In this document: positions 1 to 64,000 of the stretch, one piece after another
Position numbering within the stretch: position 1 is the first letter of the stretch
Layout: each line of letters starts with the position of its first letter
Assembly: GCA_902780525.1 (NCBI GenBank)
Contig: CACZFL010000005.1
Span: 124,001-188,000, forward strand
Reading direction: 5' to 3'
Source: an uncultured bacterium
GTDB taxonomy: Bacteria > Cyanobacteriota > Vampirovibrionia > Gastranaerophilales > Gastranaerophilaceae
DNA: 64,000 bases
Position numbers and translations under genes: made by a program
The notes under the pieces: model-generated
Seen by the model: only the letters and a program-made list of their open reading frames with translations
Databases searched by the model: none
What the model was told of the DNA's origin: nothing

Positions 1-674
1 CAGAACAGGAATGTGATAGAATTTTTGTTCTTGGAGATTATGCAATGGCAGGCCCTCAACCGAGAGAGGCTATTCAGTTTTTTATGGATAAACTTAGTAA
101 CAAGAAATATAAAATGATTCAGGGAAATACAGATTTAATGCTGGCAAAGTATTCTGAAGATTTGTATGACAGGTTGCAGGATGCGGCACCAATTATGGCA
201 GATGCCCTGAAGTATGACGCGAAGGAATTGGATAATTTGGAAAAAACATTTTTGATGACATTACCGGAGAAGCTGGAAGTAAATGAAGGCGGGGTAAAAT
301 TTTTGCTAGTACACGGTTCTCCGAGAAGGAATAATGAAGACATTTTGCCGGATGTAAGACTGGATATAGTTGAAGAAATGCTGACAGGTGTAACGGCTGA
401 TGTTATTTTGTGCGGTCATACTCATATTCCGTGCGGGTTTCAGACAAGATTAAAAAAGACTGTTATCAATGCAGGCAGTGTAGGACGCCCGTTTACGCCT
501 GAGCCGAAGGCTTGCTATTTAACAATCGTTGTTGAAAACGGAAAATGCGAATATGAACATCATTTCGTCGATTATGATAAAGAGGCTGCTTATGAAATTC
601 TCAGAAAACGTAACTTCTGGGGAGCAGATGTGCTTGCAAATACATTGCTTAATCCTGAGAAAAGACACTTCTAG
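1..674 (+). CDS. Metallophosphoesterase, YfcE/MJ0936-like, 5' end outside window
   Basis: C-terminal part of a calcineurin-like phosphoesterase, probably a soluble phosphodiesterase. The frame stays open to the left edge and reads ...IFVLGDYAMAGPQP, so the GD motif lies upstream of the first ATG at 45. That ATG is internal, and the gene is cut by the window edge; its N-terminal DxH metal motif must lie outside. Visible metal-site motifs are GD(Y), QGNTD, VHGSPR, CGHTHIP and NAGSVGRP, in the family order. The next gene follows after 8 bases, so the two may be co-transcribed. The substrate cannot be told from sequence. Confidence 0.85.
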   Translation, partial: EQECDRIFVLGDYAMAGPQPREAIQFFMDKLSNKKYKMIQGNTDLMLAKYSEDLYDRLQDAAPIMADALKYDAKELDNLEKTFLMTLPEKLEVNEGGVKFLLVHGSPRRNNEDILPDVRLDIVEEMLTGVTADVILCGHTHIPCGFQTRLKKTVINAGSVGRPFTPEPKACYLTIVVENGKCEYEHHFVDYDKEAAYEILRKRNFWGADVLANTLLNPEKRHF

Positions 675-682
675 GGAGTAAT

Positions 683-1021
683 ATGCTTAAATATTTATCA
701 CCTATTGTTTTATTGTTAATATCAAATATATTTATGACTTTTGCGTGGTACGGTCATCTGAAGCACAGAAGTATGCCTCTGCTTATTGTCATATTGGTAA
801 GCTGGGGGATCGCATTCTTTGAATACTGTTTTCAGGTTCCGGCGAACAGAATAGGATATTCCGTTTATAATGCTGCACAGCTCAAAACAATACAAGAAAT
901 TATAACTCTTTCTGTTTTTGCGGTTTTTTCAGTACTGTACCTAAAAGAAGAATTCCGGTGGAATTATCTAATCGGATTTATATTCATTGTACTTGCTGCA
1001 TTTTTTATTTTTAGAAAATAA
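683..1021 (+). CDS. DUF486 / DMT-like small membrane protein
   Basis: A 112-residue protein with four hydrophobic segments (roughly residues 5-22, 30-48, 68-86, 92-110). It matches the DUF486 pattern of the drug/metabolite transporter superfamily, including an FEYCFQVPANRIGY-type segment and a conserved Q-I-I/T-L segment after it. Start ATG is 8 bases after the phosphoesterase stop, with GGGAG as ribosome site. It sits in the inner membrane; the substrate is unknown. It ends just before a hairpin shared with the convergent gene downstream. Confidence 0.8.
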   Translation: MLKYLSPIVLLLISNIFMTFAWYGHLKHRSMPLLIVILVSWGIAFFEYCFQVPANRIGYSVYNAAQLKTIQEIITLSVFAVFSVLYLKEEFRWNYLIGFIFIVLAAFFIFRK

Positions 1022-1025
1022 GTAT

Positions 1026-1051
1026 AAAAATAAACCTGCTTGTGCAGGTTT
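1026..1051 (-). terminator. Terminator of the small minus-strand gene at 1074-1385
   Basis: An 8-base-pair stem (AAACCTGC / GCAGGTTT, 1032-1051) with a four-base loop. On the minus strand it is followed by A then five T, a standard intrinsic terminator. On the plus strand the following bases are AATAAC, so it would stop plus transcription only weakly. Confidence 0.8.
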
Positions 1052-1073
1052 AATAACATTCAACTTAAATATA

Positions 1074-1385
1074 TTACAGTCCGAAGTAGAATTTGTTTAA
1101 GTTAGCAATGTTCATTGCTCCTAATCTCTGTTCTTCCATCTCCGACCGCTGAATGTAATCTGTTTCATCAACAGGGCTGATAACCTGTACACCGGAATTA
1201 TTTTCTGAGCCTGAAAAAGAATTTTGAATTTTCTGAACAAGCTCGCTTTTTACATTTGCAAGTTTTCGTGCATCCAAATTTTTGTTCCCGGAGGGATGCA
1301 GTCCAAAAGAGTGCATTTCCTGCATTAATCTCATATATTCAGCATCCGCACCGAGACCGTTATTGCTTCCGAGTCCTTGTATCAA
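1074..1385 (-). CDS. Small hypothetical protein, TTG start
   Basis: A 103-residue soluble protein of no family I recognise. The start is TTG at 1385, supported by AAGGAG eight bases upstream. The N-terminus is Gly/Asn-rich (GLGSNNGLGAD), followed by predicted helices; no signal peptide or membrane segment. It is alone on its strand, divergent from the TpsB-like gene, with its own terminator. The Asn/Ser/Gly-rich start resembles other lineage-specific proteins in this window. Function unknown. Confidence 0.7.
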   Translation of the reverse strand: MIQGLGSNNGLGADAEYMRLMQEMHSFGLHPSGNKNLDARKLANVKSELVQKIQNSFSGSENNSGVQVISPVDETDYIQRSEMEEQRLGAMNIANLNKFYFGL

Positions 1386-1550
1386 ATTTTCTCCTTATCT
1401 GTAAATTTTTGTAAAGAGTTTACATACCCTTTAGTTCCACAATCTGACAGTATTATAACTATCGTATATAAACATCTTTACAAATGTTAATAAATGAGTT
1501 AAAATAAACTCGTACGAGGTTAATATTTCTTTACAATTTATCAATTTAAT

Positions 1551-1579
1551 TTGTTTAGGTATTTTATTTTAAATATAAT
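1551..1579 (+). promoter_or_regulatory. Promoter of TpsB-like gene
   Basis: TTGTTT (1551-1556) and TATAAT (1574-1579) with a 17-base spacer. Predicted transcription start is near 1586, leaving a leader of about 55 bases before the ATG at 1641. This argues that any open frame beginning at 1551 is not the true N-terminus. The 1386-1550 part of the gap is AT-rich and contains the palindrome CTCGTACGAG at 1509-1518, a possible operator. Confidence 0.7.
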
Positions 1580-1640
1580 ATTGAATGTAAATAGAAAGTA
1601 TGACCCAATATTGAATGAAATTTTTAGGAAAAATGGAACT

Positions 1641-3401
1641 ATGAAAAAACACTTAAGTTATTTAATCGCAGTTGTTTGTTTTTTTTCAATGGCACAGGCG
1701 CGTGCTGATGTGTTGTCCGCTGATATTGGCGGTTACAACCCCGGTGCTTATAATACAACGGATCAGTTGAATGCACAGTATCAGCAGATTGACAAGAGTT
1801 ATGTACAGTCTCTTGATGATGTTACTAAAGACGAGCAGATATATGATGCTACTGTTGAAGAGAATTATTCAAGAGAGGGTTCAGTTTATAACCCGCACTT
1901 CTTGTTAGAAAAAATTAATTTTGAAGGTAATACTGTAAAAGATATATCGGAAGCAGATCTTCAAAATCTTGCTCTTGAGATTTTAGGTGAAGATATTTAT
2001 TTTGATGAACTTTTGGAAGTTTGTTCAAAAGTTACTAATTTGTATCGTTCAAAAGGTTATCTGACATCATATGCAACAGTTCCTCCGCAGAGAATTGTTG
2101 ACGGTGTTGCTACAATTAAAATTACCGAAAGTAAAGTCGGTGAATTGAATATTGAAGGCGAAAAATGGACTCGTGAGTGGTATCTTAAACATATTATAAT
2201 GGGTAAAGCAGGACTCAGAGAAGGTGATGTATTTAATGCTAAAAACCTTCAGAGAGCGATGAAAGAAATCAACAAAGAGGATTATGTACAGGTTCAGACA
2301 GAAATTGAAAGACAAAAAGACGGTGATGAAAATACACAAATCACGCTTAATGTACGCGACAGATTTCCGATTGATTTTAATGTAACTTATGATGATTATG
2401 GTCGTTCATATACTGGTGCACAGAGAGTTTCATTCTTGCTTGGTATGCATAACCTTACCGGCTTAGGTGATAAAATATACGGCGGTACAATTTTATCAAA
2501 TGGTGCAACAGGTTGGATGGCAGGATATTCTTTACCGGTTTCTTCATACGGAACTCGTTTGTCATTTGATTTCAACGATTCTCATGTAAGGCTAAAAGGA
2601 CCATACAAAGATATGGGTGTTAGAGGTAATGCACAAAGCTATTTCTTCAAATTGACTCACCCGCTGATTCAGACAGCAAAATCTGATTTATTTGTATATA
2701 CTGGTTACGATTTGGTTGTTGCAAATACATCAGCTTACAATAATACTCCTAATCCTACAAGACTTTCAACATATAATTTGAATGTTTGGAGAAGCGGATT
2801 ATATGGTATGACTGATGACAATTACGGTCGTTGGATTGGTAATTTAGGTATTGACTTTGGTATGGGCGGAAATGGCCACGGTGCTAAACAGGATACTACA
2901 TTCTTCAAATTAACCGGTGGTGCAACCCGTGTACAAAGACTTACAACAAGAACATACGGTATTGTAAGAGCAAATGCAATGTATTCTCCGAACAAACTGT
3001 ATGCGGCTGAACAGTTCCAGTTAGGCGGACCTTATACATTAAGAGGTTATCAACCGGCTGAACTTATCGGTGACTATGGTGTAAGCGGTACTATTGAATA
3101 CAGATTCCCATTCCCGTTCTTGGATCACATTTCAAAGAAAATTGATGAAAGAGTTAGACTTGCTGTGTTCTATGATTTTGGCTGGATTGGTGAAAATGGC
3201 GGTGTTTATAATTATCCTGAAAGATTCCTACATTCAGCAGGTTTCGGTACATATATTACATTCGCTGACTGGTTAACAGGTTCTATTGGTGTCGGCTTCC
3301 CATTCACAAGGAGCTATAACGAAAGTACCGCAAGATTCTACTTTAGCTTAAACGGTGATTTAGACAGATTAATTCCGTTGAGAAATCCTCAAAAAATCTA
3401 A
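1641..3401 (+). CDS. TpsB/FhaC/ShlB-type outer-membrane transporter
   Basis: A 586-residue outer-membrane protein of the Omp85/TpsB family. ATG 1641 is chosen because AGGAA lies 10 bases upstream, it follows the promoter, and it opens a clear signal peptide (about residues 1-22, ending AQARA). Two POTRA-like domains follow (about 85-165 and 165-250), then a beta-barrel to the C-terminus. The barrel includes the family motif LGGPYTLRGY (about residue 460), part of the inward-folded L6 hairpin. Such proteins export a large TpsA exoprotein by two-partner secretion. No TpsA gene is adjacent, so the partner is elsewhere or the protein acts in outer-membrane assembly. Confidence 0.85.
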   Translation: MKKHLSYLIAVVCFFSMAQARADVLSADIGGYNPGAYNTTDQLNAQYQQIDKSYVQSLDDVTKDEQIYDATVEENYSREGSVYNPHFLLEKINFEGNTVKDISEADLQNLALEILGEDIYFDELLEVCSKVTNLYRSKGYLTSYATVPPQRIVDGVATIKITESKVGELNIEGEKWTREWYLKHIIMGKAGLREGDVFNAKNLQRAMKEINKEDYVQVQTEIERQKDGDENTQITLNVRDRFPIDFNVTYDDYGRSYTGAQRVSFLLGMHNLTGLGDKIYGGTILSNGATGWMAGYSLPVSSYGTRLSFDFNDSHVRLKGPYKDMGVRGNAQSYFFKLTHPLIQTAKSDLFVYTGYDLVVANTSAYNNTPNPTRLSTYNLNVWRSGLYGMTDDNYGRWIGNLGIDFGMGGNGHGAKQDTTFFKLTGGATRVQRLTTRTYGIVRANAMYSPNKLYAAEQFQLGGPYTLRGYQPAELIGDYGVSGTIEYRFPFPFLDHISKKIDERVRLAVFYDFGWIGENGGVYNYPERFLHSAGFGTYITFADWLTGSIGVGFPFTRSYNESTARFYFSLNGDLDRLIPLRNPQKI

Positions 3402-3414
3402 TTTATAAATTTAT

Positions 3415-3449
3415 AAAAAAAGGCTCTGTTTCAAACAGAGCCTTTTTTT
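3415..3449 (+). terminator. Strong intrinsic terminator after TpsB-like gene
   Basis: Stem GGCTCTG / CAGAGCC, extendable to 10 pairs, flanked by seven A upstream and seven T downstream. It works on either strand and closes the TpsB-like transcript. Confidence 0.92.
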
Positions 3450-3471
3450 ATGCTTAATACTCCTTAATACA

Positions 3472-3500
3472 TTGACATCCGTACAGTCTTAGGTTTTAAT
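3472..3500 (+). promoter_or_regulatory. Promoter of smc
   Basis: A consensus TTGACA (3472-3477) with TTTAAT (3495-3500) at 17 bases spacing, just after the preceding terminator. It gives a leader of about 45 bases. Confidence 0.75.
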
Positions 3501-3553
3501 AAAAATAGGACAAACTGGGAAGAGAAGGTGGCTGAAAGCCTTTAGGGAAATTT

Positions 3554-6500
3554 ATGTACATAAAACAGTTGGAAATAGACAATTTTAAGTCTTTCGCTAA
3601 TAAAGTCGAAATACCTATGCTTAAAGGTTTTACAACAATATCAGGACCGAATGGTTCGGGTAAAAGTAACATCATAGACAGTATTCTTTTTGCATTGGGT
3701 TTATCTTCCAGCAGAACTTTGCGTGCTGAGAAATTATTTCATCTTATATCAACATATACAAAACGAAATGAAGCTTATGTTAAGGTTACATTTAGTGATA
3801 CTGAAGAAGGTGATTTTTCTGTAGCTAGGCGTATCAGAAAATCAAGTCAGGGTTTTAACAGTATTTACTATCTGGATGATAAAATTGTCACAAAAGAAGA
3901 CGTACTTACACGTCTTGAAAAGTATAATATTACACCTAACAGTTATAACGTTATGATGCAGGGTGATGTTATGAGCATCACCAACTGTACGTCAAACGAA
4001 AGAAGAAAAATCGTTGATGAAATTGCAGGTGTTGCTGATTTTGACAGACGAATAGAACAGGCAATGAACGAGCTGGAAACTGTTGAAAAGCGAGTTACAA
4101 ACTCGGCACTGATATTAAATGAAGTTAATAATCATCTTGAAAAACTTAAAGAAGAAAAAGAGGTCGCTCTTAAGTATCAAAAGTTAAAAGATGAAAAAAG
4201 CGGGCTTGAAGGTCAAATTAATACGGTCAGATTTTTTGATATAAGACGTAACCTTGAGAAAGCGCATGAAAATATCCTTGATTTTACAAAAAAGAAAAAA
4301 GAAGAAGAGATTAAGTCAAAGGATTTAGGTGAAAGATTAATATTAATAAAAGAAGAGTATGAAAAGATATCCCAGACGATAAAAGAAAACGGCGAAGGTC
4401 AGCAGATAGAACTGCAGAAAAAAGCAGAAATTAAAAAGGGTGATATTGACAGAAAGAATGCCTCTATTGATTATGCTGATAAACAAATTCAGGCAAACCT
4501 GAAAACAATTGACAATACAAAAAACGGTATTGAAGTTCAGGAAGGCAAAATTAAAGATAATGAATTAAAAATTCAGGCTAAAAAGACAGAAATTGCAAAT
4601 ATAGAAAAAAATATTGAAGAACAGAATCAACAGCTTGCAAAAATTGTGTCTGATATGACAGGGCTTAGCGAAACGGCTGATAAACATCTTGAAAAACGCG
4701 CAGCGTTGAGAAAAGAGCTTGAAGAATATAAAGATAAAGTAACTGATGTTATTCAAAAGCAAGCTCCGATGGAATCAGAACTGGCTGCTAAGAAAAAAGC
4801 CCTACAGGATGCTAAGCAAAAGATAAATGATTTGGAAGAGTTTAAAGCGAGTTACCAGGAAAAAAGGACAACAAAAGAGCTTCTTATAGAGCAGCTTGAA
4901 AAAGAAACTTCAGATTTCAGAAATATTATAAAAAATACAATGAATGAGCTTGATAAAACAAAAAGCGAAATTACTGACGTAAGTTACGACCTTCAAGCAG
5001 CAGGCAGAAAAGTTATTGAGCTTGAGGCATCAAAGCGGGCAAATGAAGAAGCCAACCTTGGGCGTGCTGTTGATACCGTCATGGGTGCAAATATCAGAGG
5101 CGTACATGCGCCGTTGATGAAGCTTGGTCAGGTTGATGAAGAATATTCAACAGCACTGGAAATTGCTGTTGGTACTAGAATGGCAAACATTGTAGTTGAT
5201 GATGAACACGTTGCCTCAACATGTATAGAGGTTTTAAAATCAGCAGGTGCAGGGCGGGTTACTTTTATCCCTTTGAATAAAATTGTAAGATGTCCGAAAA
5301 GTTTAAATTTACCAAAAGATAAAGGGGTTATCGACTTTGCAATAAACCTTATCGATTTTGAAGACGAATATCTCAATGCATTCTATTATGCCGTTGGTGA
5401 AACACTGGTTGTTGAAGATAGAGAAACTGCTCATAAACTGATTGGCAAGTACAGAATGGTTACTTTGTCGGGTGATTTGTTTGACAAATCCGGTTCCATA
5501 ACAGGCGGCTCAGTCAAAAAAACGGGTCTGAAATTTGCACAAAACTCAGATTCTGAAATTGATGCATACAGAGAAAAACAAAAAACTCTTCAAGCAAAAT
5601 ACAATTCACTACTAACAAAACAAGATAATCTTAATACAAAAATTGATGAAATCAGAGCTAAGAATACTGATTCAGTTAATGAATTGAGTAAGGCAAAGAT
5701 TGAGCTTGATAATCATACAACAATGTTTGAAAATACCCAGAAGGATATTGACGATAATACAAACTTTATAAAGAATACTGAACCTGAAATAGCTTCTATT
5801 GAAAAGCGTTTGGATAAACTCGAAGAAGAACACGTTTCTCTTACTGAAAAGATTGATAATATTCAGATTGCTATTCAGGAAATTGAAGAGCTGATGAATG
5901 ATGCTGATTTGAAACAATTAAAAGAAAAAACAGCAGGCATTGAAGCTGAGATTAAGCGTTACGAAAAAATGAAGGCTGATGCAATAAACGATGTTGACGG
6001 TCTCAACAGTATGATTGAGTTTATTAAAACCACAATCAAAACTCATAACGAAACCATATCAAATGCTTTGAGTACGAACCGTGATTTGGCTCTTGATAAA
6101 GAAAAATTTTCAGAGGACATTAAGGTGCTTCAAAAAGAACTTGATGAACTGGAAGTTCAGATAAAAGAGATTACTGACAAACTGGGTGAATTATTAAAAC
6201 AGCGAAACGATATACAGGATAGTCTTGTTCAGCTTGAAACCGACAGTAAATTACAGGCTGCAGAAATTGAAAAAATTGCAGAACAGATAGAATCTTTTAA
6301 GGCAAGGCGACGAGAACTTGAACCTATGCTTGAAGAAGCAAAAGCAATGCTTACGGACTCAGGTTTAAATGTTGATGAGCTTGAACCTGTTGAGATGTCA
6401 ATAGATGAGATTAATAATAAAATCCAAAGACTTCAAAAGCGTATGGACGAGCTTGGTGCAGTAAATATGAAGGCATTGGAAGATTATGAGGAAGTTTCGG

Positions 6501-7057
6501 CACGTCAATCCGAACTCCAGGAAAAAATCGAAACACTGACAAGGGAAAGAGAACAAATCCTGGAAAGAATGAAGGGGTATGAAGATCTTAAGAAAGAAAC
6601 CTTCTTAAAAACTTATAATGCGCTGAATGAAAACTTCAAAGACATCTTCCATAAACTTTCCGAAGGTGAAGGTACTTTAATTCTTGAGAATGAAGAAAAA
6701 CCTTTTGAAGGCGGGCTTGATATCGAAGCTCAGCCCAGAGATAAAAAGAAACAAAGACTTGCAGGTATGTCAGGCGGTGAGAAAGCTTTGACTGCTTTGG
6801 CATTTGTATTTGCAATCCAAAAGTATATGCCGGCTCCTTTCTATGCATTTGATGAAGTTGATGCAAGTTTGGATGGTATTAACGTAGAAAAACTTGCTCA
6901 CATTGTTCAGTCACAGGCTGAAACAACTCAATTTATAGTTGTTAGTCACAGAAAACCAATGATTGAAGCCGCACACAGAACAATCGGTGTAACTCAGAAG
7001 GAAAAAGGTATTTCAAAAGTCACCGGCGTTAAACTAAGAGATTTGGAGATGGTATAA
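3554..7057 (+). CDS. smc: Chromosome partition protein SMC
   Basis: A full-length SMC ATPase of 1167 residues that forms the ring of the bacterial condensin with ScpA and ScpB. Walker A is GPNGSGKS (residues 31-38). The first coiled-coil arm runs to about 500, the hinge is about 500-650 (VMGANIRGVHAPL to GSITGGS), and the second coiled-coil arm reaches about 1020. The head closes with the signature LAGMSGGEKAL (about 1070) and Walker B FYAFDEVDASLDG (about 1095). The D-loop and the VSHR switch are present, so it should be active. It sits directly upstream of scpA and scpB, so the whole complex is encoded together, although scpA also has its own promoter. Confidence 0.98.
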   Translation: MYIKQLEIDNFKSFANKVEIPMLKGFTTISGPNGSGKSNIIDSILFALGLSSSRTLRAEKLFHLISTYTKRNEAYVKVTFSDTEEGDFSVARRIRKSSQGFNSIYYLDDKIVTKEDVLTRLEKYNITPNSYNVMMQGDVMSITNCTSNERRKIVDEIAGVADFDRRIEQAMNELETVEKRVTNSALILNEVNNHLEKLKEEKEVALKYQKLKDEKSGLEGQINTVRFFDIRRNLEKAHENILDFTKKKKEEEIKSKDLGERLILIKEEYEKISQTIKENGEGQQIELQKKAEIKKGDIDRKNASIDYADKQIQANLKTIDNTKNGIEVQEGKIKDNELKIQAKKTEIANIEKNIEEQNQQLAKIVSDMTGLSETADKHLEKRAALRKELEEYKDKVTDVIQKQAPMESELAAKKKALQDAKQKINDLEEFKASYQEKRTTKELLIEQLEKETSDFRNIIKNTMNELDKTKSEITDVSYDLQAAGRKVIELEASKRANEEANLGRAVDTVMGANIRGVHAPLMKLGQVDEEYSTALEIAVGTRMANIVVDDEHVASTCIEVLKSAGAGRVTFIPLNKIVRCPKSLNLPKDKGVIDFAINLIDFEDEYLNAFYYAVGETLVVEDRETAHKLIGKYRMVTLSGDLFDKSGSITGGSVKKTGLKFAQNSDSEIDAYREKQKTLQAKYNSLLTKQDNLNTKIDEIRAKNTDSVNELSKAKIELDNHTTMFENTQKDIDDNTNFIKNTEPEIASIEKRLDKLEEEHVSLTEKIDNIQIAIQEIEELMNDADLKQLKEKTAGIEAEIKRYEKMKADAINDVDGLNSMIEFIKTTIKTHNETISNALSTNRDLALDKEKFSEDIKVLQKELDELEVQIKEITDKLGELLKQRNDIQDSLVQLETDSKLQAAEIEKIAEQIESFKARRRELEPMLEEAKAMLTDSGLNVDELEPVEMSIDEINNKIQRLQKRMDELGAVNMKALEDYEEVSARQSELQEKIETLTREREQILERMKGYEDLKKETFLKTYNALNENFKDIFHKLSEGEGTLILENEEKPFEGGLDIEAQPRDKKKQRLAGMSGGEKALTALAFVFAIQKYMPAPFYAFDEVDASLDGINVEKLAHIVQSQAETTQFIVVSHRKPMIEAAHRTIGVTQKEKGISKVTGVKLRDLEMV

Positions 7058-7088
7058 TCACCTCTCTTCCAATTACTCTTGTTACATT

Positions 7089-7117
7089 TTGCGTAAAAAC
7101 CTTGTGTATGGTATAAT
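7089..7117 (+). promoter_or_regulatory. Extended -10 promoter of scpA operon
   Basis: TTGCGT (7089-7094), 17-base spacer, TATAAT (7112-7117) preceded by TGG, giving an extended -10. A short palindrome GGGTAATTTTACCC lies just past the predicted start (7131-7144). A hairpin TGCGG/CCGCA at 7223-7238 precedes the scpA ribosome site AAGGTGAT. A second TATAAT at 7185-7190 could be an alternative promoter. Confidence 0.7.
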
Positions 7118-7261
7118 TAAACGCAGGGAGGGGTAATTTTACCCTTATAAAAATACTTATTTTAGATGAGTACAGAAGAAAAGATATAATATAAAATGAT
7201 TATGGGGAAAAATGTTGTTACATGCGGTAATGTCCGCAGATAACTAATCTCAAAAGGTGAT

Positions 7262-8152
7262 ATGGCTTTAAACAGTATAGATAGTATGAATATACCAAAC
7301 CAGAATAATTTTGTACAGGAAGCGGAAGTTGACGGAATTGATATCCTTGTTAATATGGCAAAGCAGGGTAAAATTGATCCCTGGAATATTGATATTGTTG
7401 ATGTTACGGACAAATACCTTGTACATATATTCAAGTCAAAAGCTCAGAATCTTAAGCTGACAGGCAGGACTTTATGGCTTGCTGCAACTCTGTTAAAGCT
7501 GAAGTCAAATATTCTTGAAGGTATTGACATAAACGATTTTGAACCTCATCACGAAGAAGAAATGTATTTCCCTGAGGATGACGAGCTTGAATATTCTTCT
7601 GAAGACTACATTCCGACAAGTAATGTAATCTCTATTGATGAAGTTTTGCAGAGAAGAACTTCCGTCAGGTTAAATCATAATCGTGTTGTAACTTTGCGTG
7701 ACTTGATTCGTCAGTTGGAATTTTATGAACAACTTGATAAAAAGCAGGCGTTGAGAAACTCTCTTGAACGTGCGGCAAGACGCAGAGGAAACAGTCTTTC
7801 CCGTATGACAACCGAAGATATTTTCAAGATGCAGCATGATGAGTACATTGCAGAAGGTGTTGCACGTCTTAAAGATAATCTTGAAGAAATATTAAACCGT
7901 CAGGATAAAATTGAGCTTAACGAACTTACATTACTTGGAATGGACAGAATAAGTGCATATATATCACTTTTGTTCTTAACTGTTGACAGCGATTATGATT
8001 TGGAACAGGATGAGTTTTATTCAGATTTATATGTAATTAAACGTCCTCATATAGAAAATACTGATATTGATTTGGACGAAAGCATTGATAATGTTAAAAG
8101 TGTTTTGATTGAGCAAGAGGTAGATGATGGAGCAGCTGAAATCCAGAATTGA
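7262..8152 (+). CDS. scpA: Segregation and condensation protein A (ScpA)
   Basis: A 296-residue kleisin that bridges the SMC heads. The N-terminal helical region carries the family pattern DILVNMAKQGKIDPWNIDIV (residues about 27-46) and a following Leu-rich stretch (LWLAATLLKLKSNIL). A long acidic linker (about 90-130) leads to the C-terminal winged-helix segment. The ribosome site AAGGTGAT is immediately upstream of the ATG. The gene overlaps scpB by 29 bases, which points to translational coupling. Confidence 0.95.
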   Translation: MALNSIDSMNIPNQNNFVQEAEVDGIDILVNMAKQGKIDPWNIDIVDVTDKYLVHIFKSKAQNLKLTGRTLWLAATLLKLKSNILEGIDINDFEPHHEEEMYFPEDDELEYSSEDYIPTSNVISIDEVLQRRTSVRLNHNRVVTLRDLIRQLEFYEQLDKKQALRNSLERAARRRGNSLSRMTTEDIFKMQHDEYIAEGVARLKDNLEEILNRQDKIELNELTLLGMDRISAYISLLFLTVDSDYDLEQDEFYSDLYVIKRPHIENTDIDLDESIDNVKSVLIEQEVDDGAAEIQN

Positions 8153-8702
8153 AGCAGTTTTATTTGTTACTGCAAAGGTTCTTCAGGTTAATGAAATTGC
8201 AGAAATTCTTGAAGAACAGCCAGAAGTAGTTGAAGAAGCTCTTTTGGAGCTTATTATGGATTACGCATCAAGAGAAGGTGCTCTGGAAATAGATGATGAA
8301 AACGGATATATTTTGCAGGTAAAACAGGAACATCTTGATATTGTTGAAAAACTTTGCCCTGTGGAACTTAAACCGCCCGTATTAAAAACTTTAACAGTTA
8401 TAGCTTTAAAAGAACCTATACGTCAGTCATTGCTTAAAGATTTAAGAGGCTCTAATGCTTATGAGCATGTTCAGGAGTTGCTTGAGAAAGGTTTGATATC
8501 ACGTCATAAAGATAAAAACGGACGTTCGTTTAATATTAAAACAACACCTAAATTTGCTGAGTATTTCAAACTTAAGGGCGATATACGCGCTTTGGTAAAA
8601 ACTTTAAATATTGATAACGGTGTTAAAGATGACCCGGAAGAAGGGGTAAATATCAGCATAAACGAGGGAGTCGCAGAAAACTTAAATGAAGAATTGGGTT
8701 AA
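8124..8702 (+). CDS. scpB: Segregation and condensation protein B (ScpB)
   Basis: A 192-residue ScpB with two winged-helix domains that bind the kleisin ScpA. The opening KSRIEAVLFVTAKVLQVNEIA is characteristic. The conserved stretch VIALKEPIRQSLLKDLRGSN follows in mid protein. Two adjacent ATG codons (8124, 8127) could start translation; AGAGGT lies upstream. It overlaps scpA at its 5' end and the matrixin-like gene by 17 bases at its 3' end. Confidence 0.93.
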   Translation: MMEQLKSRIEAVLFVTAKVLQVNEIAEILEEQPEVVEEALLELIMDYASREGALEIDDENGYILQVKQEHLDIVEKLCPVELKPPVLKTLTVIALKEPIRQSLLKDLRGSNAYEHVQELLEKGLISRHKDKNGRSFNIKTTPKFAEYFKLKGDIRALVKTLNIDNGVKDDPEEGVNISINEGVAENLNEELG

Positions 8703-10152
8703 AATAGTTGCCGTTATTTTTTGTTTGGTAATTTTTTCACTTTTTATCTTTTTTTCTTTAACAAAAGCTGAAATATATGCAAAGTTGGGCAGTTATTATA
8801 CAAAAAAAGACAATTATAATGTCGCACAGAGTTATTATGAAAAATCATATTTAATGGGTAATAAAAATAAGGATTTCAGAGAAAATTATGTAAATCTTCT
8901 TATTAACTCACCTCTGACTATTAAAGCACAGGAAAGGCTCGTTGATATTGCAGAAGACGGAAACAAAGATACAGCATCAGAATCAGCGAAGTATTTTTTG
9001 TACAATCTGAGACGCGAAATTCATAATAAATATCCGGATAATTACGTTCAGCAGGCAGCTTATAATCAGAAAATTGTTCATTGGGGTAAAATACCGATAA
9101 CTTATGCAATCAAACAGACAAAAGGTATTTCGCCTGAGATTATGCAGGCAGTAAATGATGCTTTTGACAGCTGGGAGAGGGCGAGTTCAGCGCGTATAAG
9201 GTTTGAACGAGTACAAAGGAATGCTGATATCATCGTAAGTTTTACAAATTTTAAAATTACAAATCCAAAAGTTGGTGAAAAATATGTTATAGCTTATACA
9301 GTACCTGATATTTCTTCCAATAAACTTAATAAAATGGATTTAATCCTTAATATATCAAATATCGACGGAACCCTGTTCACTCCCGATCAAATTTATAACA
9401 CAACTCTTCATGAGATTTTTCATGCATTGGGATTTATGGGACATAGTTTTGAAAAAGAAAATATAATGTACGTTGCACAGTCAAACGAACTTGTCTTGAA
9501 CAATGGACGCAGAGAAATATCCGATGCTGATAAATCGACGCTTGAACTTTTTTATAAAGTGCGTCCGGACATAACCAACGCTCAGGAACTCAATTATGAG
9601 TATATTCCATATTCAATCATAGGTGACAATTCGGATATAAATTATGCAAAAGAAGAAGAGGCAAAAAAGTATATTACTAAAGCTCCAAAACTTCCTTCCG
9701 GCTATATTGATTTGGCACAAGCATTAATAAATCAAAAAGATTATGATGGTGCCATCGATAATCTGCAGAAGGCTTTGTATCTTTCAAATAATGACGAAAC
9801 AAAATTTCTGGCATTATACAATCTGGCTGTAGCAAACTATTTTGATAAAGTGCAAGAACTTGCGCTGTTTTATGCAGATAAGGCTATGGAGCTAAAGAAT
9901 GATGACTCGGTTCATGTTTTGAAAGCAGAAATATATAAAAACAATAATGATAACAGCAATGCGATAAAAGAATATGATTATTTATTAAGCAAAAATCCTG
10001 ATAATGAAGAATATGTTGTTAACCTTGTAAATATTTATATATCCAAAAAAAGTTATTTAAAAGCCAGAAAAGTACTAAAAAATTATGTAACAAGAAATCC
10101 ACATCAGAAAAATAACCCACGATTTAAACCCTGTTGGCTTTTGTTGTTGTAA
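8686..10152 (+). CDS. Membrane-anchored matrixin-like metalloprotease with TPR repeats
   Basis: A 488-residue protein with an N-terminal membrane anchor (about 5-25), a short TPR-like helix region (28-75), a metzincin catalytic domain and C-terminal TPR repeats (about 345-480). The zinc motif is complete: H242-E243-x2-H246-x2-G249-x2-G252-H253, with the Met-turn at NIM261Y. The active site would face the periplasm, inferred from the anchor. It overlaps scpB by 17 bases and is part of the scp transcript. The substrate is unknown; peptidase family M10 is the best match. The last residues (WLLLL) are unremarkable and I see no frameshift. Confidence 0.8.
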   Translation: MKNWVKIVAVIFCLVIFSLFIFFSLTKAEIYAKLGSYYTKKDNYNVAQSYYEKSYLMGNKNKDFRENYVNLLINSPLTIKAQERLVDIAEDGNKDTASESAKYFLYNLRREIHNKYPDNYVQQAAYNQKIVHWGKIPITYAIKQTKGISPEIMQAVNDAFDSWERASSARIRFERVQRNADIIVSFTNFKITNPKVGEKYVIAYTVPDISSNKLNKMDLILNISNIDGTLFTPDQIYNTTLHEIFHALGFMGHSFEKENIMYVAQSNELVLNNGRREISDADKSTLELFYKVRPDITNAQELNYEYIPYSIIGDNSDINYAKEEEAKKYITKAPKLPSGYIDLAQALINQKDYDGAIDNLQKALYLSNNDETKFLALYNLAVANYFDKVQELALFYADKAMELKNDDSVHVLKAEIYKNNNDNSNAIKEYDYLLSKNPDNEEYVVNLVNIYISKKSYLKARKVLKNYVTRNPHQKNNPRFKPCWLLLL

Positions 10153-10176
10153 ACATTTTATGATATATTATTTTTT

Positions 10177-10392
10177 ATGAAAACAGAACGTATTCAATCA
10201 GCAATATTAACACCGCAAAAAACAGGATATGCAGCTCTTGGATGTATGGGGCTTACAGTAATGAGTGGTTTTTCGAAAAATAATGTTATCAAAAAAGCGC
10301 ACAAACCACTTTCTGGTTTGACTGTTTTATTCACTGTTTTGCACGTCGGAATCCTTGAATATTACAATTATAAATTTAAGGCTAAGCGTTGA
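10177..10392 (+). CDS. Small membrane protein, unknown
   Basis: A 71-residue protein with a hydrophobic segment at about 18-32 and another at about 44-58, ending in a basic tail (KFKAKR). The opening MKTERIQSAILTPQKTGY is not a signal peptide. No clear ribosome site; a TATGAT-type -10 lies about 18 bases upstream, so translation may be nearly leaderless. It follows the protease after 24 bases. No family recognised. Confidence 0.6.
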   Translation: MKTERIQSAILTPQKTGYAALGCMGLTVMSGFSKNNVIKKAHKPLSGLTVLFTVLHVGILEYYNYKFKAKR

Positions 10393-10413
10393 GCATAGTT
10401 TTAAGCAATAATT

Positions 10414-10446
10414 TTTGTAACAAAATACACTTATTATTGTTACAAA
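10414..10446. promoter_or_regulatory. Inverted repeat upstream of the NrtR-like gene
   Basis: A perfect 9-base inverted repeat, TTTGTAACA (10414-10422) and TGTTACAAA (10438-10446), separated by 15 bases. The TATACAAT box at 10470-10477 follows, so the repeat covers the -35 region. It could be an operator for the regulator encoded downstream. Confidence 0.45.
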
Positions 10447-10487
10447 TACTTTTTCTTAATATTTTTTATTATACAATTAATCTTGGG

Positions 10488-10534
10488 TGAGGGGCGCATG
10501 ACGTGAATATCCCCTCAAACAATTACTCCAGAGG
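10488..10534 (+). promoter_or_regulatory. Leader hairpin that could compete with the ribosome site
   Basis: TGAGGGG (10488-10494) pairs with CCCCTCA (10511-10517) around a 16-base loop. The ribosome site GAGG (10531-10534) could instead pair with the same CCCCTC segment. These two pairings exclude each other, the layout of a translational switch. No known riboswitch class recognised. Confidence 0.35.
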
Positions 10535-10540
10535 TGATGA

Positions 10541-11221
10541 ATGTTTAATGAAGTAAAAACACACGAGATTACGGTCGATACAGTAATACTTACAATAAAG
10601 AACGACGCACTTAACGTCCTTCTTGTAAGACGTAACAATGAACCGTTTAAAGACAAATGGGCAATTCCGGGAGGATATGTCAGAATGTCTGAAAATCTTG
10701 ATGAAGCAGCTGTACGTGTTTTGAAAGAAAAGACAAATGTTGAGAATATTTATCTTGAACAGCTTTATACTTTTGGTGATCCGCTTAGACACCCTGTTTC
10801 AAGAGTTATAACATGTGCATATTTTGCACTGATTCGTTCTGAAGATGTTGATGTAGTTACTACAGATGAACTTTCATGGCATAAAGTTTCCGAGCTTCCG
10901 CCTCTTGCCTTCGACCACAAAGAGATTATTGAATACGCTTTAAAGCGAACACGTGAAAGATTAGAAATGTGTCCTGTTGCATATCAATTGTTAAATGAAA
11001 AATTTACTTTGACAGAAATGCAAAAAGCTTATGAAATGATTATGGAGAAGAAACTCGATAAACGTAATTTCAGAAAGAAAGTTATAACAACAGAAGGGCT
11101 CAGAGAGCTTAATGAGTTCTCAAAATCTTCTTCAAAAAGACCGGCACGTCTTTATACATTCGATAATATCAAATTAAACTCTAAGCGTGCTCATTTTATT
11201 AAAAAAGGGGGTAAACAGTAA
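10541..11221 (+). CDS. NrtR-like Nudix-domain transcriptional regulator
   Basis: A 226-residue protein with an N-terminal Nudix fold (about 8-145) and a C-terminal winged-helix region (about 148-205, ending near YTFDN), the layout of NrtR regulators of NAD metabolism. The Nudix box (G45 to V67) is degraded. G, the first E and the R are present, but the REUxEE core reads R-V-L-K-E-K, losing two catalytic glutamates. This favours ligand sensing over hydrolysis. SD AGAGG lies six bases before the ATG. The stop overlaps the secG start (TAATG). A hydrolase of unusual specificity remains possible. Confidence 0.75.
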   Translation: MFNEVKTHEITVDTVILTIKNDALNVLLVRRNNEPFKDKWAIPGGYVRMSENLDEAAVRVLKEKTNVENIYLEQLYTFGDPLRHPVSRVITCAYFALIRSEDVDVVTTDELSWHKVSELPPLAFDHKEIIEYALKRTRERLEMCPVAYQLLNEKFTLTEMQKAYEMIMEKKLDKRNFRKKVITTEGLRELNEFSKSSSKRPARLYTFDNIKLNSKRAHFIKKGGKQ

Positions 11222-11445
11222 TGTTAAAATTACTTTGGACAATAATGGTTGTATCAGCAATATTAATGATTGTTCTTATTCTTATGCATTCTCCGAAAGG
11301 TGACGGCATTGCAGGAATAGGAAGCGCGGCTCAGATGTTTACATCACAAAAAAGTGCCGAAAAAGGTTTGAATAAATTAACAGGGATTGTAGCTTTGATA
11401 TTTATTCTCTGTGTATTTATTCTTGGCTTTGGGATAGTAAGCTAA
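11221..11445 (+). CDS. secG: Preprotein translocase subunit SecG
   Basis: A 74-residue SecG with two membrane helices (about 3-22 and 50-72). Between them is the conserved cytoplasmic loop with GIGSAAQMFTSQ, typical of SecG. It stimulates protein movement through SecYE. It is coupled to the Nudix gene by a one-base stop/start overlap and is followed by an intrinsic terminator. Confidence 0.93.
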   Translation: MLKLLWTIMVVSAILMIVLILMHSPKGDGIAGIGSAAQMFTSQKSAEKGLNKLTGIVALIFILCVFILGFGIVS

Positions 11446-11468
11446 AAATTAAGATATTTATTGATTAT

Positions 11469-11498
11469 AAAAAAGGACTGAATAATCAGTCCTTTTTT
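11469..11498 (+). terminator. Intrinsic terminator after secG
   Basis: Stem GGACTGA / TCAGTCC (11475-11492) with loop ATAA, flanked by six A and six T. It closes the scpA-to-secG region. Confidence 0.92.
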
Positions 11499-11640
11499 AT
11501 GGGATATTTTTTGTAAACAAATGTAAAATTTTATTTAAAAAAACTAAAGTTTTTTAAAATTATGTCGATAAAGAGAATATCCAGGTTGATTAGTTTATAT
11601 GAATTCAAATTAACGAAATTTTTGTTAGGAGTTCTCTTCA

Positions 11641-12393
11641 ATGGTCGATTATGCATCCGGTTCACAAATGTATTCAAATAATGGTCTATATGATTTTTCA
11701 GCAGAAAGCAACAGACAGGTTGTTGAAAAATTTGTGCAAAGCCTCCAATCAGAAGGTGATTTATCCGATGCTGAAATTAGATTTTTATCACAAAGTAAAG
11801 AGAAAAGATCTTCAGCAAAATTTCTGGAACAAATTTTTTCTACTGAGCTTACAATAGCTAATTATGAAGAATTATTCTGCCTGAAGGATTATACGGCTTT
11901 TGGAGGTACAATAAATCCTGAGCAGGCTGTTCGTAATATAAGATACAAAGACAGTATCGAAAATATCGTTGCAACTGTTCAGATTGATACTCTAAGCAAA
12001 AAAATCAGGGTTCAGAATCTTGGACACATTTTTCCTGTACTCGAGTGCTTCACTCCGTATCAGGTTGGTATGAAAATAAATAATTTGGCAAAATATAATA
12101 ACTGGACCACAGAAGACGGCGGAAATAACCTTTTCAACGGAAATCACGAAGTACGTTATAAAGATGAAAACGGTAACGTTATGGCAGCTGTTATTGCGAA
12201 AGAAGACGGAACTATTGAAACAATTGCCGAATATGAATATAAATCCGGATATCGCTCAAAGATGGTATTAACAAACTGTTATGGCAATTCTATTGTTGCT
12301 TACAATAAATTAAAACAAGTCTGTCAAACAGTTCGGGTAGATATTGACAATGACGGTACCATTGTAGAAATAACGAAAGTATATTCTGATTAG
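11641..12393 (+). CDS. Lineage-specific hypothetical protein
   Basis: A 250-residue soluble protein not assigned to any family. Start ATG follows TAGGAG. The first 40 residues are Ser/Asn-rich without a signal peptide. The second half has alternating strands with short Gly/Asn turns (YKDENGNVM, DIDNDGTIV), which looks like a beta-repeat or RHS-like fold but is too weak to name. It is followed by another lineage-specific gene on the same strand. Confidence 0.65.
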   Translation: MVDYASGSQMYSNNGLYDFSAESNRQVVEKFVQSLQSEGDLSDAEIRFLSQSKEKRSSAKFLEQIFSTELTIANYEELFCLKDYTAFGGTINPEQAVRNIRYKDSIENIVATVQIDTLSKKIRVQNLGHIFPVLECFTPYQVGMKINNLAKYNNWTTEDGGNNLFNGNHEVRYKDENGNVMAAVIAKEDGTIETIAEYEYKSGYRSKMVLTNCYGNSIVAYNKLKQVCQTVRVDIDNDGTIVEITKVYSD

Positions 12394-12499
12394 TCATAAG
12401 TATTAATGTAAATTTTTTGTAACAATATATATCATGCAGTAGCAAAAAACTTTTTTTAAAGCATTTATAATGATGTAATACAAAAAACAGGAATGCTGT

Positions 12500-13585
12500 A
12501 TGAAAATTTATAATATTCAACCAACGGAGAACGCTTTCGGGGCAAAAAAAGGTATGATTGTACCCAAGCGAATATTAATGAAAGACCGTCTCAGAGCAAT
12601 AAATCCCCTTATTGCATCCAAACAAGCGTTAGCGAATGGTATTGCTGCTGCTTCAATGTCAGCTCTTACGCTTAATGAAATTTTAAGAGAAAACGGGCTT
12701 ACGTATTGTAGTGCAGATGAAAATACAATACATACAGCAGCAGGGTATAACGGAGGTTTTTATTCTGTTAATTATGGTGTGCAGGCTACCCCGGAGCAAC
12801 TAAAGGCATATTTTGCACAAACTTTGTTAGACCATGATTATTTAAGACAAGGCGGAATGCTTAATTATAAAGAAATGATTAATCATTTGAAACGTCAGGA
12901 TATTATACAAAAAGGACTGCAGCTTCATACGTACGAACTGAATACAGAAGTTACAGAAGAAGATGCAAAAGATGTCGCTTATACAATGACTAAGTTATCA
13001 AAAAAATTCATAAAACCAAAGAAGTTATTTTTTATTGGAAATGATGCTTTTTACTATGATTACATCGACAAAACAGCATACAGTATTCCGCTAAATACTT
13101 CTTCATGCAAAAGTGCAGCAAGTGCATTCAGAACGTGTCAGTTCATAACAGACAGTAAAAATAATACAATAGGATATACACAAAATTCTTATGATTTATT
13201 CCAGAAAAACAGGGTTGATAAGACGTATGAAGAACAACAAGCGCTGAGCGATGTTCTTCCGCCTGTAGCGGATGCTTCAAATAATAAATTATATGCGGAA
13301 GCTTTCCGGTTTGGTAATACAGAACAATACAACAGGCAGGTTGATCAGGTTTTCCCGTCTATATATGATCATCTTGAAAGAAAACTTGGAATTGATTATG
13401 TAACAAAAGATATGCTTCAAGTTGTTAAACTTCAAGATAAAAACGAAAGACCTGTTTTCAGAATATGTTTTTACGATTCCTCAATAGGGCGTTCTCTAGT
13501 TTATGACGAACAGGGAAAATATTTGTTCCAAATGCAATATCATAAGGATGCTTTTGGCAAAATAATAGCTTGCTCCAAATATTAA
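12500..13585 (+). CDS. Lineage-specific hypothetical protein with N-terminal FGA motif
   Basis: A 361-residue protein of unknown function. It opens MKIYNIQPTENAFGAKKG, a short Asn-rich start ending in F-G-A that resembles the NFKA start of the protein at 17531-19381. No signal peptide. The C-terminus (about 310-361) is strand-rich with YDSSIGRSLVYDEQGKYLF. A TATAAT at 12466-12471 could be its -10 box. Its stop codon overlaps the recJ stop by four bases, so the two genes converge without a gap. Confidence 0.65.
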   Translation: MKIYNIQPTENAFGAKKGMIVPKRILMKDRLRAINPLIASKQALANGIAAASMSALTLNEILRENGLTYCSADENTIHTAAGYNGGFYSVNYGVQATPEQLKAYFAQTLLDHDYLRQGGMLNYKEMINHLKRQDIIQKGLQLHTYELNTEVTEEDAKDVAYTMTKLSKKFIKPKKLFFIGNDAFYYDYIDKTAYSIPLNTSSCKSAASAFRTCQFITDSKNNTIGYTQNSYDLFQKNRVDKTYEEQQALSDVLPPVADASNNKLYAEAFRFGNTEQYNRQVDQVFPSIYDHLERKLGIDYVTKDMLQVVKLQDKNERPVFRICFYDSSIGRSLVYDEQGKYLFQMQYHKDAFGKIIACSKY

Positions 13586-15927
13586 ATATCTTTTGTCATA
13601 AAGCTGATTTTATAGTCGTTTATTGATTTTAATTGTTCCTTAAAATCTGTATATTTAATAGTTTGTACGGCTTTTGAAAGTTCAACCGTATTTACAAACT
13701 GAATGGTGAAGATATCCTCTTTGAAGCCGTTAATTTTAATCATACCCGCATCTTCAAAAATCTCAAGCAGCGTTTCTGTTGCTACGTTTGTGAGTCCTAA
13801 AGCTGATGCGGCACGTGTAATATTAAAATGTCCATTCAAATTGTTGCATGTATATCTGAGCATTCCGGAAAAGGTTTTTAATATATTTTCTTCTTGATTT
13901 TTTTCTCCGGAATAATTCATATAATGAGTATCATCTGCTCCGACTGCTTGTGTAACCGAGTTGAAAATATCGCTGTCAGCAGGGTAATCAAAGAATATTA
14001 AAATATCTTTTTTATCTGTGTTTAATCTGTTTATAACAGAGTCTGTAATGTATTTATATGGTTTTAGTTTTTCTGCAATATTTTTGTTTTCGACAAAAAC
14101 AGCTACAGTTTTTTCGGTGTCTTTGATATATTCGTTAATCTGCTGCAGCATAGCCGTTTTCTTCCTGTGGTCAAAAACCCTTTGCTTATTTTTTTCTTCT
14201 TTCTCCAGCCCGTCTGCGTGCATATCTTTTATAATGAGCTGAACGTTGGTTAATCCGTTATAAACATTTATCTGCGGATAAAAAACAATATCAGCCCTGT
14301 CACCTTTAAGCAGAGGAATGTCGCCTTTAGACCACCAAATACAGTCATAATTTCCATTTGACCATTCCATAACAAGTTTTAAATGTTCTTTTGTTGAGCC
14401 CATAAGTTTTTTTTCTTTAAGCGTTAAATTATTAACAACAAAAGACGGCGAAGGGTTTGACATTCCGAATGGTTCTAATTTTGATATTTCTTCCACCAGA
14501 GAGATATCAATATCTTCAGGAGAGAGTTCCATATCAACATTAATGGAAGGAACAAGTTTTTGTCCGTTTAACATTTCATCTACTGTTTGATTTATAGCTT
14601 TTTTAACTTCATCAAAACTGGTTATTTCCGTAGAAAAAGTAAAACCTCCTGCAAGCTGATGTCCGCCAAAACCTTCCAGTTTATCAGAGATGTTTGTCAA
14701 AATATCATAAATGCTAAGTTCTTTTACCCCTCTTGCTGAGCAGCGGTAAGTTTTTGTTTTCTCTGAATAAGTCATTATGAATGTAGGTTTATAATACTTT
14801 TCAACAAATTTAGAAGCGGCAATCCCTATTACTCCGATGTGCCAATCCGGGTTCGCAAGTACAATTGCGTTATCCCTGCTTTTTGAGTTTATCCACATAT
14901 CATCAGCTTCTTTAAATAAGTCTGAAACCATTCTCTGGCGTTCTTTATTCAGGTTTTCCAGCTGCATAATGCATAACTCAATTTCCTGCTTATTGTCAGA
15001 TATCATTAGTTTTACGGCAGGGTCAACAGATTCAATTCTCCCGGAAGCGTTAATACGAGGCGCAATGGTGAATGCTACTTGCTCAGATGTAAGTCCGTTT
15101 TCGGTACTTACGCCGGCATGGTCAAGCAGTCTTTTAAGGCCGTAGTGTTTACCCTGTGCGATAAGCTCAAGACCTTTTTTTACAAAATATCTGTTTTCTC
15201 CGATAAGCGGAACTAAATCAGCAATAGTTCCGACAGTTACAAATGGCAGAATCTCATAGCTGAAGTTTAGTTTATCATATTTTTCCAAAACTCCCTGAGC
15301 AAGTTTAAATGCAACACCAACACCGGCAAGAGATGTCAGGTACTCAATCTGAAGCGGAGTTAGTTTGTCGTTGAGTGCGTTTATTGCTTTTGGGTTTATT
15401 ATTGCATAAGCACTCGGAAGTTCTTCCGGTGCTTCGTGGTGGTCTGTAATAATTACATCACGCCCGTGGCAGTTAATTAAGCCGATTTCTTTTGCGCTGC
15501 TGATACCGTTGTCAACGGTTATAATAAGTTTAGGATTTTTTTTACTTAAAAGTGTCAGAATAGTTTTTGAATTTAGTCCGTGCCCTTCTGTATCTCTGTC
15601 AGGAATATAATAATCAACATTTCCTCCGAGGAAGCGGAATGTTTTAACAAGAACGGAAGTTGCGGTTACACCGTCAGCATCAAAATCACCATATATAAGA
15701 ATGTTTTCCTTTTCATCAATCGCTTTAACGATTCGCTCAACTGCTTTTGGCATATCACAAAAAGCATTAGGGTGCATTAATGTAATTTCAAGAGGATTTA
15801 AAAACTCTCGTTTTGCCTCCTCCGATTTAATGCCCCTAATTTCTAATAATTTGTCTATAACAGAGGTTTTGTTCCCTGTTTTTACCCATTTACCCCCGCT
15901 AATGAGCCATTCTTTTCTTCCAAGCAT
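13582..15927 (-). CDS. recJ: Single-stranded-DNA exonuclease RecJ
   Basis: A 781-residue RecJ, the 5'-3' single-strand exonuclease of recombination and mismatch repair. DHH-family metal motifs are clear: IYGDFDADGVTAT (about 78-90), TVDNGIS, and DVIITDHHE. The DHHA1 region with GGHQLAGGF follows at about 420, then the OB-fold region (about 450-560). The protein is longer than the roughly 570-residue proteobacterial form, with about 200 extra C-terminal residues of unassigned function, as in some Firmicutes. It overlaps the ctpA 3' end by 46 bases, suggesting co-expression. Confidence 0.95.
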   Translation of the reverse strand: MLGRKEWLISGGKWVKTGNKTSVIDKLLEIRGIKSEEAKREFLNPLEITLMHPNAFCDMPKAVERIVKAIDEKENILIYGDFDADGVTATSVLVKTFRFLGGNVDYYIPDRDTEGHGLNSKTILTLLSKKNPKLIITVDNGISSAKEIGLINCHGRDVIITDHHEAPEELPSAYAIINPKAINALNDKLTPLQIEYLTSLAGVGVAFKLAQGVLEKYDKLNFSYEILPFVTVGTIADLVPLIGENRYFVKKGLELIAQGKHYGLKRLLDHAGVSTENGLTSEQVAFTIAPRINASGRIESVDPAVKLMISDNKQEIELCIMQLENLNKERQRMVSDLFKEADDMWINSKSRDNAIVLANPDWHIGVIGIAASKFVEKYYKPTFIMTYSEKTKTYRCSARGVKELSIYDILTNISDKLEGFGGHQLAGGFTFSTEITSFDEVKKAINQTVDEMLNGQKLVPSINVDMELSPEDIDISLVEEISKLEPFGMSNPSPSFVVNNLTLKEKKLMGSTKEHLKLVMEWSNGNYDCIWWSKGDIPLLKGDRADIVFYPQINVYNGLTNVQLIIKDMHADGLEKEEKNKQRVFDHRKKTAMLQQINEYIKDTEKTVAVFVENKNIAEKLKPYKYITDSVINRLNTDKKDILIFFDYPADSDIFNSVTQAVGADDTHYMNYSGEKNQEENILKTFSGMLRYTCNNLNGHFNITRAASALGLTNVATETLLEIFEDAGMIKINGFKEDIFTIQFVNTVELSKAVQTIKYTDFKEQLKSINDYKISFMTKDI

Positions 15928-17108
15928 GTTTGTTCTTTCAGTATTTCAATTGCTTTTTTCAGCTGAACATCATCTTTTGCGTCAGCATTTTCTTTTTTAA
16001 ATTCTACCACAACGTCAGGTGTTATGCCTTTTTTGTGAATATCAGTTCCAGAAGGTGTTAAATACCTTTGGATTGTAATATTTACTCCTGCTTCGTCTGG
16101 CAGACGGTTAATCTCCTGAACCAGCCCTTTTCCGAAAGACTGTTCTCCGACGATAGTTGCTCTGTGGTTATCTTTTAATGCTCCGCTCAAAATTTCGCTG
16201 GCGGACGCAGAACCTTTATTAATAAGTACAACAATCGGTTTCTCCGTAACCTGATGTCTTCTTGCTCTTGTTGTTGTTTTGTAGCTGTCACGGTCAACAG
16301 TACTTACAATAACACCACCGTTTAAAAGCATATCAGAAATGTATATTGCATTGGTTAAAAGCCCGCCAGGATTTGAACGAAGGTCAATTATAAACCCTTT
16401 TGCGTCGGGTGAGTTGTTTAAGATTGTTTCAATCTCACCTGCTGCATTTTTGCTTATAAACGAACTTAATCGGATGTATTTAATCCCTTCAGGTATTGCT
16501 GTTTCAAACGGCGGTTTTTCTGATACGGATTTTATTTCAATCTCATCACGAACAATACTGTACCATTTGTTGGGAACATCTTTTCTTTTGATAAGAAGTT
16601 TTACTGTTGTACCCTTTTCACCTCTGATTTTATCAGCAGCAACATCAATGCTTATACCTTTTGTGCTTTCTCCGTTAATTTCTAGAATCTCGTCATCCGC
16701 AAGAAGTCCGGCACGTTCGGCAGGAGAATCTTCCAGCGGTGCAATAATTACTAATTTTCCGTCCCTGATGCCAATTTGAGTACCGATACCTTTTAGAGAA
16801 CCCTTAATTGACTGATTTTCTTCCGAAAATTCCTTTGGATCAAGAAATCTTGTGTATGGATCATCAAGGCTTGCGAGCATTGTTTCTATTGCAACATAAG
16901 CATCTTCTTTTGTTTTTAACTTATGCTCGTATCTGTATCTCCAACGGTTCCAGTCCTGCGAATTATCTGTGGGGTCATAGTATTTTTTATTAATCAGTGA
17001 CCAAACATTATCATAAAGTTCGTCAGGGGTTGCCGAATAGACATTGCCTATTGTTGTAAATACTGCTGTCAGTAATATTAAACCTGATGTTATAAATCTT
17101 TTCTTCAT
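15882..17108 (-). CDS. ctpA: Carboxyl-terminal processing protease (S41A)
   Basis: A 408-residue periplasmic serine protease. A signal peptide (about 1-25, ending VYSA) precedes a helical region. A PDZ domain follows (about 100-175, with GIGTQIG and LEDSPAERAGL), then the S41 core. The catalytic Ser is in KGSASASEILSG (about 300) and the general-base Lys in EQSFGKGLVQ (about 325). It trims C-termini of exported proteins. AGAGG lies just before the ATG. It is transcribed into recJ. Confidence 0.95.
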   Translation of the reverse strand: MKKRFITSGLILLTAVFTTIGNVYSATPDELYDNVWSLINKKYYDPTDNSQDWNRWRYRYEHKLKTKEDAYVAIETMLASLDDPYTRFLDPKEFSEENQSIKGSLKGIGTQIGIRDGKLVIIAPLEDSPAERAGLLADDEILEINGESTKGISIDVAADKIRGEKGTTVKLLIKRKDVPNKWYSIVRDEIEIKSVSEKPPFETAIPEGIKYIRLSSFISKNAAGEIETILNNSPDAKGFIIDLRSNPGGLLTNAIYISDMLLNGGVIVSTVDRDSYKTTTRARRHQVTEKPIVVLINKGSASASEILSGALKDNHRATIVGEQSFGKGLVQEINRLPDEAGVNITIQRYLTPSGTDIHKKGITPDVVVEFKKENADAKDDVQLKKAIEILKEQTCLEEKNGSLAGVNG

Positions 17109-17270
17109 TGTTAACCTCTACTCCTCTTTATTATAAAATAAAAAGCGCTCTTTATATTATACTACACAATTATTTTTTATTTTTCAAATGGGTGGGGGGT
17201 AAATACGGGGGGATAAATTTGTAAATACTGTGCAGTATAAAGTATGGGGGTGTGATTACGTATGTAAATG
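17109..17270. other. Intergenic region upstream of ctpA with G-rich tract and inverted repeat
   Basis: Lower half of a 422-base gap without a convincing gene. It holds possible minus-strand -10 boxes for ctpA (TATAAT complements at 17130-17135 and 17156-17161). Plus-strand G runs occur at 17190-17192, 17194-17199, 17207-17212 and 17235-17239, extreme for this AT-rich genome. An inverted repeat ATACTG/CAGTAT lies at 17225-17238. The rest of the gap is described as a candidate RNA (17271-17402); 17403-17530 holds only AT-rich leader-like DNA. Confidence 0.5.
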
Positions 17271-17402
17271 TAAAAGAGCCCCGCGAACGAGACTCTTTGT
17301 TTTCTTTGCTGAACATATAGTCCAACATACTACTCAACTTAATGTCTGTCCCGAAATCTTTTGCATTAATCCCTTGTAACAGTTCAAAATGAAAGACATC
17401 AG
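17271..17402 (-). ncRNA. Candidate structured small RNA
   Basis: Three consecutive helices form on the minus strand. TGATGTCT (17401-17394) pairs with AGACATTA (17347-17340) with one G-U. GTTGGAC (17326-17320) pairs with GTTCAGC (17314-17308). A terminator-like stem AAAGAGTCTCG/CGGGGCTCTTT (17298-17273) has a TTCG loop and four T after it. The last helix is continuous only in minus-strand RNA, where C-A mismatches of the plus strand become G-U. A TATAAT lies just upstream (minus strand, about 17417-17412). A TTG-start 78-codon frame (17406-17170) also crosses it, but its ribosome site is 22 bases away. Confidence 0.4.
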
Positions 17403-17530
17403 TCAAGTTAGTATTATAGAAATTTATACTCCTTAAAAAATATTTATGTTTTACTTAACGGCATAAATTTCAAAAACTTTAGTTTTTCTTGAAAAACTTT
17501 TACAAAATTTTACATAATCTGACAGCATAC

Positions 17531-19381
17531 TTATCTTTTATTGTTTTCAGCAGAGATATTCATTGTTGCGTGTTTTTTACGCGTATTTGAATACGTAAGC
17601 CTTGGGATAAACCAGCCGAGGAGTATTGGTGATATCAATACTGTTGAAAGGAAGCCCGGAACAGAGCTTAATCCTCTTGCCATTTTTGAAATTGAACTTT
17701 TTTTACCGAGCCCGTTATCATTCATAAGCCTTGTTATTAAATCTTTGGTTGTAATATTGTCTTCCATATGAACAAAAAACGATATAATTTTTCTGTTTTT
17801 CTCAGAAACTGATTTTTCACGTATGGATTCAAGTGTAAATGTTTTACCGTCAAATACCTCTTTTGCGTTTCCTGACTTAGAGAGAATTTTTTCCAAATCA
17901 CCGCCCATTTTATCAATAAATTTCGCAAAATTAATCATTTTTTCTTTTGAGTCAATATTGCCGTATAGAGCTTGTAATTCTGTATTGGAAAGTAATTTTA
18001 AATTGCTGTACGGATTTATGGCATCAATAACTTTTCGGTACCATTTTTTGTTCATTGACGCACGGTTAGAAAGTATGAAACCTTTTTTATCTTCGTACAA
18101 ACTGATTATTCCTTTTTGCATAATAGGAACAATATAAACAACACCAAGAGAAGAGATTGTATCTCTTAACAATATCTCATGGATTTCTGTCATATCTTTT
18201 TTGCCGTTCTCATCTACCAGCGCTCTGTCATATGCTCTTAGTCCTCTCGGCAGAAGTAATCCGAAGAGTGATATGCATGCCATTAAACTCATTGTAAAGT
18301 TATAACCATTATATTCAAACTCTTTTTGGAACCAAGCCGGAACTTTCTTGGTTAAGAAGTTTCCAATGGTCGAGAATAAACCTTCTGAGTTGATGCCTTT
18401 TCCTTTGAAAGAGATATTTTTACCGGATTCATCGTCGTCCTGTTCGATTAAATGCTGAGCGCCGGGAGCGACGTTGTTGTATGCATATATTTTAGGAAGA
18501 TATGACAAGCCGCCTAAAGTTGCTGCTATTGTAGCAATATTGAATCCAAGACGTTTTGCGGCAAGGTTGTTTTTAATATTTTCTGCCGATTTTGAATCAA
18601 TATTTTTATATCCGTCGTTTCTTTCGATTGCGTCAGTAGCAAAATTATTTATTGCTTTTATAACGTCTCCGGCAGCAAATGTTTGTTTCTTTCCGTCGTA
18701 TTTTACTGATAATCTGCATATCGCTTCGAGGTTCGGAGATTTCTTAATCATATTGTCGTTGAGTTTGTTAAGAATATTCTTGTATCCTTCTTCAACAGCC
18801 TTTTTGTCTTTTGAATTCAGTTTTTCAAACTCTTTAACGATATAATTAATTGTTTCATCAGCGTTTTTATCTTCAGGAATGGTGTCTTTGTAGAATTTTT
18901 TTATGTTTTGTCTGATAAACTCCTCTTTAAAAGCTTCTTTGTTGTCTTTTATACTTTTTGACAGATTAGAACTTTCAAGAAGAGATTTAAAATTATCACC
19001 TATAATCTTGATTAATCTTGTATTTGTAGATGAAGATTTGCAGAATTTTCCTGTCAGCCAAATCATAAAAGGAGCAACAGCCATCATAAACGGTCCTGTC
19101 AATCCTTCTCGTCCCAAAACTTCAAGACCTTCTTTTATGTTGTATTCTCCTGTTACTTCCCTGTCGCGGTAAAAACCAGTAACAGTTCTGGGTAATGTCA
19201 TTCCAAGACCATCCTGAATAAGAAAAGATGCAACATACCCTTTGTTTTCAATGCCCTGCATCAAAGCTCCCGAAGCACTCAAAAGATTCATCCCCAAAGA
19301 TGAAGCTTTAAAATTAGGATTCTGCTTCGGGAAATTTGCATTATTTGCTTGACGATTGTTGTTAACTGAGGCTATTTTCAA
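17531..19381 (-). CDS. Large lineage-specific membrane protein, NFKA motif
   Basis: A 616-residue protein of unknown function. It starts at TTG 19381 with AGGGA about nine bases upstream. The N-terminus is Asn-rich and ends in NPNFKASSLG. Hydrophobic stretches occur near residues 95-112 (FMMAVAPFMIWLTG), 278-295, 365-385 (MACISLFGLLLPRG), 405-420 and near the end (VPGFLSTVLISPILLGW). Helical, charged regions lie between them. A second NISFKGKG motif lies near residue 325. This mix of motif and membrane segments recurs in Gastranaerophilales genomes as far as I recall; no function is known to me. Confidence 0.7.
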   Translation of the reverse strand: MKIASVNNNRQANNANFPKQNPNFKASSLGMNLLSASGALMQGIENKGYVASFLIQDGLGMTLPRTVTGFYRDREVTGEYNIKEGLEVLGREGLTGPFMMAVAPFMIWLTGKFCKSSSTNTRLIKIIGDNFKSLLESSNLSKSIKDNKEAFKEEFIRQNIKKFYKDTIPEDKNADETINYIVKEFEKLNSKDKKAVEEGYKNILNKLNDNMIKKSPNLEAICRLSVKYDGKKQTFAAGDVIKAINNFATDAIERNDGYKNIDSKSAENIKNNLAAKRLGFNIATIAATLGGLSYLPKIYAYNNVAPGAQHLIEQDDDESGKNISFKGKGINSEGLFSTIGNFLTKKVPAWFQKEFEYNGYNFTMSLMACISLFGLLLPRGLRAYDRALVDENGKKDMTEIHEILLRDTISSLGVVYIVPIMQKGIISLYEDKKGFILSNRASMNKKWYRKVIDAINPYSNLKLLSNTELQALYGNIDSKEKMINFAKFIDKMGGDLEKILSKSGNAKEVFDGKTFTLESIREKSVSEKNRKIISFFVHMEDNITTKDLITRLMNDNGLGKKSSISKMARGLSSVPGFLSTVLISPILLGWFIPRLTYSNTRKKHATMNISAENNKR

Positions 19382-19492
19382 GTATTAATCCCTATTGTTC
19401 GAACTTAGTGTAATCTGTACACTATTATACTTTTATTCTGTAAACATAACAATAGGTAGTATATACGTTTGTAAGAAATGTTTACAATCGGC

Positions 19493-19530
19493 AAAAAAAG
19501 AGAGTTCTGCACTAGAAAAACTCTCTTTTT
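19493..19530 (-). terminator. Terminator of kdsC
   Basis: Stem GAGAGTT / AACTCTC (19500-19525) with a 12-base loop, flanked by seven A (19493-19499) and five T. On the minus strand it lies 17 bases past the kdsC stop. It could work in both directions. Confidence 0.85.
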
Positions 19531-19546
19531 CTCTTAAAATTTTTGA

Positions 19547-20083
19547 TTATTTATTCGGACCTTCTGCAACAATGTAGTCTTTTTCTATCCCCTGCACTTC
19601 AAGAATGAAGTCGCAGAGCTCCCTTACTGCACCCTTTCCGCCGTTATATTGTGATTTGAAATTACATATATCCTGAACTTCTTTTACTGCATCATTCGGA
19701 CAACAAGCAAGACCGACTTTTTCTAAGATACAGATGTCAGGAAGGTCGTCGCCCATATAGGATACGTTATCGTATGTGAGATTATATTTTTGCATAAGTT
19801 CTTCCAGTGCAGGAAGTTTGTATTTATATCCCTGATAAAGTTCCGTAAAATTAAGATTTTTGGCTCTGTGTGATACAGTTCCGTTATTTCTTGCGGTAAT
19901 TATTGCGGTTATAAAGCCGGATTTGTTCATTCTTACAATTCCGTGTCCGTCTTTTGCGTTAAAAGTCTTGTACTCTTTCCCGTCTTCATCGTAGGTTATG
20001 CTTCCGTCAGTCATTACTCCGTCAACATCAAAAACAAGCATTTTAATCTTTTTTGCGGCTTCTTTTGGATTTTCTTTTCCCAT
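19547..20083 (-). CDS. kdsC: 3-deoxy-D-manno-octulosonate 8-phosphate phosphatase KdsC
   Basis: A 178-residue HAD phosphatase that makes Kdo from Kdo-8-phosphate for lipopolysaccharide. HAD motif I is FDVDGVMTDG (about 18-27), followed by the KdsC-type FNAKDGHGIVR. Motif II is AIITARNN, motif III uses the Lys in KYKLPALEEL, and motif IV is YMGDDLPD. Length matches the tetrameric KdsC family. Together with KdsD at 24489 it shows a Kdo-containing outer membrane. Single-gene transcript with its own terminator. Confidence 0.93.
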   Translation of the reverse strand: MGKENPKEAAKKIKMLVFDVDGVMTDGSITYDEDGKEYKTFNAKDGHGIVRMNKSGFITAIITARNNGTVSHRAKNLNFTELYQGYKYKLPALEELMQKYNLTYDNVSYMGDDLPDICILEKVGLACCPNDAVKEVQDICNFKSQYNGGKGAVRELCDFILEVQGIEKDYIVAEGPNK

Positions 20084-20177
20084 AAAACTTTCTCCGATAA
20101 ATTTATTTATTATCAGTATAACAAAAAACCCCTGTTTATTCTATAATTAACTTATAAAATATTAAATGAGGATAATT

Positions 20178-21899
20178 ATGTTAAAAGATTTTTTCTTAAA
20201 AGAAGTTGAAAGTGGTATAAATGAGGCTGTAAAAGCCGGTACGCTAGGCCAAATGGGGGTAAATGATGAATATACCCTTGTGATGGAAAAACCAAAAAAT
20301 CCCGAGTTTGGTGATTTTGCGGTTAACGTATCTTCTCTTGCCCGTATGGCAAAAATTGCACCTCCGATGATTGCAAATGCTATTGTTGATAAATTGTCAA
20401 AAGAAAATTACACTGTTTCAGTTGTAGGCGGATTTATTAACTTTAAGATAAGTGACAGTATGCTGGCAAACACAATAGAAGAAATATTAAATAAGAAAGA
20501 AAACTATGGCAGAGGTGATAGTGTTAATAAAGAAAAAATTCTTCTTGAATACGTTTCCGCTAACCCGACCGGTCCTTTCCATATTGGTCACGGACGCTGG
20601 GCCGCTATGGGAAGTGCGCTTGCAAATCTTCTTAAATTCTACGGACACGAAGTTTATCAGGAATTCTACATAAATGATGCAGGAAGTCAAATCCAAAAAC
20701 TTGGTAACTCCCTTAAAATCAGAATACAGCAGGAGCTTGGTGAAAAAGTTGATTTCCCAACAGATGAAGTAGAAAGAAAAAACTTTTATCCCGGTGACTA
20801 TCTGATACCTGTTGCAAAGAAATTTATACAGGAACATCCTGAAGTTGATGTTCATACCTGCAATATTCAGGTTCTTTGCGATTATGCAAAGGCTGAAATG
20901 GAAGCTTGTCAAAGAAAATTATTGGAAGGTTTCAGAGTTCATTTTGATAAATTTTATTCAGAGCTTGATTTACATAAATCAGGCAAAGTAGAAGCCAGAT
21001 ACAAAGAACTTATGAACAAAGGATATCTGTATGAGCAGGATGGTGCTATGTGGTTTAAGTCAACCCAGTACGGAGATGATCAGGACAGAGTTATCAAAAA
21101 AGCTGACGGTTCAAATACGTACCTTACAGCAGATATAGCTTACCACGCTGATAAGTTTGACAGAGGTTTTGACAGACTTATAGATATATGGGGTGCAGAC
21201 CACCATGGATATATTGCGCGTGTTAAAGCATCTCTTGAGGCACTCGGATATGATCCCGAAAAACTGGAAGTGCTTCTCGGTCAGCTTGTTAATCTGCTTA
21301 TAGACGGAAACGAAGTTAGAATGGGTAAGCGTAAAAATATGGTTACCTTAGATGATCTCATCGAAGAAGTAGGAGTTGATGCAACACGTTACTGGATGTG
21401 TATGAGAAATATTGATATTACGCTCGATTTTGATATTGAACTTGCAAAACGCTCAACAGATGAAAACCCGGTTTTCTATGTTCAGTACGCTCACGCACGT
21501 GTATGCTCAATTTTAAGAAATGCTGTAAGCGAAAAACTCAACCCTGAAACTGGTGAAAAGTCACCTGCTCCGATGAGTGAAAAAGAGTTAGAGGATTTAT
21601 TAAATAATTTTGATAAAAACTTAATCGCAAAAACAGCAAATACTGCAAAATCTCTGATATTAAAGCTTGAAGAGTTTAAATCAGTTATCTCTTCTTCCGC
21701 TCAGAACAGAACTGTTTATACAATTTGCAGATACGTTCAGGAGCTTGCTCAGGAGTTTCATTCTTTCTACAACTCAAATCGTGTAATCGGCGAGGACAAA
21801 GATTTGATGTATGCAAGACTTGGACTTGTTGCAGCGATTAAGATTACACTCAAAAACGCTCTCGATATTCTCGGAGTCTCCGCTCCCGAAAGAATGTAA
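20178..21899 (+). CDS. argS: Arginyl-tRNA synthetase
   Basis: Class I synthetase that charges tRNA-Arg. ATG 20178 is preferred over 20166 because GAGGAT lies just before it, giving 573 residues. An N-terminal additional domain (about 1-105) precedes the HIGH motif (SANPTGPFHIGHGRW, about 125-140). The KMSKS equivalent reads RMGKRKN (about 378-384). The C-terminal anticodon domain ends in the conserved LGVSAPERM. The octamer GGGGTAAA occurs near its start and twice directly after its stop. Confidence 0.97.
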   Translation: MLKDFFLKEVESGINEAVKAGTLGQMGVNDEYTLVMEKPKNPEFGDFAVNVSSLARMAKIAPPMIANAIVDKLSKENYTVSVVGGFINFKISDSMLANTIEEILNKKENYGRGDSVNKEKILLEYVSANPTGPFHIGHGRWAAMGSALANLLKFYGHEVYQEFYINDAGSQIQKLGNSLKIRIQQELGEKVDFPTDEVERKNFYPGDYLIPVAKKFIQEHPEVDVHTCNIQVLCDYAKAEMEACQRKLLEGFRVHFDKFYSELDLHKSGKVEARYKELMNKGYLYEQDGAMWFKSTQYGDDQDRVIKKADGSNTYLTADIAYHADKFDRGFDRLIDIWGADHHGYIARVKASLEALGYDPEKLEVLLGQLVNLLIDGNEVRMGKRKNMVTLDDLIEEVGVDATRYWMCMRNIDITLDFDIELAKRSTDENPVFYVQYAHARVCSILRNAVSEKLNPETGEKSPAPMSEKELEDLLNNFDKNLIAKTANTAKSLILKLEEFKSVISSSAQNRTVYTICRYVQELAQEFHSFYNSNRVIGEDKDLMYARLGLVAAIKITLKNALDILGVSAPERM

Positions 21900-21942
21900 G
21901 GGGGTAAAGGGGTAAATCTAAAAACTTTGGTCATTAAAAAAT

Positions 21943-22662
21943 ATGCAGGAAGTGATATTAAAAACAGAAGATAATGTAAAAATAGCCGTTAACGGCTATT
22001 TTTCGTCAAAAGATGAAGTTGTTATTGTTGCACCGGGCTGGTGTATGACAAAGGATTCTGATGCGTTTAAGCAAATATCAGAAATGTTTGCTTCCGAGTA
22101 CGATGTTTTAGCTCTGGATTTCAGAGGGCACGGAAAAAGCGGTGGTCTTTTTACGTTTGCATCAAAAGAACTTCTTGATTTAGATGCGGTTGTAAATTAT
22201 GCAAAAGAAAAAGGTTATTTAAAAATACACCTTACAGGGTTTTCTCTTGGAGCAGGGCTTGCTCTAATTTATGCCGCACAAAACAATAATATTGATAAAG
22301 TTATATCGGTTTCTCCTTATACTGATTTTTCAAAAATTGAAAATCACATGTGGAAAAAAGAAGCGTGGGCAGAAACATTTAAAAAGTTTGAACTTATGAG
22401 ATTTATGTCAATTCGCCCTGATATTATTCCAAGAAAAAAAGTAAAACCAGTTGATATAATTAAGGATGTTACATCACCGACTTTGTTTGTTGCAGGGAGT
22501 AAAGATCCTACTGTTTACCCCTGGCATACTGAGGAACTTTATAACAAAGCTGAGTGTGAAAAAGAATATAAGTTATACAAAGATGGAATCCATGCAGAAG
22601 ATTTATTCCTTTATTTTAAGGAAGATTTTTCAAAAATGTGTCTGGACTGGTTAAAAAGATAG
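21943..22662 (+). CDS. Alpha/beta hydrolase
   Basis: A 239-residue soluble hydrolase. The nucleophile elbow is GFSLGAG. The likely acid is the Asp in GSKDPTVY and the base the His in DGIHAEDL, completing a Ser-Asp-His triad. An oxyanion segment APGWCMTKDSD precedes it, like cinnamoyl-ester hydrolases and BD-FAE-type esterases. No signal peptide. It lies between argS and nth on the same strand. The substrate is not predictable. Confidence 0.85.
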   Translation: MQEVILKTEDNVKIAVNGYFSSKDEVVIVAPGWCMTKDSDAFKQISEMFASEYDVLALDFRGHGKSGGLFTFASKELLDLDAVVNYAKEKGYLKIHLTGFSLGAGLALIYAAQNNNIDKVISVSPYTDFSKIENHMWKKEAWAETFKKFELMRFMSIRPDIIPRKKVKPVDIIKDVTSPTLFVAGSKDPTVYPWHTEELYNKAECEKEYKLYKDGIHAEDLFLYFKEDFSKMCLDWLKR

Positions 22663-22671
22663 CGGGGTAAT

Positions 22672-23301
22672 ATGGCTGATATTGATGAAATAGTAGAGCT
22701 CTTAAAGAAAGCAAAACAACCTAGAAGTGAGTTCGTTCACCTGATGGATACTTTTAACGACCCGTATCTTGTGCTTATAGGGTGTATTTTGAGCCTCAGA
22801 ACAAACGACAGAACAACTTATCCTGCAACTCTTAGAATGCTTGAACTCGCAAAGACACCTCAGGAGATGATGAAGGTTGAGGTAAAAGATTTGGCAAAAG
22901 CAATATATCCTGTCGGATTTTATGAGAATAAAGCGCGTCAGATTATTGGGCTATCACGTCAGATTGTTGAAGAACTTGGGGGTAAAGTTCCTGACGAAAT
23001 AGATGAATTATGCAAATTTAACGGTGTCGGAAGAAAAACTGCAAATCTCGTTCTTGCAAGAGGATTCAATAAACCTGCAATTTGTGTTGACGTACATGTA
23101 CACAGAATTTTTAACCGGTTAGGTTATGTAAAAACAAAAAATCCTGAGGAAACAGAGTTTGCTCTCAGGGAAAAATTGCCGCAAAAGTACTGGATAGATA
23201 TTAATACTCTGATTGTAACTCACGGTCAGAATGTTTGTAAGCCAATAAAACCAATGTGTTCATCTTGCCCTATCGAAAAATATTGCGCTAAAATTATATA
23301 A
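22672..23301 (+). CDS. nth: Endonuclease III
   Basis: A 209-residue bifunctional DNA glycosylase/AP lyase for oxidised pyrimidines. The helix-hairpin-helix carries catalytic Lys122 (FNGVGRKTANLVL), and the catalytic Asp140 is in ICVDVHVHR. The C-terminal 4Fe-4S loop has C189-x6-C196-x2-C199-x5-C205, the canonical spacing. It starts nine bases after the hydrolase stop with GGGGTAAT as ribosome site. Confidence 0.96.
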   Translation: MADIDEIVELLKKAKQPRSEFVHLMDTFNDPYLVLIGCILSLRTNDRTTYPATLRMLELAKTPQEMMKVEVKDLAKAIYPVGFYENKARQIIGLSRQIVEELGGKVPDEIDELCKFNGVGRKTANLVLARGFNKPAICVDVHVHRIFNRLGYVKTKNPEETEFALREKLPQKYWIDINTLIVTHGQNVCKPIKPMCSSCPIEKYCAKII

Positions 23302-23312
23302 TGTGGTAAAAT
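23283..23312 (+). promoter_or_regulatory. Promoter placing transcription start at an ATG
   Basis: TTGCGC (23283-23288), 18-base spacer, TAAAAT (23307-23312) preceded by TGG (extended -10). The expected start site is within a base or two of the ATG at 23319, and no ribosome site is present. The mRNA would be leaderless. Confidence 0.5.
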
Positions 23313-23318
23313 AAAGTT

Positions 23319-23954
23319 ATGAGCGAAAAAATTAATTGTCCGTTTTGCGGGAATATAATTGAATCAGATGCATATAAATGTCAGTCTTGCGGTTCTTTAT
23401 TTGAAGACCCGTACTTGCCGAATCTGAAATTTAAAGATTTTGCAGGTTTTGTTGCACTTCTGGTTATAACATTCGGATTGTTTGGTATTATTTGGCTTTT
23501 TGTAAACATAAAAGCTATAAATAAGCTTGTTGTTAACCACAAAGACAGTATGAAATTTAATACTCTTATTCTGATATCAATATTAGATATTTGTGCATAC
23601 ATGTTCTGTTTGGCATTCTCGCAAATTACAAATCTTGTTCCTTTGCTTACCGTAATACAGTGCATAATATTTATGGCAATTACATACAGAGTTTTAAGAA
23701 TTATTCAAAAATATACACTGCAGCGTTATGGCGTTGAGCTAGAGTATAACCCTTATTATATTGTATTTTTCAATATTCTGTATTTAATACATTTTATAGA
23801 TACTTATACAAACAGAGTTTTACAAATTCACGAACATTTTAATCCCAAGTCACCACAAATGATTTTGTTTGTTATCATTTTACTTGTTTTGCAATTTTTC
23901 CTCTGTTGGAATACTAATGTTCACCAGTTTTACAAGTGGTTATTTAGCCTGTAA
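23319..23954 (+). CDS. Zinc-ribbon membrane protein, unknown
   Basis: A 211-residue inner-membrane protein. An N-terminal zinc ribbon (CPFCG at 7-11 and CQSCG at 20-24) is followed by about four membrane segments (about 42-62, 80-125 as two, 185-203). No family name recognised; DUF4234-like proteins share the general plan. No Shine-Dalgarno sequence, see the promoter entry. It converges with the small gene at 24015. Confidence 0.75.
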   Translation: MSEKINCPFCGNIIESDAYKCQSCGSLFEDPYLPNLKFKDFAGFVALLVITFGLFGIIWLFVNIKAINKLVVNHKDSMKFNTLILISILDICAYMFCLAFSQITNLVPLLTVIQCIIFMAITYRVLRIIQKYTLQRYGVELEYNPYYIVFFNILYLIHFIDTYTNRVLQIHEHFNPKSPQMILFVIILLVLQFFLCWNTNVHQFYKWLFSL

Positions 23955-23958
23955 AAGC

Positions 23959-24003
23959 ACCACAACACCCGACAAAGCAAACTTTGCCGGAGAAAATTGT
24001 GGT
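23959..24003 (-). terminator. Composite hairpin terminator of the gene at 24015-24395
   Basis: An outer stem ACCACAA/TTGTGGT encloses a nine-pair inner stem (CCGGCAAAG/CTTTGTCGG on the minus strand) with a TTTG loop. The inner stem has a G-U on the minus strand but a C-A mismatch on the plus strand, so the RNA is read from the minus strand. GCTTTT follows on that strand. Confidence 0.6.
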
Positions 24004-24014
24004 AATTCTGATGA

Positions 24015-24395
24015 CTAAATCATTAACTCAAATGTAGATTTTTCTGCAACCTTCATAGACGCTACATAAGCTGCTTTTGCCATCTGAATATTTGCGGCAT
24101 CCTGAGGATTCATGCCATTCTCAATAGCACTCATAACAGTATCACTCAAGTTATGCTCTGCCTGAACCAGATTTGAGTATATATCTGATTTGAACTCCGG
24201 ACTTTGAACATTTGAATAGTAATTATTCAAATCAACTTTCGGGGTTTCACGATTCAAAGCCGCAATATTAGGAGTTTCCAGCTTCGCATTTTTATCAACT
24301 TCCTGAGCTGTAGTAGTTAACTTGTCACTTCCTAGCTGCAGGAGTGATAACGGGGTTGTATGTTGTGAAGCGTCTATTGATGATAATATGCTCAT
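24015..24395 (-). CDS. Small helical protein, possibly rod-like (YscI/FliE-type)
   Basis: A 126-residue protein with no signal peptide. The ATG at 24395 is chosen because AGGA lies ten bases upstream; a longer frame from 24428 has no ribosome site. After a Ser/Thr-rich start, the C-terminal half is helical (NLSDTVMSAIENGMNPQDAA, then MAKAAYVASMKVAEKSTFEL). This resembles the C-terminal helices of flagellar or type III secretion inner-rod proteins, and flagellar chaperones are encoded at 52-53.5 kb. The resemblance is weak and the function is open. Confidence 0.55.
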   Translation of the reverse strand: MSILSSIDASQHTTPLSLLQLGSDKLTTTAQEVDKNAKLETPNIAALNRETPKVDLNNYYSNVQSPEFKSDIYSNLVQAEHNLSDTVMSAIENGMNPQDAANIQMAKAAYVASMKVAEKSTFELMI

Positions 24396-24488
24396 ACGGT
24401 AAAATCCTGATATGCCTTCCATTATCATTATAAACCATATTTTGATATATTCAATATATAAATAGTATGTCTTTTAAAAATCTTTACA

Positions 24489-25481
24489 TTATGCAACGCC
24501 GTTGTTTAACAGATCGTGGATATGGATGACACCGACAGGTTTTTTACCCTCAAGAACAAAGAGGTTTGTGATTTTCTTGTCGTGCATAAGCTTTAAGGCT
24601 TCTGCGGTCATTGCATCAGGTGATATGGTTTTTGGATTTTTTGTCATTAGGTCTGATGCTTTGTAGCTTAAAATATCTGCAGACAGGCATCTTCTTAAAT
24701 CACCATCTGTAAGGATTCCGGTCAGATCACCGTTTGAGTTAATAAATCCGACACAGCCGAGTCGTTTAGAGGTCATCTCTAACAGAACAGCCTGCATGTT
24801 TGCGTTTTCCTCAAGTATCGGCATCTCTATTCCGGTATGCATTAAATCTGAAACCTTCTTAAGAATAGAACCAAGTTTGCCTCCCGGGTGTCTGTCGTTA
24901 AAATCTTCTTTTGAAAATCCGTTACGTTCAATTAAGCCTACAGTAAGGATATCACCCAACACAAGAGTGGCGGTTGTTGAACTTGTCGGAGCAAGTCCGA
25001 GAGGACAAGCTTCTCCGTTATTAGGAAGCGCCAAAACTACGTTTCCGGCTTTACCGAGTGAACTTTCAGGATTTTTTGTTATCGAGATTATTGTTATTCC
25101 GAAACGTTTGCAATAGTTGAGTATATCAATAAGTTCTTTTGACTCACCGCTATTAGAGATTGCTACAACAACATCATTTTCTGTTATCATACCCAAATCA
25201 CCGTGACTTGCTTCTGCCGGGTGAACAAAAAATGACGGACTGCCTGTTGAAGCAAGAGATGCCGCAATTTTACGACCAATATGTCCTGATTTTCCCATAC
25301 CGGTAACAATTATCCTGCCTGAGTTATTTGTTGCATTTTGCATCAAATCGAGTGCTTTTGATAGACTGTCGGCATCAAGAGATTCTTTTAAATGTTTAAG
25401 CGTATCTATTTCAGAGTTTATTGTATTAATGGCAGACTGTCTGTCAGCTTCTTTTTGCGATTGTTGAGTTATTGCAGGCAT
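24489..25481 (-). CDS. kdsD: D-arabinose 5-phosphate isomerase (KpsF/GutQ/KdsD)
   Basis: A 330-residue sugar isomerase that feeds Kdo synthesis. The SIS domain (about 45-185) has VTGMGKSGHIGRKIAASLAS, the HPAEASHGDLGM segment and ISNSGES. The linker carries DRHPGGKLG. Two CBS domains (about 210-265 and 275-330) complete the family layout. The length matches the bacterial enzyme. It supports, with kdsC, a Kdo-based lipopolysaccharide. Confidence 0.94.
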   Translation of the reverse strand: MPAITQQSQKEADRQSAINTINSEIDTLKHLKESLDADSLSKALDLMQNATNNSGRIIVTGMGKSGHIGRKIAASLASTGSPSFFVHPAEASHGDLGMITENDVVVAISNSGESKELIDILNYCKRFGITIISITKNPESSLGKAGNVVLALPNNGEACPLGLAPTSSTTATLVLGDILTVGLIERNGFSKEDFNDRHPGGKLGSILKKVSDLMHTGIEMPILEENANMQAVLLEMTSKRLGCVGFINSNGDLTGILTDGDLRRCLSADILSYKASDLMTKNPKTISPDAMTAEALKLMHDKKITNLFVLEGKKPVGVIHIHDLLNNGVA

Positions 25482-25544
25482 CAGATATACTCCTTTTCTC
25501 TGATATTGTACTACAAACGGGTAAATTATGCGAAATATTAACAG

Positions 25545-26255
25545 TTATTTAGAAATTAAGCTGCGGATAACTTCTCCTGCAATAATCAGCCCGACCGCAG
25601 ACGGAACAAAAGCGTTGCTTCCGGGGATTTGTTTTTTACCTTCAATTTTTTCATCACTTTCTGCCGGTTTTAATGGAATCTCTTTTGAATAAACAACTTT
25701 AACTTTTTTGATTTTTCTTTTTTTTAACTCTTGTCTTATAACCTTTGCAAGTGGGCAAACTGATGTTTTAGATATATCATCAATTTCAAAAAGTTCAGGA
25801 TGCATTTTATTTCCTGCTCCCATGGAACAAATAATCGGAACATTAGCTTTTTTAGTCTGCTCAATGAGTTCAAGCTTCCCCGATACCGTGTCTATTGCAT
25901 CTACAACATAATCGTATTTTGAAAAATCAAACTCATTTGCAGTTTCCGGCATAAAGAAAGTTTTATAAGTCTTTATATTTACCCCTGGGTTAATTTCTTT
26001 TGCTCTTTCTTCCGCAACTTCAACTTTGTATCTGCCTATGGTTTTATGAGTTGCGACTATTTGCCTGTTGAGGTTTGAGAGTGCAACTTTGTCATTATCA
26101 ATCAAATCGAGAGAGCCTATTCCTGAGCGAACGAGAGCTTCAACTACATATCCTCCCACTCCGCCTATCCCAAAAACTGCAACTCTGGAGCGAGCAAGTT
26201 TGTTCCCCCCTTCTTTACCGATTAAAAGTTCTGTCCTTGAAAACTGATTAAACAT
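25545..26255 (-). CDS. tcdA: tRNA threonylcarbamoyladenosine dehydratase (TcdA/ThiF family)
   Basis: A 236-residue E1-like enzyme that cyclises t6A37 of tRNA to ct6A. The ATP loop is FGIGGVGGYVVEAL (about 28-41), with the Arg/Asn segment LSNLNRQIVA and the family MGAGNK stretch. A Cys in SVCPLAKVIRQELKK corresponds to the conserved cysteine region of the family. A GGGGTAAA octamer lies within it. Divergent from the Rossmann-repeat gene. Other ThiF-type functions are less likely given these motifs. Confidence 0.88.
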   Translation of the reverse strand: MFNQFSRTELLIGKEGGNKLARSRVAVFGIGGVGGYVVEALVRSGIGSLDLIDNDKVALSNLNRQIVATHKTIGRYKVEVAEERAKEINPGVNIKTYKTFFMPETANEFDFSKYDYVVDAIDTVSGKLELIEQTKKANVPIICSMGAGNKMHPELFEIDDISKTSVCPLAKVIRQELKKRKIKKVKVVYSKEIPLKPAESDEKIEGKKQIPGSNAFVPSAVGLIIAGEVIRSLISK

Positions 26256-26283
26256 AGGACAATTCTACTATTAACAAAAATAA

Positions 26284-26312
26284 TTGTCACCGTCTTTTTT
26301 GTATGATATGAT
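26284..26312 (+). promoter_or_regulatory. Promoter of the glycosyltransferase pair
   Basis: TTGTCA (26284-26289), 17-base spacer, TATGAT (26307-26312). It drives the two plus-strand genes at 26346 and 27118. Confidence 0.65.
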
Positions 26313-26345
26313 TATCTTCGTAAGGGAGAGTTATTGGGGATTTAT

Positions 26346-27107
26346 ATGCTAAGCAAATATTTTAAAATTAAAACTGCATCTGATGAGTTTAGCAAAAATC
26401 TGGATATAATTTTTGAAGAGTTAAAAGGGAAAAAAGTTCTCTTATACGGTGCGGGAGACGGTTTTGTTGTCCTTAATAAAAAATATGATTTTAAACAAAA
26501 ATTAAATATTACGGGAATAGCGGATTTAAAATTTGAAAAAAATAATAAAAATCTCTTTATGGGGTTTAAAAAAGTTTTACCGAAGAATATTCCAAATGAG
26601 GATTTTGATTCTATTCTTATAACAAATGAGCAATCAAAGAAAATAGTGAAATACCTTAAGGAAAAATTAAGGCTAAATTGCGATATCAAAGCCCTGTTTG
26701 TGGAAGAAATTAAGGACGAACAAATAAATTTGAATTATTTGTATAAACATAAATTTGATAAAACCCTGCCAAAACTTGTTAAGGATATGAAGGGGAAAAA
26801 GGTTATTTTATATGGTGCCGGTGTGTTTTTAGAACTTATTAAAAAGTATTTTGATCTTTCAGACCTCAATATAACAGGAGTCTGTGATAAACGTTTTAAC
26901 AAACATGCAGAAGGCGAAACTTTTTTAGGTTGGAGGGTATTTAGTGTTGATGAAGCGGCTGAGCTGAATCCTGATTATATTTTGATTTCTACAAAAATGT
27001 ACGTTGGTTTGATACGTTCACTGGAACCGAGCGTGTTGAAAGACAAAAAATTCCGTCCTTTACTTAAAAAGAGCTTTATTACATTAATACAAGAAGCTTG
27101 GAGATAA
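26346..27107 (+). CDS. Duplicated Rossmann-like protein, unknown
   Basis: About 253 residues made of two similar halves. Each begins KGKKVxLYGAG and continues through LNITGxxD, then a segment ending in an Ile-rich strand (DSILITN in the first, DYILIST in the second). The GxG-type loop suggests nucleotide or nucleotide-sugar binding, but the catalytic function is unknown. ATG 26346 (GGGGA upstream) and TTG 26334 (GGGAG upstream) are both possible starts. It precedes a GT4 glycosyltransferase by 10 bases, pointing to surface glycan synthesis. Confidence 0.65.
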   Translation: MLSKYFKIKTASDEFSKNLDIIFEELKGKKVLLYGAGDGFVVLNKKYDFKQKLNITGIADLKFEKNNKNLFMGFKKVLPKNIPNEDFDSILITNEQSKKIVKYLKEKLRLNCDIKALFVEEIKDEQINLNYLYKHKFDKTLPKLVKDMKGKKVILYGAGVFLELIKKYFDLSDLNITGVCDKRFNKHAEGETFLGWRVFSVDEAAELNPDYILISTKMYVGLIRSLEPSVLKDKKFRPLLKKSFITLIQEAWR

Positions 27108-27117
27108 GTTTTGAACT

Positions 27118-28383
27118 ATGAGTAAAAAGAAATTCAAATTATTATATGATGCTGATACACTGAGCAGCGGTTTAGAAAAAACATCGTCACGTGCAGGAAT
27201 ATATTTTTGTTTTCTAAAAATACTTAAGGAAATGGCAAAAAGGGATGATTTGGATATTACACTTTTTGTTACTCCTAAAAATAAAAAAAGTGTACAAAAA
27301 GTAGTAAGATCGGAGATTCCGGGTAAAAAATTTAAAATGCTGACTTTGTGGCGTATTCCAAACAGAGATAAAATTGATGCGATTGCAAAAATTTGTTCTT
27401 CTGACAGAAATATTTTTCAGAGTGTTTTAGAGAGGTTTTTTATATATTCACACTACTTTTTAAATATTGTGTTACGTAAAATATATTGCTTCATATTGTC
27501 TTTTAATAAATATGATGCATTTTATTCATCAAATCTTACGATGTTTAATGCACGAAAAGAGTTGGGTGTAAAAAGGCAGTATGCTCTTTTGCACGATGTG
27601 ACACCGCTTTTATTCCCTTCATATTTTCCGCCTTCTTTTGAGTTTCAGTTTAAAGAGAGGATAGCGGTACTAAATAAAGACGATTATTATTTTACCAATT
27701 CCGAATACACAAGAAAAGATTTTCTGAAATATGTACCGCAAATTGACCCTGATAAAATAATAAATACTTATGTCGGTTGCAATGTGTCTTATACGGTAAA
27801 AGAAGGTGATTTGGAAAAGGTAAAACAAAAATATAATATTCCTCAGGGTAAAAAATATCTGTTTTCACTTTGTACTATAGAGGAGAGAAAAAATTTAATA
27901 AGAAATGTCCGGACATATATGCAATTTATTAAAAAGCATAATATTGATGACCTGATTTTTGTTATGGGTGGAGGTTACTGGCAGCATTTTATAGAAAAAT
28001 TAAATTTAGTAGTATCTGATTTGAGTACGGATAAAATTATAAAAACAGGATATGTTGATGATGAAGATTTACCCGTGTTGTTCAGCGGTGCGGAATGGTT
28101 TACCTATACATCGCAGTATGAAGGGTTTGGTTCTCCCGTTTTGGAAGCAATGAATTGCGGCTGCCCGGTTATAACATCAAATAATTCTTCGCTTCCCGAA
28201 GTTATCGGAGATGCGGGAATACAAATCGACTGGGACAGTGATGAGCAGCATATAGAAGCTTATGAAAAATATTATTTTAATGATGAGCTCAGAAAAGAAA
28301 ACTCCAAAAAAGGCATAGAACGGGCAAAATTGTTTACTTGGAAAAAGACTGTTGATAAAATGCTTGAAGTAATGATAAAGTGA
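27118..28383 (+). CDS. Glycosyltransferase family 4
   Basis: A 421-residue GT-B glycosyltransferase, probably adding sugars to a surface polysaccharide. The donor site has the E-x7-E pattern in YEGFGSPVLEAM (about 335-346), followed by GCPVITSNNSSLPEVIGDAG. The N-terminal domain includes LLHDVTPLLFPSYF and a long middle insertion with hydrophobic residues near 95-125 that may contact the membrane. Operon partner of the duplicated Rossmann protein. Confidence 0.9.
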   Translation: MSKKKFKLLYDADTLSSGLEKTSSRAGIYFCFLKILKEMAKRDDLDITLFVTPKNKKSVQKVVRSEIPGKKFKMLTLWRIPNRDKIDAIAKICSSDRNIFQSVLERFFIYSHYFLNIVLRKIYCFILSFNKYDAFYSSNLTMFNARKELGVKRQYALLHDVTPLLFPSYFPPSFEFQFKERIAVLNKDDYYFTNSEYTRKDFLKYVPQIDPDKIINTYVGCNVSYTVKEGDLEKVKQKYNIPQGKKYLFSLCTIEERKNLIRNVRTYMQFIKKHNIDDLIFVMGGGYWQHFIEKLNLVVSDLSTDKIIKTGYVDDEDLPVLFSGAEWFTYTSQYEGFGSPVLEAMNCGCPVITSNNSSLPEVIGDAGIQIDWDSDEQHIEAYEKYYFNDELRKENSKKGIERAKLFTWKKTVDKMLEVMIK

Positions 28384-28416
28384 CCCCCTTAAAAAGAGTA
28401 TTTTCAACTTATTTGC

Positions 28417-28445
28417 TTGATTTTTTAATGAAAAAACACTAGAAT
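28417..28445 (+). promoter_or_regulatory. Promoter of relA/spoT, close to its ATG
   Basis: TTGATT (28417-28422), 17-base spacer, TAGAAT (28440-28445). The start site would fall about three bases before the ATG at 28455, and no ribosome site is visible. A leaderless mRNA is predicted. Confidence 0.55.
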
Positions 28446-28454
28446 AACTGTATT

Positions 28455-30665
28455 ATGGAACAGTATAAAATTTCGTTTGATGAAATAAAAGAACTTCTGG
28501 TTGAACAAAAGTACCACGATGAAGATATTGAAGAACTTGAAAAGGCATTTGAGTTTGCCAAAAAGCTTCATGCCGGTCAGTACAGAGTTTCAGAAGAACC
28601 TTATATTATACATCCGATAGAAGTTGTAAAAATTCTTATTGGTCTGAGAGCTGATAAAGATACATTGATAGCAGGTTTTTTGCACGATATCTTGGAAGAC
28701 ACTGATACAGAGCCGGAAGAGATACAGGAGCTTTTTGGAGAAGATGTTTTAAATCTTGTTCAGGGAGTTACGAAACTCGGAAAACTCCAGTTTAAGTCAA
28801 CGGAAGAACGTCAGGCGGAAAACTTCAGAAGAATGTTTATTGCAATGGCTTCTGATGTAAGAATAATTTTTCTTAAACTTGCTGACAGGCTTCATAATAT
28901 GCGAACGCTCAATTATATGGCGCCTGCAAAACAGCAGAGGATTGCACAGGAAACTCTTGATATCTTTGCTCCGCTTGCTAACCGTTTAGGTGTCGGTAAA
29001 ATTAAAGCAGAGCTTGAGGACTTGTCGCTAAAATACCTGCATCCCGATAAATATTATGAAATTGCTCAGCTTGTATCACAGAAAAAAGCAGAACGTGAAA
29101 TAACCGTCAAGCATCTGATAGACAGTATTTCACAAGATGTTAAAGCAAGCGGAATAAATGCAACTATTACAGGCAGAGCAAAACACTATTACAGTATTTA
29201 TAAGAAAATGAACAGGCTGAATGTAGCGTTCCACGATTTGTACGATATTACAGCTGTTCGTGTAATTGTTGATACGGAAAAAGAATGTTATGAAGTTTTA
29301 GGGCTTATTCATTCCAGATTTAAGCCTATACCGGGCAGATTTAAAGATTATATTGCAATGCCAAAAGGCAACATGTATCAATCATTGCATACATCTGTTA
29401 TAGGTCCGCGTCAAAAACCTCTGGAAGTTCAGATAAGAACCTGGGAAATGCATGAAATTGCTGAATATGGTGTTGCGGCTCACTGGAGATATAAAGAAAA
29501 AGGCTCTCAAAAAGCGGATTCGGCTAATGATGTTAAGTTCTCATGGATGAGGAAACTAGTTGAATACAATAAAGATACAAAAGACGCAGCGGATTATGTT
29601 GATTCCGTTAAACTGGATTTGTTTTCTGACCAGGTATTTGCATTCACCCCGGGCGGTGATGTTATTGATTTACCTCAGGGTGCAACTCCTGTTGACTTTG
29701 CATACCGTATTCACTCGGATGTCGGTCATAAAACAGTAGGTGCATTGATTAACGGACGTATCGCACAACTTGATACAAAGCTTAAAAACGGCGATATCGT
29801 TGAGATTATGACGTCTAAAGTTGCGGCTCCGCGCTTAGACTGGCTTCACTTTGTTGTTACAAAGCAGGCAGCATCAAGAATACGCAGCTGGTATAAAAAG
29901 AATAAACGCGAAGACCATATTAATATCGGAAAGGCAAACCTTGAACACGAACTTACAAAAGCAATTTTTGATGAATATGTCAAAGAAGGCGAATTTGATA
30001 AAGTTGCAAAGCAGATGAACTATGTAAGTGCAGACGATTTGTTTGCAGCATTAGGGTACGGCGAAACTACATTAAACAAGATTATTAACAGACTTAAAAA
30101 ACCGGTTGTTAAACAGGAAGGCGAAGGCGTTCATCAACATAAACCCAGAAAAGCTTCTGAAAAAGATATTGTCGGCTTAGAGGGGCTTTTATATTCATTT
30201 GCGCGATGCTGTTCTCCTATTCCCGGCGAACCGATAGTAGGTGTTGTTACTCGTTCAAAAGGCGTTACTGTTCACAGGCTGGATTGTAAAACTTTAGAAA
30301 ATATTCCTGTTGAGCGACTTATGGATATTCAATGGTCAGGGAATAATATTAATAAGACTTACAGCACTACAATCCGTATTGAAACAGGCGAACGTTTGGG
30401 AATGCTCAAAGATGTTATTGGTGTTGTTTCCGATAATAATACAAATATTAACTCAGCAAACGTTAAATCTAAGGGTAAAGTGGGTATAATTGAACTTGGT
30501 ATAGAGCTTGATAATATTGATACTCTCAGACGTGTAATGACAGCTCTTCAGGCAATGCCTGACGTATTAAGCGTTAAGAGAATACAAACTTCATTTAATC
30601 AGGCACCTCAGCAGTTTACCAAAAAGAATAAACAAAAACAGCCGCCAAAGAAGAACCATAATTAG
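28455..30665 (+). CDS. relA: Bifunctional (p)ppGpp synthetase/hydrolase (Rel)
   Basis: A 736-residue long RSH enzyme of the stringent response. The HD hydrolase domain is intact (HP at 53, H77-D78, E81-D82 in FLHDILEDT). The synthetase domain (about 225-350) carries RFKD at about 295-298, the RxKD form found in bifunctional Rel rather than the ExDD form of monofunctional RelA. A TGS domain (about 395-455), a zinc-finger/CC region (RCCSPIPGE) and a C-terminal ACT domain (about 640-710) follow. Converges on speB with a four-base overlap. Confidence 0.96.
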   Translation: MEQYKISFDEIKELLVEQKYHDEDIEELEKAFEFAKKLHAGQYRVSEEPYIIHPIEVVKILIGLRADKDTLIAGFLHDILEDTDTEPEEIQELFGEDVLNLVQGVTKLGKLQFKSTEERQAENFRRMFIAMASDVRIIFLKLADRLHNMRTLNYMAPAKQQRIAQETLDIFAPLANRLGVGKIKAELEDLSLKYLHPDKYYEIAQLVSQKKAEREITVKHLIDSISQDVKASGINATITGRAKHYYSIYKKMNRLNVAFHDLYDITAVRVIVDTEKECYEVLGLIHSRFKPIPGRFKDYIAMPKGNMYQSLHTSVIGPRQKPLEVQIRTWEMHEIAEYGVAAHWRYKEKGSQKADSANDVKFSWMRKLVEYNKDTKDAADYVDSVKLDLFSDQVFAFTPGGDVIDLPQGATPVDFAYRIHSDVGHKTVGALINGRIAQLDTKLKNGDIVEIMTSKVAAPRLDWLHFVVTKQAASRIRSWYKKNKREDHINIGKANLEHELTKAIFDEYVKEGEFDKVAKQMNYVSADDLFAALGYGETTLNKIINRLKKPVVKQEGEGVHQHKPRKASEKDIVGLEGLLYSFARCCSPIPGEPIVGVVTRSKGVTVHRLDCKTLENIPVERLMDIQWSGNNINKTYSTTIRIETGERLGMLKDVIGVVSDNNTNINSANVKSKGKVGIIELGIELDNIDTLRRVMTALQAMPDVLSVKRIQTSFNQAPQQFTKKNKQKQPPKKNHN

Positions 30666-31501
30666 CTCATAGCCATTAAGAGTTCTCTTATAACTTTTGT
30701 TGCAACAGCTGTTGAAGCTCCGCTTGAGTCATAGTCTGGTGCAAGTTCAACTACGTCTGCACCTATAATGTTGAATTTTGAGATGTATTTGAACCATCCA
30801 AGGAGTTCATTGAAGGTTAAACCGCCGACTTCAGGGGTTCCTGTGCCAGGCATTATTGAAGTATCAAGTACATCAAGATCAACCGTTACAAAGATATTTT
30901 TGTCTTTTAAGCAGTCTAAATCTTCGTATTTTGTTGCTCTGGTGTTGTATTTAGACATCAGCTCAAACTCGTCTTTCATTCCTGAGCGGATACCTATTTG
31001 TTTAAGATTCTCAAACCCTATTATGTTCCCTGAATGTCTGATAACGGCGGAGTGTGAGAGTTCTTCTCCAAGATACTCTTCTCTTAGGTCAGTATGTGCG
31101 TCAAAATGAATAATAGCAAGGTTATCATAAAACTTTGAAACGGCTTTAATCTCAGGCAAAGTTACAAGATGCTCGCCGCCGATTCCGAAAACCTTTTTGC
31201 CGTCTTTATAAATATCTTCAACATTTTTTTCTATTAAATCAAGTGACTTAACAGTATTACCCAAAGGAAACTCCAAATCACCTGCATCGTGAAAATTGCA
31301 GTCCTCAAGGTGTTTGTCAAAGTAAGGAGAATATTCTTCCAACCCCCAGCTTGCCAGTCTTATTTGCTCAGGCGCAAATCTTGACCCCGGACGGTAAGAT
31401 ACAGTGCCGTCGAAAGGTAATCCTAACATAACTACCTCAGATGATGCATAATCCTTGTTTTCACCCATCCAATTTCTGTCTAAAAACGGTCCTCTTAACA
31501 T
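30662..31501 (-). CDS. speB: Agmatinase/ureohydrolase SpeB
   Basis: A 279-residue manganese ureohydrolase, most likely agmatinase (agmatine to putrescine and urea). Metal ligands lie in GIGGEHLVT, HFDAHTDLRE, TVDLDVLD and ELAPDYDSSGAST, all present. AGGAG precedes the ATG. An inverted repeat at 31518-31536 lies just upstream and may control it. Arginase or guanidinobutyrase activity cannot be excluded from sequence. Confidence 0.88.
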   Translation of the reverse strand: MLRGPFLDRNWMGENKDYASSEVVMLGLPFDGTVSYRPGSRFAPEQIRLASWGLEEYSPYFDKHLEDCNFHDAGDLEFPLGNTVKSLDLIEKNVEDIYKDGKKVFGIGGEHLVTLPEIKAVSKFYDNLAIIHFDAHTDLREEYLGEELSHSAVIRHSGNIIGFENLKQIGIRSGMKDEFELMSKYNTRATKYEDLDCLKDKNIFVTVDLDVLDTSIMPGTGTPEVGGLTFNELLGWFKYISKFNIIGADVVELAPDYDSSGASTAVATKVIRELLMAMS

Positions 31502-31517
31502 ACTTTCTCCTTTTAGC

Positions 31518-31536
31518 TATTGTATTTTATACAATA
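31518..31536. promoter_or_regulatory. Palindrome upstream of speB
   Basis: TATTGTAT and ATACAATA separated by TTT, a perfect 8-base inverted repeat 17 bases before the speB ATG. It is a plausible operator. It is too AT-rich for a strong terminator and lacks a T tract. Confidence 0.45.
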
Positions 31537-31564
31537 CAATAAAGAAGAAGAAGGGTAAAGTAAT

Positions 31565-32935
31565 TTATGCTACGTTATCTCTGCGTTCTTCGACTTCGTC
31601 TTTTACTTTTTGTGTTGCATCGTAGCTTCTGCCCTTCCAACCGATGCTTAACAAATGTTCGAACGTTGAAGTTTCAAGAGTTTGAACCAAATCATTAAAG
31701 AATTCGCCTGTTGCATTAAGAAGAATATTACCCTGCATTGCAGTATTCATAAGTTTATATTTTTTAATTGCGACTTGTTCAAGATATTCTGATACTTTTA
31801 CTTTTCCTGTAAATATATCTTTTATAATATTAGTGCCATCATCACCGGTGATTGTATCGTAATTGACAGCACCTGTGTCAGAAGTGTCTGCGGTTTCGCC
31901 TTTCTTGACAACTATCGGTTCAGGAGTCGAGGCTTCTTCAAGACTCTGTCTGATTGTCTTTATTTTTTCTTCTGATTTAGATATAACTTCTTCCGAAGCT
32001 GTTTTGAACTTTCCTGATTCGTCTGTTGCAGATTTTTCAGCTAATTCTTGTACTTTATCAGAAAATTTATTTTCACTTAGTTTGTCAAGAATTTCAGTTA
32101 ATTTCTTCTTATCTATATTCAAATCATCAGGGTTATTAGAAATGAATTTTGCCATTTCTTCCAGGAATAAATTATAACTTGGTAATTCTTTGAAAAAGTT
32201 ATTAGCCTGAGTAATAAATTCCTCTTTTTCTTCCTCTGATAAATTCTCATTACCCGTAACGCCCTGTGTAATATTTACACCTATTTGTACAAGTTCACAG
32301 TATTGTTTAATAACAGATTTTTCATCTTCAGTGAGACTGTCAATCAGTTTTTGACGTTCTTCCTCTGACAAGCTGTTTTTATATACTTTATCTATAATAT
32401 CTTGATGTTTATGGTAAAAAGCATAAACTTTTTCTTCATATTCATTGAATAATTTTTGAGTACCAGGAACTGACATATGTTCAATGATTTCTTTTTGAAC
32501 ATTAGAACTTAAATCCTTAAGAGTATTTAAATCTATACTGTCAGCACAAGCTTTTGCTTTTTCTTTGTCTTTAAAACTTTCAAAAAATATTTTTATCAGG
32601 TTTTGATTTGTTTGGAAGTCTTTTAAAATAGAATTTATTTTTGTTGCTTTTTCTTCATCAGTCATACTGCTGAGCATAAGACTAAAGTGTTTTTCAATAA
32701 TATTAGCATCAATTTTGTCAAAAGGCTTATTATATTCTTTTGCTAATGTTTCTTTAAAGTTTTCCGGTGTTAATTCTGAATTTGAGTTAACATTACAAAC
32801 TGCAGTAACTTCTTTAGAATCTTTTTCAGCTTCTTTAATTATATCTATATTATTCTCTGATGTAGCTGCTTTGATAGTTGGGTTATTTAGTATATTGTGA
32901 GATGAAGAAGCAGCATTAGTAGGCGAGATTGACAT
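31565..32935 (-). CDS. Lineage-specific helical protein, Ser/Asn-rich start
   Basis: A 456-residue acidic, mostly helical protein of unknown function. It opens with Ser/Asn/Ala-rich sequence (MSISPTNAASSSHNILNNPT) without a signal peptide. Short helices with an E-E-x-K/R pattern recur (TDEEKATKI, SEEERQKLIDSL, TEDEKSV, SEEEKEEF). A conserved-looking C-terminus (STFEHLLSIGWKGRSYDA) follows a linker. Such non-Sec starts are seen in flagellar or type III secreted proteins, but that is only a suggestion. Upstream of speB on the same strand. Confidence 0.65.
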   Translation of the reverse strand: MSISPTNAASSSHNILNNPTIKAATSENNIDIIKEAEKDSKEVTAVCNVNSNSELTPENFKETLAKEYNKPFDKIDANIIEKHFSLMLSSMTDEEKATKINSILKDFQTNQNLIKIFFESFKDKEKAKACADSIDLNTLKDLSSNVQKEIIEHMSVPGTQKLFNEYEEKVYAFYHKHQDIIDKVYKNSLSEEERQKLIDSLTEDEKSVIKQYCELVQIGVNITQGVTGNENLSEEEKEEFITQANNFFKELPSYNLFLEEMAKFISNNPDDLNIDKKKLTEILDKLSENKFSDKVQELAEKSATDESGKFKTASEEVISKSEEKIKTIRQSLEEASTPEPIVVKKGETADTSDTGAVNYDTITGDDGTNIIKDIFTGKVKVSEYLEQVAIKKYKLMNTAMQGNILLNATGEFFNDLVQTLETSTFEHLLSIGWKGRSYDATQKVKDEVEERRDNVA

Positions 32936-32993
32936 CTTGCTTGTTCCTCATGTATTTATTATTGGGATAAGTTTTATTTAAACGAACATGAAT

Positions 32994-33033
32994 ATAAAAA
33001 AAAAATAAGTGTATGAATTTCACTTATTTTTTC
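32994..33033 (-). terminator. Terminator of the gene at 33070-33915
   Basis: An 11-base-pair AT-rich stem (33001-33011 with 33021-33031) and nine-base loop, with A tract on one side and T tract on the other. It can act on both strands; the minus-strand gene ending at 33070 is the obvious user. Confidence 0.75.
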
Positions 33034-33069
33034 TTTTGTTACAAAACTTAACATTTTTAAATTAAAAAT

Positions 33070-33915
33070 TTATCTGTTTCTGGGACTAACTGTGTTCATC
33101 CAGTCATCATAGTACACAGATAATCCTGAATAATTGTCGAAATGGCTGTCTTTACCAAAAAAGTTACAGTTTGTTAAAGATTTTTTAATTAATATTTTAT
33201 CAAGGACAAATATTTTATAAGCAATAAGATCAGACATTGACATATTATCTGTTCTGTCTTTAGTGTATTTACGCTTATAATCATCTACTTCAACGTGATA
33301 ATCAATAAGATCTTCGACGCTAAAACCGGCTTTTTTTTCAGCTATTAAATCAATTCGTTCTAATACCTCTTTTGCTGTTGGTTTATGGTCAAAGTTTAAA
33401 AGTTGTACCAATACCGGGCTGTATTCATTCTCAAGCCATTTTGTTACCTTATCTGCATTAGGGATAACTGATTTGTAAAATTGCGGACCTGTTTCTTTTA
33501 CTTCTTTAGCCAGTTGCGGATTTACCCTTGCAAGAGTAGTGTTATCTGCCTGAAGCAATACAAATAATTGTTGTCTGTCTAACTCATGCTGAATCCTTGC
33601 ACTGGCAAGAAAAGTTCCGTATTGTTTATAAAAATCGTTTACTATATTATTTACCATTTGTACTTCATTAGAATTAGCTGCAAATTTTTTGTACATAGTT
33701 TCAAGTTTCATATTGTGAACACTTGTGACTGATGATTGCTGTACCCCCTGCAAACTTGCAGCTCTGAGTGCTGCTGCACCTTCTTTTGAGACAATTTCTG
33801 TCTGATTAGGTGTTTTATTTACGGTTGTTATAGGATTTGTTGCCTTCAGAGCAACTGCTCCCATTAATAATCCGCCTAATATACCTGCTTTTGCTATTTT
33901 GTTGATTGCAACCAT
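33070..33915 (-). CDS. Exported hypothetical protein
   Basis: A 281-residue protein with a hydrophobic N-terminal segment (AGILGGLLMGAVALKA, about 9-24) that looks like a signal peptide or anchor. The remainder is helical and charged, with no family recognised. AGGAG lies upstream of the ATG. It is followed by its own terminator. Confidence 0.65.
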   Translation of the reverse strand: MVAINKIAKAGILGGLLMGAVALKATNPITTVNKTPNQTEIVSKEGAAALRAASLQGVQQSSVTSVHNMKLETMYKKFAANSNEVQMVNNIVNDFYKQYGTFLASARIQHELDRQQLFVLLQADNTTLARVNPQLAKEVKETGPQFYKSVIPNADKVTKWLENEYSPVLVQLLNFDHKPTAKEVLERIDLIAEKKAGFSVEDLIDYHVEVDDYKRKYTKDRTDNMSMSDLIAYKIFVLDKILIKKSLTNCNFFGKDSHFDNYSGLSVYYDDWMNTVSPRNR

Positions 33916-34040
33916 AATTCAAACTCCTAAAATATTGTACTTATATATAGTAATATATCATCTAAAAAATTTTTTTGCTAAAATTTTTACATTTATTAAT
34001 TTTTAGAACTTTTTATAAATTATTTACGTTTTACATGATG

Positions 34041-34061
34041 TATAATTATTTTAAACAGGAG
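34041..34061 (+). promoter_or_regulatory. -10 box and ribosome site of the vWA gene
   Basis: TATAAT at 34041-34046 with no convincing -35 at 17 bases; AGGAG at 34057-34061. Predicted leader is only about 16 bases. Confidence 0.5.
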
Positions 34062-34068
34062 AAAAATT

Positions 34069-34980
34069 ATGAATAAAAGAATTCCGATATTGATATTAAC
34101 AGGTGTGATTATTGCAACGACAGCCGTTTTTGCCGCAAAATATACGGTAAATACTTCAGGTACCGTAAAAACTCAGTCGGGACAGGTAATTACTTCTCCT
34201 GCAAACAGTGTTAACCAAAACTTTTTTAACAATTATACTGCCGCAAATTATGTAAACAATAATGTTGTAAACCAAAATCAGGTTGGTATGATTGAGATAG
34301 TTATGGATTTTTCCGGCAGTATGTCAAACTGGATTGCAGTAGCTAAAAGAAGTATGACTGCTATTGTTGCACAGATTCCTTCTTCAACAAAAATCGGGTT
34401 CAGAGTATTCGGACACGATTCAGACGGTTCAAATCCGACAAGTATTCATACCTTGCAGGATGTTAAAAAGATTGTTAAGAAAGGAAATAAATTTACTGTT
34501 GTAACTGAAAAAAGTCCTCTTGGTACAACAAGAGGCGCATGTAGTGCAACAAAACAGGTTGCTCCTATTATTAGTGCTAACTCAAACTCTATTCTTTATG
34601 GTATGAACTCTGTTGATATAGGCGGTGCAACACCGCTCGTTTATGCGCTGGATAGAGCTGCATATCAGGATTTTGCCAATTATGATACAACTACTCCAAA
34701 GAAAATTGTCCTTATAACAGATGGCGGTGAAAATTGTGGAGGCGATCCGTGTGCATTTGCTCGTTCACTAATGAGAAAACGCTCAGATATTCATATAGAT
34801 GTTGTTCTTGTTTCATCTTATTCAAAATCGCTTTCTTGTCTTGCTTCTACTACAGGCGGTCACCTGTATAACATTGATAATCTGGGTGATTTTACAAATA
34901 CAATGACAAAAACTATTCAGTCACAGCCTGCAACTCAGCAGGAAATCAAAAAACAAAGCTACGAATTCATCGCTGAATAG
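34069..34980 (+). CDS. Secreted von Willebrand factor A domain protein
   Basis: A 303-residue exported protein. A signal peptide (about 1-22, ending VFAA) precedes an Asn/Thr-rich stretch (about 25-72), then a vWA domain. The metal-ion-dependent adhesion site is complete: D80-x-S82-x-S84 (DFSGSMS), T188 in GGATPL and D218 in ITDGGEN. Four Cys (about 158, 223, 228 and one in SLSCLAS) could form disulphides. vWA proteins bind protein ligands at surfaces; the partner here is unknown. Confidence 0.85.
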   Translation: MNKRIPILILTGVIIATTAVFAAKYTVNTSGTVKTQSGQVITSPANSVNQNFFNNYTAANYVNNNVVNQNQVGMIEIVMDFSGSMSNWIAVAKRSMTAIVAQIPSSTKIGFRVFGHDSDGSNPTSIHTLQDVKKIVKKGNKFTVVTEKSPLGTTRGACSATKQVAPIISANSNSILYGMNSVDIGGATPLVYALDRAAYQDFANYDTTTPKKIVLITDGGENCGGDPCAFARSLMRKRSDIHIDVVLVSSYSKSLSCLASTTGGHLYNIDNLGDFTNTMTKTIQSQPATQQEIKKQSYEFIAE

Positions 34981-35018
34981 GGGTAAATATAAAAATTACC
35001 TGATTTATTCCGATATTT

Positions 35019-36194
35019 TTATAAAACTTCTACTATGCGTTTAATATCTTCGCTTGTAATATGACTCAGAGCTTGTTTTTTGTGTTCGTCGTTTAAAGCA
35101 TTTTTTTCTTTTAACACACTCAATACTTTAAGCAATAATGTCTGATTAGAACTGTCTAAAAGTGTTTCAAGTTCTTCTATATCATTAATATAATCAACTG
35201 CAAAAAATACAAAGTCACTTTCTTCATAGAGTTCATCATATAAAAGGCTGTTTAATTTGTTGACGTTTACCCCTCTGAAGAATTTGTTTATATTTGATAT
35301 CTCATCTTTTGTATTTTTGTCACAGTCAAAAAGGTATTCTTCGTTCTCTTCCAGCGATTCAAACTTTTCCTTAGCCATTCTGAGTAATAGAGCAGAAGAG
35401 CTGGTAAGGTTTTCGTAATACAGATTTTCAAATATTTCAAGCAGATTATAATCTATAACTGCAGAAGGCTGAAGAATCTCAGGTATAGCATTAACAATAT
35501 TGCATAATATCAACACTGCCAAATCAAAATCCTGCGCAAACATAGTTTCCAGTTCAACCAAAAACGGAATTTCTGCTGCAATATTTTCGGATAATGATGA
35601 TTTTTTCATAACATCAATAATACTTGGCAAAGTATCTTTTGCACCATATGTCACAAGGAACTTAACTGCATTATACTGTTCAAACTCATCTTTGGATTTA
35701 AGTCTTTTTATTGCATTTTCCTTAGATATGCTGTCATTTACCGCAGATAAGACTTCTATTGCGTTGTTGCTGACAGCACCATCGTCAGACATAGCAGCTT
35801 CTCTTACAGCCGGCAGAATATCATCCAACTTTTCCTTTGAAAGCAAAGATAAAAACTTAAGAGCATAAGCTTTATTTGAGTTATTGCCCGATAAGAAAAA
35901 CTTCTTGATTTCTGGCAGCAAATCTTCTCCGCCATATTCATATAATATATTTGCAACCAAACTGTCATAAGACTGTGAGTGGTAATCAAAGAAACTGAGT
36001 AAATTTATATAATTTTGCTTATTGCATGCATTTGCAATACGTTTTGCAACATTAGACTTTATAAAGTCAAACAAAAAATCATCCTGTTTGACAAGTTTTT
36101 TAAATAACTCAATATCAGGAGTATCAACAAGTATTTTAGCTGCCTGTTCAAACTCAACAGGGTTTTTCCCTGTAAGTGCTTTAAATAAGTCCAT
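35019..36194 (-). CDS. HEAT-repeat-like scaffold protein
   Basis: A 391-residue soluble protein of repeated helix pairs. Segments such as DLLPEIKKFFLSGNNSNKAY, DILPAVREAAMSDDGAVSNN and DTLPSIIDVMKKSSLS share the HEAT pattern with about 30-40 residues per repeat. The second half is less regular. It lies six bases after the DprA-like gene on the same strand, so they are probably co-transcribed. Function unknown; a protein-protein scaffold is the usual role. Confidence 0.7.
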   Translation of the reverse strand: MDLFKALTGKNPVEFEQAAKILVDTPDIELFKKLVKQDDFLFDFIKSNVAKRIANACNKQNYINLLSFFDYHSQSYDSLVANILYEYGGEDLLPEIKKFFLSGNNSNKAYALKFLSLLSKEKLDDILPAVREAAMSDDGAVSNNAIEVLSAVNDSISKENAIKRLKSKDEFEQYNAVKFLVTYGAKDTLPSIIDVMKKSSLSENIAAEIPFLVELETMFAQDFDLAVLILCNIVNAIPEILQPSAVIDYNLLEIFENLYYENLTSSSALLLRMAKEKFESLEENEEYLFDCDKNTKDEISNINKFFRGVNVNKLNSLLYDELYEESDFVFFAVDYINDIEELETLLDSSNQTLLLKVLSVLKEKNALNDEHKKQALSHITSEDIKRIVEVL

Positions 36195-36200
36195 AATAAA

Positions 36201-36779
36201 TTAATCCAAATAGAAAACTGTAATAACTTTGTGATTTTCTTCAGCATACTCAACTGCTCTGTGAAGAGTTTTACTTGTATGTGACAAGAAACAAATCATC
36301 TGGTTGCAGTCATCAATAATTTCTCTGTTACAAACTCTTGATGCGTCTGCAAGAGTCATCATTGCCCTGTCAGAATGTTCAACGATATTAGGAACACCAA
36401 TTAGCTGGTCTTGAACATCTGACGGCTGCTGTCCTATAGTCTGGGGTAAAATAACTTTTAGTTTATCCGGATTAGATTTCATAGCACCGCGTATTGCAGC
36501 TGCGTTAGTACCGCATGAACCTCCGGAGGTGATAATTGTATTACCTTGCTGAACAAGAGCTGTCGCAAGAGTTTCAATCATTTGCTGATGTGTAATGGCA
36601 AGGTTTCTTGAACCAATGATAGCAATTCTTTTTGCCGGCTGTTTTATTGTTGCAAGTTCCATTGCAAGTTCGTCTACCGTATCCGGGGTGCTTTCAGCCG
36701 TATCCATATCATCAACAGGCACCATAATTGATTGTTGCTGCTGTTCATTATCTTCAATAGAATCTAAAATCTCAATCAT
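36201..36779 (-). CDS. DprA-like SLOG-fold protein
   Basis: A 192-residue protein. The frame is open further upstream, but ATG 36779 is the start because GAAGGTGA lies just before it and the longer frame runs into pcrA. A Gln/Asp/Glu-rich N-terminus (about 1-50) precedes a Rossmann-like domain with RIAIIGSRNLA, ITSGGSCGTNAAAIRGAM and a C-terminal MICFLSHTSKTLHRAVEYA. This matches the core of DNA-processing protein A and related SLOG proteins. It is shorter than DprA (about 300-370), lacking the flanking domains. Divergent from pcrA, which hints at a DNA-repair context. Confidence 0.75.
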   Translation of the reverse strand: MIEILDSIEDNEQQQQSIMVPVDDMDTAESTPDTVDELAMELATIKQPAKRIAIIGSRNLAITHQQMIETLATALVQQGNTIITSGGSCGTNAAAIRGAMKSNPDKLKVILPQTIGQQPSDVQDQLIGVPNIVEHSDRAMMTLADASRVCNREIIDDCNQMICFLSHTSKTLHRAVEYAEENHKVITVFYLD

Positions 36780-36873
36780 TAGTTCACCTTCTGTTTTTGT
36801 CGTATTGTGTTTTGCACGTCTTTTTTGTATGCTTGTTAATAATAGCACAAAATTGAGATTTTGGGAATAGGGA

Positions 36874-39387
36874 ATGGAAAATATTTTAGAAGGACTCAAT
36901 AAAGAACAGCTTGAGGCAGCCCAAACAACAAAAGGAGCGTTGCTTATTTTGGCAGGTGCAGGAAGCGGAAAAACCAAAGTTTTAACTTCTCGAATTGCCT
37001 ATATGGTTCAGCACGGTGCCGTTGCTGGCAAAATTTTGGCTGTAACATTCACCAACAAAGCCGCACGTGAGATGAGGGAACGTTTGGCAAAAATGGTTGG
37101 CGAAAATGTTATTAAATATATGTGGGTTGGAACTTTTCACAGTATCTGCGGGCGTATTTTGAGGCAGGATATTGAAAGTTATTCCTTTCAGTCAGGGAAA
37201 TCTCTTGATAAGAATTTTACAATTTATGATGAAACGGATTCTCTTGCCGTAATTAAACAGGCGATAAAGAAAATTAACCTTGATGACAAAATTTATCAGC
37301 CAAAACTGATTAAGGCAATAATTTCCAATGCTAAAAACAAGATGCAGGATGCATACACTTTTGCTACTTTTGCACGTGATTTTAAATCACAAAATATTGC
37401 GAAAGTTTTTGAACTTTATGAAAACACACTTAATAACAATAATGCTATTGATTTTGACGATATGCTTCTGATTACGGTAAAGCTTCTTGAACAAAATCCT
37501 GAAGTTCGTGAAAAATACTATAAAAAGTTTCAGCATATACTTGTTGATGAGTACCAGGATACAAACCAGGCACAGTATCAACTAGTAAAAGCTCTTTATA
37601 CAAACCTTAAACCTGATATTCCGGAAACACGTTCACTTTGCGTAGTAGGCGATGTTGACCAATCGATTTATTCTTGGCGTGGTGCGGATTTCAGAATAAT
37701 TCTAAATTTTCAGAACGATTTTCCTAATGCAAAGGTCGTCAAATTGGAGCAGAACTATCGTTCGACTGCGAATATCCTGAATGCTGCAAATGCTATTATT
37801 GAAAACAATGAAGAACGTGTTGATAAGGTTCTGTATTCTCAAAAAGGCGACGGAGAAAAAATCTCTCTCTATGAGGCGCAAGATGAAGCAGACGAGGCGC
37901 AGTATATAGTTAACTCTATTCGTGATACTTCCGATAATTATAATCAGTTTGCTGTTTTATACAGAACAAATAATCAGTCACGTGCGTTAGAAGAAGCTCT
38001 TATTGCAGCAGGAATTCCGTACAGAATATACGGTGGTCTTAAGTTTTATGACAGAAAAGAAATCAAAGATGCGATTGCATATTTAAAACTTATTTATAAC
38101 CCTGATGATTCTCAGTCATTAAGGAGAATTGTCAATGTTCCTAAGCGTGCAATAGGCGAAACAACTCTCAAACACTTACAAGAATACGCTGACGAAAATG
38201 ATTTAAGCCTCTTCGGGGCAATAAAAGACGTTGATAATATTTCTGCAATAAAATCAGGTACGGCAACAAAATTAAAAGATTTTGCAACATTGATAGAAAA
38301 ATTTAAAGAAGCTGAAAAGCGGTATTCTTTACCGGAGTTCCTTGGATTAATCCTGGAAAGAAGCGGATCTCTCAATGAACTTCATGCGTCAAATACAGAT
38401 GAAGATGAAATCAGAATAGAAAACTTGCAAGAGCTTGTAAACGTAGCTAACGAGTTTGAACCTGATGAGGAAAATAATGTTTTAGGAGAATTCCTTGCTC
38501 AGGTTTCATTAGTGTCTGATATAGACGGTATGGATGAGATAGCAAATAACGTTACATTAATGACGCTTCACGCATCAAAAGGTCTTGAATTCCCGATAGT
38601 GTTCATTGCCGGCTGTGATGAAGGTATTTTCCCGTCTGCAAGATGCTCAAATACTTTATCAGAACTTGAGGAAGAAAGACGGTTAATGTATGTTGGTGTA
38701 ACAAGAGCGGAAACCAAACTCTATCTTACAACCGCAAAACGTCGTCAAATGTGGGGCGAATACAAATACTATACCCCGAGCAGATTTATAGACGAGATTC
38801 CTGTTGGTCTTATTGATGAAGAAGATTCCGAATACTCTGATTATTCAGACAGAAGCACCTTCAGAAATGCTGTTAAGACAGTGAAACAAAATAAAGTTTC
38901 TTTTAACTCTGACGGATATGTTAAACCGTCATCAGGTTTTGGTTCAAATTTCATTGCGCCAAGCAGTAAAAAACAACCGGATACATCAAAAGGTTTCGGC
39001 TCAGATTTTGTTGCTCCGAATGTTAAAAAGACAACAACAGTAGTAAAACGTACTCCGGCTAAAATTATTGTCAATAAAAATCCGATAAATAAACAAAAAG
39101 AAGAAGAAAAAATTAAAGCATTTTTTGAAAATAATCTGATAAAACAAAAAATTGAAGAACAAAAACGAAAAGATGCAGAAGAACAGAAAAAACGTGAGGA
39201 AGAATTAAATAATACCCCGGTACAATACTTTTTTAATGTCGGTGAACGTGTGTTCCATGAAAAATTGGGCATAGGTCATATAACAGACGTTATTCAGGTC
39301 GGTGACAGCACCATGTACACAATCGATTTTGGGAAACTTGGCAGAAAAGCTATGGATGCTGCATATGCTCATTTAAAAAAAATCTGA
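36874..39387 (+). CDS. pcrA: ATP-dependent DNA helicase PcrA/UvrD
   Basis: An 837-residue superfamily 1A helicase for repair and replication-fork maintenance. Walker A is AGAGSGKT (about 26-33), motif Ia TFTNKAAREMRERL, Walker B ILVDEYQDTNQAQ, motif III VGDVDQSIYSWRGAD, motif IV QNYRST, motif V TLMTLHASKGLEFP and motif VI EERRLMYVGVTRAE. A Lys-rich linker leads to a C-terminal Tudor-like domain (GERVFHEKLGIGHI) that in PcrA binds RNA polymerase. GGGA lies eight bases before the ATG. Confidence 0.96.
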   Translation: MENILEGLNKEQLEAAQTTKGALLILAGAGSGKTKVLTSRIAYMVQHGAVAGKILAVTFTNKAAREMRERLAKMVGENVIKYMWVGTFHSICGRILRQDIESYSFQSGKSLDKNFTIYDETDSLAVIKQAIKKINLDDKIYQPKLIKAIISNAKNKMQDAYTFATFARDFKSQNIAKVFELYENTLNNNNAIDFDDMLLITVKLLEQNPEVREKYYKKFQHILVDEYQDTNQAQYQLVKALYTNLKPDIPETRSLCVVGDVDQSIYSWRGADFRIILNFQNDFPNAKVVKLEQNYRSTANILNAANAIIENNEERVDKVLYSQKGDGEKISLYEAQDEADEAQYIVNSIRDTSDNYNQFAVLYRTNNQSRALEEALIAAGIPYRIYGGLKFYDRKEIKDAIAYLKLIYNPDDSQSLRRIVNVPKRAIGETTLKHLQEYADENDLSLFGAIKDVDNISAIKSGTATKLKDFATLIEKFKEAEKRYSLPEFLGLILERSGSLNELHASNTDEDEIRIENLQELVNVANEFEPDEENNVLGEFLAQVSLVSDIDGMDEIANNVTLMTLHASKGLEFPIVFIAGCDEGIFPSARCSNTLSELEEERRLMYVGVTRAETKLYLTTAKRRQMWGEYKYYTPSRFIDEIPVGLIDEEDSEYSDYSDRSTFRNAVKTVKQNKVSFNSDGYVKPSSGFGSNFIAPSSKKQPDTSKGFGSDFVAPNVKKTTTVVKRTPAKIIVNKNPINKQKEEEKIKAFFENNLIKQKIEEQKRKDAEEQKKREEELNNTPVQYFFNVGERVFHEKLGIGHITDVIQVGDSTMYTIDFGKLGRKAMDAAYAHLKKI

Positions 39388-39478
39388 TACAAGCTCAATA
39401 CTTCTTTACAAAATATTCCTGATAAGTCAATTTCTTTAAAGAAAATGACTTTATATATTTAGGCAGGATATTGGAAAA

Positions 39479-40447
39479 ATGAGCAGTTATTTAGACAATT
39501 TTTTAGGCGGCATGGCGTTCGGAATGTTAGCAAACAATCCGTTCTTCAGGGGCTGTTTTGGTTTTGGAATGTATCCTGTATATTATAACAGAGTTGATTT
39601 TGGCGGTTTTGCAAATCCATTTCCGAGTATTTTTGGCAATATGGGGTATATGGGTATGGGGCTAAGCGCTCAACCAATGCCGACAACTTTTGCCAACACA
39701 CCTTTTCCGACTGTAGATTTTACCGAAGTTGGTGAATATATTTTGGATACATACACCAATCCGGATTCTGAATATAACAAAAAAATGAGGGAAATGTATA
39801 AGGAATACGAAAAACAAAACAAAAATTCAAACACATCCTGCTTTCAGCAAAACTGGTTTTCAATGTTTAATATGCCCGGGATGACATTTCCTTGGTTTGG
39901 AGGGCAGATAAAGACTGATAAAACTGATAAAAATGAGAAAGCAGATAAAGATACAAAAATAACAAATCGGTATGACGATAAAAGGTTCAATAAATTTTTA
40001 TCCATAGTATTAGATCGTGAAGGCGGATATTCTAACAGTAAAATCGACAGAGGCGGAGAAACCTTAAAAGGAGTTACGCATACAACGTATGATGAGTACC
40101 GCAAATCAAAAGGTTTGACAACTCAGAGTGTAACAAAAATGACTGATGATGAAATGCAGGAAATTTATTATGAAAACTTCTATAAAGCAAGCGGCGCAGA
40201 TAAAATATCCGATAAAAAACTTGCACTATATGTATTTGATACAGCAGTAAATTTGGGTGTAAAAGTAGCAAAAGATTTTCTGGATAAATGCGGTGGTGAC
40301 AGAAATAAATTTGAACAATTAAGAAAAAACAGATATAAGAAAATTATCGAAAACGATAAAGACCAGAAAGCACACGAAAAAGGCTGGAATAGCAGAATGA
40401 TTGCAATAAAAGATGCTGCGGATAATCAATTAAATACCATTGCATAA
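39479..40447 (+). CDS. GH108-type muramidase with Phe/Gly/Met-rich N-terminus
   Basis: A 322-residue protein. The C-terminal half (about 168-315) matches the GH108 N-acetylmuramidase pattern: FLSIVLDREGGYSN with the catalytic Glu (about 181), GGETLKGVTHTTYDEYR, then the peptidoglycan-binding tail RYKKIIENDKDQKAHEKGW. The N-terminal 125 residues are rich in Phe, Gly, Met and Pro (GGMAFGMLANNPFFRGCFGFGM) with no Sec signal. A charged linker (KTDKTDKNEKADKD) joins them. Phage lysozymes and flagellar or secretion-associated muramidases share the catalytic fold; its export route is unknown. Confidence 0.8.
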   Translation: MSSYLDNFLGGMAFGMLANNPFFRGCFGFGMYPVYYNRVDFGGFANPFPSIFGNMGYMGMGLSAQPMPTTFANTPFPTVDFTEVGEYILDTYTNPDSEYNKKMREMYKEYEKQNKNSNTSCFQQNWFSMFNMPGMTFPWFGGQIKTDKTDKNEKADKDTKITNRYDDKRFNKFLSIVLDREGGYSNSKIDRGGETLKGVTHTTYDEYRKSKGLTTQSVTKMTDDEMQEIYYENFYKASGADKISDKKLALYVFDTAVNLGVKVAKDFLDKCGGDRNKFEQLRKNRYKKIIENDKDQKAHEKGWNSRMIAIKDAADNQLNTIA

Positions 40448-40560
40448 AAAAAAGCCGTTTCTTAGAGAACGGCTACCAGACTTGGGGAGGAGGTATGAAA
40501 AACCTCTCTGAGGCTTTCCATACTATCCTTATCGGTATAAATTTATTTTTCTTAAGGATA
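40446..40560 (-). ncRNA. Candidate small RNA with C-rich anti-SD segment
   Basis: Minus-strand order, 5' to 3': stem TATCCTTA/TAAGGATA (40560-40524); a 14-pair stem GTATGGAAAGCCTC/GAGGTTTTTCATAC with loop AGA (40523-40493); an unpaired CTCCTCCCCAAGTCTGGT segment; and an intrinsic terminator AGCCGTT/AACGGCT (40474-40453) followed by eight T. The middle helix has two G-U pairs on this strand that would be A-C mismatches on the other. The free segment complements Shine-Dalgarno sequences. Two stems around a CU-rich linker recall cyanobacterial Yfr1 in plan, not in sequence. It may come from its own promoter or from processing of the rlmH transcript. Confidence 0.5.
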
Positions 40561-40636
40561 TTTAACAAAAATACTACATATAGTGGAGGTAAAACTAAAC
40601 ACACGAAATTATATATTCGGTATATTTATTTACCCA

Positions 40637-41107
40637 CTACTTGTGGTACTTTTCACCTTTAAGGATTTTGAAGGCACGATAAATTTGTTCGACTAAAATT
40701 AGTCTTGCAAACTGATGCAGAAAAGTCATTTTTGACATACTCAATTTGAAATCTGCTCTTTGAGAAACCTTTGAGGATATTCCGCAGGAAGAACCTATAA
40801 CAAAAGTAAGTTCTGAAACTCCGCTCATAGTAATATCATTGATTTTTTGAGCGAACTCTTCCGAAGAAAGCTGTTTCCCCTGTATTTCCATTGTTATTAC
40901 GTAGGAATCTTCTTTGATATGAGAAAGTATATTTCCACCTTCTTCATCAAGTGCTTTTTGAGTCAGGTTTTCGTCTTTTATCTCAACGGGATTCAGTTCA
41001 ACAATTTCGACAGACGCATAAGGAGTAAGCCTTTTTAAAAATTCATCAACCCCGTCTTTTAAGAATTTTTCTTTGATTTTACCTAAGGCAATAATTTTTA
41101 TTTTCAT
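40637..41107 (-). CDS. rlmH: 23S rRNA pseudouridine-1915 methyltransferase RlmH
   Basis: A 156-residue SPOUT methyltransferase acting on m3-pseudouridine 1915 of 23S rRNA. The conserved SAM-site segment is FVIGSSCGIS, and the C-terminus YRAFKILKGEKYHK is the family hallmark. Length matches the family. Its ATG overlaps the mscS stop by one base (TAATG), so it is translationally coupled. Confidence 0.95.
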   Translation of the reverse strand: MKIKIIALGKIKEKFLKDGVDEFLKRLTPYASVEIVELNPVEIKDENLTQKALDEEGGNILSHIKEDSYVITMEIQGKQLSSEEFAQKINDITMSGVSELTFVIGSSCGISSKVSQRADFKLSMSKMTFLHQFARLILVEQIYRAFKILKGEKYHK

Positions 41108-41973
41108 TATTGCTCTTTACCTGTCTTTTCTATATAAACGCTTGTAGATGGGAATGCAAAGTCTATGCCTTCTTCACGGTAGCGGTGAATAATTTCGCGA
41201 ATCATATTCCCCCTTACAACTTTATATTTTGCCCAGGTTGTTTCGGATGTGTATCCGAAAAATCTTATGTTTATTGAACTGTCTGCAAGTTCGTCAATAA
41301 CGGTAAACATACCTGAGCCGATAATTTTTTCATCATTTGTAGCAATTGCTTTTAGTATTTCAACGGCTCTGTCAATTTTTTCGTTTGGAGTTCCGTATTC
41401 AATCCCTACTGTAATATCAATTTTTCTTTTTTTGCACATAGAAACATTTGTAATCTCTTCGTTAGCGATTTTGTTGTTAGCAACATTGACCAAAAAGTTA
41501 TCTAATGTTCTTATAGAAGTAGAGCGGAGGTTTATTTTTTCAACATACCCTTCAATATCATTAAACTTGATATAATCACCTATCTTATAAACTCTGTCAC
41601 CTAACAAACCTATTGAACCGAATACGTTTCCGATAGCTTCTTTAGCAGCAAAACCGACTGCCAAACCTGTAATTCCGAAACCTGCAATTATGGAAGAAAC
41701 ATTATATCCAAAGCTTTCCAAAAATCCGACCAAAAGCATAAATATAATAACGGCTTTTAATACTTTTACCAATAGTGGTAAAAGGTTTAAAAGTGTTGAA
41801 TCGGAATGCTTTTCTTTTAATTTTGATGTTAATTTTGCTTCAAATATATTAATAACTTTGTTGATTATCATAATCAAAATGAGGTTGATTATAACTCCAA
41901 ATATAAACGGAGCGTGTTTTACAAAAAACATAAATATTGGTTTCACCGCATTTTCTAATGAAATATCAATCAT
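41107..41973 (-). CDS. mscS: Small-conductance mechanosensitive channel MscS
   Basis: A 288-residue MscS-type channel that releases solutes on osmotic downshock. Three membrane helices (about 18-40, 66-84, 92-115). The pore helix TM3 is Gly/Ala-rich (AGFGITGLAVGFAAKEAIGN), followed by the beta domain (VYKIGDYIKFNDIEGYVEKINLRST) and the C-terminal alpha/beta domain. It lies between nifS and rlmH on one strand. Confidence 0.93.
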   Translation of the reverse strand: MIDISLENAVKPIFMFFVKHAPFIFGVIINLILIMIINKVINIFEAKLTSKLKEKHSDSTLLNLLPLLVKVLKAVIIFMLLVGFLESFGYNVSSIIAGFGITGLAVGFAAKEAIGNVFGSIGLLGDRVYKIGDYIKFNDIEGYVEKINLRSTSIRTLDNFLVNVANNKIANEEITNVSMCKKRKIDITVGIEYGTPNEKIDRAVEILKAIATNDEKIIGSGMFTVIDELADSSINIRFFGYTSETTWAKYKVVRGNMIREIIHRYREEGIDFAFPSTSVYIEKTGKEQ

Positions 41974-41977
41974 TTAT

Positions 41978-43168
41978 TTATACTCCTTTGCGTTTTCTTA
42001 ACTCTTCAAGCTCACTCTGGAATGGAGAAATTTTTGTTAATTTATCCATTATTATAGGCATATTTTTAATAACAAAGTCAACATCTTTTTCTGTTGTATA
42101 TCTCGAAAGAGAAAATCTTATTGACCCGTGTAGAGCAGTAAACGGTATTCCCATAGCTCTTAAAACGTGGCTTGGTTCCAGCGAACCTGATGTGCAGGCA
42201 CTTCCTGAACTTGCACAAACTCCGATATCGCTTAAGTGTAATAAGATTAACTCGCCTTCAACATATTCAAAACCGATGTTTGTAGTATTTGGCACCCTGT
42301 TTGAGATACCTGTATTCAGTCTTGCATTGAATACATTTTGTAAAATCCCTGATTCTAATTTATCACGTAGTCTTTTTACTTCTGTGAGTTCATGATTCAT
42401 ATTTTCCATAGCAAGCTCGGCAGCTTTACCCATACCGACAATGTATGGTACATTTTCCGTTCCTGCTCTCATTCCTTTTTCCTGATGACCTCCGTTAATT
42501 AGAGGTGTAAACCTTACGTCAGGTTTAACGTATAAGGCACCAATCCCTTTCGGAGCGTGAAACTTGTGACCTGATACACCGACCATATCAATAGCTGTGT
42601 CTTTTACGTTCATAGGAATTTTCCCCGCAGCCTGAACGCCGTCAACATATACTCTTGTTTCAGGAGAGTGAGATTTTACGTACTCGGCAATCTCTTCAAC
42701 AGGGTGGATAACGCCGGTTTCATTATTTGCCCACATAACGGAAACAAGTGCAGTATCTTTTCTTAACTTTGATTTAAGTTCTTCCGTATCAAGTTCGCCC
42801 TGTGCGTTAACACCTATGTAATCTACTTCATAACCCAGTTTTTCAAAAGTTTTATAGGTGTTTAAAACGCAGGGGTGTTCTACTTTTGTTGTTATGATAT
42901 GGCGTTTCTCTTTGTTGCAGCTAAGAACTCCTTTAATTGCCATATTAGCAGATTCAGAACCGCATGAGGTGAAGAAAATTTCTTTTTCGTCTTTTGCGCC
43001 AAAGAAATCACGCATTTTTACTCGGGCTTCTCTGATCGAAGCAGCCGGTTTTTTCGCAAAATCGTACATGCTGGAAGGATTAGCATATTCTTCGCTCAAA
43101 AAAGGAAGCATATCTTCAAGAACTTTCTTATCAGTTGCGGTTGTTGCATTATTATCTAAATATATCAT
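41978..43168 (-). CDS. nifS: Cysteine desulfurase NifS
   Basis: A 396-residue PLP enzyme that supplies sulfur for Fe-S clusters. It opens with YLDNNATTATDKKV. PLP-site motifs include TSCGSESANMA and the Schiff-base Lys in VSGHKFHAPKGIG (about 203). The active Cys is in CASSGSACTSGSLEPSHVL (about 325), the class I pattern. It is on the nifU transcript, separated by an 85-residue gene. Confidence 0.93.
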   Translation of the reverse strand: MIYLDNNATTATDKKVLEDMLPFLSEEYANPSSMYDFAKKPAASIREARVKMRDFFGAKDEKEIFFTSCGSESANMAIKGVLSCNKEKRHIITTKVEHPCVLNTYKTFEKLGYEVDYIGVNAQGELDTEELKSKLRKDTALVSVMWANNETGVIHPVEEIAEYVKSHSPETRVYVDGVQAAGKIPMNVKDTAIDMVGVSGHKFHAPKGIGALYVKPDVRFTPLINGGHQEKGMRAGTENVPYIVGMGKAAELAMENMNHELTEVKRLRDKLESGILQNVFNARLNTGISNRVPNTTNIGFEYVEGELILLHLSDIGVCASSGSACTSGSLEPSHVLRAMGIPFTALHGSIRFSLSRYTTEKDVDFVIKNMPIIMDKLTKISPFQSELEELRKRKGV

Positions 43169-43188
43169 TATTTTGTTCCTTTAGTTCG

Positions 43189-43446
43189 TTAAATACGGCT
43201 TATAAGCCCTTTAAGAAATTGTACTAATCTGTTTTTGGAATGAGGTTTGTCTTTTTCAACAACAATATCAAAATTCCCCATTTCTTCAAATATTTTTTTT
43301 CGTTCATCAACAGAGTCGGATTTTTGTGCTTTCGCGAACAAATCTTTTGCTTTCGGGTTTTTGTAAACTCTGTAAATGTTTGCGCATCCTTTTGGAAGGG
43401 TGATATTTTTAGCCGGATTTATGTATGCACTTAAAATTTTAAACAT
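43189..43446 (-). CDS. Small unknown protein between nifU and nifS
   Basis: An 85-residue basic soluble protein. It starts two bases after the nifU stop and ends 20 bases before nifS, so it belongs to this operon. It has one Cys (GCANIYRVYKN) and a helical middle (DLFAKAQKSDSVDERKK). No family recognised. A role in Fe-S assembly is inferred from position only. Confidence 0.65.
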   Translation of the reverse strand: MFKILSAYINPAKNITLPKGCANIYRVYKNPKAKDLFAKAQKSDSVDERKKIFEEMGNFDIVVEKDKPHSKNRLVQFLKGLISRI

Positions 43447-43448
43447 AT

Positions 43449-44279
43449 TTATACCTGCTCCACTTCCAAAGCAGAATCAACTTTATCCTTAAGGATTGAT
43501 TCAACAAAAGTTTTTATTGTCATTCTTGAATTTTTACAGCCCTGACACATTCCTGTTAGTTTAACTTTAACATTATTGCCGTCTAAGTCCACAAACTCAA
43601 TGTCACCTCCGTCTTTTTGAAGCTCGGGTGAGATTTGCTGTTCGATGACTTTGCTTATTTTTAAGATTTTTTGAGTGGTTGTAAGCGGAGATTGTTCTCT
43701 TTTGTTTAAACCTTTCCAGTATGTATCAAGAATATCTTTAATTGTTCCTTTACACCTTCCGCAAGCACCACCTGCTTTTGTATAGTTCGTAACTTCTTCA
43801 ACAGTTTTGAGATTGTTGATTTTTATAGCTTCCCAAATTTGATTTTCTGTTACGTTAAAACATGTGCAGACTATTTTATCTGCAGTTTGCGGTATGTCAT
43901 CTTCAATAGTTTCTTCCCCGTAGTATTTTTTGAGTGCATCTTCAAGCGCCTCGTGTCCCATAACGGAGCAGTGCATTTTTTCCTGTGGAAGTCCGCCGAG
44001 TTCATCTGCAATATCTTTATTTGTAATTTTTTTTGCTTCGTCTAAGGTTTTTCCGATAATCATTTCGGTTAAAATGCTTGATGATGCAACGGCTGAACCG
44101 CAACCGAATGTTTGGAATTTTGCATCAACAATTTTTTCGCCGTCAAGTTTTAAATATAGTTTTAAAGAATCTCCGCAAGCCAGTGAGCCTGCTTCGCCTA
44201 TTAAATCTGCGTTATCAATTTTACCCACATTTCTTGGGTTTCTGTAATGGTCTAATACTTTTTCCGAATAATCCCACAT
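43449..44279 (-). CDS. nifU: Fe-S scaffold protein NifU (three-domain)
   Basis: A 276-residue full-length NifU, the scaffold on which Fe-S clusters form. The N-terminal IscU-like domain has three cluster Cys (ACGD, FGCGSA, HCSVMG). The central 2Fe-2S BFD-type domain carries CTCFNV and GGACGRCKG. The C-terminal NifU domain has the CQGCKNS thiol pair. This NIF system appears in nitrogen fixers and also as the general Fe-S system of some anaerobes and Campylobacterota. No nif structural genes are nearby, so a housekeeping role is likely. Confidence 0.94.
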   Translation of the reverse strand: MWDYSEKVLDHYRNPRNVGKIDNADLIGEAGSLACGDSLKLYLKLDGEKIVDAKFQTFGCGSAVASSSILTEMIIGKTLDEAKKITNKDIADELGGLPQEKMHCSVMGHEALEDALKKYYGEETIEDDIPQTADKIVCTCFNVTENQIWEAIKINNLKTVEEVTNYTKAGGACGRCKGTIKDILDTYWKGLNKREQSPLTTTQKILKISKVIEQQISPELQKDGGDIEFVDLDGNNVKVKLTGMCQGCKNSRMTIKTFVESILKDKVDSALEVEQV

Positions 44280-44383
44280 ATTTTATACCTCGTGATTTAG
44301 TGTAGTTCTTTTTTAATTTTATATCAAAGAAAGATTATTTTACTATCACCCTAAATAAAATTTAACGATTTATTAATAATTAC

Positions 44384-44399
44384 TGTAAGAACACTTACA
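44384..44399. promoter_or_regulatory. Palindromic operator candidate over a -35 box
   Basis: TGTAAGAACACTTACA, two perfect six-base arms with a four-base spacer. The right arm is also the -35 hexamer CTTACA of the promoter below. It lies between the divergent nifU operon and the repeat-protein gene, so one regulator could control both. Confidence 0.5.
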
Positions 44400-44422
44400 T
44401 TTTTTGTTTTATGAGTTATAAT
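44394..44422 (+). promoter_or_regulatory. Promoter of the 27-residue-repeat protein
   Basis: CTTACA (44394-44399), 17-base spacer, TATAAT (44417-44422). The ATG at 44421 falls inside the -10 box, so it cannot be the translation start of this transcript; ATG 44454 is used instead. Confidence 0.6.
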
Positions 44423-44453
44423 GCAAGTGAAAAAAGAAAAGGGAATGTGTCTT

Positions 44454-45212
44454 ATGACTGAAAGCATAAGTTCATCTGGCAATATATCGTTAAGTGCATT
44501 ATCCGATCTCAAATCGTTCCTCCGTTCAGGTGCGGTTAAATCTGAGAGTGCAGAAAATTCTGATGAAGAAAATAAAACAGCAGAGTCAGTAAATCGTGAT
44601 GTTACAAGAAATGCGTTATCTACGCTTTTGGAAAAAAGTTACACCGCTAATTCGGAAATAGCCGAAAGAAATGCTGAAGAAAAAGCCCAAGACGATGCAA
44701 ACACAACAAGTCCTCTTGATATTAGCACTCCCGATATACAGACTCAGCCAGCATTGGAAATAAGCAGACCCGAAGTTAGCGAAGAATCAAATCCCCTGAA
44801 GGTTAATACCCCGGTTCGGCAGACTCAGTCGGCATTGGAAATAAACAGACCCGAAGTGAGTGCGGAATCAAATGCCCTGAGGATTAATCGTCCTGATACG
44901 CAGACCCAGTCAGCATTGGATATCCAACGACCTGAAACAAAAACAGCAACTGATCCGCTGAAAGTCAATCGTCCCGATAAAGATGCAGCAACAAAAACAG
45001 CATCTTTAAATATACCAAAACAAAAAAATGCAATCTTGTATGAACTTAGAAATACAATGCATTCAAAATATTCAGCATGGGATATTGCAAGAAAATACGG
45101 TATCTCATACATGCAGGCACAAGAAATTTTTGTTGATCTCAATCAGGACACAAACGGAGTTGTTAAGGAATTCAACCTTCCGGAAAACTCAACAGTGTCC
45201 TATCTTGTGTAG
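44454..45212 (+). CDS. Tandem-repeat protein with helix-turn-helix-like C-terminus
   Basis: A 252-residue protein. ATG 44454 is the start: the promoter -10 overlaps the earlier ATG, and AAGGGA lies nine bases upstream. A Ser-rich N-terminus (about 1-90) leads to three 27-residue repeats and a partial copy (QTQ-x-AL-x-I-x-RPEVS and LKVN-type segments). The C-terminal 55 residues (LYELRNTMHSKYSAWDIARKYGIS then YMQAQEIFVDLNQ) look like a helix-turn-helix. No family recognised. It converges on the gene at 45217. Confidence 0.65.
   Translation: MTESISSSGNISLSALSDLKSFLRSGAVKSESAENSDEENKTAESVNRDVTRNALSTLLEKSYTANSEIAERNAEEKAQDDANTTSPLDISTPDIQTQPALEISRPEVSEESNPLKVNTPVRQTQSALEINRPEVSAESNALRINRPDTQTQSALDIQRPETKTATDPLKVNRPDKDAATKTASLNIPKQKNAILYELRNTMHSKYSAWDIARKYGISYMQAQEIFVDLNQDTNGVVKEFNLPENSTVSYLV
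44739..44990 (+). repeat. 81-base in-frame tandem repeat
   Basis: Copies begin at 44739, 44820 and 44901 (CAGACTCAG, CAGACTCAG, CAGACCCAG), exactly 81 bases apart, with a partial fourth copy. The period is 27 codons, so copy-number change would keep the frame. Confidence 0.9.
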
Positions 45213-45216
45213 TATT

Positions 45217-45552
45217 TTAATTCAGTTCTGCATTATCTAATGCTTGTTTTCTTTTTTCTTCTTCCTTTAAGAACTCGCAATCAGCTTCAAGACGTTTGTC
45301 TTCCATTGCATCAATAAGTTCGTGGATATCCTTGATTTGTCCGAGTTCAAAACCGACTTCCGCTAATAATACACAATCATTGCAAAGTCTGTGGTGTCCG
45401 TATATTACTGAACCGGCCATATCTTTTGTTCCGCCGCAGGCATCACAGGTAAAAAACTCGTGTTCGCAGTCAGGATTCTCTTCAATATCATCTAATCTCA
45501 TCTGCTCAACGACTAACTGCATCTCTTTAACTATTTCTTCTTTGGATTTCAT
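45217..45552 (-). CDS. Small zinc-binding hypothetical protein
   Basis: A 111-residue acidic protein with CDACGG (about 36-41) and CNDC (about 57-60), plus nearby His residues, likely a zinc site of the DksA/TraR-like or C4 type. Helical ends are Glu/Lys-rich. Its ATG overlaps the pdxJ stop by one base, so it is coupled to pdxJ. Function unknown. Confidence 0.75.
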   Translation of the reverse strand: MKSKEEIVKEMQLVVEQMRLDDIEENPDCEHEFFTCDACGGTKDMAGSVIYGHHRLCNDCVLLAEVGFELGQIKDIHELIDAMEDKRLEADCEFLKEEEKRKQALDNAELN

Positions 45553-46271
45553 TATCTTGCAACCTCACATAATGTTTTCATCTCATTAACAGCTTTTTCA
45601 AAACCTACATAAATCGCTCTTGATATTATAGAGTGGCCGATGTTAAGTTCAACAAGATTTGGTATCTCGTGCATTCTGTGAACGTTATCATAATTTAAGC
45701 CGTGTCCTGCATTTACTCTCAACCCGAAGTTTTGCGCAAAAACAGCTGCTCCTTTAAGGTCTTCAAAAGCTTTTTCCTCATCAGGTGTTCCGTAAACATT
45801 CGAATATCTTCCGGTATGAAGTTCAATAAACGGTGCCCCTGTTTTTGAAACGGCTGAGATTTGGTGTACGTCAGGGTCAATAAAGAAACTGACTTCTATA
45901 CCTTTGTCAATAAGAGGTTTTGTAAACTCTATTGCCCATTTTAACTGACCTGCAACATCCAAACCGCCTTCTGTTGTAAGCTCTTTTCTTTTTTCAGGAA
46001 CTATGCAGACTGCATGCGGTCTGATTTTGAGTGCAAATTTTTGCATTTCTTTTGTCATAGCCATCTCTAAATTAAGACGAACTCTGGGGAACATTCTGAT
46101 TGCTTCCACATCGGCATCTTTGATATGGCGTCTGTCTTCCCTTAAGTGAGTTGTGATTGATGCTACTTTACAATCCTTACAAATTCTAACCGCAGTCATT
46201 ATGTCAGGGTCATTTCCTCCCCTTGCATTTCTCAATGTTGCGATATGATCTATATTTACACCTAATAACAT
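45552..46271 (-). CDS. pdxJ: Pyridoxine 5'-phosphate synthase PdxJ
   Basis: A 239-residue TIM-barrel enzyme that makes pyridoxine phosphate in the DXP-dependent vitamin B6 route. Hallmarks are GVNIDHIATLRNARGG at the start, HLREDRRHI, PHAVCIVPEKR, LTTEGGLDV and VNAGHGLNYDN. Length is typical. It follows murT by 12 bases and is coupled to the small zinc protein. Confidence 0.96.
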   Translation of the reverse strand: MLLGVNIDHIATLRNARGGNDPDIMTAVRICKDCKVASITTHLREDRRHIKDADVEAIRMFPRVRLNLEMAMTKEMQKFALKIRPHAVCIVPEKRKELTTEGGLDVAGQLKWAIEFTKPLIDKGIEVSFFIDPDVHQISAVSKTGAPFIELHTGRYSNVYGTPDEEKAFEDLKGAAVFAQNFGLRVNAGHGLNYDNVHRMHEIPNLVELNIGHSIISRAIYVGFEKAVNEMKTLCEVAR

Positions 46272-46283
46272 AATAAATTCCCC

Positions 46284-47603
46284 TTATTTTCTCTTTAGAT
46301 TTTTCATCTTATCCAGTTTTAAAAGTGCCGTATATGTAGGCAGTATTGTAATATTATTATCTGCCGATTTACTTATATAATCAACAGCTTTTTCTATATC
46401 TGAGATTACTTTTATATTGTCTGCTCCAACTCCAGCATATTTCAAACGAAGTGCCATATCATTTGCACGGGTTCCTGATACTACAATTTCATGTTTGTTT
46501 ACCCCTACTCGCTCAAATTCCGCATCCCATAGCCAGGATACATCTCGTCCGTCTGCGTAATTATCGTTGATTATGATTAAAAGACTTGAATCTAAATCCA
46601 CAGTTTTTAAAACTTCGTTTGCGCCGATAGGATTTTTTATTAACTGGATTAGGGTTCTTTTTCCGTTCAAGTATTTTACTTCACTTCTTCCGAAAGCAAC
46701 TTTAAAAGTTTTTAAGTTATTCTGAATATCTTCTGTTTTAAGCCCCAATTCTTTGCACAGCGAAATTGCACCAAGCGTATTGTATGCATTAAACAAACCT
46801 ACAAGCGGAACTTCAAATTCTTCCCCATTTATATTTAAAACGGAATGGTCTTTGAATAATGTTACAACCGCATTGTACTTCGGCTCAGGTCTTTTGTAAC
46901 CGCAGGAACAGGAATAATGTCCCTGCTGGGCATAAAACTTTTTGTCATAGTTTAACGGTTTTCCGCAAAGGCAGTTGAAGGCTTCTTCCGTCTGACTATC
47001 CGAGGGGTTTAAACCGTCCTCATAATTTACTTCTTCTACGCCGTAAAATATATGCTTACTTCCGCCTGTAAAACTTGAAACAAGAGGATCATCGGCATTC
47101 AATATAAGTGTTAAATCAGGTTTTAAATCTATTCCGTTTTGAATAAATTTTTTAGTTGTGGCAAGTTCTCCATATCTGTCTAATTGGTCACGGAATAGAT
47201 TTGTTACAAGAAGATAATCTGCTTCAAACTTGTCATATATTACTTCCAAAAAAGCTTCGTCAGATTCAATAACAGAATAGTCATATTTTTTTATAGGATT
47301 AAGCTGAAGTGCGATTGCATTTACAACTCCCTGTATCATATTAGCACCAAGCTCATTATTGATAACAGAGCTTCCGCTCTCTTTCAAAAGATGAGAGATT
47401 AAACCTGATGTCGTTGTTTTTCCGTTAGTACCTGTAACATTAATCTTTGTCTTTATATATTTATTCGTGTGGAACAAAAAATCAGGACAAATTTTCAAAA
47501 CAATTTTTCCGATTATAGAAGTTCCGGCAGATAGCTTTGTAATATTTAATCCAAGCTTTATTGCTTTTGCAAGAAATAATGAAAATAAAAATTTACCCTT
47601 CAT
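46284..47603 (-). CDS. murT: Lipid II isoglutaminyl synthase subunit MurT
   Basis: A 439-residue Mur-ligase-family protein. ATP-loop motif VTGTNGKTTTSGL (about 56-68) is followed by NNELGANM. The middle domain has the MurT-type Cys4 zinc ribbon (CLCGKPLNYD then GHYSCSCGYKRP). The C-terminal DUF1727 part has NPIGANEVL and INDNYADGRDVSWLWD, which carries the catalytic Asp. MurT works with glutaminase GatD to amidate D-Glu of lipid II. No gatD is adjacent in this window. Confidence 0.92.
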   Translation of the reverse strand: MKGKFLFSLFLAKAIKLGLNITKLSAGTSIIGKIVLKICPDFLFHTNKYIKTKINVTGTNGKTTTSGLISHLLKESGSSVINNELGANMIQGVVNAIALQLNPIKKYDYSVIESDEAFLEVIYDKFEADYLLVTNLFRDQLDRYGELATTKKFIQNGIDLKPDLTLILNADDPLVSSFTGGSKHIFYGVEEVNYEDGLNPSDSQTEEAFNCLCGKPLNYDKKFYAQQGHYSCSCGYKRPEPKYNAVVTLFKDHSVLNINGEEFEVPLVGLFNAYNTLGAISLCKELGLKTEDIQNNLKTFKVAFGRSEVKYLNGKRTLIQLIKNPIGANEVLKTVDLDSSLLIIINDNYADGRDVSWLWDAEFERVGVNKHEIVVSGTRANDMALRLKYAGVGADNIKVISDIEKAVDYISKSADNNITILPTYTALLKLDKMKNLKRK

Positions 47604-47625
47604 AAAACGTCCCTATCTTAATTAT

Positions 47626-47653
47626 TTGAAAAAAAATCCTAAAAGGTTATAAT
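47626..47653 (+). promoter_or_regulatory. Promoter of the small membrane protein at 47683
   Basis: TTGAAA (47626-47631), 16-base spacer, TATAAT (47648-47653), between murT and the divergent gene. Confidence 0.6.
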
Positions 47654-47682
47654 TATATTATTACAAAAACAGGTTAGAAAAA

Positions 47683-47994
47683 ATGATTTTTTATTTTTTG
47701 ATATCAGTTGTATTTATAGCAGAAGTAATTATTGCTATTGCATTGCTTATCGGTTTGGTTAAAGCTGATAAAATTTTACTTAAATATAATGAAATAGTTG
47801 ATGAGACAAGACCTTCAGTTAAAAGTGTAATGATATTAGTACGCAAAATATCTAAACAATTTGTAGAACTTGCACCTATACTCACCGAACAAATAAAAAA
47901 AATTTTAGTTGCTTCATTGATGTCACAATTAAAGAGTATGCTTGGAGCAGTTACATTCTGGCTTGTGAAGAAAGAAGTCGAGAAACACGTATAG
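47683..47994 (+). CDS. Small membrane-anchored protein
   Basis: A 103-residue protein with one strong N-terminal membrane helix (about 3-25) and a basic helical tail containing a second amphipathic or hydrophobic segment (about 74-93). AGGTTAG lies before the ATG. No family recognised; DUF948-like proteins share the general plan. Upstream of the U32 gene, 55 bases apart. Confidence 0.65.
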   Translation: MIFYFLISVVFIAEVIIAIALLIGLVKADKILLKYNEIVDETRPSVKSVMILVRKISKQFVELAPILTEQIKKILVASLMSQLKSMLGAVTFWLVKKEVEKHV

Positions 47995-48034
47995 AAATTA
48001 TTTACCTCTGAAAAAACACGTTTAGTTTTATTCG

Positions 48035-48043
48035 TGCTATTAT
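48035..48043 (+). promoter_or_regulatory. Extended -10 box next to the U32 gene start
   Basis: TGCTATTAT, an extended -10 without a clear -35. The expected start coincides with the ATG at 48050, and no ribosome site exists. A leaderless mRNA is predicted. Confidence 0.4.
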
Positions 48044-48049
48044 ATTTTT

Positions 48050-49318
48050 ATGATAAAACCAGAATTACTTATGCCTGCGGGCAATGTTGAAAAACTTAAG
48101 TACGCAATCAAATATGGCGCAGATGCCGTTTACCTTGGTGTTGTAGATTTCAGTCTTAGGGCAATGCGTAAAGGTGAACTGATTACAATGGATAATCTTA
48201 AGCTCGCTATCGATACTGCTCACAATATGGGTGCAAAAGCCTATTTAACACTCAATATTTTCGGGTTTAACTCAGATATAAAAACTCTTGAATCCTGTAT
48301 GGACAGAATCTCTGAATCTAATCCTGATTCTCTTATTATAAGTGATCCGGGAATTATGCGTTTGGCTCAAAAATATATGCAAAACACTCCTATCCACGTT
48401 TCAACTCAGGCTAATATTTTAAATTACGAAGCAGTTAAATTCTGGCAGGATATAGGTGCAACAAGATGTATTTTAGCACGTGAGTTGCCAATTAAAGACG
48501 TTGCTGAGATAAAGCAGAAAGTTCCCGGCATGGAGCTTGAATGTTTTATACACGGAGCGCAGTGTGTATCATTCTCAGGAAGATGTTTATTGAGCGACTA
48601 TATGACAAACGGAGAACGTAAAGCTAACTCAGGTAACTGTTCTCAGCCTTGCAGATGGAGTTATAAACTTTTGGAAGAAACACGTCCTGGCGAATATCAG
48701 GAGATTGTTCAGGATGATAAAGGTACTCATATTCTTTCAACAAAAGACTTGTGTCTTGTGAAGCATCTGAAAGAAATGATAAATGCAGGGATAGATTCAT
48801 TTAAAGTCGAAGGAAGAACAAAAAGCCTCTACTATGTTTCAGCTGTTGCAAAAGCGTACAGAGAAGCAATAGATGAGGTATTAAAGGACCCTGATGCAGA
48901 CATGGAACCATATTTTCAGGAGCTTCTTAAGGTAGGTAACAGAGGATATACAACAGGTTTTTACCTGGGTGACGGCGAATATCCGTCTGACGGGTACAGT
49001 TACGACATATCTAAAGGTCTTGCAGGGGCGGATTTCTTATGTGAACTTCACGGATGTGAAAACGGGTATTACAGAATAATTACAAAAAACAAGTTCTATA
49101 AAAATGAAGATATAGAATTGATTACTCCTACGGAAAAATTTGTTACACAGGTTACTGAAATCAAAGATTTAAAAGGTGAAGAACAGGAGCTTGCAAATAC
49201 TAACCACGAACTTCTTGTTAAGCTTTCAAAAGAACCTCAGAGTTATGAATATGCACTGATCAGAACCGTTGGTATAAAAAACGGTGTAAATGAAGCTTTA
49301 AAATGTGCATGTGTTTAA
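48050..49318 (+). CDS. trhP: Peptidase U32 family tRNA hydroxylation protein (TrhP-like)
   Basis: A 422-residue U32 protein. It opens with the family PELLMPAGNVEKLKYAIKYGADAVYLG. The Cys cluster is typical: HGAQCVSFSGRCLLS then SGNCSQPCRW, followed by ILSTKDLCL and SFKVEGRTKS. This is the YegQ/TrhP form, needed for prephenate-dependent 5-hydroxyuridine formation in tRNA. Other U32 members are collagenase-like, so the exact role is inferred from full length and motifs. Confidence 0.85.
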   Translation: MIKPELLMPAGNVEKLKYAIKYGADAVYLGVVDFSLRAMRKGELITMDNLKLAIDTAHNMGAKAYLTLNIFGFNSDIKTLESCMDRISESNPDSLIISDPGIMRLAQKYMQNTPIHVSTQANILNYEAVKFWQDIGATRCILARELPIKDVAEIKQKVPGMELECFIHGAQCVSFSGRCLLSDYMTNGERKANSGNCSQPCRWSYKLLEETRPGEYQEIVQDDKGTHILSTKDLCLVKHLKEMINAGIDSFKVEGRTKSLYYVSAVAKAYREAIDEVLKDPDADMEPYFQELLKVGNRGYTTGFYLGDGEYPSDGYSYDISKGLAGADFLCELHGCENGYYRIITKNKFYKNEDIELITPTEKFVTQVTEIKDLKGEEQELANTNHELLVKLSKEPQSYEYALIRTVGIKNGVNEALKCACV

Positions 49319-49941
49319 GAAAGAGAATAATACATTGTACCTTCAGGTGCATCCTCTAATGGAAGTTCCTTTCTCAAAACGCGTTCCATTATTTTGTTAT
49401 CTTCTTTGTTAACAAATCTGAATCCGCACTTCCAGTGAGCAAGAGACGGACTGGGAATTTGTGTCATCTCAGAACCCTCTATTTTTCGTGCATCCAGTAT
49501 AATTCTGCCTTCACATTCTTCATCTTTTTTTATCAGATTTGTAAGTTTTTTCATTGTCCTCGTAAAAATACCCTGGCGAGCATATTCAGGTCGAATCTCT
49601 ACCATCTTAATATATACATGTGGTTTTAACCTTCTTTCACCTTTAGAATCTATGCAGACATAATTGTTTGGGAATTTTGTATCATATCCTTCAAAATTAT
49701 ATGCACGGTATTCCATGTTAAAAAACAGAAAACGCGGGTCTTTGACTTCATGATGATATACCCCGGTATAAATTGGCGGATTGTCTGTTAATATCTCAGG
49801 AATTCCTTCTTTTAATTCTACCAAATCCTGTTTAAGCTGTTTAAGTTTTGGCAGGTCAAATTTTAAATGATTTTTATATTTGCAAACTTTTCGCAGTGTA
49901 CTTGTTTTTATTTTGCAGAAAAAAGATATTCCCGTAATCAT
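49315..49941 (-). CDS. GNAT-like acetyltransferase, lineage-specific
   Basis: A 208-residue protein. The middle has a GNAT motif-A pattern, KMVEIRPEYARQGIFTRTMKKL (about 111-132; read in two parts KMVEIRPEYARQGIF and TRTMKKL), followed by IILDARKIEG and SLAHWKCGFRFV. The first 55 residues are basic. No specific substrate. It overlaps the U32 gene 3' end by four bases on the other strand. Fold assignment is moderate. Confidence 0.6.
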   Translation of the reverse strand: MITGISFFCKIKTSTLRKVCKYKNHLKFDLPKLKQLKQDLVELKEGIPEILTDNPPIYTGVYHHEVKDPRFLFFNMEYRAYNFEGYDTKFPNNYVCIDSKGERRLKPHVYIKMVEIRPEYARQGIFTRTMKKLTNLIKKDEECEGRIILDARKIEGSEMTQIPSPSLAHWKCGFRFVNKEDNKIMERVLRKELPLEDAPEGTMYYSLS

Positions 49942-50067
49942 TATTTATTAAATCCTTTATTGTCATAAAAAGCATAAAAATTTTTTTTGCCCTTTGTTAT
50001 AAAATTGACTAAACCCTTAAATTATGCAAACATAGAATAATAAACTAAGTATTTAAAGGGAATTTAA

Positions 50068-50544
50068 ATGTTCATTAAGCCTGATTATAATTTGAAAAAT
50101 ATATATGAAATCAATTTTACCGAACTGAAAAAACTCGGAATTAAATGCATAATGTTTGATTTGGATTCAACAGTTATGCAGTCAAAAACTTCGGAATTTA
50201 CTCAACAAACCATAGAATGGTTTAATACATTTATCAATGATTTTGAAGTTGCTATTATATCAAATAATAAAAAGAAAGAATATATAGAAAAAGCCTCAAA
50301 AACATCTCCCTGCAGAGTTATCGGGTGTGCAAACAAACCTAATCCAAAAATTGCGAAACAGTATTTGGATGAAGTTGGCATAAAACCTACAGAAGCTGTG
50401 ATGGTGGGTGACAGACCGCTTACGGACATCCTGGTTGGAAAATTTTTGGGGTGTAAAACAATTCTTGTAGGCTCAATTAATCCTAATGAAAACTTAGCGA
50501 CAAAATTTGTAAGAGCGCTTGAAAGAAGTACAATAAAAAAATAA
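50068..50544 (+). CDS. YqeG-family HAD phosphatase
   Basis: A 158-residue HAD IIIA phosphatase. Motif I is IMFDLDSTVMQ (about 32-42), motif II IISNNKK, motif III uses KPNPKIAKQYL, and motif IV VGDRPLTDILVG. YqeG relatives include phosphatidylglycerophosphatase GEP4-like enzymes. AAGGG lies eight bases before the ATG. It converges with the aminotransferase gene with a seven-base gap. Confidence 0.88.
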   Translation: MFIKPDYNLKNIYEINFTELKKLGIKCIMFDLDSTVMQSKTSEFTQQTIEWFNTFINDFEVAIISNNKKKEYIEKASKTSPCRVIGCANKPNPKIAKQYLDEVGIKPTEAVMVGDRPLTDILVGKFLGCKTILVGSINPNENLATKFVRALERSTIKK

Positions 50545-50551
50545 AAATATT

Positions 50552-51679
50552 CTATTGATGCAAAAACTCTGAAAACATATTAAGAGCAGATTTTAAGGCA
50601 ACTGCACAATACCCTATTCTTACATAACCTTCCATCTCCATAGTTTCTCCCGGAAGAAGTGCAACGCCTGTTCGGTTTTGTAATCTTCTGCAAAGTTCAC
50701 GTGAAGGCATGTCTTTTTTGTATTTTACAAGAGCCGTAGTTCCACCGTTTGGGATTATACATTCTGCAAGGGGTTCGTTTGTAAGCCATTCGGAAAAAGT
50801 ATTCATTCCGAGCTGCATAATATTAAAATTGCGTTCCTGAATAATATTCTTGTTTTCTAAAGCAACAGATGCAAAAAAGTCATCCAAAACTCCGACGCTT
50901 ATTGTATTGTACTGTCTTTGATGGTTAATCTCATTTATTAAATCTTCTCTGGCACACACCCAGCCCAATCTAAGTCCGGGTAATGAATAGGTTTTGGACA
51001 TGCTTCCAACGGAAATTCCTTTTTCGTATATATCTGCTATTGATATTGAATAAGGATTTCCGATTAAATTCAATCCCCTATATACTTCGTCAGATAAAAC
51101 CCATACATTGTTTTTCTTCGCAAACTCAACCAGTTCTTCAATAAGCCAGTTTGGAATTACTGAACCTGTCGGGTTATTAGGGTTATTCAAGCATAACAGC
51201 TTTGTTTTTGAGGTTACTATTTTTGACAGTTCCTCTATATCCGGAAGCCAGTTGTTTTCTTCTTTTAAGAAATATAACTTTACTTCCGCACCGATTGATT
51301 CAGGAATTGAATAATGCTGCTGATAAGTAGGAACAATACATACAACTTCATCACCTTTTTCAAGAAGTGAATAAAAAATAAGCTGATTTGCACCAATAGC
51401 ACCATGTGTTATTGTAATATTTGCAGTTGCCTGATTTGTATAAAGAGATTTTATATTGTCTTTAAGTCTTTCAGAACCTGTAATATCACCGTATCCCAGC
51501 GGTGTCTTTAGTATTTTTTCAAATTCTTTTTCTGTATTATATGAATTTGAAGAATGTGAGCATAAATCCATAAGTTCATAAACAGATAACGGTTTTATGC
51601 AAGTTGTTGTTAAATCATACAAAGCGCCCGCTTCATATCTGTTCATCCATTCTTCAATTTTAAAAGGTGATATTTTCAT
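50552..51679 (-). CDS. Class I/II PLP aminotransferase
   Basis: A 375-residue fold-type I aminotransferase. The PLP Lys is in VGSMSKTYSLPGLRLGW (about 230-246), with LNNPNNPTGSV (Asn-Pro motif) and LSDEVYRGL (Asp-Glu-x-Tyr). The C-terminal Arg is in GYVRIGYC. The substrate is not predictable. It is transcribed in line with the HU gene but separated by that gene's terminator. Confidence 0.88.
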   Translation of the reverse strand: MKISPFKIEEWMNRYEAGALYDLTTTCIKPLSVYELMDLCSHSSNSYNTEKEFEKILKTPLGYGDITGSERLKDNIKSLYTNQATANITITHGAIGANQLIFYSLLEKGDEVVCIVPTYQQHYSIPESIGAEVKLYFLKEENNWLPDIEELSKIVTSKTKLLCLNNPNNPTGSVIPNWLIEELVEFAKKNNVWVLSDEVYRGLNLIGNPYSISIADIYEKGISVGSMSKTYSLPGLRLGWVCAREDLINEINHQRQYNTISVGVLDDFFASVALENKNIIQERNFNIMQLGMNTFSEWLTNEPLAECIIPNGGTTALVKYKKDMPSRELCRRLQNRTGVALLPGETMEMEGYVRIGYCAVALKSALNMFSEFLHQ

Positions 51680-51702
51680 AAATTTATTTTATCATAAAAT
51701 AT

Positions 51703-51726
51703 GGGCGCAAACTTAAGTTTGCGCCC
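51703..51726 (-). terminator. Terminator hairpin after the HU gene
   Basis: A perfect 24-base palindrome: arms GGGCGCAAAC and GTTTGCGCCC joined by TTAA. On the minus strand ATATTTT follows. It is the most GC-rich hairpin in the window. Confidence 0.8.
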
Positions 51727-51753
51727 TTTAACTTATTTTCTGAAAGTTATTAA

Positions 51754-52032
51754 TTATTTGCCGTTAACAACTTCTTTGAATTTCTTACCAGCTGAGAATA
51801 CAGGAACTGTCTTAGCAGGAATCTTAATAGCTTTACCTGTTTGTGGGTTTCTGCCGTTTCTTGCTGCTCTCTTACGTGGTTCGAAAGTACCAAAACCAAC
51901 TAAAGTTACTTTTTTACCTTTGGATACAGATTTTTGTACTGTTTCAATTAAAGCAGACAATACTTCGTTAGCTTCTTTTTGAGTAACTTTTGCTTTTTTT
52001 GAAATTTCTGATACTAATTCTTCTTTGTTCAT
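51754..52032 (-). CDS. hup: DNA-binding protein HU
   Basis: A 92-residue nucleoid protein. It opens MNKEELVSEISKKAKVTQKEA, and the beta-arm contains the conserved GFGTFEPRKRAARNGRNPQTG and the KIPAKTVPVFSAGKKFK end. AAGGAG precedes the ATG and a clear promoter lies upstream. It is expected to be abundant. Confidence 0.97.
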   Translation of the reverse strand: MNKEELVSEISKKAKVTQKEANEVLSALIETVQKSVSKGKKVTLVGFGTFEPRKRAARNGRNPQTGKAIKIPAKTVPVFSAGKKFKEVVNGK

Positions 52033-52065
52033 TATAAAACTCCTTTCTTAAATTTTACAAGTTCC

Positions 52066-52093
52066 ATTATATAGCTTTAATAAAAGAAAGCAA
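52066..52093 (-). promoter_or_regulatory. Promoter of hup
   Basis: On the minus strand, TTGCTT (52093-52088), 16-base spacer, TATAAT (52071-52066). The leader is about 25 bases and contains AAGGAG. Confidence 0.65.
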
Positions 52094-52210
52094 GCTTTTT
52101 TATCGCCCAAAAGTATGATTTTTTCAGTATTTTAGTATGAAATGTCAGTCTGAAATCAGAACAATGTCTGCAAATGACATGTATGTATATTTGTAGAAAG
52201 CAGAGTATTA

Positions 52211-52582
52211 TTAGTTTTCAAGGTTTAATATGCTGCCGTTTATGTTGGCTGAGTTGTATGCTTTGTTTAATTTTTGAACCTTTTGAGTTCTCGACAGTTC
52301 GGATTTTACAAACTCCATGTTTTTTTCAAGAGTGCTGATGTTTTTTTCTTCAAGTTCTTTTATTTCGTTAAAAATAGCATCAACTTCTTTTTGTTGTTCG
52401 GGGGTCAACTCAAGGTATCTTCTTATTGTTTTACAGCTGATAAATATTCCTTCACGCATTTTGATAAGGTTAATAGCACTGTCGAAATCTTCCTTTTCAA
52501 TTAGCCTTGCGATATCAGCGGCACCGTTCTTAAGCTGTTTGTACTGAAGCATAAGTTGTTCATATTGTTGTTCACTCTGCAT
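52211..52582 (-). CDS. FliT-like flagellar export chaperone
   Basis: A 123-residue helical protein. ATG 52582 is the start because GGAGA precedes it; the longer frame lies inside fliS. It has heptad-like helices (QSEQQYEQLMLQYKQLKNGA; LTPEQQKEVDAIFNEIKEL; STLEKNMEFVKSELSRTQKV) and an SRTQK-type end as in FliT. It overlaps the fliS end by 11 bases. Identification rests on position and helical pattern. Confidence 0.65.
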   Translation of the reverse strand: MQSEQQYEQLMLQYKQLKNGAADIARLIEKEDFDSAINLIKMREGIFISCKTIRRYLELTPEQQKEVDAIFNEIKELEEKNISTLEKNMEFVKSELSRTQKVQKLNKAYNSANINGSILNLEN

Positions 52583-53060
52583 CGTTGTTGTCTCCTTCGT
52601 TTCCAGGAGCCGGTTCAGATTGCTGGCTAACCGGAAGTTGTTCACTCATTGCATCTTCCAGCGTAGTTACGCCGCTTTGAATCTCAATTGCTTTTTGAAA
52701 TCCCCATCTGATGTTGGTTAAATCTTCTATTACTTCATCAATTTTTTCACTGTTTCGCTGAACATTTGCTTTGATTAAAGTTACTGCCATGCGGTTATAT
52801 AAGCGGAAGAGCTGTTTGGATACATCATTTCCGTTTTCCAAATCAATTGTACGCATGAGCTCTCTGATAATTTTTCTTGCTCCGTCTATATTTGTTGAAC
52901 GTTCTTTAAAATTATTTTCTGCAATAGCGGTTTTTGCTTTTATTAAAAACTGAATTGCACCGTCAAATAATAATATCATTAATTTTTCGGGTGTTGCCGT
53001 ATTGATATTATTTGCCTGATATTGTTTTATGTATTTATTGTATGGGTTAATTGGCGGCAT
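52572..53060 (-). CDS. fliS: Flagellar secretion chaperone FliS
   Basis: A 162-residue chaperone that keeps flagellin from polymerising in the cytoplasm. The start NPYNKYIKQYQANNINTATPEKLMILLFDGAIQF is classic FliS: Tyr-rich N-terminus, then TPEKLxxLLFDGAI (given here only as a pattern). The remaining helices include the IRELMRTIDLENGND segment. A Glu/Pro-rich tail extends the usual 130-residue length. It starts one base after the FlaG-like stop. Confidence 0.9.
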   Translation of the reverse strand: MPPINPYNKYIKQYQANNINTATPEKLMILLFDGAIQFLIKAKTAIAENNFKERSTNIDGARKIIRELMRTIDLENGNDVSKQLFRLYNRMAVTLIKANVQRNSEKIDEVIEDLTNIRWGFQKAIEIQSGVTTLEDAMSEQLPVSQQSEPAPGNEGDNNDAE

Positions 53061-53061
53061 T

Positions 53062-53523
53062 CTATACCTTCTTGTTTACAAATATGCCTGAAGCCATGTT
53101 CAGTTTCTGTACGAGTTCCCCGAGTTCGTCGCCCGATATTGTTTCAACTAATCTGTCGGAAGAACTGTCGTATAATTCTATTATATCATCCTTTATATTA
53201 AGTTTAACATAAAATTCTTTTTCCGGATTTTCAAAATCTTCAACATGAAATTCTTGAGTTTCTTCTTCTTCGGTTGGTGTTTCTACAAGTCCATCCTGAA
53301 ACTCTCCTTCCTCTTCTTGTTTTCCTTCACGTTTTTTTTTGCCGGAATCTTCTTCGGTTTCTTCTTTTTCTTTTACTCTTTGGTTATTTGAAAGACCGTT
53401 AACGTACTGGGCGTTATTAGACGGGTCCATAGCCATGGACTGTTCCACTTTGTTTGTATATTCAGCTGATGTTTGTTCTTTTATCGCACCGGTGTTTGAA
53501 AAAGAAAGCCCATCCATTCCCAT
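53062..53523 (-). CDS. FlaG-like protein
   Basis: A 153-residue protein. The N-terminal two-thirds are low-complexity and very acidic/Lys-rich (about 50-100). The C-terminal 60 residues follow the FlaG plan: KEFYVKLNIKDDIIELYDSS, a strand pair, then VETISGDELGELVQKLN and a hydrophobic end. FlaG influences flagellar filament length. It leads the flaG-fliS-fliT cassette. Confidence 0.7.
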   Translation of the reverse strand: MGMDGLSFSNTGAIKEQTSAEYTNKVEQSMAMDPSNNAQYVNGLSNNQRVKEKEETEEDSGKKKREGKQEEEGEFQDGLVETPTEEEETQEFHVEDFENPEKEFYVKLNIKDDIIELYDSSSDRLVETISGDELGELVQKLNMASGIFVNKKV

Positions 53524-53546
53524 AAATATTTTGTCCTTTACAAATA

Positions 53547-53575
53547 TTAACTTACTTATTATATTATGATATAAT
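53547..53575 (+). promoter_or_regulatory. Promoter of the gene at 53613
   Basis: TTAACT (53547-53552), 17-base spacer, TATAAT (53570-53575), in the intergenic stretch shared with the divergent flagellar cassette. Confidence 0.55.
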
Positions 53576-53612
53576 TTAATTCGTTACATCATATAAAAGA
53601 AGGGTTGTTTTT

Positions 53613-54362
53613 ATGAGCAAGAGCTTATTTATTGATTATATGGAAAAGTTATGTTCTTATCCTTTGTGGATTAAGCAGGTAATATTCCTGAATCTGTCAA
53701 ATGATTTAACCCAGTATTTAAGTAACGAGTTTTTGGATGTAGAAGAAGGGGATTTATTCCATGTTTATAAACCGTCTTTATCTGAGCATGGTCAAAATGA
53801 GCTTTTTACCAAAGAATCCGGATATGACGAAAGTATATATGCTTTTTTAAACTGTTGTGTAAAGCACATGTCACTTATTGAAATAGCAATAGAAAACAAT
53901 TTAACAATGGAAGAGGTTGCAAAGGCCTTTACTTTTTGTAAAACATCAAAATTCTTTTCAGATGAAGTTCCGAATCTTGTAAGTGCAATTGCAGGCTTTA
54001 TAGCCGGTAAATACAGAACGGGTGAATACCTTGTCAGAGCCGGAAAAATGACAATCGAGCAGCTTGATGAAGTTTTGAATAAGCAGCAGGAAATTAAAGA
54101 TTCCGGAAAACACGTTTTTATTGCGGAACTTATGGTTCAAATGGGCTTTGTAAAAGAAAAGGATGTTAAAAGTATTATCTTTATGAAGGAAGAAGCCGGA
54201 AAAAGATTTTCTCTTAATACGGAAGAGATGCCAAATATTTCTTTTGAAAAAGAAAAGTATGATTTGCAGGTTGAATACACGCGTCTAAAGGAAGAAAACG
54301 AAATATTGCGTCAGAAGATGGATGCCGTTTTAACCTTTATAAAGGATCATAAATCTGAGTAA
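53613..54362 (+). CDS. MshEN-like domain protein with coiled coil
   Basis: A 249-residue soluble protein. Residues about 130-195 resemble the N-terminal domain of type II secretion/MshE ATPases: RTGEYLVRAGKMTIEQLDEVL, then GKHVFIAELMVQMGFVKEKD. Such domains can bind cyclic di-GMP or partners, but key residues cannot be checked here. A coiled coil (about 215-245) ends the protein. No ATPase domain is present. It is divergent from the flaG-fliS-fliT cassette. Confidence 0.6.
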   Translation: MSKSLFIDYMEKLCSYPLWIKQVIFLNLSNDLTQYLSNEFLDVEEGDLFHVYKPSLSEHGQNELFTKESGYDESIYAFLNCCVKHMSLIEIAIENNLTMEEVAKAFTFCKTSKFFSDEVPNLVSAIAGFIAGKYRTGEYLVRAGKMTIEQLDEVLNKQQEIKDSGKHVFIAELMVQMGFVKEKDVKSIIFMKEEAGKRFSLNTEEMPNISFEKEKYDLQVEYTRLKEENEILRQKMDAVLTFIKDHKSE

Positions 54363-54386
54363 GATTAAGAAGGTGAATCGGATAAA

Positions 54387-55295
54387 ATGATTAAGGTAGA
54401 ATATATAAGGGATGGATTAGCAGAAGAAGTACATACCGGGGTTTGGGTTTCAGCAAAACCAATAAATGGTTTTTCGCCTGATAATGACCACGCTGCTCCT
54501 TATTTTTTACGCTCATGTGCAAAACCTTTGCAGGCAACATTGTTAATTGATAACAATCTTGATTTTACAGAGGAAGAATTAGCTTTTTGTAGTGCTTCTC
54601 ATGCCGGAGAAGATTGTCATATAAAAGTTGCAACCAAACTTTTAAAAAAATTAAAGCTAAAAGAAGATAAACTGAAATGCGGTATTCATGCTCCTCTCTC
54701 AAAGGGCATGCAGAACAGAATGATTGTACGTGGTGATTCACCTACGGTGTTACACAATAATTGTTCGGGAAAACATATAGGTTTTTTAGCAATATGTGAT
54801 AAAAATGGCTGGGATCTGGAAACTTATGAAGATCCGACTCATCCTCTTCAGATAGCCGTAAAGGAAAAAATATACGATTTATGCGGTGTGGAAAAAGATT
54901 ATCCAATGACTACAGATGGCTGTGGAGTGCCAATTGTAAGTATGCCGTTGAAAAATCTGGTAAACGGATATATAAGACTTCTTGAATATCCGAGGTTATT
55001 GCGTGCAATAAAAGCACATCCGTATATATTTGGCGGTGACGGAAGAACAGATACAGAGATTATAAGCAAGACGGACAATATTATTGCAAAAGTCGGTGCT
55101 GGCGGATTGTGTGTTGTGCTTAATGTACGTGAATGCAATGCGTTTGTCGTAAAAATTAATGATGCTTCTATGGAGGCAAGAAGATTTGCACTATTTGAGA
55201 TAATTAACCGCATCGGCTGGGGTGAAATAAAATACGACAACCGAATAACTACATTAGCAGGTAAAGTTGTAGGTCAGGTTCAGGTTTCTATTTGA
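54387..55295 (+). CDS. Asparaginase II family protein
   Basis: A 302-residue member of the L-asparaginase II family (Rhizobium AnsA type, Pfam Asparaginase_II), unrelated to the classic bacterial asparaginases. Family motifs are FLRSCAKPLQA, ASHAGED, HNNCSGKHIGFL and TTDGCGVPI, with conserved Cys and Lys residues. It converts asparagine to aspartate and ammonia if active. It overlaps ispF by 16 bases on the opposite strand. Confidence 0.88.
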   Translation: MIKVEYIRDGLAEEVHTGVWVSAKPINGFSPDNDHAAPYFLRSCAKPLQATLLIDNNLDFTEEELAFCSASHAGEDCHIKVATKLLKKLKLKEDKLKCGIHAPLSKGMQNRMIVRGDSPTVLHNNCSGKHIGFLAICDKNGWDLETYEDPTHPLQIAVKEKIYDLCGVEKDYPMTTDGCGVPIVSMPLKNLVNGYIRLLEYPRLLRAIKAHPYIFGGDGRTDTEIISKTDNIIAKVGAGGLCVVLNVRECNAFVVKINDASMEARRFALFEIINRIGWGEIKYDNRITTLAGKVVGQVQVSI

Positions 55296-55780
55296 TTTTT
55301 ATAAACCAAAACAACCGCTTGCGCTTCAATTGCCTTTTTCTCGCCTACTGCGTCAAGGTGTTCTTTTGTTTTTGCTTTTATGGATAAATCGTTAATATCC
55401 ATTTCTAAAACAGAAGCCAGCTTTTCTTTCATTTGTGGTATATACGGCATCATCTTCGGAGCTTGTGCAATTATATTTGTATCAAGGTTTCCGATTAAAT
55501 ACCCATTTCCTTTAACCATAGAATAAACTTTTTTTAGCAGTTCAATGCTGTCGGCTCCTTTGTATTTATCGTCTGTATCAGGGAACAGAGTTCCGATATC
55601 AGGAAGGGCTAGAGAGCCAAGAAGGGCATCAATTATTGCGTGTACAAGAACATCTGCGTCAGAGTGCCCAAGCAGCCCTTTTTCGTAGGGAATTTTAATC
55701 CCGCCTATGATTAAATCACGGTTTTCTTCAAGTCTGTGTAAATCGTATCCTATGCCTGTTCTGAAATTTGGTTTGTTCAT
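55280..55780 (-). CDS. ispF: 2-C-methyl-D-erythritol 2,4-cyclodiphosphate synthase IspF
   Basis: A 166-residue trimeric zinc enzyme of the MEP isoprenoid pathway. It opens RTGIGYDLHRLEENR (metal Asp and His), then GLLGHSDADVLVHAIIDALLG, FPDTDDKYKG and the C-terminal KAKTKEHLDAVGEK with the substrate Thr. Length is typical. Single gene with its own upstream AT-rich region. Confidence 0.96.
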   Translation of the reverse strand: MNKPNFRTGIGYDLHRLEENRDLIIGGIKIPYEKGLLGHSDADVLVHAIIDALLGSLALPDIGTLFPDTDDKYKGADSIELLKKVYSMVKGNGYLIGNLDTNIIAQAPKMMPYIPQMKEKLASVLEMDINDLSIKAKTKEHLDAVGEKKAIEAQAVVLVYKNQIET

Positions 55781-55818
55781 GATTAAACCCTCTTAAATAA
55801 TATTAACATAAATTTTAC

Positions 55819-55847
55819 TTGTATTAAAACAATTTCGGCTCTATAAT
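55819..55847 (+). promoter_or_regulatory. Promoter of the GHL10 gene
   Basis: TTGTAT (55819-55824), 17-base spacer, TATAAT (55842-55847). The leader is about 16 bases. Confidence 0.65.
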
Positions 55848-55869
55848 GTTTGTATTAGGGTAAATAGGG

Positions 55870-57657
55870 ATGGAGAGAATACTAAGAAGTTTATTTTTTA
55901 TATTTATGTCCTTTTTATTTTGCGCAAATGTAATGGCGCAGAATATTTATGAGCCGTTCATTCCGAAAGAAAATGAGGTTATTTTTAATCAGTCAACATT
56001 CCCTATAAGTGTAATTGACCCTCAAACAGCAACAAATAAAGCAGGTGCAAATTATCCCGGGCTGAGAGGGGCTAATCAGCTTGTAATTTATACTCCTGCA
56101 TTCGGCTTCAGAACAAATACAAATGAATTTGGTACGGAAGCAATTATTACTGGTGATACTGTTACGGCGCTTAGTGGTGCGGATTCTCTTATTCCTGCCA
56201 ACGGATTTGTGATAAGCGGGCATGGGCGCGCAAAAAAATGGATTAACGAAAATGTAATGGTGGGCTCAAAAATATACGTTGATACAGAGAAACAAATTAT
56301 TACATCTTATATAACATCGGATACATTTTTGTACAGTGCAAGAGAGAAAGTAAACGAAGTTGAAAATATGATGTTTTATTATACCCAGGATTCTTCAGTA
56401 AACCAAAGACGCACAATCCAGAATTTAAACAAAGCAAAGGATTATATAGAACGAGCACAAAGGGATAGTGAAGATTCACAGAAGTATGCATCTAGAGCTA
56501 TTGAATATGCTGATATGGCAATGTCAACAGTTATTCCGTATAATCCGTATGAATTTAAAGGAGTTTGGATAAGACCGACTTATCATAATATTGATGAAAT
56601 TACTTCCGTGTTGGATAGGATAGCAGATGCAGGGATAAATAATATTTTTATTGAAACATATTATCATGGTCAAACAATATTCCCGTCACGGACAATGGAA
56701 GAATACGGATTTATAAAACAAAATCCAGAATTTGAAGGTTTTGATCCATTGAGAATATGGATAAAAGAGGCTCACAGACGTGGAATTAAAGTTCATATCT
56801 GGTTTGAATCTTTTTATGTAGGCAACAAGCCTCCGGAAACAAATCCGAAATATATTCTTTCAGTAAAACCGGAATGGGCAAATTATCAGAAGAAAAATGC
56901 GGATTCTGAAACAATACCGTATTCGGTTTCGGAACACAACGGATACTTTATAGACCCAGCTAATCCTGATGTTCAGGCCTTTTTGTACAATTTGATTGAT
57001 GAAATTATTTTAAGATACAGACCGGACGGAATTAATCTTGATTACATAAGATATCCGCAGTCACTTGCTCCGAATTATTCTAACTATGACATGTCTAACT
57101 GGGGATATACCAAATATGCAAGAGAAGAATTTAAAAAGATGTATAACATAGATCCGATAGAACTCGTTCCGGGTGATTATATGTGGTACCAGTGGAATAT
57201 TTATCGTGCAGGAAAAATTACCGATTTTGTCCGCCGTATTGGCAGACTTGCCCGTATGAACGGAATAACAATTACTGCCGTGATATTCCCGAATCTTCAA
57301 ATGGCATACGATACCAAATTGCAGGACTGGAAAACTTGGTCAATGAATGACTTTATAGACGGATTTACACCGCTTCTTCTTACTTGCGATGATAAAACAG
57401 CCATGAACCTTATGGGTAATGTTTTAAGAAATAAATCTCCGAGAACAAAATTGTACGCAGGTTTGTTCGTTACATTTATGAACGGTTCAAATGCTGATTT
57501 GGTCAAACAGATTCATGCGGCCAGAAGATATGCGGTTAATGGTCTTATAATTTTTGACTATGCTCATTTAAAAGACAGCTATGTAAATATGCTTACTCAA
57601 AGTATATTTAAACCTATACCAAAAGAAGCCAGGGGGTATAGAAATGCAAGAAGATAA
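55870..57657 (+). CDS. Secreted family-10-like glycosyl hydrolase (GHL10)
   Basis: A 595-residue exported protein. Signal peptide about 1-24 (ending VMAQ). An N-terminal strand-rich region (about 30-150) and a helical hairpin (about 155-220) precede the GHL10 TIM barrel (about 225-560). The barrel has FKGVWIRPTYHN, FIETYYHGQT, KVHIWFESFYVGNK and DGINLDYIRYPQS, with acidic residues at barrel ends. Relatives act on peptidoglycan or polysaccharide. It overlaps the next small gene by 14 bases. Confidence 0.88.
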   Translation: MERILRSLFFIFMSFLFCANVMAQNIYEPFIPKENEVIFNQSTFPISVIDPQTATNKAGANYPGLRGANQLVIYTPAFGFRTNTNEFGTEAIITGDTVTALSGADSLIPANGFVISGHGRAKKWINENVMVGSKIYVDTEKQIITSYITSDTFLYSAREKVNEVENMMFYYTQDSSVNQRRTIQNLNKAKDYIERAQRDSEDSQKYASRAIEYADMAMSTVIPYNPYEFKGVWIRPTYHNIDEITSVLDRIADAGINNIFIETYYHGQTIFPSRTMEEYGFIKQNPEFEGFDPLRIWIKEAHRRGIKVHIWFESFYVGNKPPETNPKYILSVKPEWANYQKKNADSETIPYSVSEHNGYFIDPANPDVQAFLYNLIDEIILRYRPDGINLDYIRYPQSLAPNYSNYDMSNWGYTKYAREEFKKMYNIDPIELVPGDYMWYQWNIYRAGKITDFVRRIGRLARMNGITITAVIFPNLQMAYDTKLQDWKTWSMNDFIDGFTPLLLTCDDKTAMNLMGNVLRNKSPRTKLYAGLFVTFMNGSNADLVKQIHAARRYAVNGLIIFDYAHLKDSYVNMLTQSIFKPIPKEARGYRNARR

Positions 57658-57853
57658 TAACAATATCGCTCAGCCTAAAAGGAAATTCATAGGTGTATGG
57701 TTTGAATGCTGCCATGCATATGGAAGACTGTATAAAAATAAGGAAGGAACCTGTTACAGAGGCAGATGCCCTAAGTGCTTGCGCTCGGTAAGAGTGCCTA
57801 TTGACAGAAATAGCGATAGTGCAACAGACAGGAGATTTTTCCGCGGGAGTTAA
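57644..57853 (+). CDS. Small Cys-rich zinc-binding protein
   Basis: A 69-residue protein with FECCHAYGRLYKN and GRCPKCLRSVRVP, giving two cysteine pairs plus a His that probably bind zinc. It overlaps the GHL10 gene by 14 bases and is coupled to it. AGGGGG lies upstream of its ATG. No named family. Confidence 0.7.
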   Translation: MQEDNNNIAQPKRKFIGVWFECCHAYGRLYKNKEGTCYRGRCPKCLRSVRVPIDRNSDSATDRRFFRGS

Positions 57854-57949
57854 ATGTACTTTGGTCCTGTGCTATAGAAAAACAAATGGCAGGCATAAAG
57901 TGGTACGGGAGCAGTATATTGCCGGTTGAAAACATAAGGAGATTATTTG

Positions 57950-59188
57950 ATGTTAGAACAATTGAGAAAAGAAAATGAAGTCTTAGATATTTTTTGTAAT
58001 CTGGTTTCAATTCCTTCGCCTTCTCTTAAAGAAGAACATGTTATAAAGTGGATACTTGATTTTTGTGAAGAAAATAAAATAAATGCAAAACGTGATAATT
58101 ATGGAAATATTTATATTTATGTTCCCGGGACAGACAGCTCAAAAGAACCGATAATGTTATCTTCTCACATGGATGTAGTGGGTGATGACAGCCCTGTGAG
58201 TATTTATTTGGATGATGAGGGTTTTATACATGCAATAGACAGAACTCTTGGCGCTGATGACAAAGTCGGTGTTGCCTGTGCTTTAATGCTGGCTAAAGAA
58301 GCGGTAAATGGAAAACTAGTTGCTCATGGGGGATTAGAAATTACTTTTACCAGAGATGAAGAAACCGGCATGAGTGGTATTGAGCACGTCGAGTTTGATA
58401 AAATTTTGTCTAAGTATGTTCTTGTAAACGATGCTGATAAATTAGGTCAGTTGCAAATTTCAGGTGCAAGTTATACTAATGCAAAAATTACCGTAAGAGG
58501 TTTAAAAGGCGGACATTCGGGTATTGATATAGGCGATGAAACAAGACTGAACGCAGGAAAACTTCTGGCAGAACTTATTGCAGAGTTTCCTCAGGGAGTA
58601 TATTATCAGGATGAAACAGGGGTTATTACATCTTGTAACCTTGGTGCTATGGTAGCAGGAGGAATTCAAAACTCAGTTGCTTCTATTGTTGAAAAAGGGA
58701 TTAAAACAAATGATTACATATCTGAGATTATGAAAAAGACTTCTACTAATATTATTAATGTTCTCGGTATGGCATCATATTCAATAAGAAGTGCAAGTGT
58801 TGCAAGGGAAGAAGCTCTAAAAACATATATGGCATCAATCGTTGCAAAGTTCAACTCAAAATATGAAGGTTTGGCCGAAGCAACTATCGAATTTGAGGAA
58901 CATTTACCTCCGTTTGAAAGAGCAGAAGATGACAGAATTGAAAGAGTTCATACAGAAGCCTGCAGGCGTGCAGGAATAAAGAATGATATTTCCTCATTCC
59001 ACGCAGGTGCTGAAACACACATCTACTGTCAGCACAAAAATTCAAAAGGTGAAACATTTATGCCGATGCTTTTGGGATTGGCTGATGTTTATAATATGCA
59101 CTCTGCTAATGAAAAAGTAGATTATAAATCGCTTCTGAAGGGGTATGAAGTAATCAGAAATACTTTTATTATATTTAATGAAGGATAA
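57950..59188 (+). CDS. M20 family metallopeptidase (PepT-like)
   Basis: A 412-residue zinc aminopeptidase of family M20. ATG 57950 has AAGGAG eight bases upstream; the adjacent TTG at 57947 is less likely. Metal ligands are in SSHMDVV (about 70), TLGADDKVG, FTRDEETGMSG, VNDADK and SSFHAGAETH. A dimerisation domain (about 170-290) lies between. It trims small peptides, probably in the cytoplasm. Confidence 0.9.
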   Translation: MLEQLRKENEVLDIFCNLVSIPSPSLKEEHVIKWILDFCEENKINAKRDNYGNIYIYVPGTDSSKEPIMLSSHMDVVGDDSPVSIYLDDEGFIHAIDRTLGADDKVGVACALMLAKEAVNGKLVAHGGLEITFTRDEETGMSGIEHVEFDKILSKYVLVNDADKLGQLQISGASYTNAKITVRGLKGGHSGIDIGDETRLNAGKLLAELIAEFPQGVYYQDETGVITSCNLGAMVAGGIQNSVASIVEKGIKTNDYISEIMKKTSTNIINVLGMASYSIRSASVAREEALKTYMASIVAKFNSKYEGLAEATIEFEEHLPPFERAEDDRIERVHTEACRRAGIKNDISSFHAGAETHIYCQHKNSKGETFMPMLLGLADVYNMHSANEKVDYKSLLKGYEVIRNTFIIFNEG

Positions 59189-59248
59189 GCGCAAAAAATA
59201 TTTTTACGTGTTTTTACACAGGCAGAAGACATTTTTTAGAGGTATAGT

Positions 59249-59506
59249 ATGATAATAAATGCAATAAATAGCAATAACAATATAAATATGTACGGCAGAA
59301 TCAAATATTCAAAACACACTCCAAAACCATTGCCGTTTGATGAGTTTTATTTTCAGCCAGAGTTAAGAAATAAACCTTTTTCACTGAAAAGACTTTTAAA
59401 AAGCATCGTAAACAGTGTAGAAGGTTTGTTTGCGAAAAATAAATCAGTAAAAGAAGGCCACTATGAGGATATAAAATCAATAAGGGGCTCTGTGACAGAG
59501 ATATAA
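59249..59506 (+). CDS. Small lineage-specific protein
   Basis: An 85-residue basic protein with an Asn-rich start (MIINAINSNNNINMYGRIKY) like other lineage-specific proteins here, then a Pro/Phe-rich middle and a helical, basic C-terminus. GAGGT lies upstream of the ATG. Function unknown. Confidence 0.6.
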   Translation: MIINAINSNNNINMYGRIKYSKHTPKPLPFDEFYFQPELRNKPFSLKRLLKSIVNSVEGLFAKNKSVKEGHYEDIKSIRGSVTEI

Positions 59507-59539
59507 ATATTACAAAACTTTACAATATTTTTCCCCCCT

Positions 59540-59568
59540 TTGATATTTAGGCTTTTTCTATGTATAAT
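59540..59568 (+). promoter_or_regulatory. Promoter of glyQ
   Basis: TTGATA (59540-59545), 17-base spacer, TATAAT (59563-59568). Confidence 0.7.
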
Positions 59569-59605
59569 TTTTAAAGTGTAAATTTTACAACATAGGAAAT
59601 ATGAA

Positions 59606-60478
59606 ATGGCGCTAAATTTTCAGGATTTGATTTTAAATTTGTCACGTTTTTGGTCTGACTATGGTTGTATTATTCAACAACCGTATGATATCGAAAAAGG
59701 TGCATCTACAATGAACCCCGCTACATTTTTGAGAGCTTTGGGACCGGAACCATGGCAGACAGCAATGGTTGAACCCTGCAGAAGACCTACCGATGCAAGG
59801 TATGGTGAAAACCCAAACAGGCTGGGACATTATTTTCAGTATCAGGTAATCTTAAAACCATCACCAGATAACGCTCAGGAACTTTATTTAAAGAGTCTTG
59901 AAGCTATGGGTATAGATTTAAGTAAGCATGATGTAAGATTTGTTGAGGATAACTGGGAATCTCCGACTCTCGGTGCTGCAGGTGTAGGTTGGGAAGTTTG
60001 GCTTGACGGTATGGAAATTACTCAGTTTACATACTTCCAGCAAGTTGGCGGTTTGGAAGTTAAGCCTGTTGCTCTGGAAATTACTTACGGTTTAGAGAGA
60101 ATTGCTATGTATATTCAAAACAAAGAATCTGTTTTTGATATTATGTGGAACAATACTCTTAAATATGGTGAAATTTACCTTCAAAATGAGATAGAACAGT
60201 CAAAATACAATTTTGAATACTCTGATGCTGACAGACTTTTCAGCTTGTTTGATGCTTATCAGAAAGAAGTTGATAATTGCGTTCAGGCAGAGCTTGTTCT
60301 TCCTGCTTACGATTACGTTTTAAAATGTTCGCATACATTTAACCTTCTCGATGCAAGAGGGGTAATCTCTAAAGACGAACGTATAAACTTTATTAACAGA
60401 GTTCGTACAATGGCTTCCGCTGTTGCAAAACTTTATGTTGAGCAGAGAGAAAAACTCGGTTTCCCTTTATGTAAGTAA
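59606..60478 (+). CDS. glyQ: Glycyl-tRNA synthetase alpha subunit
   Basis: A 290-residue catalytic alpha subunit of the bacterial alpha2beta2 glycyl-tRNA synthetase. Conserved blocks include [53 protein letters not shown], and [12 protein letters not shown] at the end. AGGAAA precedes the ATG. The beta subunit glyS is not next to it, although the two are often adjacent. Confidence 0.97.
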
Positions 60479-60488
60479 AGGAGAAAGA

Positions 60489-60704
60489 ATGAAAACTTTT
60501 CCTGTAATAAATTTAAGCAAAAGAGAAGAACAGACATTTTTGTTAAGTGAACTTGCAAGACGAAATAATAAAAAGACGGAAAAAATATTACTTGTAAGTC
60601 CTCCCGAGGTTAAACAGCAACCGATTGATTTAATTTCAGAAAAGGAAGGCGAAGAAATTCTGGAAAAGTTAAAAAGAATTAATAAAGAATTTTTTGGAAA
60701 ATAA
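60489..60704 (+). CDS. Small hypothetical protein after glyQ
   Basis: A 71-residue charged protein of no known family. ATG 60489 is the start: AAAGGAG lies just upstream (60477-60483), and the longer frame overlaps glyQ. Helical, with a central LLVSPPEVKQQP turn. It lies between glyQ and the first permease, 11 bases after glyQ. Confidence 0.7.
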   Translation: MKTFPVINLSKREEQTFLLSELARRNNKKTEKILLVSPPEVKQQPIDLISEKEGEEILEKLKRINKEFFGK

Positions 60705-60728
60705 TTGACCGAAAATGAAAGGATATAA

Positions 60729-62318
60729 ATGGCACTTACCGATATAATAGCAAACATGTTGAAAAGAAAAACCCCTGATGATGCAGTAGAAAGTGCATCA
60801 AAAGGAGGTTTGGAAAAAACACTCGGTGTTTGGGATTTGATTATTCTGGGCGTGGGAGCCATTATCGGCTCAGGAATTTTTGCGGTCGTTGGTATTGCTG
60901 CTGCCGGTTCAGCAGACGGTACTAGTCCCGGGGCAGGTCCTGCATTAGTATTATCAATGATTATTGCGGCAATTGCGTGTGTGTTTTCTGCGCTTTGTTT
61001 CAGTGAGTTTGCAGCAATGATTCCTGTGTCAGGTGGTGCTTATTCATATACTTACGCAACATTGGGCGAATGTGCAGCATGGCTTGTCGGCTGGATATTA
61101 ATGCTTGAGTACGTAATTGCTTTTATTGCAGTATCATGTGCCTGGGCAAACTATGTTGTTCAGTTCTTAAAAGGTTTCGGTCACATACTTCCTGCTTTTA
61201 TAACAAATCCTCCCGTATGGCTAGTTAATGACTTCAGAAGCGCAGTTCATACTTTATCTTCTCAGGGAATTGATTACCATTCGGTTATTCCTTCAATTTG
61301 CGGAATACCTTTTTGTATAAATCTTCCTGCTGCTTTAATTATATTGTTTATAACACTCACTCTTATAAAAGGAACAAAAGATTCAACAAAATTTGCAACA
61401 TTTATGGTTGTTTTAAAAATGGGAATTATAGGCTTGTTTATCGTTTCAGGTTTATTTTTTGTTCAGCCGGACAACTGGACGCCGTTTGCTCCGAACGGTT
61501 TTAGCGGTGTGTTTATGGGGGCATTTATAATTTTCTTTGCATACATCGGATTTGATGCACTTGCAACAACCGCAGAAGAATGTAAAAATCCTCAGAAAGA
61601 TTTGCCAAGAGGTATTATAGGTTCTCTTGTAGTAACAACAATTGTTTATACGCTTGTAGCTCTTGTTCTTACGGGTATGTACAGAACACAGGGACATGTT
61701 GACCAGGCATTTTTGGGTGCACCGCTTGCGTTTACAATGGAGAATGTATTACATGGCTGGGTATCAAAGGCAATACCTGGATTTATGTCAGTAGGTATAA
61801 TAGCAGGGCTGACATCGGTTCTTCTTGTAATGCAGATGGCAGCAACAAGAATATTGTACGTAATGAGTCGTGACAACTTTTTACCGAAGGTTTTCCAAAA
61901 ACTTCACCCTAAATTTAATACTCCGCACATTCTGACCTGGGCAGTATGCATAGTTTCTATTTTCGGAACGCTCACATTAAACCTTGATGCAGCTGCGGCA
62001 TTATGTAACTTTGGAACATTTACATCTTTCATAATAGTTTGTGCGGCAATTATAATACTCAGAAAAATTGATCCCGACAGACCGAGGCCGTTTAAAGTTC
62101 CTTTCTGTCCTTGGTTTCCATTAGCCGGAATATTATGCTGCGGTGGTTTAATGGCATTTATGATGTTCTCATCTACGGGCGAATCCGCAAAACTTTCAAC
62201 AGAGTTGTTCTTTGCATGGATTGTAATGGGTATTTTAATCTATGCAACATACGGTTATTGGAACAACCGTAAAGCTGAAAAAATTACAGAAATAAAAGAA
62301 ATAGCTGAAAATGAATAG
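60729..62318 (+). CDS. APC family amino acid permease, copy 1
   Basis: A 529-residue transporter with about 12 membrane helices, CAT/YfnA type. The substrate loop of TM1 reads GVGAIIGSGIFAVVG (about 42-56), and TM6 has FFAYIGFDALATTAEE. The family segment PRPFKVPFCPWFPL lies near residue 455. It probably exchanges or imports amino acids with protons. It overlaps the second copy by eight bases. Confidence 0.9.
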   Translation: MALTDIIANMLKRKTPDDAVESASKGGLEKTLGVWDLIILGVGAIIGSGIFAVVGIAAAGSADGTSPGAGPALVLSMIIAAIACVFSALCFSEFAAMIPVSGGAYSYTYATLGECAAWLVGWILMLEYVIAFIAVSCAWANYVVQFLKGFGHILPAFITNPPVWLVNDFRSAVHTLSSQGIDYHSVIPSICGIPFCINLPAALIILFITLTLIKGTKDSTKFATFMVVLKMGIIGLFIVSGLFFVQPDNWTPFAPNGFSGVFMGAFIIFFAYIGFDALATTAEECKNPQKDLPRGIIGSLVVTTIVYTLVALVLTGMYRTQGHVDQAFLGAPLAFTMENVLHGWVSKAIPGFMSVGIIAGLTSVLLVMQMAATRILYVMSRDNFLPKVFQKLHPKFNTPHILTWAVCIVSIFGTLTLNLDAAAALCNFGTFTSFIIVCAAIIILRKIDPDRPRPFKVPFCPWFPLAGILCCGGLMAFMMFSSTGESAKLSTELFFAWIVMGILIYATYGYWNNRKAEKITEIKEIAENE

Positions 62319-63858
62319 TATAAAAACAATATTTAACAATTTAATAAAATGTAAAAGTCCTCAGGAATTAATAGATGAGGGTACAAACTCTGAACTTAAA
62401 AAGACTCTTAGTGCGTTTGACCTTATAGTTTTGGGTATAGGTGCGGTAGTAGGAACAGGTATTTTTACGATTATAGGAAGTGCAATTGTCGGTAGTTCTG
62501 ACGGTGCAGGTGCAGGAACGGCAATTGTTATATCAATGCTTCTTGCTGCAATTGCAAGCGTTTTCTCGGCTCTTTCATATTCGGAAATTGCTTCAATGAT
62601 TCCTGTTGCAGGTAGTGCTTACACATATACTTATGCAACAATGGGCGAGTTTATGGCCTGGATGGTTGGCTGGATACTGATGCTTGAATACGCAATCGGA
62701 AATATTACCGTTGCAAGTGCATGGACAGGATATTTTGTTCAGTTTCTGAAAGGATTTAAACATATACTTCCTGCTTTTGTTGTTAATTGTCCTTTGTGGC
62801 TCAGAAACGATTACCGTACAATGTACGAAATCTGTAATAAAAACGACTGGAATCCGCAGGATATAATGCCGTTTATCCATCTTCCGTTCGGAATAGATAT
62901 ACCCATTGCTGTTAATGTACCGGCAATTGCTATTGTATTCGTGTTAACTCTGCTTTTGATAAAAGGAGTTAAAGAATCTACAAAAGTTGCAACAATAATG
63001 GTTGGTGTAAATATGTTTATTATACTTTCATTTATTGTATTAGGTTCTTTCTATGTTGCTCCTGAAAACTGGGGTGCGAGCTGGGCAACATTTGCACCGA
63101 ACGGTATAGAAGGAATTTTCTCAGGTGCGTTTATAATTTTCTTTGCATATATAGGTTTTGATGCAGTATCAACAGCTGCCGAAGAAACAAAAAATCCGCA
63201 GAGAGATTTACCTATTGCTATAATGGGAACTCTTTTGATTTGTACTATTTTATATGTATGTGCAGCTCTTGTTTTGACAGGGATAGTTCCTCTTAATTTT
63301 ATTGATACACAGGCTCCGCTTGCTCACGCAATGAGATTTATAGGAATGAACTGGTACGCAGGTTTGCTTTCGGTTGGTGCTCTTTGCGCTCTGACATCAG
63401 TTCTTTTAATTTACCAGCTCGGTACTACACGAATTCTCTGGGCAATGAGTCGTGACAGATTTTTGCCGAAGTCTTTGAATGCAGTTCATAAAAAATATAA
63501 AACACCCCACATTATGACCTGGTTGTCAGGTTTAGTTGTTATTGTCTGCGCATTGTTTATGGATTTGAACCTGTCAGCAGAACTCTGTAATTTCGGAACG
63601 TTTACTTCATTTATTATAATTTGTATAGCTGTTCTTATTTTGAGAAAGACAGAACCTTTGAGACCGAGACCTTTTAAAGTTCCATTCTGTCCTTGGTTCC
63701 CGATATTTGGTATTCTGACATGTCTTGCGCTTATGTATTGCAAATTTAGTGCAAAAGCAACATCAGCATTGTACTTTATTATCTGGCTTGCTATTGGTAT
63801 TTTAATTTATGCGGCATACAGTTATAAATCAAAACGTGAAGAAGAATTGGAAGGATAA
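62311..63858 (+). CDS. APC family amino acid permease, copy 2
   Basis: A 515-residue paralogue of the preceding permease, highly similar throughout (GIGAVVGTGIFTIIG in TM1, FFAYIGFDAVSTAAEE in TM6, the same PRPFKVPFCPWFP segment). The loop after TM4 differs most. The eight-base overlap indicates coupled translation from a tandem duplication. Confidence 0.9.
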   Translation: MNSIKTIFNNLIKCKSPQELIDEGTNSELKKTLSAFDLIVLGIGAVVGTGIFTIIGSAIVGSSDGAGAGTAIVISMLLAAIASVFSALSYSEIASMIPVAGSAYTYTYATMGEFMAWMVGWILMLEYAIGNITVASAWTGYFVQFLKGFKHILPAFVVNCPLWLRNDYRTMYEICNKNDWNPQDIMPFIHLPFGIDIPIAVNVPAIAIVFVLTLLLIKGVKESTKVATIMVGVNMFIILSFIVLGSFYVAPENWGASWATFAPNGIEGIFSGAFIIFFAYIGFDAVSTAAEETKNPQRDLPIAIMGTLLICTILYVCAALVLTGIVPLNFIDTQAPLAHAMRFIGMNWYAGLLSVGALCALTSVLLIYQLGTTRILWAMSRDRFLPKSLNAVHKKYKTPHIMTWLSGLVVIVCALFMDLNLSAELCNFGTFTSFIIICIAVLILRKTEPLRPRPFKVPFCPWFPIFGILTCLALMYCKFSAKATSALYFIIWLAIGILIYAAYSYKSKREEELEG

Positions 63859-63919
63859 ATATACAATTTGCTCTGCCTTATTTTTACGATAAGATATAAA
63901 CAGTAAAGGAGAGATAAAT

Positions 63920-64000
63920 ATGTTAACAAAAAGTTCATCACTAAAAACTATTTTCTCAGGTGTTGATTTTTCTAAGTATGAATCAAAAGTATCTGAGTTT
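63920..64000 (+). CDS. Start of a further gene, cut by window edge
   Basis: Twenty-seven codons from ATG 63920, after AAAGGAGAG, running open to the right edge. It begins MLTKSSSLKTIFSGVDFSKY. Too little is visible to name it. Confidence 0.65.
   Translation, partial: MLTKSSSLKTIFSGVDFSKYESKVSEF

Follow-up and report, generated by a model that had tools for sequence, protein, structure and literature searches.

The window, a stretch of 64,000 nucleotides from an uncultured member of the Gastranaerophilales, the lineage sister to the cyanobacteria that the initial annotation had supposed, carries on its minus strand a predicted small RNA gene of ~79 nt (40446..40524). Its minus-strand sequence, AGTATGGAAAGCCTCAGAGAGGTTTTTCATACCTCCTCCCCAAGTCTGGTAGCCGTTCTCTAAGAAACGGCTTTTTTTT, runs from 40524 to 40446; the gene was delimited by a covariance model match (G000:C5:164446-164524) and by alignment A1, with a 5' end placed from the promoter and from the start of conservation.

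Parts and predicted fold of the RNA

Three parts succeed one another on the minus strand. The 5' hairpin (40493..40523) comprises 14 bp and a 3-nt loop, and its sequence differs between genera while the pairing is kept. It is followed by a single-stranded linker of 19 nt, CUCCUCCCCAAGUCUGGUA (40474..40492), which has invariant columns in alignments A1 and A4 and in the loci of families f9 and f15, and by an intrinsic terminator (40446..40473) made of a GCCGTT/AACGGC hairpin (40473-40454) and eight T (40453-40446). The linker contains the C-rich CTCCTCCCC (40492-40484) and forms, together with the preceding AC, the near-invariant core ACCUCCUCCCCAAGUC. This core includes ACCUCCU, the anti-Shine-Dalgarno (anti-SD) end of the 16S rRNA 3' tail.

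The initial annotation had described three abutting hairpins, a C-rich segment and a terminator with eight T, all of which are present. While the middle hairpin and the terminator stand as parts of the RNA, the outer 5' hairpin (TATCCTTA 40560-40553 / TAAGGATA 40531-40524) lacks conservation within the genus, where its median energy is -1.2 kcal/mol; its occurrence in the window is explained by the fact that this stretch is a conserved sigma28-type promoter. The proposed strand asymmetry of the middle helix (40523-40493) was borne out: on the minus strand it forms 14 continuous pairs (-16.8 kcal/mol), whereas on the plus strand, where two G-U pairs become A-C, it is interrupted (-8.5 kcal/mol). 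Compared with dinucleotide shuffles, folding gave a z of -4.94 (0/200) for the minus strand and -3.34 for the plus strand. Between the 5' hairpin and the terminator, the SD-complementary, CU-rich linker is single-stranded in the fold prediction, as had been claimed, with an unpaired probability of 0.95-1.0 for its CUCCUCC part and with the anti-SD CCUCCU unpaired. The sole contact of the linker is a weak local CCA/UGG pairing which a common G-to-A variant breaks.

Distribution, selection and neighbouring genes

A DNA search recovered the RNA in 63 of the 65 genomes of the genus, including all 42 of high quality. According to a first covariance model, built from 57 distinct genus sequences, 221 of the 239 family genomes carry it (40 of 41 genera), and according to a second one so do 144 of the 146 genomes sampled from the order Gastranaerophilales, across all 40 genera and 7 families; these models give only approximate E-values, and alignments A2-A4 were fitted to the model structure. 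Outside family f1, genomes carry one to six copies, some in tandem. Elsewhere in the class, this second model returned just four weak matches, all in family f9, where the core reads AACCTCCTCCCCAA, the terminator has another sequence and three of the four loci possess a sigma28-type promoter. A third model, trained with these four loci, added four further f9 genomes as well as three of family f15, whose matches are independent of its training. Two further families of the class (f9 and f15) have the same core and promoter as the order. Among ~105 genomes from the phylum's other classes there was only one weak match (G486, L323), a chance terminator without the core. Small RNAs are usually conserved no further than the genus or the family.

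A core scan of GTDB genomes retrieved records mostly labelled Candidatus Gastranaerophilales or uncultured. The RNA is also present in records labelled Fusobacterium, Acinetobacter, Brachyspira, Muribaculaceae or Clostridia (L223, L230, L197, L236, L167), which are probably mislabelled Gastranaerophilales genomes. In environmental families, tandem copies lie 160-360 nt apart (L287 in G307:C16, L288 and L296), and one copy of each pair in L288 and L296 has a variant core, TCTCTTCCCCAAGTCTGG, and almost no 5' hairpin; such copies are possible sub-functionalised paralogues.

That a minus-strand small RNA is under selection, as the initial annotation had argued from the helix, is settled by this conservation in genus, family and order, with a layout beyond chance. 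At the genus level the stems hardly vary and give little information on pairing. At the order and class levels, the sequence of the 5' hairpin is replaced wholesale while its pairing is kept, with changes on both sides at 16 of 18 pairs. Cells with two-sided pair changes numbered 211 against 68 in shuffles, slid controls collapsed, and covariation, present in both helices, reached 0.448 against 0.163. The linker behaves in the opposite way and shows hardly any change. The check proposed in the initial annotation, a covariance search for compensatory stem changes with an invariant CCUCC linker, was thereby borne out. The RNA structure is under selection.

A coding function was also considered. 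An ATG at 40521 opens 19 codons across the core in the window, and an open frame occurs in many copies, as a small peptide gene would have it. However, the frame entering the core varies (0, 1 and 2 in 85, 31 and 57 of 225 copies, respectively, and none in 52), hairpin length varies freely, and the ATG, at about nucleotide 4 of the RNA, has no SD before it. With no conserved frame through the core among the 225 copies, a peptide gene was rejected as very unlikely.

In the window, rlmH is encoded on the same strand and the RNA follows it after ~112 nt, a placement to which the initial annotation had drawn attention. It could suggest that the locus is no more than a chance-conserved terminator region belonging to rlmH or to other genes upstream. 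Such an origin is extremely improbable: rlmH is near the RNA in only 3 of 30 genus loci, the core is conserved far beyond the needs of a terminator, and the RNA has its own promoter motif. Flanking genes change between loci while the RNA persists, and this wide conservation amid varied neighbours refutes an rlmH 3' UTR as a general explanation; the synteny with rlmH is incidental. A GH108-type muramidase gene (39479-40447, +) is convergent with the RNA, and 15 of the 30 genus loci examined have similar genes nearby, far more than have rlmH.

A sigma28-type promoter motif and an upstream palindrome

Across the RNA family, the 5' hairpin is directly preceded by the motif TAAAG-N14-GCCGATA (consensus of 225 copies). 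The corresponding elements in the window, both on the minus strand, are a -35 element TTAAG (40551..40555; consensus TAAAG) and a -10 element ACCGATAA (40529..40536), which together read TTAAG-N16-CGATA and match at 9 of 10 positions. Among the 225 distinct copies, 84% match TAAAG-N16-CGATA at at least 8 of 10 positions, compared with 9% for the upstream control and 18% for shuffled sequences, and the motif occupies a fixed place, ending at a median of 36 nt upstream of the core. Sigma28 promoters have the consensus TAAAGTTT-N11-GCCGATAA in E. coli and, for sigma-D of B. subtilis, TAAA-N15-GCCGATAT; several environmental copies of the RNA family show a textbook match.

The source genome encodes a sigma28 of the FliA/WhiG type (G000:C3:169970-170632; 233.5 bits for a curated cut-off of 189.6) as well as flagellar export genes including FlhA. 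In a class sample of 97 genomes, sigma28 scored above its cut-off in all 39 genomes carrying the RNA, and the RNA was found in none of the 27 genomes without sigma28, a co-occurrence count which is confounded by phylogeny. Families f10-f12 and f14 have sigma28 and the RNA was not detected in them, so that any dependence could at best run in one direction. Flagella are a feature of published Melainabacteria genomes and are lacking in cyanobacteria (PMC3787301). Promoter motif and sigma gene together point to transcription of the RNA by the sigma28 holoenzyme, and we infer from sequence a stand-alone, trans-acting RNA.

Two more sigma28-type promoter matches are found in the window, at 11545 (+) and 17481 (-), where TAAAG-N16-CGATA is matched at 10/10 and 9/10 positions, respectively; the former lies 96 nt upstream of an ORF of 250 aa (11641-12393). 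At another locus (L375:14556, -), a 9/10 match stands ~60 nt before the first ORF of a fliF/fliH/flhA-like cluster. Nearly all relatives have two FlhA-type export gates per genome (for instance L374:8666-10759 and L375:8480-10564, both on the minus strand), of which one is above the FlhA cut-off and the other, located beside FliF and FliH genes, ~70 bits below it; this second gate may serve a divergent flagellum or another export apparatus.

In family f1, a palindrome of ~24 bp, AATCTMCTMCAWWTRGAKGAKATT, is located 70-93 nt upstream of the core at 133 copies (e.g., L082, L102 and L271). The window has a degenerate copy of this element upstream of the promoter (40567..40593, minus strand, boundaries approximate). 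The palindrome is probably the binding site of a dedicated dimeric regulator. Away from the RNA genes, ~1.7 Mb contained one credible match, apparently intragenic, and a regulon-wide site was set aside on this ground.

Relation to known small RNAs and possible function

The architecture resembles that of Yfr1, a cyanobacterial RNA with a 5' hairpin, a CU-rich stretch of 16-20 unpaired nt that holds an ultraconserved core, and a terminator, which is nearly universal in its class (PMC2190773). The resemblance, already noticed in the initial annotation, holds for the 5' hairpin, the 19-nt unpaired CU-rich linker and the terminator, with covariation in both helices; both RNAs belong to the same phylum, each nearly universal in its group. 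A Yfr1 orthologue diverged in sequence in this non-photosynthetic sister class could have this architecture and this phylum, but it is very unlikely. The undecamer ACUCCUCACAC, the core of Yfr1, occurs in no aligned copy, the core here being ACCUCCUCCCCAAGUC, and homology was rejected on this basis. An Rfam search of the window and 15 further loci, at gathering and relaxed thresholds (E up to 5), gave no credible match, an outcome telling with respect to Yfr1 only if Rfam 15 holds a Yfr1 model. The lone match among other classes of the phylum is not Yfr1 either, and no guaB/trxA synteny was noticed in a general survey of the neighbouring genes. With the defining undecamer absent and no Rfam model matching, the RNA was not filed under Yfr1, in agreement with the earlier view that the sequence is not Yfr1. 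The two also differ in length (54-69 nt for Yfr1, ~79 nt here), apparently in neighbourhood (guaB-yfr1-trxA synteny as opposed to varying neighbours) and in control: Yfr1 expression is nearly constant (PMC6778093) and these papers (PMC2190773, PMC6778093) describe no sigma28-type promoter for it, in contrast to the RNA studied here.

In its control, the RNA is closer to CjNC1/CjNC4 (also CJnc10/CJnc170, FlmR) of Campylobacter, which are short, sigma28-dependent, terminator-ended and multicopy, and whose predicted pairing partners are the leaders and ribosome sites of further flagellar genes (PMC4626219, PMC11187230). This likeness is at the level of the motif, through the sigma28 promoter motif in 84% of the 225 copies and the sigma28 gene. 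CjNC1/CjNC4 belong to thermophilic Campylobacter, their predicted targets are sigma54-dependent genes, and, in a comparison by description and not by sequence, they measure <50 nt and are described as a terminator stem-loop alone. Streptococcal csRNAs place an unpaired, SD-complementary region (complementary also to the start codon) between two stem-loops, occur several times per genome in some species and have one dedicated regulator; ribosome-site blocking has been proposed for them (PMC3091779), as it has for CjNC1/CjNC4. Compared likewise by description, csRNAs are under CiaR control as opposed to a sigma28-type promoter, and the CAU corresponding to their anti-AUG is present before CCUCCU in only part of the family studied here, inside the stem. 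Sigma28-dependent small RNAs of E. coli are reported to act on the flagellar programme and to be UTR-derived (PMC10578931), unlike the free-standing gene with its own promoter described here.

RsaE/RoxS and other small RNAs of Firmicutes with C-rich motifs direct a C-rich single-stranded seed against G-rich ribosome sites. Their structure and lineage differ from those of the present RNA, and they are not known to be under sigma28 control. To our knowledge, no described family joins a Yfr1-like layout with a CjNC1/CjNC4-like control, and a literature search on small or non-coding RNAs in Gastranaerophilales or Melainabacteria found nothing relevant.

Computation establishes the structure, conservation, distribution and promoter motif of the RNA and the presence of sigma28, and the reading that we favour, with somewhat better than even confidence, is that of a sigma28-dependent trans-acting small RNA which blocks ribosome sites and ties flagellum assembly to translation. 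RNA polymerase with the FliA/WhiG-type sigma28 would make the RNA, whose 5' hairpin and terminator would protect it and keep the near-invariant C-rich linker open. The linker would then pair with the G-rich ribosome-binding sites of some mRNAs and block their translation, the simplest mechanism suggested by the anatomy of the RNA and by analogy. Sigma28 is normally active once the flagellar basal body is complete, and for this reason the RNA would couple flagellum assembly to the repression of other mRNAs.

Neither of the two scans made provided a convincing target. Perfect GGGGAGG-N3-10-ATG sites in 13 genomes included no gene recurring between genomes among the 20 sites examined, and GGGGAGG start sites showed no enrichment attributable to a conserved gene. 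Duplex energies computed for the start sites of the window and three other stretches showed no pairing advantage of two flagellar clusters over other genes. The near-invariant stretch of ~16 nt is longer than SD blocking requires, which makes a protein or a single conserved partner RNA possible. A sigma28-driven small RNA whose core binds such a partner, as a sponge in the case of RNA, in place of many ribosome-binding sites would account for a core invariance extending beyond any SD complement and fits with the failure of these scans to reveal a target with an extended match. It also has a precedent: Yfr1 and Yfr2 carry nearly complementary conserved motifs, Yfr2 being a sponge for Yfr1 (PMC6778093). 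The exact anti-SD heptamer ACCUCCU in the core is, however, best suited to mRNA leaders, and we consider a protein or sponge partner a rather unlikely alternative to ribosome-site blocking.

On the broadest view, which we put forward tentatively and hold to be somewhat less probable than not, the RNA would represent an undescribed small-RNA family, ancestral to much of the Vampirovibrionia, in which the flagellar checkpoint sigma drives synthesis of an RNA imitating the 3' tail of 16S rRNA, and this mimic represses the translation of a set of mRNAs. Its Yfr1 architecture would have arisen independently or have been re-wired after inheritance, and the same promoter would, in the gut clade, also answer to a second, dimeric regulator.

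A single-stranded run of ~16 nt hardly changes throughout an order and into other families of its class, in bacteria for which most knowledge comes from metagenome genomes. The RNA is a concrete candidate for post-transcriptional control, linked to flagella, among the non-photosynthetic sisters of cyanobacteria, and Yfr1 lends itself naturally to comparison with it. Existing metatranscriptomes could serve as a test, since the covariance models detect the RNA in almost all genomes of the order. If true, the proposed mechanism would connect the assembly of the flagellum with access to ribosomes across the whole class.
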